Of a DNA stretch of 24,721 nucleotides, positions 1-24,721 are shown piece by piece. This stretch comes from a virus, in IMG/VR virus record IMGVR_UViG_3300020172_006076, positions 1-24,721 of that record, one strand, 5' to 3'. Under the pieces are notes generated by a model. The model was not told the origin of the DNA. It saw only the letters and a program-made list of their open reading frames with translations, and ran no database searches. The position numbers were made by a program, and so were the translations under genes. The first letter of the stretch is position 1. Each line of letters begins with the position of its first letter.

Positions 1-18
1 AAGCATCCCGTAATGATT

Positions 19-43
19 AGCCCACACTCGATAAATGTGGGCT
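19..43 (-). terminator. stem-loop, possible weak terminator
   Basis: Arms AGCCCACA (19-26) and TGTGGGCT (36-43) form a perfect 8-bp stem around a 9-nt loop. It lies 13 bp beyond the stop of the minus-strand gene at 57-332, where a terminator would be expected. No T-run follows on either strand, so intrinsic termination is not assured. Confidence 0.35.
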
Positions 44-56
44 TGGAGGTGTAATT

Positions 57-332
57 TTAGGCACAAGATTGTTCAGGATACTCAGGATACATTTGTTGAT
101 AAGTCAATCCACCATATCTTTTTTTTAGGTTGCCTCGTTGCACTGCATCCATTTGAGATTCTTCATGAAGTCTTACATAGGGATATACAGCAATATGATC
201 TGTGGGCAAATACTGAATTGCTTCACTTATTGCCTGCGATTTATTTTTTGCGTGTATATAGCCTTCTACCATCCAAGATGTTTGCTCTTCTTGATCAGAA
301 TGTGGTTTCGATATTACGATATAGCAAGTCAT
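57..332 (-). CDS. small unknown protein, 91 aa
   Basis: This is an ATG-started reading frame for a 91-residue soluble protein that begins MTCYIVISKPHSDQEEQTSW and has a Tyr/Gln-rich end (GGLTYQQMYPEYPEQSCA). I do not recognise the family. The middle (AKNKSQAISEAIQYLP) looks like one amphipathic helix between beta-type segments, as in small alpha/beta phage accessory proteins. A G-run (GGGG) lies about 14 nt before the ATG, too far to be an ideal ribosome site. A stem-loop lies just past its stop. There is no signal peptide or membrane segment. The plus-strand frames over the same bases give Cys/Phe/Leu-rich peptides that look like shadows. The gene is likely real but unassigned. Confidence 0.6.
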   Translation of the reverse strand: MTCYIVISKPHSDQEEQTSWMVEGYIHAKNKSQAISEAIQYLPTDHIAVYPYVRLHEESQMDAVQRGNLKKRYGGLTYQQMYPEYPEQSCA

Positions 333-366
333 GATTTTCTTTTTTCCCCTACTTAAGCTTCGGGGT

Positions 367-435
367 ATCCCTAATAGGGATTAAATAAGAAAACGCACTA
401 AATTGAGTAAAGAAAATTTCAATTCCTAATAGGAG
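367..435. repeat. pair of CCTAATAGG mini-palindromes, CRISPR-repeat-like halves
   Basis: Positions 367-381 read ATCCCTA-A-TAGGGAT (7-bp arms) and 424-434 read TCCTA-A-TAGGA; both contain CCTAATAGG, at 370-378 and 425-433, 55 bp apart. The complement of 416-435 and the plus strand of 368-387 both resemble the 3' half of common cyanobacterial CRISPR repeats (CCCTATTAGGGATTGAAAC type), in opposite orientations. The 333-594 gap that holds them has no gene I can support. It could be an operator pair, or decayed solo CRISPR repeats. Confidence 0.4.
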
Positions 436-594
436 TTCTTTGTGCGATTACTTTAAGTAAATCACCTAATTCTGTATGGTAGGGGTTAGAGTATGCCACT
501 ATCTCAAGTGTCACATCTTTTGGAAAGCACACGATATCTACCGCTCTAGCCGTGGGTTTATAGTAAAATCACCTTAAACCTCCCCCAAAAAACC

Positions 595-741
595 ATGATT
601 CCCACAATCGGCTTAATGATCGGAACCTACATCATCGTCCGTTTAGTCGAAATCAGCGACACCAACAAACCCGTCCTCCGAGCGCTTTGCCTCATCGCCC
701 TAATAGTTAATGTCTTTGGCGTGATACTTCTTTTGCGCTAA
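595..741 (+). CDS. putative small membrane protein, 48 aa
   Basis: ATG at 595 opens a 48-residue frame ending at TAA 739-741. It encodes two hydrophobic stretches (about residues 4-18, TIGLMIGTYIIVRLV, and 29-47, ALCLIALIVNVFGVILLLR) joined by a short polar loop (EISDTNKPVLR). This is the shape of a two-helix inner-membrane peptide, such as a holin-like or other small phage membrane protein, but nothing proves that role. No Shine-Dalgarno is present; the leader is C-rich. A TATAGT box lies at 559-564 without a good -35. The 13-mer at 570-582 just before the gene is repeated at 742-754 just after it. The next gene converges on it from the minus strand with a 2-bp gap. Confidence 0.45.
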   Translation: MIPTIGLMIGTYIIVRLVEISDTNKPVLRALCLIALIVNVFGVILLLR

Positions 742-743
742 CC

Positions 744-1178
744 TTAAACCTCCTGAAAAAACACACGATAACCCTCAGTCTGTTGCTTCCCCCGCACCCC
801 ATCCACCGCCCCAGCAATCGGCTGAAACTGAAGCACCCCGAAACGAGTCGCCGGCGCACCAGGGACGTGCCTATCAACACACTCCACCAACTTATACTTA
901 AGAGGATCGCTCGTTGCCTCATTAACGATCGCCTGTAAAACCTCACCAATAACCTCCGCTCCCTGCTCAGTCTTCGCCTCAAAACTATACGGATTAGGAG
1001 TAATCTCGATCGCACTCGCAGCAAAACCCCGATGGACTTGGTAAGAATCCTCCGAAGTCTTGCGGTAGTCCGCCGGTTTTACAAGTAAAACCAGATAATT
1101 CCCCTCAAACAAATAGGGATGCAAAGAAGTATCAACAGACCCCGCCATTTTAAATAAAATCTTACTAAGACCCGCCAT
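744..1178 (-). CDS. unknown phage protein, 144 aa
   Basis: An ATG start at 1178 is preceded by a good ribosome site (GAGGGG about 6 nt upstream), giving a 144-residue soluble protein with no membrane segment. I do not recognise the family. The sequence has a beta-rich N-terminal half (YLFEGNYLVLLVKPADYRK, FAASAIEITPNPYSFEAK) and a helical middle (GAEVIGEVLQAIVNEATSD), then a second beta-rich part with GVLQFQPIAGAVDGV. Its start lies only 12 bp from the start of the diverging plus-strand gene at 1191, so any promoter for one must lie inside the other. It may be a virion or head-tail accessory protein given its neighbours, but that is only context. Confidence 0.65.
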   Translation of the reverse strand: MAGLSKILFKMAGSVDTSLHPYLFEGNYLVLLVKPADYRKTSEDSYQVHRGFAASAIEITPNPYSFEAKTEQGAEVIGEVLQAIVNEATSDPLKYKLVECVDRHVPGAPATRFGVLQFQPIAGAVDGVRGKQQTEGYRVFFQEV

Positions 1179-1190
1179 AACTACCCCTCA

Positions 1191-3188
1191 ATGCCTACCC
1201 TTATTCTACGATCCCCCACCCAACCATCGGCTATCACTCGCATCACCGACACAGAACCGACCCTCAGTAGCAACGAAATAGCTAACACCCGCATCACCCA
1301 AGACCTACCCGCAATCTTTCAAGAGTGGAACCTAGAAGGACAAATTCAATTTAGCCACAGCATTGGCTCCCTATCCACTTGTAGTCTCACCTTCACCACC
1401 ACCCCCGACAAAGAAAACCAGATTAGAGAATACTTTATCCCCTATCGGCTCCTCACTCTTTACAATCACACCTACTGGGTAACAAACCTACAAATCGAAC
1501 ACCTACCCCTGCCCCAAACCCTAAAAATCACCATCTCCTGCGGCGAACCAAGTAGCCAACGCAACCCCTACAATCGCCCCATCTTACTCAAAGAAAACGA
1601 TAACAATCGCTACTCTTACCTATCATCCCTTTGCGGGTCTGTTGCATTAGGCTACGATGGGCCAAGCATCCCCCTTAAGCTTGCCGATGATCTCCCCAAC
1701 AATAGCACCACCACAATCAACGACGAAATCAGTCGCGCCTATCAATACGGCTACTTTTGGCAACCACACCCCCATCAACTAATTCTCAAGCCCTTCGGTT
1801 CCACTCCCGAACGCACCCTCAAAGATACCGATATTCTCCAGCTTACCTACACCCTCACCTACCCCGGCGACGGAGCCAAGTTTGAAGGAATCCCCCTCAC
1901 AAAAGAATACCACAACACTCGGCTAACCATTGACGGACAAAGTGGCCAAGAAGAGCAAAAAAACGATCAGCAGACCGTAATCGAAGGCGACCCCACCCCC
2001 CAGGTTCCTCCCGACATTAACAAGCGACTGCTTTATTCCCCCCGGCTCGCCTTCGACACCGGTGGACCCACAAAAACAAAAAAGACCATCACTACCCTTA
2101 ATGGCCAGCCAATCAAAGAAACCGAAATCACTTTCGGCTTTTTGTACACCTCCCTTGATACCCACTCAATCGCGATTGACTCTGGAGATATTGCCATTCG
2201 CCGCGATGGTTTAGATTTCGCGAATTTTTGGACACAGGTAAGCTCGATCGAGCGACTGTATATCCGAAATGGCGACGGATACCTAATTCAAACTTCCAGT
2301 AGTGGCACTACCAAAACCAGATTCAAACAAGAAAGCGACCAACTAGAGCAAGCCATAGCCCAAGGCGAAAGACTCTTTGTCGGCACGCAAAACCCCTCAG
2401 AATATCTGCGATTGAGCAAAACCATTGATCTTTATGAATACTTTGATCAAGCCATCAGCGAAGAGCGCATTTTTACCCTCTCCTCCCTCTCAGTCTTTCC
2501 CGATACCCCGCCCCAAAAGCCGGAACCCTATTACGTTTCCCGCGACTTCTATACCTTCAATTCTTACGCCGAAACCCCCGACCCCGATTCCACCTCCGCC
2601 GCGCCCCTACCCCCCATCTCCACCGGCAAATACAGCCAATCCGAAACCCTAATCACAATATCTCGGATCAAAAATCCCTCCGCCTATCGAATCCGTTCCC
2701 GCATCACCAACTCCGAGGGAACCTCACTCCGAGATAGTGCTGCGATCGAAACCAGTCAAATCGTCCAAGGACGGCCCGACGTAGCCAATCGGCTACAGTT
2801 GTATGAGAACAACTCTCCCCCTAGCGAAGACGAACCAGACAAAATCTACCGAATTAACACCCCAGGCTCTATCAGGATCAACGAAAATCCCGACTCTCTT
2901 TCCTTCCCCGGCGCAGATACAATCGGCTTGGCAGTAACCGCCGCTCGTACTCTTTGTCGCATCGAAAATAGCAAAAACGCCTGTACAACCACCCTCAAAA
3001 TCAAACGCAAACCATCCTGGCAAGTAGGCGATCGAATCCTCTGGAATAATCAAGTTTGGTGGCTACTCGAAATTGAAGAAAGCCAAACAATCGATCGCAC
3101 CCTCGTCAACTGCTCTCAATTTCAAATCAAAATCGGTCGGCTTCTCCTCGTTCCCGTTACTTATTACCAAGATGCTGATCCCAGCTAA
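1191..3188 (+). CDS. large putative tail/baseplate protein, 665 aa
   Basis: This is a long open frame from ATG 1191 with no Shine-Dalgarno. The early part (LLTLYNHTYWVTNLQIEHLPLPQTLKITISCG, about residues 87-118) and the last 100 residues (AVTAARTLCRIENSKN, then KPSWQVGDRILWNNQVWWLLEIEES) recall the barrel-plus-'wGD.v....vw.v..i' arrangement of tail-hub or baseplate-hub proteins. That is a pattern impression, not a firm family call. The middle contains acidic and Pro-rich linkers (PPQKPEPYYVSRD, SAAPLPP). The coding strand is C-rich and G-poor, like the plus strand everywhere in the window, which is unusual for a sense strand. It overlaps the next gene by 17 nt and probably forms a two-gene unit with it. 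Opposite frames give only short broken peptides. Confidence 0.7.
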   Translation: MPTLILRSPTQPSAITRITDTEPTLSSNEIANTRITQDLPAIFQEWNLEGQIQFSHSIGSLSTCSLTFTTTPDKENQIREYFIPYRLLTLYNHTYWVTNLQIEHLPLPQTLKITISCGEPSSQRNPYNRPILLKENDNNRYSYLSSLCGSVALGYDGPSIPLKLADDLPNNSTTTINDEISRAYQYGYFWQPHPHQLILKPFGSTPERTLKDTDILQLTYTLTYPGDGAKFEGIPLTKEYHNTRLTIDGQSGQEEQKNDQQTVIEGDPTPQVPPDINKRLLYSPRLAFDTGGPTKTKKTITTLNGQPIKETEITFGFLYTSLDTHSIAIDSGDIAIRRDGLDFANFWTQVSSIERLYIRNGDGYLIQTSSSGTTKTRFKQESDQLEQAIAQGERLFVGTQNPSEYLRLSKTIDLYEYFDQAISEERIFTLSSLSVFPDTPPQKPEPYYVSRDFYTFNSYAETPDPDSTSAAPLPPISTGKYSQSETLITISRIKNPSAYRIRSRITNSEGTSLRDSAAIETSQIVQGRPDVANRLQLYENNSPPSEDEPDKIYRINTPGSIRINENPDSLSFPGADTIGLAVTAARTLCRIENSKNACTTTLKIKRKPSWQVGDRILWNNQVWWLLEIEESQTIDRTLVNCSQFQIKIGRLLLVPVTYYQDADPS

Positions 3189-5619
3189 AGCCCTCACCTA
3201 CGGCGGACCCCGTTCTCAGATCCAAGTCCAGTTACCCAATGGCAAAATTTTGCCGGCGATTGCCGCTACCCCAATCAATTCCCCCAGAGTAGCCGTCGGC
3301 TTCGACCAGCAAGGCCAAGCCTGGGTCTGGGGTGAAGCCAGCAAAAATGACCTTCAATCCACCTCATTTCGCAAAAATCGCCCCTCTCCCAATCAAGAGC
3401 CAGTCTATCCCTTTAAAGTGATCGCCCAATGGGGGAATCTTGGCTATATCGCCCAAGCCGGCGATCGATCCTCTCAGCAAGTAGAAGCCCAAAAAATCCT
3501 TGCTTTTGGTAATCGTGGCAGACAGAAAAATGACTTTATTCTCCTGACTGAAATAGAAACCGACCAATATCGGCTTAAAAACAGAGAAGGAGAAAAAAAC
3601 CTAAACTTTAGCTCCCCTGAGATTCTAGAAACATTCAAAACCAGTGGCAGATTTTACGGCGATGACTATTATGGGATTTTATTAAGGGGCGAGCAGGGTT
3701 GGAACAATTCTGATATTATAACCATCACCACAGGCGACAGCGCAAATGGAACCACGAGGCAATATACTCCCGATGGTGGATACGAATATTTACAAACTAG
3801 ATACAGAATCGGAACTACAATTGAATTCAGTCCACCCACGGACACACTTTACTCTCCGCCCGGAGACTCGGGGTACGGCACAGGTATTACCTACACCTCA
3901 ATAAGCTTGATTCCTTTGCCAGACCCCTTCGAAGTCTCCGGATTTTTGTCCTCTCGTGTTGTTTCTCCAGAAGAGAGAGCCATTTGGCATGACGAAATAA
4001 ATACCTGTGTAGCTGGCTTAGCAAATATAGAACCGTCACCCCCCATAATTAAGGGGGGAACTTCTACAAAAAATTTTGAAGAAAGTATTACTACTAATAC
4101 TCAATCAAGAAAAAGGCTTGTATCTGGCTTTCTTGATTCTATTTCTAAAGTTACCGCCACTGATACGCTTAATCAGTCAAATACTTGGCTTGTAGATGGG
4201 CAGTTCACTGTGACCCCAACTACCACGCCTATAGCCTTTAACGGTACAGGTGGTGGATACTGTAGCTCAACTTTTTATCCAAGTTTCCCTGTGAATGGCG
4301 CCTATTATGAATTTACGAATCCCTACTATGAGGTATTCGACCAAACATCTAGCACTGAGACAGATACAGATAATGATATTTCTATTGGTTCTTATAACAA
4401 TTCTATTCCAATTAATATCAATAGCTTCAATGCAATTGATTACACAATTAATGCTGTATCTAATAGCAGCTATACTTCGATCAACACTTTTTCTCTAAAT
4501 GAAAATGAAGCCGGCGGCAGGTTTAACACACGGAAAATAGAGGAAACCGACACTAGAAATGCAGTCAGCGAATACACTAACGAAATAACTGGAATTTATA
4601 AAGGCGCGGACGAGCTTTGCCTATACTCCAGAATCGATAGCAAGATTGTCAGCACTTCCGCTGTTAGGACTACGCGACGCGAGATGGTGGAGACAGTCAC
4701 GCAAGTCAGAACAAGAAGCACAACAACAAATGGTCAAACAGAAGATAACACAATTATACCGCGAAGGATTTATTTAGCAAATCGAGAAAACAATCTAGTA
4801 TTAAATGAAGATTATTTTTATATAAGAGTAAAAGACATAAAAAACAAAATAAATTTATCACAACTTACGACCCCATTTAGTTTTAACATTGCACCTGCTG
4901 ACAGGCAAGAAACAATAGGGCGATTCCCGCTCTATTTTGACTACCCAATCAAATATAGTGTTAACAGTGTAGTTGGAGAAACGGGGTTAGACCACAATTG
5001 GTCTAACCCGAATACTATTACTATTTCTAATAGTGCCACACCCCTGAATTCCTACAGCGATGAATATTATCTTGACCCAAATCTTAGTCATCCAATCGAA
5101 TTAATTGTTTTTGAAGGTGATGCTATTTATAAACTATCAGGTACAGCAACCATTAATTATCAAAATACAACTAAAACTTTTACAGCAAATAATGCTTTTT
5201 TTTCAGGGGATTACGGACAGTTTAGCTATTCCGAAGCATCCTTAGATACCGTATCTATTACCATCGAAAACGCAGGGCTAATCAAATACCACGCATTAAA
5301 AGGGGTAGATACTGATACTTTTGGGCATTTATACAGTTCGGCTAATTGTCTGGGATTATTTCAAAAACTTCTAGGAACAAATTTTATTACATCAGGGATA
5401 ACAAGAACCACCCTCTACAAAAGAAAAAACAATCAAATAATCATGGCTTTTTCCGATAATTCCAACCTAATAAAAAAAGGAGAAAGATATGCCGACCTCT
5501 ATCGGCTACAAGGAAATAAATTTATCAGAGAAGGCGAAAAAAAAGGAGCCTACTATCCAGTCCTCAATCCGAATAGTAGTAGTGATCCTACCCTCGGCCT
5601 TATCGGGTATTACGATTAA
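3172..5619 (+). CDS. large putative tail protein, 815 aa
   Basis: I chose ATG 3172; the frame is open back to a TTG at 3073, but that would overlap the upstream gene by over 100 nt and has no ribosome site. The N-terminal 160 residues are beta-rich (SQIQVQLPNGKILPAIAATP, RVAVGFDQQGQAWVWGE). From about residue 290 the protein becomes rich in Ser, Thr, Asn and Tyr (TSSTETDTDNDISIGSYNNS, NTQSRKRLVSGFL), typical of extracellular beta-structured phage appendages. Family unknown. It likely works with the preceding protein in the tail tip. The DNA from about 3600 to 5500 is AT-richer than its surroundings and contains no TCGGCT motif, and an inverted repeat is inserted in frame at 4039-4058, all signs of a variable or acquired segment. 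Its stop overlaps the stop of the converging gene (TTAA, 5616-5619). Confidence 0.7.
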   Translation: MLIPAKALTYGGPRSQIQVQLPNGKILPAIAATPINSPRVAVGFDQQGQAWVWGEASKNDLQSTSFRKNRPSPNQEPVYPFKVIAQWGNLGYIAQAGDRSSQQVEAQKILAFGNRGRQKNDFILLTEIETDQYRLKNREGEKNLNFSSPEILETFKTSGRFYGDDYYGILLRGEQGWNNSDIITITTGDSANGTTRQYTPDGGYEYLQTRYRIGTTIEFSPPTDTLYSPPGDSGYGTGITYTSISLIPLPDPFEVSGFLSSRVVSPEERAIWHDEINTCVAGLANIEPSPPIIKGGTSTKNFEESITTNTQSRKRLVSGFLDSISKVTATDTLNQSNTWLVDGQFTVTPTTTPIAFNGTGGGYCSSTFYPSFPVNGAYYEFTNPYYEVFDQTSSTETDTDNDISIGSYNNSIPININSFNAIDYTINAVSNSSYTSINTFSLNENEAGGRFNTRKIEETDTRNAVSEYTNEITGIYKGADELCLYSRIDSKIVSTSAVRTTRREMVETVTQVRTRSTTTNGQTEDNTIIPRRIYLANRENNLVLNEDYFYIRVKDIKNKINLSQLTTPFSFNIAPADRQETIGRFPLYFDYPIKYSVNSVVGETGLDHNWSNPNTITISNSATPLNSYSDEYYLDPNLSHPIELIVFEGDAIYKLSGTATINYQNTTKTFTANNAFFSGDYGQFSYSEASLDTVSITIENAGLIKYHALKGVDTDTFGHLYSSANCLGLFQKLLGTNFITSGITRTTLYKRKNNQIIMAFSDNSNLIKKGERYADLYRLQGNKFIREGEKKGAYYPVLNPNSSSDPTLGLIGYYD
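3241..3254. repeat. copy of the GGCAAAATTTTGCC palindrome inside a gene
   Basis: An exact copy of the 14-bp palindromic core found at four intergenic sites lies about 70 nt inside the 815-aa gene, encoding part of NGKILP. The flanks do not extend the symmetry. It could be a regulator site or chance; a near match (one arm altered) also occurs at about 20852-20865 inside the ParB-domain gene. Confidence 0.5.
4039..4058. repeat. C6/G6 inverted repeat inside a coding region
   Basis: Six Cs (4039-4044), ATAATTAA, then six Gs (4053-4058) form a strong hairpin inside the 815-aa gene, read in frame as PPIIKGG. This type of palindrome (C-run, TTAATTAA, G-run) is known as a dispersed small repeat in many cyanobacterial genomes, so it looks like an in-frame insertion that the protein tolerated. 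Confidence 0.55.
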
Positions 5620-5813
5620 AGATAGCCGTAAACCGTAGGGAACTCGTCGATGCGAACACCCCCATAAACTTCAGCAGTCCGTGTAGCACCTTTACGGCTA
5701 GGAGTGATTCGCGATAAATCACTAATAATGCTCAAAAAAGGAAAAGTGGCGGATGCTTTCTTAAGTGTCTGAAAGGAAGAACTCTCATAACTTTCTGCTG
5801 TGTAATTAGCCAT
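5616..5813 (-). CDS. small unknown protein of tail-fibre group, 65 aa
   Basis: The ATG at 5813 shares one base with the stop of the gene before it (TAATG junction) and has AGGAG 7 nt upstream, so it is translationally coupled to the 273-aa tail-like protein. The product (MANYTAESYESSSFQTLKKA...GGVRIDEFPTVYGYL) is polar and without membrane segments. I do not recognise it; it is the last gene of the left minus-strand unit and may be a small fibre accessory or chaperone. Its stop overlaps the stop of the converging plus-strand gene by 4 nt, leaving no room for a terminator between them. Confidence 0.65.
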   Translation of the reverse strand: MANYTAESYESSSFQTLKKASATFPFLSIISDLSRITPSRKGATRTAEVYGGVRIDEFPTVYGYL

Positions 5814-6634
5814 TAAACGCTCCTAAGAACGACTCCATTATCACCCGGCCACAAGCACCAATACTCCTCGCTCCCTGCTGATTTAACCAAAATATCATTA
5901 TTCACAAATCCGCTATTATTGGAAATCCCAAGAAAACCATCAAATCTTGCTGCAATCCCCCAAGAAGAATAGGTGAGATAAGGCGAGGGGATTACCTGCG
6001 CCAAATTATTACTTGGATTTCGTGTCGCGAAAGTGTTGATGCCCATTCGAGCGCTTACTGCGGAGGAATTAGTCGCGCCATTAGGGTTCGGCGATGGCAA
6101 CCAAAAGCTATTGGGTTGAGTCGGCTGAACCAAGAGCGCTCCTGCCCACAGGTCCTCATTGTACCAAGATTCAAGAGTCGGATAAGCAATTCCCAAAATC
6201 CCCCTAAATGTTGTTCCGTTTTCTAAAAAAACCAACCCAAATAATTGCTGACTATTTGGAATAGCATACACTAATAAAGGATTAGTATTAGTTAAAGTAA
6301 AGGTGGCTCCCGTGGTAACATTTGCTGAGGTATTAGCTATTTCCGTAAAACCTGGAAAATTAACGTTTTCCTCGACACCCAATCTCAATCGAAGCGTTGA
6401 TGTTGTCCCAGACAAAGAGTTTTCGAAAATCACCCTGTACTGTCCATAAATTTTGCTAGAATTTAAATTCAGGTAGTAGCCTACTTTGTCGGGAGTTCCG
6501 GCAGTTTCAGCGGCAGGAGCCGGAAATCCCACGGCTGCAAAACGAGATTTTACAAAAGCAGTTAATTGAGCTTGGGTGTACCCAGCCGCGAGAGTCCCTG
6601 CAAAAGTAGATGAATTGGTATTAAGAATAGGCAC
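5813..6634 (-). CDS. putative tail-fibre/receptor-binding protein, 273 aa
   Basis: A GTG start at 6634 lies 8 bp after the previous stop, with GAGG about 15 nt upstream. The product has an Ala-rich N-terminal helix (STFAGTLAAGYTQAQLTAFVKSRFAAVGFPAPA) that resembles the short N-terminal anchors of phage fibre or adhesion proteins. A long region rich in Asn, Thr, Ser and aromatic residues follows (RLRLGVEENVNFPGFTEIANTS, FWLPSPNPNGATNSSAVSAR, GSEEYWCLWPGDNGVVLRSV) and suggests a beta-structured receptor-binding body. No named domain is recognised. It sits between a collagen-like fibre protein and a coupled 65-aa protein, which fits a fibre module separate from the one at 15.3-18.3 kb. Confidence 0.65.
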   Translation of the reverse strand: MPILNTNSSTFAGTLAAGYTQAQLTAFVKSRFAAVGFPAPAAETAGTPDKVGYYLNLNSSKIYGQYRVIFENSLSGTTSTLRLRLGVEENVNFPGFTEIANTSANVTTGATFTLTNTNPLLVYAIPNSQQLFGLVFLENGTTFRGILGIAYPTLESWYNEDLWAGALLVQPTQPNSFWLPSPNPNGATNSSAVSARMGINTFATRNPSNNLAQVIPSPYLTYSSWGIAARFDGFLGISNNSGFVNNDILVKSAGSEEYWCLWPGDNGVVLRSV

Positions 6635-6642
6635 AGTTCAAG

Positions 6643-7410
6643 TCAAGCCTCTAAAGTTAAGCCAATAATTTCAATATTTATATTCTGAGAAATAGTCTCC
6701 AGATTGCTTATAAGAAAAAATCCAGTTCCTGAAGAGATCGCAATGGGTGGAGGAGATAGATTTCTTATAAATCCTCTTTCGGCTTTCGTGATCACATCAT
6801 AGTAACAACCATGATCGCCTTGAATGGCTGTAGTGGAAGCCCGAGACAAATCCGCAGAACGATAATCAGCATTAAGATACTGCCTAATCCTGATATTAGA
6901 ATTAGAAATAATTCGATAGATCAACATCGACTTAGGAAGGGGTAAGCTTTGCCCTACAGTCGCCCCGCCAGCAATTCCAGTTACATTTATAAAATAGCTT
7001 GCAGCAGATCCAAGCCCCCCCGGATTTCCCTGAATACCCCTCTCCCCCGAAGGAGATACTTTTGTTTGACTAGCGATCGATGCCCCTTGAGTCCCCGTCA
7101 AGTTGGTCAGTGAGACACTGGTCTCGCTGAAAATGGACTGGACTCTAAAACTGCCAAATTCGGTAAACAAGACCTGCCCCACCACCATCCACCGCGACTC
7201 GGCTACAGCCACGGTGACATTAGAATTGACAGCAGGCACTAAAAAACTGGCAGTAGTAGTCGTAAAAGCATTAATACCACTCACCCCATCGATCGCGTCA
7301 TCGACGTACTGTACAGAAGCCGCATCCCCCGGATCAATCGGGGGAGCCAAATTTGTTATTCTGCCAGGGAAAATAAACTCAAGATTAGTCCCGATTTGCT
7401 TGCTGATCAT
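6643..7410 (-). CDS. tail-fibre-like protein with short collagen-like segment, 255 aa
   Basis: ATG 7410 overlaps the HU stop by 4 nt and is preceded by GAGG about 5 nt upstream. Residues 17-45 (ITNLAPPIDPGDAASVQYVDDAIDGV) match the 'I.nL..P....DA.t..YVd.ai.g' signature found in many phage tail-fibre proteins. A short Gly-Xaa-Xaa stretch (GERGIQGNPGGLG, about residues 124-136) is collagen-like and would trimerise. The C-terminal 115 residues (from ASYFINVTGIAGG) are beta-rich and probably form the tip. There is no signal peptide. It is co-transcribed with HU and the two downstream genes; the coupling to HU is unexpected for a fibre gene. Confidence 0.7.
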   Translation of the reverse strand: MISKQIGTNLEFIFPGRITNLAPPIDPGDAASVQYVDDAIDGVSGINAFTTTTASFLVPAVNSNVTVAVAESRWMVVGQVLFTEFGSFRVQSIFSETSVSLTNLTGTQGASIASQTKVSPSGERGIQGNPGGLGSAASYFINVTGIAGGATVGQSLPLPKSMLIYRIISNSNIRIRQYLNADYRSADLSRASTTAIQGDHGCYYDVITKAERGFIRNLSPPPIAISSGTGFFLISNLETISQNINIEIIGLTLEA

Positions 7411-7718
7411 TCATCCTCATCATCATAGGAATCAGACGAATCGAAATTATTACAAAGCTCAACAAAAGCTTTAGCAGGGCTGAAAACAGGCACATACTTC
7501 TCCGGAACCTCGATCGCCTCTCCAGTGCTAGGATTTTTCGCCGACCTTGCCTGTTTATACTTAAGCTTAAAAGTCCCAAATCCAGATAAGATCACATCCT
7601 CCTGAGCGTGGATCGTTTTCTCAAGCAATTGCAGAACAGCTTCTACCAACTCCTTGCAGTCCTTTTGCTTGCGGCCAGTTGACTGGGCTAATTTCTTAAT
7701 CAAATCACCTTTGTTCAT
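7407..7718 (-). CDS. HU-family DNA-binding protein with acidic tail, 103 aa
   Basis: The protein starts MNKGDLIKKLAQSTGRKQKD, then has the conserved core GFGTFKLKYKQARSAKNPSTGE and VPVFSPAKAFVE, which is the dimerisation and DNA-clamping beta-arm layout of the bacterial HU/IHF family. Such proteins bend and compact DNA as dimers. About 90 residues are canonical; a further 13 or so form an acidic tail (DSSDSYDDEDE) unusual for HU. GAGG sits 5 nt before the ATG. It overlaps the next gene by 4 nt and follows the MuF gene across an 89-bp gap that holds an intergenic palindrome. It may help genome condensation, packaging or (in a Mu-like phage) transposition complexes; the sequence does not say which. 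Confidence 0.9.
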   Translation of the reverse strand: MNKGDLIKKLAQSTGRKQKDCKELVEAVLQLLEKTIHAQEDVILSGFGTFKLKYKQARSAKNPSTGEAIEVPEKYVPVFSPAKAFVELCNNFDSSDSYDDEDE

Positions 7719-7781
7719 CGTTCCTCTTGTCGGCTTTTGACTAATATTTTAGCACCTAGTAAAGAGTGGAATACAATACAC

Positions 7782-7801
7782 AATGACAAAATTTTGCCAT
7801 T
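7782..7801. promoter_or_regulatory. intergenic palindrome, candidate operator upstream of HU
   Basis: A 20-bp palindrome with one mismatched pair, core GACAAAATTTTGCC, lies 63 bp upstream of the HU start. On the minus strand it is followed by TGTGTATTGTA, very close to TGTGTAGTGTA after the copy at 18386, and then by a TAAAAT box about 33 nt past the core. It is a diverged member of the four-site intergenic family. Confidence 0.55.
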
Positions 7802-7807
7802 TTGCCA

Positions 7808-8719
7808 TCAAGGTCGCCACACCGGTTTAGGTGCTGTCTCAAGACCCGCAGCCCTCTCAAAAGGCGACACCCCGTAATCAGGCTTTAACCCCTGCTTTTC
7901 AAGCTCGGCTAACCCCTTCTCCCGGTGATCCCTAATCCAATCTTCCTTAACCAATCCCAACTCAAAAAACTTCCTTTTCACCGGCACAATAAAACACCGA
8001 TCCTGATAGTGAATCGGAGGGCGCGTACTGCCAAGCTCGTACATATTCCCATTCCTTGCAGAGCAGTACCGGCACACTCGGCTATCAATCGTCGCCATCC
8101 ACTGTACCCACTCCGCCCCATTCTCCCGGAAGCAATTCTCCGCCGCCGCATTAGAAGCACTCAAAGAAGCTGTCCTCGCGATAATATCCGCCCGTCGTTT
8201 TGTAATCTCCAATTGCCCTCGTAGCACCGACGACAATCTACTCACCCCCCACCCCTGAATCAAGCCCTGCTCCACCGCAGCAGAAGCCTTAGAAGCAAAT
8301 TCATCCCCGTAGCGTGCCAGATAGCGGGTCTGTTCCTCCGCCGCGTAGCGAAGCGCATCCAGAGGGATTGTCGCAGTCGATCGCACGAAATCCTCACCCG
8401 AAATCTCCAGCAATCGCCGACCCATATCTATGCCAGTCCCATCGGCTATCCGCAAAAGCTCCTCAAAATCCCGTTTAAAATCGCGACCAGCCGTCGGGTT
8501 GAGCAACTCCTTAAGTTGGTCCAAAAGCAGTAATTTACGCTGGTAAGCCGCCAGACCCCCCATCTCCTGATACTCCGGATACTTTCGCCTTAGCTCCTCC
8601 TCAAGCTGAGTAAAAGCCACCGCCAACGCTCGATTAATGCGATCGGCTATGCGCGTCTCAGTCCTATCCAAAACACTATTAAGTTTTTCTATCAGTCGCA
8701 AATGTTCCGGTGAAACCAT
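7808..8719 (-). CDS. MuF-like minor head protein, 303 aa
   Basis: I place the start at ATG 8719 (AGGT about 10 nt upstream). The frame extends to a GTG at 8797, but those extra 26 codons are formed by a terminator-like hairpin and lack a ribosome site. The N-terminal two thirds is a long charged helical region (VSPEHLRLIEKLNSVLDRTETRIADR...). The C-terminal part has the Mu gpF signature: TRTASLSASNAAAENCF, then MATIDSRVCRYCSARNG and RPPIHYQDRCF, with its Cys/His pattern. MuF proteins are minor capsid components next to the portal, present in a few copies and sometimes ejected with DNA. Gene order portal-MuF is conserved in Mu- and SPP1-like phages and supports the call. Confidence 0.85.
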   Translation of the reverse strand: MVSPEHLRLIEKLNSVLDRTETRIADRINRALAVAFTQLEEELRRKYPEYQEMGGLAAYQRKLLLLDQLKELLNPTAGRDFKRDFEELLRIADGTGIDMGRRLLEISGEDFVRSTATIPLDALRYAAEEQTRYLARYGDEFASKASAAVEQGLIQGWGVSRLSSVLRGQLEITKRRADIIARTASLSASNAAAENCFRENGAEWVQWMATIDSRVCRYCSARNGNMYELGSTRPPIHYQDRCFIVPVKRKFFELGLVKEDWIRDHREKGLAELEKQGLKPDYGVSPFERAAGLETAPKPVWRP

Positions 8720-8734
8720 AGTATTTTTACCTAA

Positions 8735-8768
8735 GAAAAAACCTCGGTAATTCTCGCTACTACCGAGG
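8735..8768 (-). terminator. intrinsic terminator between portal and MuF genes
   Basis: On the minus strand CCTCGGTA and TACCGAGG (8-bp stem, 11-nt loop) are directly followed by TTTTTT, a good intrinsic terminator. It lies 52 bp past the portal stop and just before the preferred MuF start, so it would cut MuF transcription relative to portal. Confidence 0.65.
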
Positions 8769-8794
8769 GCGTACCCATTTGGAGATTTATCATG

Positions 8795-8811
8795 CACGAG
8801 CAGAACTCGTG
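8795..8811 (-). other. small hairpin after the portal stop
   Basis: Arms CACGAG and CTCGTG (6-bp stem, 5-nt loop) lie 10 bp beyond the portal stop and 26 bp before the terminator hairpin. No T-run follows. It could protect the portal mRNA end or compete with the terminator fold. Confidence 0.35.
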
Positions 8812-8820
8812 TTACCCATT

Positions 8821-10290
8821 CTACATCTGTTTCTGATCTGGTGGAACATCTTCTCTCATAGAAAGTTTCGTTAAATTTTCCACATCAGTCTCCCTTTCCC
8901 TTTGAATCAGTTCCATCTCAGCATCAGGATCATTCACCCCGATCAGCATCATCGCGCTTGTCCGGCTTCGCAGCCCCGCCTGCAATTCCGCAATCACCTG
9001 CCTGCGCTCATCGGCTAAAGGCTTCCCAGTCGAAAGATTTAGCTCGCAAATAATCTTATGCGAACTCTTGGGCAACAAAAGCCGCTTAATCAAGCCAAAA
9101 ACCGAAGCCAGACCCGCCTCGACAATCTCACTAATCCCCTCTAGCCTCGTCGTAAAATCGCCCTTAATCGTCTCTCGACTACGCCCACTTAGTGACCCAT
9201 CCCCCGCCGTCAGCAAGTGAGCTAATCCCATAGACAACCAAAAAACTTCATAGGAGATCGCTAAGTTGCCGCTGAAGGCCGATACATCAATCGGCTGTTC
9301 AGTGTGAATCTGAGGACTCGTATAACCCGTCGGCGCTTGGGGATCCCCAATAGGCAATCCCGAAAGATAAACTATTTGATTCGGTCCAAAGGGCAGGGGT
9401 TTTTCACTAGGCACGAATTTCAACCCATTCGGTTGCGTCACATCTACAACCCACTCCCCCGGCTGTTGGGTGTTCAACAATATTCGACTTAAAAACCCCC
9501 CCGCGTCCACGTTGATGTCTTTCAAAGTCAGAGCCTTATTAATCGAATTCTGAGTTTGCTTGGCTGAATCCGTAATCAAAGCCTTCCCACGAAACTCAAT
9601 AATCGGTAACATCCCCCCATAATCCTCCTCCTTTGTTCCGCTAGGGTCAGTAATCCTAGTTTTGCCATTATCCAGTAGCTCATAAGTCTCCACACCCGAC
9701 TTAGCTTGGTAGCTTGCATAGTAGAGGAAATCATCGTCATCTCTTTTCGTATTTATTGTCCCCAGGGTCGGACAATGAACCACATACTTTTTGTGAACCT
9801 CAGCAACATTAGCCAATCGCATCGGCTGATAAAGTCGCAAGAAACCCCGACCAGTGACTAGAAGCTGTGCCACAGCCTCACTGATCACCTTCCCCCGGCC
9901 CGACTCAATCCCTAGCCTTCTCTGATAATCCCACCAATCCTGTAGAAGCTTTTCCTCTTTATTGATCGCCCGCTTTTCTTCCTCAGAAAGCTCCTCTACT
10001 TGCTTATCGGCTGACGAAAGATAAAAATTAAAAGGCAACCCCACCAAAGCCGCCGTATAGTGATCGATCGCCTCCCCGATCACATTATGGCTCTGAAAAA
10101 CCCTCTGTAAATTTTTCATCACTTCCTTATATTTTGGGTGATCCGTCGGAGGGGTCGGTCCGCTCCAAAAGCGAAAAGTATCGCCAAGGTAGTACCGCCA
10201 ATTGTCCAGAGCCTCTTCATAGGATAGTTCGCCGTGTAGATACTCGGCTACATCTGCCTTAGTCGGGACAAAACTATTGTTGCTATACAT
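8821..10290 (-). CDS. phage portal protein, 489 aa
   Basis: ATG 10290 has AAGGAAAGG just upstream. Features typical of portals are seen: an N-terminal helical part (YEEALDNWRYYLGDTFRFWSG... then NVIGEAIDHYTAALVG), a beta-rich wing (TYELLDNGKTRITDPSG), a long helix carrying GRSRETIKGDFTTRLEGISEIVEAGLASVFGLIKRLLL, and the C-terminal ERRQVIAELQAGLRSRTSAMMLIGVNDPDAEMELIQRERE, matching the usual 'aGl.S...al..lg..D.e.El' ending. The portal is the dodecameric vertex channel for DNA packaging and exit. Size fits the 450-520 aa norm. Whether it is closer to Mu gp29 (DUF935) or SPP1 gp6 portals I cannot settle by eye. It is followed by MuF, as expected, but separated from the large terminase by two unrelated genes. 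Confidence 0.85.
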   Translation of the reverse strand: MYSNNSFVPTKADVAEYLHGELSYEEALDNWRYYLGDTFRFWSGPTPPTDHPKYKEVMKNLQRVFQSHNVIGEAIDHYTAALVGLPFNFYLSSADKQVEELSEEEKRAINKEEKLLQDWWDYQRRLGIESGRGKVISEAVAQLLVTGRGFLRLYQPMRLANVAEVHKKYVVHCPTLGTINTKRDDDDFLYYASYQAKSGVETYELLDNGKTRITDPSGTKEEDYGGMLPIIEFRGKALITDSAKQTQNSINKALTLKDINVDAGGFLSRILLNTQQPGEWVVDVTQPNGLKFVPSEKPLPFGPNQIVYLSGLPIGDPQAPTGYTSPQIHTEQPIDVSAFSGNLAISYEVFWLSMGLAHLLTAGDGSLSGRSRETIKGDFTTRLEGISEIVEAGLASVFGLIKRLLLPKSSHKIICELNLSTGKPLADERRQVIAELQAGLRSRTSAMMLIGVNDPDAEMELIQRERETDVENLTKLSMREDVPPDQKQM

Positions 10291-10353
10291 ATCCTTTCCT
10301 TAAACCTACATCTCTACTAATCAAGGATAAACGGAATTAGAAGCCATGATTAA

Positions 10354-11559
10354 TCACCCCTCAACAATCCAATATTCAAAATCCGTCCCCCCGGGCACAA
10401 AACCAAAGCGCGGCAGCCCATCCTCTAAAATCGGCTCTACAGTCCCATCCTTAGACTCCCTACCCAAATAGAGAAAATTACTCGCCTTAATCGGATTAGC
10501 CCGGGGAAACTTTTTGGACTTCCAGCATTCCGGCAACAAATCGCGATAACGGCGCACTTTCGGGATAATAATCCCAGTTTGCTCTCGTTGCGCCCCAAAT
10601 TCGACGTAATGATACAACTGACTACTATCCACCTCCGACGGCAATTTATCTCCAAAAAAGCCCAACCAATCGCGAATCCCGAACGACTCGATCGCATTAT
10701 CGTGACAGTGATTAACCCAATCTTGCAGATTAGGAAAAGTCCGCTCGTAAGTCTCTTTGAAAGGCCTCCAAAAATCCGAGCGCCGTCCCTGGCCAATCTG
10801 AAAAATCTCCAACCCCACAGCTTCGGCTAACCCCTCACAGAGACTGCCAAAATCTTGCCACCTTCCCGGTGGATTGCGCTTCATCGAAAGCTTAATCAAA
10901 TCTTCCCCCAAAGCCTTTCTTTCCCTCGGACCCAAGTTATCCCGTTGCTTATAGGAAAGATGAAGAAACTCAAGCCAGACCCCCTCCGCTCCCACATCGC
11001 GTAAGCGATTAAAGAAACTCTCAGGCTCCCGAATCCAATCCGGATTTAAAGGATTCACCCCCACCACCACCCGATGGCCGTGTCGCTTCAAAGTCCTAAT
11101 CAAATCAAATCGGCTTTCTATACTCGGAGCCGTCGGTTCAATCACCTCCCGCGTCTCCTCCTGATCATGGGTAATGCTCACATACCACACCGAGGTCGGC
11201 AAAAACCTTAAAGTCTCCTCAATCCCCAATCCCCCCCTAGTCTGAATTGCGATCGGAATCCCCTCTTTAGTCAGCAACTCCATAATTGGCAACATATCTC
11301 GGTAATTAGATCGGCTGAAAGGATCAACCTTATTAGAGATAAGCACCGGATACCCCAGCTTGAGTAACTGCCCCTCTAAACTCAAGCGCTCCCCCCGGTT
11401 CTCAATCATTCGCATCGTACCAGCCACATCCAACCGGCGCTCGCGGTTATTTAAATTCGCGAAACAATAACCGCAATTATGAGAACAGAAATTCCCCCCC
11501 ATCTCCAAAGGAATCGCCGAAACAAAGAACTCGCCATAATAAGGCTTAATCGTATCCAT
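10354..11559 (-). CDS. radical SAM enzyme, 401 aa
   Basis: Cys25, Cys29 and Cys32 in FCSHNCGYCFA form the CX3CX2C motif that binds a 4Fe-4S cluster and S-adenosylmethionine. Downstream lie other barrel elements seen in the family: GYPVLISNKVDPFSRSNY, IPIAIQTRGG, VWYVSITHDQEETREVIEPTAP and HGHRVVVGVNPLNPDW. The general layout recalls the SplB-like and Rv2578c-like radical SAM proteins, some of which repair or modify nucleic acids; I see no SPASM-type Cys cluster at the C-terminus. The substrate is unknown. The gene starts at ATG 11559, with AGGGA almost touching the ATG, and diverges from the J-domain gene across a 127-bp gap with a perfect palindrome. Its place between terminase and portal is unusual and suggests an accessory (moron-like) gene, perhaps for DNA or virion-protein modification. 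Confidence 0.85.
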   Translation of the reverse strand: MDTIKPYYGEFFVSAIPLEMGGNFCSHNCGYCFANLNNRERRLDVAGTMRMIENRGERLSLEGQLLKLGYPVLISNKVDPFSRSNYRDMLPIMELLTKEGIPIAIQTRGGLGIEETLRFLPTSVWYVSITHDQEETREVIEPTAPSIESRFDLIRTLKRHGHRVVVGVNPLNPDWIREPESFFNRLRDVGAEGVWLEFLHLSYKQRDNLGPRERKALGEDLIKLSMKRNPPGRWQDFGSLCEGLAEAVGLEIFQIGQGRRSDFWRPFKETYERTFPNLQDWVNHCHDNAIESFGIRDWLGFFGDKLPSEVDSSQLYHYVEFGAQREQTGIIIPKVRRYRDLLPECWKSKKFPRANPIKASNFLYLGRESKDGTVEPILEDGLPRFGFVPGGTDFEYWIVEG

Positions 11560-11612
11560 TCCCTATACCCATCAACTTATCCCCATGTTCAGTCAATCGG
11601 CTAGATAAAAGT

Positions 11613-11634
11613 CAGTGGCAAAATTTTGCCACTG
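11613..11634. promoter_or_regulatory. perfect 22-bp palindrome in a divergent promoter region
   Basis: Eleven-base arms CAGTGGCAAAA and TTTTGCCACTG, without spacer, lie 53 bp from the radical SAM start and 52 bp from the J-domain start. On the minus strand it is followed by ACTTTT (TGACT boundary), as at 15321 (TGACT) and 18386 (TGACT), so these three share orientation. The AT-rich centre and lack of T-run argue for an operator, not a terminator. Confidence 0.65.
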
Positions 11635-11686
11635 TTTTCCGCTTCCCCCCTTCCCTAAAAATGAAATTAATACAGGGGGGAGAAAT

Positions 11687-13003
11687 ATGGCTTCTAGAGG
11701 ATGGTCTAAGATCAAATCGGGTAAAGGGAAAGGGAAATTAGTCAATTCTGATGGTAAAACGGCCTTTCAGGCAAGGCAGGAAAAATATTACGCCGCTAAA
11801 GCTTCCGGAGGTGGGGGCGGTGGCGGGGGTGGGGAACAAACCACCAAAAAACGAATGAGTTTAGAAGAGCGGCGACAACAGCCAGAATTCGCAGTCGGCT
11901 CCGCTAAAGGAGCCGCAGCCAAAGAACTCAGACAAGAGATTAAACGACTTGACCAAGAAAAAAGAAAAGAATATGAACCAATAGACGCAAAACTTAAAGC
12001 AAGGCAACAAAAAGAGGGGATCAGTGATGGCAAGCTAGTCGGAAGCAACGCCTTCAAACAATGGGATAAAGCCGCTGGCAAAATCGAAGAAAAGTATCTT
12101 CCCTTGAAAGATGAGGCTAACGCTCGCTACCAGAAGAAAAAAGAAGCCCTCGACAATCTTGGCTCACTTCTTAACAAGAAATCATTGGCTAAAACCATAA
12201 GCGAGGCTACCAAAAAAGTCCAAGAGCAAATCCCCGGATTCAAGCTTGATGCTCAAAAATCTGCCCAGAAATCCGCTCAAAATGCCACCGAAAAAGCCGC
12301 TCGGAAAACCGCTCAAAAAGATGAGCGTAAAGCCGCTAGAGAAGAAAAAATGGCGCAAAAAACCAAAGCCGCCGAGGAAAAAATGGCTCAAAAAGCCACA
12401 GCCACCGAGCAGAAGCCACCCCGCGCCAAAAAAGACTCGGCTTCTTCCCAAGCAGCTAAAGATAAAGTCATGGGTCAAGGCGGGTTAAGCGTAGGGCAAC
12501 TCAGAAAATCAATTGCCGACTATTTCAATGAAAAAGATGCTAAAGACTTGCCCAGCAATGATATGTACCGAATGGGCAGCCGCATGATGCAACAAGAATG
12601 GGAGGATAAAAATCCTGGTAAAAAATGGGATTTAAATAATCCAGATGCCCTGGAAACTATGTATCGAAAATACGTCGATATTCTACCGAAAGAACGGAAT
12701 AGCACCGGACCCACGTCCATTAATGGAATCGATGTTACAAAATACTTTCGTCCCTATCAGGTATTCGGCTTAGACCCAAAAACGGCAACAAAAGAAGACA
12801 AAAAACGAGCCTACCGAAAACTAGCGCAAAAATACCATCCGGATAACCAAGAAACAGGAGACAGAGATATGTTTGAACGGATTGAAAATATGTACAAATC
12901 TATCACAGTTACTATCGGCAAAGCTCCCAAAGAAAAATCTAAAGGCAAGGGCAAGAAAAATCAATCTCGTACTGGTCCCCTCCTTCTTCCCCCCGCCCGA
13001 TAA
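11687..13003 (+). CDS. J-domain (DnaJ-like) protein with Lys/Ala-rich middle, 438 aa
   Basis: I start at ATG 11687, which has a strong GGGGGG-AG ribosome site; an upstream in-frame ATG at 11615 lies on the palindrome and has none. Order of parts: basic N-terminus, a nine-Gly tract (residues 41-49, from a G-rich run at about 11810-11836), a charged coiled-coil region, an Ala/Lys/Gln-rich histone-H1-like stretch (about 205-270, repeats such as AQKSAQKSAQN and EEKMAQKTKAAEEKMAQKA), and a C-terminal J domain (about 357-410) with FGLDPKTATKEDKKRAYRKLAQKY followed by the HPD triad at 384-386. J domains stimulate Hsp70 (DnaK) ATPase. The protein could recruit host DnaK to head assembly or DNA. It is on the opposite strand from all its neighbours and ends 1 bp from the converging large-terminase stop. 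Confidence 0.85.
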   Translation: MASRGWSKIKSGKGKGKLVNSDGKTAFQARQEKYYAAKASGGGGGGGGGEQTTKKRMSLEERRQQPEFAVGSAKGAAAKELRQEIKRLDQEKRKEYEPIDAKLKARQQKEGISDGKLVGSNAFKQWDKAAGKIEEKYLPLKDEANARYQKKKEALDNLGSLLNKKSLAKTISEATKKVQEQIPGFKLDAQKSAQKSAQNATEKAARKTAQKDERKAAREEKMAQKTKAAEEKMAQKATATEQKPPRAKKDSASSQAAKDKVMGQGGLSVGQLRKSIADYFNEKDAKDLPSNDMYRMGSRMMQQEWEDKNPGKKWDLNNPDALETMYRKYVDILPKERNSTGPTSINGIDVTKYFRPYQVFGLDPKTATKEDKKRAYRKLAQKYHPDNQETGDRDMFERIENMYKSITVTIGKAPKEKSKGKGKKNQSRTGPLLLPPAR

Positions 13004-13004
13004 C

Positions 13005-14420
13005 CTACCAACCATCAAACCCCCGGCTAGGCTGCGCAGGCAGACTAGCCTCCCAATTCAGCGAGGCAAACCACGCCAAACAGCAAGCGATCGCACCGTC
13101 CCCGTGTCGTTGCTTCCCGTCGGCTCCCTTAGTCCGTTTTTCTGGAATCCTCGGAATCCCCCTCTCTACCACCACCAACCGGTGATCATCCAACAGATCA
13201 GAATTTTTCGGCAAAATAATCTTCTTATCCTCTAAAGCCGCCTTATACTTCGGAAAAGCCTCTAAATACCAGTTAGCCGTCGGCATTACCTCTAAAATCC
13301 GATGCTTCCCATAACGTTGCATAGCAACCTCCGCCAAATACTGACCATTCCCCCGCGCATCATGCGCTCCCCCCACCAATCGCGGCAACTTATCACACGC
13401 CGCGAACAAAATTTGTCTTTGCTGTTCAAAAGGGATATTTCTCATCTCGATCGCAAAAGCCGTTCTTCTTACCAAGTCCGGACACTCTTGCAGCACCAAA
13501 AGATAAGACAAGTCCCCCGACCGACCGAAATCTAATCCGTAGCTTGACTTAAAGCGAGGATTTAGAGAAGCTAAAGCAGGGTTTAGCTGAGTTTGAACCC
13601 AATCCCTAGTAATAGCCTCCCGTTGAGGATTGGTCGCAAAATCGGCTTTAGCGGAAAAATTCAAAACCGGAATATCCCCTTGCATATTCTGTTCGACCAG
13701 AACCCTGGGTAAATAACAGCCACCGCTCTGATTAGGCACACAAAATAATTCTTCATCTGCGCCCTCCCCATACTGATCGATTAAATCCTGCCTCCAAGCC
13801 TCCTCACCCTTCGTTGAGTATTTCTTCTTAGTCTTCAGGCAAATTCTCTTATAAAGCCCATCGGCTAAAGCCTCATCCAGGGTTATTCTGTGCAAAGAAT
13901 AGGGCTTTTTCCCTTGCCGACAATCCTCTACCAACTCATGGAAATAATTCTCTACCCCATTATGAGTGCTGATGATCCTGACCTGTCCCCCCCACATTAG
14001 AAAAGCCATAGCGGCTTTGATAAGACCAGGTAAATCAGGGTGAAACGCCGCCTCATCAATAATCGCCCGTCCTTGCCTACCCCGCAGATTAGTTGGTCGG
14101 CTACTCAAAGCCACCACCCGAAAACCAGAAGCATAACTAACCTGAAAAGCCCGGATACTTTCTAAATAAACCTCCTCCATTGCATTTGCTACCAACTGAA
14201 AATGAACAGACCAGTCAATCACCTCGTGGATAAACTCCCTAGCGATATCCTCGCTATACCCGATGTAATAAACATCCAGACCCTTTTGACTTCCTGCGGT
14301 CACGGCCGCATCGGCTGCTTCCGCCCAAGTCAGTCCCACCCGCCTCGACTTCTCACACACCTTTACCGAAGCCTTGTCATCTAGCCACTTTTTTTGATAA
14401 GGCAGTAAAACACTATTCAA
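13005..14420 (-). CDS. large terminase subunit, Mu gp28-like, 471 aa
   Basis: I choose the TTG at 14420: GGGAGG lies 6 nt upstream and the start overlaps the nuclease stop by 8 nt. The frame reaches 14450 but with no ribosome site there. The ATPase half has a Walker-A-like loop CEKSRRVGLTW (22-32), the segment SSRPTNLRGRQG and Walker B GRAIIDEAAF (117-126), then coupling motif RIISTHNG. The C-terminal RNase H-like nuclease has YGLDFGRSGD (D297), GGAHDARGNG (D354) and RHGDGAIA (D441) as likely metal ligands. Together this is the packaging motor and headful or cutting nuclease. The 'LLPYQkkWl.D....vceKSRrvGlTW' opening is typical of the Mu gp28 group and pairs correctly with the gp27-like gene upstream. 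Confidence 0.92.
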   Translation of the reverse strand: MNSVLLPYQKKWLDDKASVKVCEKSRRVGLTWAEAADAAVTAGSQKGLDVYYIGYSEDIAREFIHEVIDWSVHFQLVANAMEEVYLESIRAFQVSYASGFRVVALSSRPTNLRGRQGRAIIDEAAFHPDLPGLIKAAMAFLMWGGQVRIISTHNGVENYFHELVEDCRQGKKPYSLHRITLDEALADGLYKRICLKTKKKYSTKGEEAWRQDLIDQYGEGADEELFCVPNQSGGCYLPRVLVEQNMQGDIPVLNFSAKADFATNPQREAITRDWVQTQLNPALASLNPRFKSSYGLDFGRSGDLSYLLVLQECPDLVRRTAFAIEMRNIPFEQQRQILFAACDKLPRLVGGAHDARGNGQYLAEVAMQRYGKHRILEVMPTANWYLEAFPKYKAALEDKKIILPKNSDLLDDHRLVVVERGIPRIPEKRTKGADGKQRHGDGAIACCLAWFASLNWEASLPAQPSRGFDGW

Positions 14421-14745
14421 TCCCCACCTCCCGGCGAATTTTCGCCGCAATCAAATCAATCCAAAAATCCGTAATCATTTCACTCGATAGCTGAAAGACT
14501 GACCACCCTACTAGGATAGCTAAATTCAACTTCTCAAAATCCTTAATCTGTCCCGCTCCCCCGCTATGTCTTCCCCCCGTCCAAACCCCTCCCTGAATCT
14601 CGATCGCAACTCGGCTAGGCACATGACAAAAATCAAACCGAAACTTTCTATCTGGAATACCCCGATACTCTCGCACCAAAGGAATAGAGTATCGGCGCTC
14701 CCAATGCCGAAGGAAGCGCTCCTCTAGAGCGCTAACACTCCTCAC
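14413..14745 (-). CDS. PD-(D/E)XK-type nuclease, 110 aa
   Basis: GTG start at 14745 overlaps the small-terminase stop by 4 nt (GTGA), with a GGGGGTG run upstream. The core reads RKFRFDF (D38), then VAIEIQGG (E49-X-Q51), GRHSGGAGQIKDFEK (D69, K72) and GWSVFQLS. This is the compact D...ExQ/K arrangement of PD-(D/E)XK endonucleases (Vsr/DUF559-like and phage resolvase-like groups). Length near 110 aa is normal for these stand-alone phage nucleases. It sits between small and large terminase, so it may act in resolving branched DNA before packaging or in genome cutting. It could instead be a freestanding mobile nuclease; no homing features are seen. Confidence 0.75.
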   Translation of the reverse strand: MRSVSALEERFLRHWERRYSIPLVREYRGIPDRKFRFDFCHVPSRVAIEIQGGVWTGGRHSGGAGQIKDFEKLNLAILVGWSVFQLSSEMITDFWIDLIAAKIRREVGIE

Positions 14746-15281
14746 TCACCCACCCCCAGAATCTTCTCGCGAATCAATTGAGCCGCCGACTCCGAAAGCC
14801 CCGCTGATTGCACGTCAGCCGCCACCTCATCCCCAACCCGACGCAACTGCGCCCGCATAGCAGAAGAGTGCTTCTTAGTCGCATTAGCAGATTTATTTAA
14901 ATTAGCGATCGCATTCACCAAACGATCAATTGATATTGGGTCGCTACCTTCCGGATCAAAATCCTGAATCAAGGCAAAAATCTTCTGTTGGGCCAGCCTT
15001 GCTAATGCGTCCCCAAGTTCGTTGGCATCATCATCACAGACCTCAGTAATCGCCCTAGCCTGCTCTGTTGCAAGCTTAATAGCTTGCAGTTGCCCCTTAA
15101 ATTCCTTCCCGTAGCGATGGATCGACGACTTACCTACCTCAAAGCCTTTCTCCTGTAGCCACGCCTCTAGACCCCGATAATCACTGAAAGCCTGCTCGAT
15201 CAGCAAGCGATCAAGTTCCAATCTAATTTCCGGAGGCAATCCATCAATTTTTGAAATTTTCGGCATCTTAGCACTGACCAA
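14742..15281 (-). CDS. small terminase, Mu gp27-like (DUF3486), 179 aa
   Basis: The protein matches the DUF3486 pattern: KISKIDGLPPEIRLELDRLL, then FSDYRGLEAWLQEKGFEVGKSSIHRYGKEF, an N-terminal winged or helix-turn-helix DNA-reader, followed by long helices (ATEQARAITEV, QKIFALIQDF) for oligomerisation. In Mu this family is gp27 next to terminase gp28, and the same order is kept here with a nuclease between. Start choice: TTG 15281 has GAGG 7 nt upstream; ATG 15266 (MPKISK) is the alternative and has no clear ribosome site. A perfect 20-bp palindrome lies 39 bp upstream, so this gene probably opens a packaging transcription unit. Confidence 0.85.
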   Translation of the reverse strand: MVSAKMPKISKIDGLPPEIRLELDRLLIEQAFSDYRGLEAWLQEKGFEVGKSSIHRYGKEFKGQLQAIKLATEQARAITEVCDDDANELGDALARLAQQKIFALIQDFDPEGSDPISIDRLVNAIANLNKSANATKKHSSAMRAQLRRVGDEVAADVQSAGLSESAAQLIREKILGVGE

Positions 15282-15320
15282 CTCTATCCCTCACCATCAG
15301 GGAAATCAAGTCGATTAGTC

Positions 15321-15340
15321 AGTGGCAAAATTTTGCCACT
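15321..15340. promoter_or_regulatory. perfect 20-bp palindrome upstream of terminase genes
   Basis: AGTGGCAAAA and TTTTGCCACT meet without spacer in the 65-bp gap between the tail-fibre group and the small terminase, 39 bp before its TTG. On the minus strand GACTAATCGA follows. It shares 18 bp with the copy at 11613-11634. An operator for the packaging unit is the likeliest reading. Confidence 0.65.
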
Positions 15341-15346
15341 CTTTTA

Positions 15347-15844
15347 TCAAGAAAGTAAAATCTCAATAAAATCACTAGGTAAATGGCTATCCTGGGCATA
15401 GTTAGCCCATTGATTTTTATGCTCTGGTGGAGCATCAGAAGAAATTAAGCCCCAAATCATCGCAAAGGCCGCAAAGGCATCTGTCCGTCCTAGGCTCGCA
15501 TTTAATAATGCCACTTGAAGCGACGATACTACTAATGGGTTCGCGGTAAATAGCTCTTTATAGAATTCATTGAACTGAATATCGGCTAACATCGATTGGC
15601 TAAATTTTACCCAGTCGGGAGTAGGAGTAGGAGGGGGGATTAATTCTAAACTAAATTCCAATCCGTTCCAGCTTAATTGATGAGTAGTTGGGTCATAATC
15701 CGGTTCTCCGACTTCAAAATAGCCGGCATCGGCTATCTCTTCATCGGTGTAATTTCCCCCAGTACGGGAGAACCCGTCACTGAGAAGAATTCTATCTGGT
15801 AGTTGTTGAGGGTACTGCCCTCTTAAGGAATACAGAGTAGTCAT
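15347..15844 (-). CDS. tail-fibre-associated protein, 165 aa
   Basis: ATG 15844, 7 bp after the upstream stop. The N-terminal 65 residues (LPDRILLSDGFSRTGGNYTDEEIADAGYFEVGEPDYDPTTHQLSWNG) resemble the small beta-domain common near phage tail-fibre and fibre-assembly proteins ('Lp..i.l..G..rt....t.eei..aGy....P.yd..th.l.W.g'). A Pro linker (PPPTPTPDW) joins it to a helical C-terminal part (VKFSQSMLADIQFNEFYKELF, VALLNASLGRTDAFAAFAMIWGLI). It may be a fibre chaperone or accessory. It ends the tail-fibre unit; the next gene is preceded by a palindrome, so a separate promoter is likely. Confidence 0.65.
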   Translation of the reverse strand: MTTLYSLRGQYPQQLPDRILLSDGFSRTGGNYTDEEIADAGYFEVGEPDYDPTTHQLSWNGLEFSLELIPPPTPTPDWVKFSQSMLADIQFNEFYKELFTANPLVVSSLQVALLNASLGRTDAFAAFAMIWGLISSDAPPEHKNQWANYAQDSHLPSDFIEILLS

Positions 15845-15851
15845 AGTTCAA

Positions 15852-16592
15852 TTAGCTCATATAAGTGTCAGTTTCGGGATTGAAATTTGTTAGGTACCGG
15901 ACAGCCTTAGTCACCCTAAAATTGTCAATATTGGCTCCCCAGCAATAACTTGTAGAGAAATAAATTCCAATATTATAAAAGATTTGAGCATAATTAGTGC
16001 TATTGATGGATTGATTAATTAAGATTCCATTCAAATATAATCTCGTCTGGTTGGTTCCGGTGCCCTGACGAACATAAGCAACGTGAAACCAACTACCGAG
16101 AGGAATTGTCGCTACGTCACTTTGTAACAAATTACTATTAGTATATAAAATAGTAGTAAAAGTGCTATTACTTGTACCAAATGATAAAATTCCACTATTC
16201 CCGCGAAATGTGGCGGCAAATAACCACATCTCAATAGTAAAATTCCCAGTTCCCAATGCTAAGTTAGGATGGTTGACACTTAAATACCCGTTTGTGCTAG
16301 GAAATAAGCCAGAAGCAGAGCCATATTTAAATTGAGTGGTACTCGTTACTACATTCGTGGTTCCCAGTCGCGAAACCGGTAGTAATAATGGACCACTGTC
16401 AGTAAACACGGTTCCATTGTTTGCGCCATCAAATCGAAGATCGCAAACAACACTACTAATGAAAGGATCATTAGATCGAATCCAAAGATTTCGCCTTTGC
16501 CGATTATAAACATCAAGAATATTCCAATTTCCCGGTCTATTGGCTGCATCCCAATTAGGTTGGGTTCCGATAAAGCCGCCCTCACGTCTCAT
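15852..16592 (-). CDS. LamG/concanavalin-like tail protein, 246 aa
   Basis: I start at ATG 16592, which overlaps the previous stop by 4 nt and has GGAG about 9 nt upstream; the frame is open to a TTG at 16610. After a 40-residue N-terminal anchor (REGGFIGTQPNWDAANRPGN), residues from about 50 to 235 form a laminin-G/concanavalin-A-like fold: LRFDGANNGTVFTDSG, FKYGSASGLF, NFTIEMWLFAATF, GSWFHVAYVRQG, TRLYLNGILIN and IDNFRVTKAVRYLTNF, all in the usual order. Such domains bind sugars, here probably host-surface polysaccharide. The gene is AT-rich and lacks the TCGGCT motif. Confidence 0.8.
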   Translation of the reverse strand: MRREGGFIGTQPNWDAANRPGNWNILDVYNRQRRNLWIRSNDPFISSVVCDLRFDGANNGTVFTDSGPLLLPVSRLGTTNVVTSTTQFKYGSASGLFPSTNGYLSVNHPNLALGTGNFTIEMWLFAATFRGNSGILSFGTSNSTFTTILYTNSNLLQSDVATIPLGSWFHVAYVRQGTGTNQTRLYLNGILINQSINSTNYAQIFYNIGIYFSTSYCWGANIDNFRVTKAVRYLTNFNPETDTYMS

Positions 16593-16915
16593 GATAAAAA
16601 CTCCGAACAACTTATTAGGACATCCATCACGCCACTGGCAGAGGCTAAAGCTCTCAGCTTCTGCCCAGGTTTCACGACAATAGGGGCAGAAATAGGAACA
16701 AGAGAAGAGCCAACTGGGATAGGTATGGTAAAACTAATGTGACACAAAATTGTATTTGCACTATTAGTCAAAGCTATAGTTAAATCGGTCGCTGTCGATG
16801 CTCTATTTGTTGCAATAACAGAAAAGATAGAAACGACTGCTACGTTATTAGGAGGAACATACACGTCCTGAAAAGCTGTAGCCAGCCCCAAAAAAGGAGC
16901 ATTATTTAATGGCAC
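16589..16915 (-). CDS. small tail-fibre-cluster protein, 108 aa
   Basis: GTG start at 16915 with AGGAGG 6 nt upstream, directly after the preceding stop. The product is entirely beta-type and uncharged (VAVVSIFSVIATNRASTATDLTIALTNSAN, ITFTIPI-like ISFTIPIPVGSSLVPISAPIVVKPGQKLRALAS), resembling a small beta-sandwich adaptor or virion-surface protein. I do not recognise the family. Coupling to the LamG-domain gene (4-nt overlap) suggests the two work together in one fibre. Confidence 0.65.
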   Translation of the reverse strand: MPLNNAPFLGLATAFQDVYVPPNNVAVVSIFSVIATNRASTATDLTIALTNSANTILCHISFTIPIPVGSSLVPISAPIVVKPGQKLRALASASGVMDVLISCSEFLS

Positions 16916-16917
16916 TT

Positions 16918-17139
16918 TTATCCTCCTAATCCTAATCCGACAAAATACTCATAAGTAGCCAGATCAATTTCCCCAGAAGAACCAATATTGCCCCCCTGAT
17001 TTATAGGATAAGCCACGCTTCCCGTAGCATCAGCGACATAAATCATGATTCCAGTGCCTACTCTAACAAAATAAACGGCATTAGGCGTTAGAGTAGGGGG
17101 GAGGCCTCCTAATACTTTTTCAGGGCGAAAAACTACCAT
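16918..17139 (-). CDS. small tail-fibre-cluster protein, 73 aa
   Basis: I start at ATG 17139, 9 nt after GGGAGGG and overlapping the previous stop by 7 nt; an in-frame ATG at 17157 lacks a ribosome site. The motif PTLTPNAVYFVRVGTGIMIYVADATGSVAYPIN repeats the layout of the start of the gene upstream (APNAIFIVAPQGKPTYIEIYVSNNAG), so the two share a small beta-domain and may be duplicates. The C-terminus is Gly-rich (YEYFVGLGLGG). Likely a fibre or baseplate piece; the exact role is unknown. Confidence 0.65.
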   Translation of the reverse strand: MVVFRPEKVLGGLPPTLTPNAVYFVRVGTGIMIYVADATGSVAYPINQGGNIGSSGEIDLATYEYFVGLGLGG

Positions 17140-17705
17140 GCAATTGTTCCCTCCCATGCAGTCTTAGGCAAGGCATTATTATAGGTAAAAAATCCATCAA
17201 CATTCTCTCCTATTTTATTAAGCTGAGTTTGATTGGTGTGAGTGTGGCTATTAGATACTGCCGTATCAATAGCACTAGGAGAGCTAGTAGGCCTTCCCTG
17301 AATATTTGTCCACTGTAACACTAGATCAAGCGATTCTGCTTCGCTTAATTTAATCCAAGAAGTTGTGGAAAACCGGTAGAGATAAGTAGCCGCGCCGCTT
17401 GCCACAGTGGCATCGCCGGTTGCGTCTAGGACCAGGACCTGAGTGTTTTTGGTCAGCACTAAAGCATTTCTTGCTGCTATATTAGCTACAATCGGCATTT
17501 CGCCGCTCAGCCCAGAAATTGAGGCATCAATTAACGACTGAACATCGGTGTCTGTCAGCAATCTTTTTAGGGCATTCCCCGCATTATTGCTTACATATAT
17601 TTCGATATAAGTCGGCTTGCCCTGAGGGGCAACGATAAAAATAGCATTAGGGGCGCAAGGTAGCGTGGGGACTGCAGTTAGTTTAAAGGGCTTAAATGTA
17701 GTCAT
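17133..17705 (-). CDS. tail-fibre protein, 190 aa
   Basis: ATG 17705 lies 3 bp after the previous stop, without a clear ribosome site, so translation is probably coupled. N-terminal beta-domain (TLPCAPNAIFIVAPQGKPTYIEIYVSNNAG), then an Asp/Ala-rich segment with LVLTKNTQVLVLDATGDATVASGAATYLYRFSTTSWIKLSE, which is common in phage fibre and adhesin proteins ('VLDAtgD.tv.sGaA.Y.y......W.kl.E'), and a C-terminal SNSHTHTNQTQLNKIGE, typical of tail-fibre shafts. Probable structural fibre component. Confidence 0.75.
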   Translation of the reverse strand: MTTFKPFKLTAVPTLPCAPNAIFIVAPQGKPTYIEIYVSNNAGNALKRLLTDTDVQSLIDASISGLSGEMPIVANIAARNALVLTKNTQVLVLDATGDATVASGAATYLYRFSTTSWIKLSEAESLDLVLQWTNIQGRPTSSPSAIDTAVSNSHTHTNQTQLNKIGENVDGFFTYNNALPKTAWEGTIAW

Positions 17706-17708
17706 ATT

Positions 17709-17912
17709 TTACCAGTCTGTAATTATCCATTGTTGTTTTAGGCTATCGAGCCATTCTTGTTCCGTGCCAGTGAACCCATTATCTAATGCTAGTTGGTAAG
17801 CAGATTTGCCCGGTGGTCCAGGGGACCCTTGTATATAAATAGCAGGATCCCTAGCCAAAACCAGAATCGCTGATTCCTCCTCTTGCACCACAATGATTGT
17901 CGGCTCTGTCAT
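17709..17912 (-). CDS. short collagen-like tail protein, 67 aa
   Basis: ATG 17912 overlaps the previous stop by 4 nt. The protein ends a short beta part (IIVVQEEESAILVLARDPAIYIQG) with a mini collagen triplet run (GSPGPPGKS) and the widespread phage fibre motif SAYQLALDNGFTGTEQEWLDSL. That motif usually lies within larger fibre proteins, so this may be a stand-alone trimer clamp linking the BppU-like protein to the fibre below. Confidence 0.75.
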   Translation of the reverse strand: MTEPTIIVVQEEESAILVLARDPAIYIQGSPGPPGKSAYQLALDNGFTGTEQEWLDSLKQQWIITDW

Positions 17913-18319
17913 ACAATCACCGTCACCCTATCAGAAGACTCAACCAATCCCTCAAAAATCGTAAAAATTTGCTCAGGATTCAAAGGATTTTTGATTTTAA
18001 TATCGTATTCCCAGCGATGCCGGCCTACAGTAATCTGTCCTGTGGTAGATTTGGTCACCGGCACCGCAAGCGCGGCGGAAGCGGTCAGAAAAGGCACTAT
18101 CCTAGTGCATTCCGTTGCCACCCCCCCAATAGACACAATAATCGAAATCAAAGGCTCAAAAGAGAATGTAGCATAAAGTTCATCCCCGGCTTTTTTCCTA
18201 ATCTGCCCAAAAATCTGCCAACTCGTGAAGTTGCCCTCAATAGCGAATGTCCGGCGCCGCCATTCGCTACCCCGTTCAATTCGCAAATCCCCCACAAGAT
18301 CAAATCGATAAGGCTTCAT
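17909..18319 (-). CDS. BppU-N-terminal-like baseplate/fibre adaptor, 136 aa
   Basis: ATG 18319 begins the tail-fibre unit. The pattern 'yrfdl.GDl.i.rGsewrr.tfai.g...sw...gqirkkag.elyatfsFe', then VPFLTASAALAVP and YDIKIKNPLNPEQIFTIFEGLVESSDRVTV, fits the small immunoglobulin-like adaptor domain found at the N-terminus of BppU-type baseplate upper proteins and many phage fibres. It would tie fibres to the baseplate. The upstream 95-bp gap contains a perfect palindrome, a TAGAAT box and one TCGGCT site, which points to a promoter there. Confidence 0.65.
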   Translation of the reverse strand: MKPYRFDLVGDLRIERGSEWRRRTFAIEGNFTSWQIFGQIRKKAGDELYATFSFEPLISIIVSIGGVATECTRIVPFLTASAALAVPVTKSTTGQITVGRHRWEYDIKIKNPLNPEQIFTIFEGLVESSDRVTVIV

Positions 18320-18385
18320 TTTTCGTTATCGGCTTTTGCCATATTCTATCAAAAATCGGAAACCGTGAACTACACTACACAAGTC

Positions 18386-18405
18386 ACCGGCAAAATTTTG
18401 CCGGT
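18386..18405. promoter_or_regulatory. perfect 20-bp palindrome upstream of tail-fibre unit
   Basis: ACCGGCAAAA and TTTTGCCGGT meet without spacer, 66 bp before the start at 18319 and 9 bp after the methyltransferase stop. On the minus strand GACTTGTGTAGTGTA follows, then a TAGAAT box about 40 nt past the core. The outer bases differ from the 11613 and 15321 copies by matched changes in both arms, keeping full symmetry, which argues for selection on the palindrome. Confidence 0.65.
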
Positions 18406-18414
18406 AGGGATGAT

Positions 18415-19257
18415 TCACGAATTATCCCTACTTTTCCAGTCCTCAATCCTATCCAAAATCATCTGGTGATAATCGGCTGATTTTTCAATGCAGATATACT
18501 CCCGACCCAATTCCAGGCAAGCCACGGCAGTCGTCCCCGATCCCGCAAATGGGTCTAAAACTACTCCACCAGGAGGAGTCGTTAGCTCAATTAGTCGCTT
18601 TACCACTTCTATCGGCTTTTGCGTGGGATGTTGAAACTTGACTTTATTATTTCTATTGGTGTGAGTAGGAGGCAAAAAAGACCATACATTTGTAAAATTT
18701 ACAGTATCAGGCGATCTAGCCCCGATTGGCTTTATACGCGTATCAAACCTACCTTGATAAGTTTCTTGGGACTTACCGTTATGCACCCAGGGGTTGATAT
18801 TACCTTTTAATCTGCCTTTTAAATCTTGTAAATGCCGTTGAACAGATTCAATGCTAACCACATCAAACAATACACCTGGAACCTTAACATCTTCATATTT
18901 TCCCTTTGTATTGAAATAATTGACTCCTTTATGCTTATAGACGAAAATGCTTTCATGGCTTCTTTGCAAGCCATTGCATTGGGTTGCTTGCCTTTTAATC
19001 CAAGCGACATGATCCTTGTACTGCATTACCTGGGAAGCTTCATTAATCCAATTAACCATCGTTGGCATTTGTCCAAAAAAGCAGTAAAAGCCATTAGTAA
19101 CTCGTTTTACTTCTCTGGTAAACAATGGAATATCAATTACAGAATCCCATTTAGCCAATCCAATGCCATAGGGCGGATCCGTGATAATAGCATCTACAGA
19201 TTTATCGGCTAAAGTAGGCATCACCTCTAGGCAATTACCGTGAATAATTTGATTCAC
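18415..19257 (-). CDS. beta-class DNA methyltransferase (DPPY), 280 aa
   Basis: GTG start 19257 overlaps the 59-aa gene stop by 4 nt, with GAGGTGAG upstream. The catalytic motif IV DPPYGIG is at 27-33, and the S-adenosylmethionine-binding motif I, VLDPFAGSGTT, at 233-243 near the C-terminus, preceded by HPTQKPIEVVKRLI (motif X). This IV-before-I order is the beta class; DPPY fits N6-adenine or, less often, N4-cytosine methylation. The target domain lies between (GLFDVVSIESVQRH, NFTNVWSFLPP). No restriction partner is present, so this is an orphan enzyme, perhaps protecting phage DNA or marking its own genes for regulation. It is co-transcribed with the Mor-like activator. Confidence 0.9.
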   Translation of the reverse strand: MNQIIHGNCLEVMPTLADKSVDAIITDPPYGIGLAKWDSVIDIPLFTREVKRVTNGFYCFFGQMPTMVNWINEASQVMQYKDHVAWIKRQATQCNGLQRSHESIFVYKHKGVNYFNTKGKYEDVKVPGVLFDVVSIESVQRHLQDLKGRLKGNINPWVHNGKSQETYQGRFDTRIKPIGARSPDTVNFTNVWSFLPPTHTNRNNKVKFQHPTQKPIEVVKRLIELTTPPGGVVLDPFAGSGTTAVACLELGREYICIEKSADYHQMILDRIEDWKSRDNS

Positions 19258-19433
19258 CCCTCACCTCTCTCATCTTCTTTAATCGCTTGCAATGCCTTTT
19301 CTCTCATACTTTCAGGAAATCGATTTGTCGCCTCAAAAATTTCATCTGTTTCAGGCGCATCCGGGACGTGAGCATCCATTACACGCCAAGCCCGTATCGC
19401 CGCTTTTAAAAGCTCCAACGTCACCTCACTCAT
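19254..19433 (-). CDS. unknown small protein, 59 aa
   Basis: This frame is easy to miss. ATG 19433 overlaps the Mor-like stop by 4 nt (ATGA), with GGAGGTGAGG upstream; its TGA overlaps the methyltransferase GTG by 4 nt. The peptide (MSEVTLELLKAAIRAWRVMD, then FEATNRFPESMREKALQAIKE) is a charged, probably all-helical protein without membrane segments. The double 4-nt coupling on both sides is strong evidence that it is translated. Function unknown; it may be a partner or modulator of the regulator or the methyltransferase. Confidence 0.8.
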   Translation of the reverse strand: MSEVTLELLKAAIRAWRVMDAHVPDAPETDEIFEATNRFPESMREKALQAIKEDERGEG

Positions 19434-19849
19434 CCCTCACCTCCCCGGCAAATACCCTTAATCGTTTCCGCACTTAAATTAAACTGCCGGGCTACAGAAA
19501 AAAGCACGTCCGTTCGACTTCCCTGCCCCTCGGCTACCAGCCTTCTAATTTCCTCATCCCGAACCCGCTTAACCAAAGACTTGCAATGAGGGAAATCAAT
19601 CCACAGCCCACCCCACCCAAAACTTAACTTTTCAAAATTTTCCACCCCAATCAAGTGAGAAATCAAGTGTTCCGGCTTAACTCGCTTTGGAATGTAAAGC
19701 CGTCGAATTACATCCCGTCTTTCCGTCGGATTTGCGACAAAATATCGATATAAACTGACAACCGACTCTAACCCAATCAAATCGATTATCTCTTGAATCG
19801 TCGAGGGGAAATCTGCCCTTGTTGCAGATGCCCAAATATCAGATACCAT
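19430..19849 (-). CDS. Mor-family transcription activator, 139 aa
   Basis: The sequence follows the Mor/C family of phage Mu: an N-terminal helical dimer part (FPSTIQEIIDLIGLESVVSLYRYF), a beta strand with RLYIPKRV (50-57), a linker FEKLSFGWGGLWIDFP, and a C-terminal helix-turn-helix (about 94-134: KRVRDEEIRRLVAEG, then DVLFSVARQFNLSAETIKGI). Mor proteins bind inverted repeats as dimers and recruit RNA polymerase to middle or late promoters. Its gene heads a three-gene unit behind the early terminator, with no palindrome of the GGCAAAATTTTGCC type in front, while four such sites stand before late genes. ATG 19849 has no obvious ribosome site. Confidence 0.8.
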   Translation of the reverse strand: MVSDIWASATRADFPSTIQEIIDLIGLESVVSLYRYFVANPTERRDVIRRLYIPKRVKPEHLISHLIGVENFEKLSFGWGGLWIDFPHCKSLVKRVRDEEIRRLVAEGQGSRTDVLFSVARQFNLSAETIKGICRGGEG

Positions 19850-20135
19850 AAAAACGATATACCCATAGTCTTCCCCTTGATTATTAAAATCTCAAGATAA
19901 ATAAGTCAGGGGGGATTTTTTTCTCTTTTTTCACCCTCCGCAAAAAAACAACAAATCGTCACAAACAAACATTAAATAAATATTAAAACAAAATCAGCCA
20001 ATTAAGCCAAAAACTAATAATTTCTCAAGTCCGCTTCACAACTCGTAACAATCGGCTTAAAAACAAAAAAAATCGCCTGCGTGGGAACCAGACCACGCAG
20101 GGCAAACATATCATCCTATACAGTTTCTTATTTGA
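19850..20135. other. 286-bp AT-rich intergenic region with terminator and promoter
   Basis: No gene is supported here. On the minus strand it first holds the terminator of the early operon (20059-20101), then an AT-rich stretch (A-runs and TAAATAAATATTAA) and, nearer the Mor-like gene, TTGAGA about 50 nt before the start as a possible -35. A 26-codon ATG frame starting about 17 nt before the Mor start is out of frame and probably not meaningful. One TCGGCT site lies at 20052. Confidence 0.5.
20059..20101 (-). terminator. intrinsic terminator of the early operon
   Basis: On the minus strand CCTGCGTGG and CCACGCAGG (9-bp stem, 8-nt loop) are followed within 4 nt by eight Ts and another T-run. 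It lies 35 bp beyond the stop of the 117-aa gene and separates the early unit from the Mor/methyltransferase unit. Confidence 0.85.
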
Positions 20136-20489
20136 TCATACCTTACTTTCCCTGATAATTAATCGTTCTGCTGGTAAAGAAAACTGTTTTATTTCCTTTT
20201 TCCGAGGATCGCGACAAGTGACGATCACATATTGTACACTTGGCGAAATCGGATGGTAAACTTGCTTTCTTACCCCCTGGACTACCCATGTTTTACTATT
20301 AAGATAGCGCCCAAACTTAACTCGATCGCCCACTTGTAAATGTTGTGCTTGGCATTCATTAAACTCTTTCTTAGGGGGGAGATTCCGCGCCGGTGCCTCC
20401 TTCTTATTAGCCAGAATTTTTGGGGCTACTTCATCTACCCACGCTTGAAGCCTCGCCCGAAACTCATCACTAATTTCAATCGTTTTCAT
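20136..20489 (-). CDS. small protein with SH3/KOW-like domain, 117 aa
   Basis: ATG 20489 has AGGAGG about 8 nt upstream, 16 bp after the ParB-domain gene stop. Residues 1-30 are a charged helix (IEISDEFRARLQAWVDEVAPK); a basic linker follows; residues 50-114 (LQVGDRVKFGRYLNSKTWVVQGVRK...VIVTCRDPRKKEIKQFSLPAERLII) have the 'vGDrV.......w.V.gv' spacing of SH3/KOW-like beta barrels. The same kind of module is repeated in the upstream ParB-domain protein, so the two may share a binding partner such as RNA polymerase, nucleic acid or a replication protein. No catalytic residues are evident. Confidence 0.75.
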   Translation of the reverse strand: MKTIEISDEFRARLQAWVDEVAPKILANKKEAPARNLPPKKEFNECQAQHLQVGDRVKFGRYLNSKTWVVQGVRKQVYHPISPSVQYVIVTCRDPRKKEIKQFSLPAERLIIRESKV

Positions 20490-20505
20490 TGTTTTTGCCT
20501 CCTAA

Positions 20506-22671
20506 TTAGAATTCACCTTTAGCTACTTTCCAGAGATTCAAAACCGAAAGCTCGATCACCTTCGGAGAAAGCCCCTTAAGTGCCTGAATAAGCTCGAACT
20601 CATCCTCGACCGCCATTAGATCAATCGGCTTTTCATACTGAGAAAGTACCTCAGCAAAAGCCTTGATGACATCCATAAAATAAACGCTATCCACCCCGGC
20701 ATAAGGCAGATTCAATCGGGAATAAATCTCGCTGAGATGCTTCAGTGCTTCCTTATCCCCGTGCGGGGCAAATCCCGCCACGAGATTAAGCACCCCAGAA
20801 GGATGAGCATTTTTACTCGCATATTCCTCAATCGCTTTAATCGCATTCTTCTGGCAAAATTTTGGCAGCTTTAACAGCCACTCAAAAGGAACCCGCGCCC
20901 TTTGAGAAGGGGTTAAGCATATGTCGGCTACACATCGGAAAAGAGAAGCAATCTGCCCAGTGAATATCTCCCCTTCCCACTGGAAGCTAACCCAATCCCC
21001 CATAGCAAAGCCACAATTGGCCGCTAAATGAATTTGGTGATCCTTCCAAGATTGCCCCTGGGTATCCCCCCAGTTAATCTTCCAATCGCCATAGTCATCA
21101 CGCCCCGTAAGAGTCCCCTGCTTTAAACAATCCTTATCGGCTTTTGCCGAAACCACATCGCCCACCTTAAACCCAGTGAGAGCCTGTTTAGGGGGATTAA
21201 AAGGATCAAAATCAAAAAGCTTAAGCTCCTCTACCCCCTCCTGAAGATCACCGCGAGGAGCCGGGTCAGAACCCATCCCCATCCACTGAACCTTAATCGG
21301 CTCCGTATCAATCACCACACCAATGGAGCCACGGGAAGTTACCCAGTTACGCACCTCAAAAGCATCTTGATCCTGATCAGCCCACGGCTCAAGATGATCC
21401 TCAAGCAAAGAATCCGTTTTATCCGAATCCAAATAGCGGAAATGGTAAAGCCACGCCTGGTGAAGTTCAGCCCATTGCAATCTCTCAACAACTGCCCCTC
21501 GCTCACGATAAACAAGCCAAACTTTCTCCCCCACAGCAAAAGCCGGAGGGGTAGGCTCACTCGTAATGTTCGGAGCTTCCTGCGTAATGTTCGGAGCTTT
21601 TCCCACTGGCACAGCCGGCGCAGGAGTTGGGCTAGGCTTCGGCGACTTAGGCGGAGTATTTTTGCCCAATCCCACCAACTCCAAATCAGTCCACTTCACA
21701 AAAAACGATTCCCCTGTTTCCTCACAAACGATCGCCTGCGAATCCCCATCCTGTAGCTTGATTGTCCCCGGCAAACACAAAACACCCGCAGTCAAAACAC
21801 CCTTAGACCCACTAACATCCTCGCCATTGTAACGATAGCGAGCCTCCGAGCCTTCTATCTCCCGAAGCTTCAAAATCGCCGAATGAACGCTATTATTTAA
21901 AGCCCCCCGAAGAAATTCCGCTTCCACTCGCCGTCCTAGCTCCGTAAATAAATCAATCGCCTGAACCACCTTAGTAGCCTTCCTGAGATTCTCCCGGCTA
22001 CCCATTCCAGTAGCCTCGGCCAAAAGATCATCTGGTCTGACCGCCTGAGAAAATTTCAGCGAAAGCTCATTAATTCCCCATTTTTGACACAGCTTCCAGT
22101 CCTGCTCTAAGTCCCCCGATAACTGGGACACCCGTGCATCCTTTCGGCTCTCTAAAGAAAAGCGCACCTCCTCAAGAATCTTCCGTTGCCGAGCCACTTG
22201 CTGAGTTTTCAGCCAATCCTTGGCAGAGGCTAATACCTCCGCCTCCCGGACCCGTTCCTCAGTCGTCTTGATCCGGCCAGCATTTTCCAGAATTAACCGG
22301 ATCAACTCAGCCTCTTGATCCGCAAATTCCACAATCTCGATCGGAACCGACTTTAAACCTAAATTACGAGCGCAGGCCAATCGGCTGTTACCGCTCACCG
22401 CCTGCCGCTTCCGATTGATTACAATCGGTTTCACCCACCCAGATTCTCTGATTTGCTCCTGTAAGACACTAATATCCGTCCGTGGATAAATCAGTGAATT
22501 GTAAGGGTGCGGCAAAATCAAAGTCGGGTCAAGTTCTCTCGGTTCCGCAATATCCCAATCATCCTCAATCTTAGTGGACTCCACATAAAATAATCCCTTG
22601 ATAATGCCGTTTTTTTCAACGATCTTATCCGTTCCCAAAAATTCCAGTAATTCCTTTTCTGAATAGCGCAT
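20506..22671 (-). CDS. ParB-domain protein fused to SH3/KOW-like modules, 721 aa
   Basis: ATG 22671 follows AGGAGGG. Residues 54-116 form a ParB/Srx-type N-terminal domain: HPYNSLIYPRTDISVLQEQIRESGWVKPIVINRKRQAVSGNSRLACARNLGLKSVPIEIVEF, with SGNSRLACA (93-101) at the nucleotide-binding site. Charged helices follow to about 280. Then come repeated small beta modules: FFVKWTDLELV near 330, VGEKVWLVYRERGAVVERLQW near 375, FKVGDVVSAKADKDCLKQGTLTG near 500 and FAMGDWVSFQWEGEIFTGQI near 555, each in the 'vGd.V......g.v' SH3/KOW style. A Pro-rich linker (PPKSPKPSPTPAPAVPVG) and a doubled APNIT repeat join them. The C-terminus is helical. ParB-type domains hydrolyse CTP or act as nucleases in phages; I cannot say which here. 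A DNA-tracking role is plausible. Confidence 0.75.
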   Translation of the reverse strand: MRYSEKELLEFLGTDKIVEKNGIIKGLFYVESTKIEDDWDIAEPRELDPTLILPHPYNSLIYPRTDISVLQEQIRESGWVKPIVINRKRQAVSGNSRLACARNLGLKSVPIEIVEFADQEAELIRLILENAGRIKTTEERVREAEVLASAKDWLKTQQVARQRKILEEVRFSLESRKDARVSQLSGDLEQDWKLCQKWGINELSLKFSQAVRPDDLLAEATGMGSRENLRKATKVVQAIDLFTELGRRVEAEFLRGALNNSVHSAILKLREIEGSEARYRYNGEDVSGSKGVLTAGVLCLPGTIKLQDGDSQAIVCEETGESFFVKWTDLELVGLGKNTPPKSPKPSPTPAPAVPVGKAPNITQEAPNITSEPTPPAFAVGEKVWLVYRERGAVVERLQWAELHQAWLYHFRYLDSDKTDSLLEDHLEPWADQDQDAFEVRNWVTSRGSIGVVIDTEPIKVQWMGMGSDPAPRGDLQEGVEELKLFDFDPFNPPKQALTGFKVGDVVSAKADKDCLKQGTLTGRDDYGDWKINWGDTQGQSWKDHQIHLAANCGFAMGDWVSFQWEGEIFTGQIASLFRCVADICLTPSQRARVPFEWLLKLPKFCQKNAIKAIEEYASKNAHPSGVLNLVAGFAPHGDKEALKHLSEIYSRLNLPYAGVDSVYFMDVIKAFAEVLSQYEKPIDLMAVEDEFELIQALKGLSPKVIELSVLNLWKVAKGEF
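21562..21599 (-). repeat. 21-bp-period direct repeat in ParB-domain gene
   Basis: The 17-mer CGTAATGTTCGGAGCTT occurs at 21562-21578 and 21583-21599. On the minus strand the two units encode EAPNITxEAPNIT in the Pro-rich linker, so the protein linker can change length by slippage in whole 7-residue steps. Confidence 0.75.
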
Positions 22672-22684
22672 AATCCCTCCTAAA

Positions 22685-22700
22685 GCCCCCTAACGGGGGC
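22685..22700 (-). other. G/C hairpin in the leader of the ParB-domain gene
   Basis: GCCCCC-TAAC-GGGGGC forms a perfect 6-bp stem with a 4-nt loop in the 54-bp gap between the coiled-coil gene and the ParB-domain gene. On the minus strand only TTT follows, then the AGGAGGG ribosome site, so it may be an attenuator, a weak terminator or an mRNA-stability element. Confidence 0.45.
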
Positions 22701-22725
22701 ATAAACTTCAACCTTTTGCCATAGC

Positions 22726-22923
22726 CTAAGCGCTTCTCAGAGAAGCTTTTTGTAGAATCTCTATCTGCTTAGATAGCAATAGAATCTTTTCCTCCAATTG
22801 CTGGATATAAGTCCTCGTTTGGAAAGGAATTGGGCGCAATTCCATATACGCGATCTTTCGCATCAAAACCTCGTTTTCGTAAGAGAGAGCCTCTATTTTT
22901 TGCAGTAATGTTTCTTCGTTCAT
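22726..22923 (-). CDS. small coiled-coil protein, 65 aa
   Basis: ATG 22923 follows AGGAGGA, whose site overlaps the end of the upstream gene (8-bp gap). The product (MNEETLLQKIEALSYENEVLMRKIAYMELRP...YIQQLEEKILLLSKQIEILQKASL) shows a heptad spacing of Leu/Ile in two helices joined by a Pro-containing turn, so it is probably a dimeric coiled coil or helical hairpin. No DNA-binding motif or membrane segment is seen. It could be a partner of the SSB-like or ParB-domain protein that flank it. A 7-bp-arm hairpin (GCTTCTC/GAGAAGC) lies within its last codons. Confidence 0.7.
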   Translation of the reverse strand: MNEETLLQKIEALSYENEVLMRKIAYMELRPIPFQTRTYIQQLEEKILLLSKQIEILQKASLRSA

Positions 22924-22931
22924 CTTTCCTC

Positions 22932-23729
22932 CTAAAATGGGCAGTCGTCAGGAACTTGAAGCGGACCCGCAAACGATTTTTTCTGAATCAAAGAATCCAC
23001 ATAGCTAATAAAATCGATTAACTCCTCATTAGTTAGTAAGTGTCGGCTACGCTTGCCATACTTATCAATCAGCATTTGTCGAGCCTCCTGTGGACTAAGC
23101 CCCAAATACTTGAGGTCAGCATCGTTTTTAGCTAAAAGAGTTTGAAAATCCACCTCCCCCGTTACTGGCACAGAAGTCTCACTAAAGGGGTGGTTCTCAA
23201 CGTATTCTTTTAGAGGCTCGACCCACGGCGCAACCGGAACCCCAAAAGATTCATCATGATCTTCCTTCTCCAAAGGAAGATCAGGGAAATACTTCTTGGA
23301 CAACTCTTTAGCTAAATCAGAAAGATTAATATCCTTATCCCAATCAATTTTGATTCTTTGTTTATTCGCCCAAAGATTGCAGAAGATTACGCGACTATCG
23401 CGCTCCGAAACCTTCGGGCTAATAATAATCTGACAATCGGCTTGCTGACTCAAGCAAGCCCGCAAACTTAACAGCAATCCCCGACTAAAAACCGTTTCCA
23501 GACCACAGCGGACGCAGTAAGTAAACTCATCATCCTGTAACAGCAAATGCAGCTTTTCAGATACCTTGTCCTTATATTCAGACTGACGAATCTGCAAGCC
23601 TAGAACCTTACCCTCTAGAGCCACTTCCTGGCAAGGCACATTGCCCGGCCAAGACCACGGATAACCCTGGCAATTGTTTACAAAAAGAATCTTATCGTAA
23701 GCCTGATTAGGCGGCTTTGTGAATCCCAT
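22932..23729 (-). CDS. probable single-strand DNA-binding protein analogue, 265 aa
   Basis: ATG 23729 has GGAGGGAG upstream and overlaps the LuxR-type gene by 23 nt. Residues about 35-130 look like an OB-type beta barrel (VALEGKVLGLQIRQSEYKDKVSEKLHLLLQDDEFTYCVRCGLETVFSRGLLLSL, QIIISPKVSERDSRVIFCNLW). A charged linker follows, then a small helical segment (LSPQEARQMLIDKYGKRSRHLLTNEELIDFISYVDSL, about 213-250) of a type I associate with cyanobacterial and cyanophage DNA-metabolism proteins. The protein ends in DDCPF (261-265), close to the DDIPF tip by which bacterial SSB recruits partners. I infer an SSB analogue; the sequence is not recognisably the standard SSB family. Confidence 0.6.
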   Translation of the reverse strand: MGFTKPPNQAYDKILFVNNCQGYPWSWPGNVPCQEVALEGKVLGLQIRQSEYKDKVSEKLHLLLQDDEFTYCVRCGLETVFSRGLLLSLRACLSQQADCQIIISPKVSERDSRVIFCNLWANKQRIKIDWDKDINLSDLAKELSKKYFPDLPLEKEDHDESFGVPVAPWVEPLKEYVENHPFSETSVPVTGEVDFQTLLAKNDADLKYLGLSPQEARQMLIDKYGKRSRHLLTNEELIDFISYVDSLIQKKSFAGPLQVPDDCPF

Positions 23730-23976
23730 AACTTACTCCCTCCTTGATAATTAAATAACCAGAATCCCGATAGTAATAGGCAACCAGCGACACTCGGCTT
23801 TGCTTACCGAACTTTTTCAAAATATGGTAAACATGAGTTGTCACCGTTCGCACCGACAAATAAAGCTCTTTAGCTATTTCTTTGTCGCTTTTCCCCTCAA
23901 CAATAAAAGACAATATTTCCTTTTCGCGAGGGGTTAGGTCGTCCCACAAATCCAGAAAATCAGATTGATTGTTCAT
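23707..23976 (-). CDS. LuxR-type HTH regulator without receiver domain, 89 aa
   Basis: Residues 14-68 are a complete LuxR/NarL-type helix-turn-helix: LTPREKEILSFIVEGKSDKEIAKELYLSVRTVTTHVYHILKKFGKQSRVSLV, including the LTPREKEIL opening and the KSDKEIAKEL...VRTVTTHV recognition pair. There is no N-terminal receiver or ligand domain, so it acts as a constitutive or protein-controlled DNA binder. A weak AAGGGA site precedes the ATG. It is cotranscribed and overlaps the SSB-like gene; a strong inverted repeat lies 23 bp upstream and could be its own binding site. Likely a regulator of early genes. Confidence 0.88.
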   Translation of the reverse strand: MNNQSDFLDLWDDLTPREKEILSFIVEGKSDKEIAKELYLSVRTVTTHVYHILKKFGKQSRVSLVAYYYRDSGYLIIKEGVSYGIHKAA

Positions 23977-23998
23977 CAGTTTTTTCCCTTGACTTGTA

Positions 23999-24020
23999 GT
24001 CCCGATTCACGAATCGGGAC
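23999..24020. promoter_or_regulatory. perfect 10-bp-arm inverted repeat before LuxR-type gene
   Basis: GTCCCGATTC and GAATCGGGAC with a 2-nt centre lie between the stop of the DUF7352-like gene and the LuxR-type start. No T-run follows, so it is a candidate operator or mRNA-end hairpin rather than a terminator. Confidence 0.5.
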
Positions 24021-24027
24021 ATTTAGG

Positions 24028-24288
24028 TTAAGACTTCTCAAACACATGAAATACGAAATTAATTTCGTATGAGCCAATATATTGACCAAGATCGCCGACT
24101 GGCATTGCAGCGCCAGAATAGTAGGTGAAAAACTTGCGAATTACAATCGGCTTATCATAATCCACCAATGCCCACAATTGTGGACGGCCATCTTCGATCC
24201 GAATGCACAATATTTCAGCATCTTGGGGGAGTCGGAGGCTTTGCTCATCAGTTACATTAAGAGTCCATTTCTCAATACAATTAGGCAT
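24028..24288 (-). CDS. DUF7352-like small phage protein, 86 aa
   Basis: ATG 24288 overlaps the previous stop by 8 nt with GGAG about 10 nt upstream; the longer in-frame start at 24405 is Leu/Arg/Cys-rich shadow sequence. The pattern 'EKWTLNVTDEQSLRLPQDAEILCIRIEDGRPQLWALVDYDKPIVIRKF...YIGSYEINFVFHVFE' matches a small phage family that I recall as DUF7352 ('ky.l.itdeq.i.lP.gaeiL.vq.q.g.lclWAlvdp'). Function unknown in that family; it is a small beta protein common near phage replication and accessory genes. Confidence 0.75.
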   Translation of the reverse strand: MPNCIEKWTLNVTDEQSLRLPQDAEILCIRIEDGRPQLWALVDYDKPIVIRKFFTYYSGAAMPVGDLGQYIGSYEINFVFHVFEKS

Positions 24289-24655
24289 CACTACTCTTCT
24301 CCATAATCTGCAAAAGCATCGACAAATAAGCTTGCAAAAAAGCCTCAACTCGACTAGAGCCACAAGAAGTAGCCTTTTTTCGAGTTTTTCGACACTCGAT
24401 CGCACAAGTCCAGCCCTTATTTTTGGGGAAAGATTGCACTACGAACCAATCCTTAATAAAGCATTGGCATTCCAGTATTGAATTGAGTAAATATTCCCGC
24501 TCAGGATTAGTTTTTCTGCCAAAATTCAAAGAATAATGGGCATCCAAAAATCGGAAATCCAGAGGAGAAAAAATCTCAAAAGTCCACCTCATAAAAGTAG
24601 GCTTACAAATGGTCGGCTCTAGCTCCGACCATTCTTTGAGCAAACTAATCAGCAT
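24281..24655 (-). CDS. unknown phage protein, 124 aa
   Basis: ATG 24655 has GGAGG 5 nt upstream; the frame is open to the window edge but this start is well supported. The product is soluble with Trp/Phe-rich beta and helical parts (LISLLKEWSELEPTICKPTFMRWTFEIFSPLDFRFLDAHYSL, FIKDWFVVQSFPKNKGWTCAIECRKT) and a closing SSRVEAFLQAYLSMLLQIMEKS, which recalls the final helix of small alpha-beta phage proteins whose 'g.s...Ai..A.l..L' motif is common. I do not recognise a named family. It is coupled to the DUF7352-like gene. Confidence 0.65.
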   Translation of the reverse strand: MLISLLKEWSELEPTICKPTFMRWTFEIFSPLDFRFLDAHYSLNFGRKTNPEREYLLNSILECQCFIKDWFVVQSFPKNKGWTCAIECRKTRKKATSCGSSRVEAFLQAYLSMLLQIMEKSSDA

Positions 24656-24721
24656 CGTCACCTCCAAACCAGCACTTACTAGACACAATTTCCGGCTGTG
24701 TCTCTGGTTCGTGAGATAAAC
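24645..24721 (-). CDS. C-terminal end of a further gene, cut by the window edge
   Basis: A frame open from the right edge ends at TAG 24645-24647, reading ...LSHEPETQPEIVSSKCWFGGDDAD. It overlaps the next gene's ATG by 11 nt, and its last codons hold that gene's ribosome site, as is usual in this operon. The peptide is acidic and polar like a real C-terminus, but only about 24 residues are visible, so the call is tentative. Confidence 0.4.
   Translation of the reverse strand, partial: LSHEPETQPEIVSSKCWFGGDDAD

Follow-up and report, generated by a model that had tools for sequence, protein, structure and literature searches.

Radical SAM enzymes can functionalize unreactive carbon atoms, and a gene for such an enzyme among the packaging and head genes of a phage raises the question of what it acts on. 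The window, by which we mean the whole 24,721-nucleotide stretch analyzed here (positions 1-24,721 of record IMGVR_UViG_3300020172_006076), holds one such gene at 10354..11559 on the minus strand. It is an open frame from ATG that encodes a protein of 401 aa, and it lies between a Mu gp28-like terminase gene and a portal gene. The protein matches the Radical_SAM profile (PF04055) at 36.8 bits, above the gathering threshold of 29.5. The motif CSHNCGYC (residues 25-32; 11464..11487, minus strand) is the CX3CX2C signature of the [4Fe-4S] cluster, and its three cysteines and Tyr31 are invariant in 32 of 32 members of the family alignment. Frame, motif, profile match and flanking genes thus agree with the first-pass annotation, which had described a CX3CX2C radical SAM enzyme, inserted between terminase and portal, whose substrate it left unnamed; the gene is real. 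The comparison with the counterpart in the related locus L003 gave dN/dS of 0.12 by NG86, with dN of 0.22 and a dS of 1.84 that is near saturation. The low dN alongside high dS indicates that the protein is under constraint.

The surrounding genes place the enzyme in a recognizable phage setting. Along the direction of transcription, the order is a Mu gp27-like small terminase subunit (14742..15281, minus strand; PF11985, E 3e-39), a phrog_503 protein, the large terminase subunit (13005..14450, minus strand; phrog_2, E 5e-32; Mu gp28-like by position and neighbors), a J-domain gene on the opposite strand, the radical SAM gene, an SPP1-type portal protein (8821..10290, minus strand; SPP1_portal, E 1.9e-6) and a MuF-type head morphogenesis protein (7808..8797, minus strand; PF04233, E 1.5e-10). 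The small phrog_503 gene (14413-14745) overlaps both terminase genes at its ends. The same genes are found in the three closest IMG/VR relatives (L002-L004), whose radical SAM proteins are 73% identical to that of the window, and the order of large terminase, divergent gene, radical SAM gene and portal was read in L003. All three relatives carry this region and a Mu-type transposase (PF09299), and hence we regard the window phage as Mu-like. Its host is likely a cyanobacterium, on indirect evidence. Two recorded hosts among the more distant relatives are the Nodosilinea and Oculatella genomes. The cyanobacterial HIP1 octamer is only slightly enriched in the window (2 seen vs 0.25 expected), compared with counts of 16-26 in the Nodosilinea and Oculatella relatives and one other.

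A 22-bp perfect palindrome, CAGTGGCAAAATTTTGCCACTG (11613..11634), lies upstream of both the radical SAM gene and the divergent gene. It is kept in the three relatives, with a single base difference in L002. The first-pass annotation had taken it as a control region common to the two genes. The palindrome and the J domain are both real, yet the element is dispersed: TGGCAAAATTTTGCCA and its near-copies occur at 3239, 7783, 11615, 15322 and 20851 of the window (6 matches vs 0.02 expected). The 18-bp core is repeated exactly at 15322, where the small terminase gene follows it; the near-copies are those at 3239, 7783 (upstream of an HU-like gene) and 20851. Three copies stand 40-65 nt upstream of minus-strand genes, namely those for the small terminase, the radical SAM protein and the HU-like protein. 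A private operator of the two divergent genes is therefore rejected. On the minus strand the palindrome reads as a hairpin of terminator type; it may be an operator or a terminator, and is not necessarily a control region.

The divergent gene (11687..13003, plus strand; its ATG placed by homology within a frame open from a GTG at 11615) ends in a J domain (PF00226, E 3.7e-9). Looked for in other phages, the gene pair proposed in the annotation does not hold: no J domain was found in the records of the three closest relatives, whose version of the protein retains just the N-terminal ~44 residues and in L003 is 156 aa long. Since these relatives lack the domain, the J-domain gene is unlikely to be a necessary partner of the enzyme; we reject the partnership, and the gene probably stands outside the functional unit. 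The ~44-residue module (MASRGWSK...GKTAFQARQEK) recurs with varied C-terminal parts, at 11687-11815 of the window, at L039:6748-6867 and 8208-8315, and at L055:6744-6863. The two copies in L039 flank the radical SAM gene.

The family to which the enzyme belongs was assembled by a motif scan of viral contigs and by profile scans. It has at least 32 distinct full-length members, mainly from environmental viruses. The others are 23-73% identical to the window protein, most of them 23-43%. Eighteen columns of the 32-member alignment are invariant, including the three cluster cysteines, D79, Q106-T107, Y126, R150 and N169-P170. No other cysteine is invariant; the next best, C285, is present in 21 of 32 members and lies outside the core. 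Maximum-likelihood analysis groups all 32 members in one clade (98/99 branch support), apart from other phage radical SAM families, from Rv2578c-type proteins and from YuA gp12. This tree leaves out a probably mis-framed Methylobacterium row, which had a very long branch in an earlier tree, and a long-branch row from a faecal phage. One of the other phage families (~470 aa, CPYNCxYCFANAFRASLYTAFFDN; L005, L007, L017, L018, L020, L025, L035 and L038) is paired with a shorter second radical SAM gene (~350 aa), with neither ParB nor terminase neighbors.

The annotation had allowed that clear orthology to a housekeeping enzyme would undo its proposal, and the profile search of radical SAM subfamilies gave no such orthologue. 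No curated NCBIfam family claims the window protein, whose scores never exceed roughly a tenth of the cut-off (Rv2578c, 44.9 of 430 bits; PA0069, 24.3 of 360; mobile-pair-B, 25.3 of 410). Among 386 cyanobacterial genomes sampled across the phylum, a match was seen only in the known Nodosilinea genome and none in the other 385. These low scores and this near-absence lead us to reject a host-derived housekeeping gene. A tblastn search of 50,697 named phage records with the window protein found no full-length match, the best partial one being ~24% identical over half the length. Three other family members, searched against named phages in the same manner, gave no or partial matches. Members outside cyanobacteria were found in a betaproteobacterial MAG and in Termititenax. 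In the collections searched, the family is thus phage-borne, found in metagenomic viruses and in a few bacterial genomes, in the latter presumably as prophage.

The partner that the annotation overlooked, having named the J-domain gene instead, is a ParB-like gene within a terminase cassette; its placement of the enzyme between terminase and portal stands. With models of the ParB-like, terminase, portal and MuF families we charted the surroundings of 34 representative loci, 33 of which have readable upstream DNA. A ParB-like gene is directly upstream of the radical SAM gene, on the same strand and within 260 nt, in 21 of the 33. In five more (L041, L042, L043, L044 and L063) one or two small genes intervene and ParB is still less than 1.2 kb away, which brings the loci with ParB inside that distance to 26. 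The two coding regions overlap by 4 nt in seven to eight loci, an arrangement that suggests coupled translation. A large terminase gene is downstream of the radical SAM gene in ~24 loci, several of these calls being made on weak profile scores (23-57 bits). The conserved order reads ParB, radical SAM, small terminase (not always present) and large terminase. Other phage radical SAM families, subjected to the same scan as an internal negative control, did not have it. The downstream terminases are of unlike types (phrog_979, phrog_2/3717 and GpA), and the link accordingly goes with ParB and with the position, not with any single terminase protein. Proteins with an ADP-ribosyltransferase domain adjoin or lie near the radical SAM gene in some loci, just downstream in L043 (L009) and at L045:3267-5090.

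The order is not uniform. A group of four loci (L010, L070, L073 and L074) is arranged differently, the terminase being encoded on the other strand. The window clade is rearranged as well: the terminase is upstream of the radical SAM gene, and ParB is found 4-9 kb upstream within a protein of 670-720 aa. In the window this is a 721-aa protein ~9 kb away (20506..22671, minus strand; phrog_620, E 4e-10), with a ParB_N match (E 1.4e-5) that falls just under the curated cut-off. It clusters with the short ParB-like proteins whose genes adjoin the radical SAM gene in other phages. An N6/N4 DNA methyltransferase (18415..19257, minus strand; PF01555, E 1.8e-38) is encoded between the terminase and this ParB-like gene. 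The variant arrangements, together with the occurrence of the ParB-terminase order in phages with no radical SAM gene, are what one would expect of a cargo (moron) gene without a functional tie to ParB or packaging, kept by shared regional ancestry. We consider such a gene highly improbable, as the pairing persists among mostly 23-43% identical members, beside unlike terminases, and often as overlapping genes.

What a ParB-like gene may signify in this position was sought among named phages. A search with the ParB-like protein of L034 returned 394 records, of which 12 were chosen by hand and read by hand. Terminase genes are visible in the displayed stretch of seven of the 12 (Javan254, R19R, RcKai, SPF_0923, Funu2, IPP52 and Rasputia). 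ParB is fused to an N6/N4 methyltransferase, by Pfam, in four (Vibrio 1.213.O, Javan105, Funu2 and NatCom_991); the fusion in Funu2 is directly before the terminase genes, and NatCom_991 also has a protein with a PAPS-reductase domain. One more, Javan254, carries a methylase annotation, and a gene for a TET-associated glycosyltransferase overlaps the ParB gene in HHTV-2 and in SPF_0923, in the latter before the terminase. Streptococcus phage IPP52 (L099) encodes a ParB-DUF4417 fusion (3492-4586) upstream of its terminase gene, and the position makes DUF4417 a candidate DNA-modifying domain. The remaining four of the 12 (R19R, RcKai, PMBT4 and Rasputia) have no recognizable enzyme beside ParB, which in R19R, RcKai and Rasputia nonetheless precedes the terminases. 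A 2025 paper independently describes ParBc proteins, both in the vicinity of CmoX, a cytosine carboxymethyltransferase of phages, and fused to DNA methyltransferases, and states that the precise function of such ParB-like genes beside phage DNA-modifying enzymes is unknown (PMC12783734). Our literature search found no report of a ParB-radical SAM pair.

We infer DNA as the substrate from this company of genes: ParB neighbors elsewhere include DNA-modifying enzymes. This is our main argument, one of guilt by association in a hand-picked sample. Of the three substrates that the first-pass annotation had left side by side (virion DNA, tRNA or a capsid protein), the gene neighborhoods favor virion DNA. 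The reading that we prefer, and to which we give an even chance, is that phage DNA is modified, ahead of packaging or in its course, by a radical SAM enzyme under the guidance of ParB. As in the rest of its superfamily, the enzyme would cleave SAM to a 5'-deoxyadenosyl radical, and the ParB-like DNA-binding partner would act as the targeting factor. The modification, most likely of a base, would fall on DNA of the phage itself just ahead of its packaging by the terminase or as this proceeds, and the modified virion DNA would be shielded from host nucleases. The window lineage would then hold a rearranged version of the ParB-radical SAM-terminase cassette. Set against DNA modification are the ~9 kb between ParB and the enzyme in the window and the different order of the four-locus group. 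Moreover, ParB-terminase pairs exist without a recognizable enzyme, and the ParB-radical SAM link could therefore be a positional habit. Nor is the radical SAM gene accompanied by another conserved modification enzyme.

The predicted structure was consulted for the nature of the substrate. The AlphaFold2 model (mean pLDDT 93.4, pTM 0.92) places a partial TIM-barrel core in residues 1-256, which match the PFL-activating enzyme (3c8f, Z 17.8) and spore photoproduct lyase (4rh0, Z 16.7); the folds of NifB, viperin and RlmN score about 15 against the core. Most of the leading PDB hits stop near residue 254-277, and a sequence search of solved structures found no useful relative. The invariant cysteines being only three, a single cluster is inferred. 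The C-terminal region beyond the core (residues 257-401; 10357..10791, minus strand) is variable and predicted to be mostly helical, followed by four strands. Modeled alone from residue 252 (pLDDT 85), it had no confident fold match; only four chains reached a Z of at least 2 (2.1-3.1), and the DNA-binding proteins among them are too weak as matches to use. The modeled fold places the core but cannot tell a nucleic-acid substrate from a protein one.

Each of three rival readings can point to a match of this model. The PFL-activating enzyme, as the top structural match, brings to mind a modifier of protein, in the manner of radical SAM maturases or glycyl-radical activases, with the ParB-like partner, the terminase, the portal or a capsid protein as target. 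The location among head and packaging genes would suit this, and modification of ParB itself could account for how often its gene overlaps that of the enzyme. We judge it unlikely: the adjoining terminases are of unlike types, there is no conserved cysteine beyond the cluster motif to suggest a SPASM-type auxiliary cluster, and a Gly_radical domain was found in 0 of 21 carrier records, many of them fragments. The resemblance of the core to spore photoproduct lyase (237 residues, 12% identity) points to reversal of lesions in phage DNA before packaging; PHROGs labels a homologous family 'DNA repair photolyase', and cyanobacterial hosts are light-exposed. That enzyme, however, depends on a fourth cysteine beyond the cluster motif, for which the 32 members have no invariant equivalent, and members also occur in the betaproteobacterial MAG and Termititenax, all of which makes repair quite unlikely. 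The near-leading scores of viperin and RlmN would fit action on a free nucleotide or on RNA, tRNA included, in host takeover or anti-defense. The gene sits in a packaging cassette, paired with a DNA-binding-type ParB rather than with RNA or nucleotide genes, and no PADLOC model matched the protein; we hold this reading to be very unlikely.

Markers of known modification pathways were also sought in the carrier records. The dUMP hydroxymethylase (PF00303) was absent from 20 of 20 records including the window, with YuA positive as control, and QueC of 7-deazaguanine DNA modification from 21 of 21, as was a Gly_radical partner. The M6/YuA (5-hmdU) pathway, glycyl-radical activation and the QueC pathway are weakened by these absences. 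As many records are fragments and a host could supply the glycyl-radical partner or the QueC function, the three readings are lowered only.

The DNA modifications known from phages serve to mark viral genomes and to protect them, and they yield both new chemistry and enzymes used as tools. A DNA-directed radical SAM family, if true, would add reactions beyond those of methyltransferases and glycosyltransferases, and a ParB-radical SAM system would help to assign a role to the ParB-like genes found beside phage DNA-modifying enzymes. We suggest, tentatively and with less than even confidence, a new class of phage DNA modification, in which a ParB-guided radical SAM enzyme installs an undescribed radical-made mark at the packaging stage, in phages of cyanobacteria and of other bacteria and in none of the named phage records searched.

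Among known systems, the nearest distinct phage enzyme is YuA gp12 (phrog_9252), a phage-borne radical SAM protein with a homologous core (residues 18-220; hhalign 98%, E 1e-13). It falls outside the clade, and instead of a ParB-terminase cassette its gene has those for a putative kinase and a dUMP hydroxymethyltransferase nearby. A thymidylate-synthase-like gene, lacking in the 20 carrier records, is present in YuA, whose genus, Yuavirus, is credited with thymidine hypermodification (PMC11946847). The Rv2578c, PA0069 and mobile-pair-B families share weak core similarity, far below the cut-offs, with the Rv2578c type outside the clade. Spore photoproduct lyase is alike in its predicted core fold, and differs in the fourth cysteine and in the C-terminal region. 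Closest in arrangement are the ParB-methyltransferase fusions and the pairs of ParB with a TET-associated glycosyltransferase, in which a single enzyme is joined to ParB or comes next after it, commonly ahead of terminase genes. In the family described here that enzyme is instead a radical SAM protein: the gene cassette looks to be of a type already known from phages, and the enzyme family that fills it is previously unclassified.
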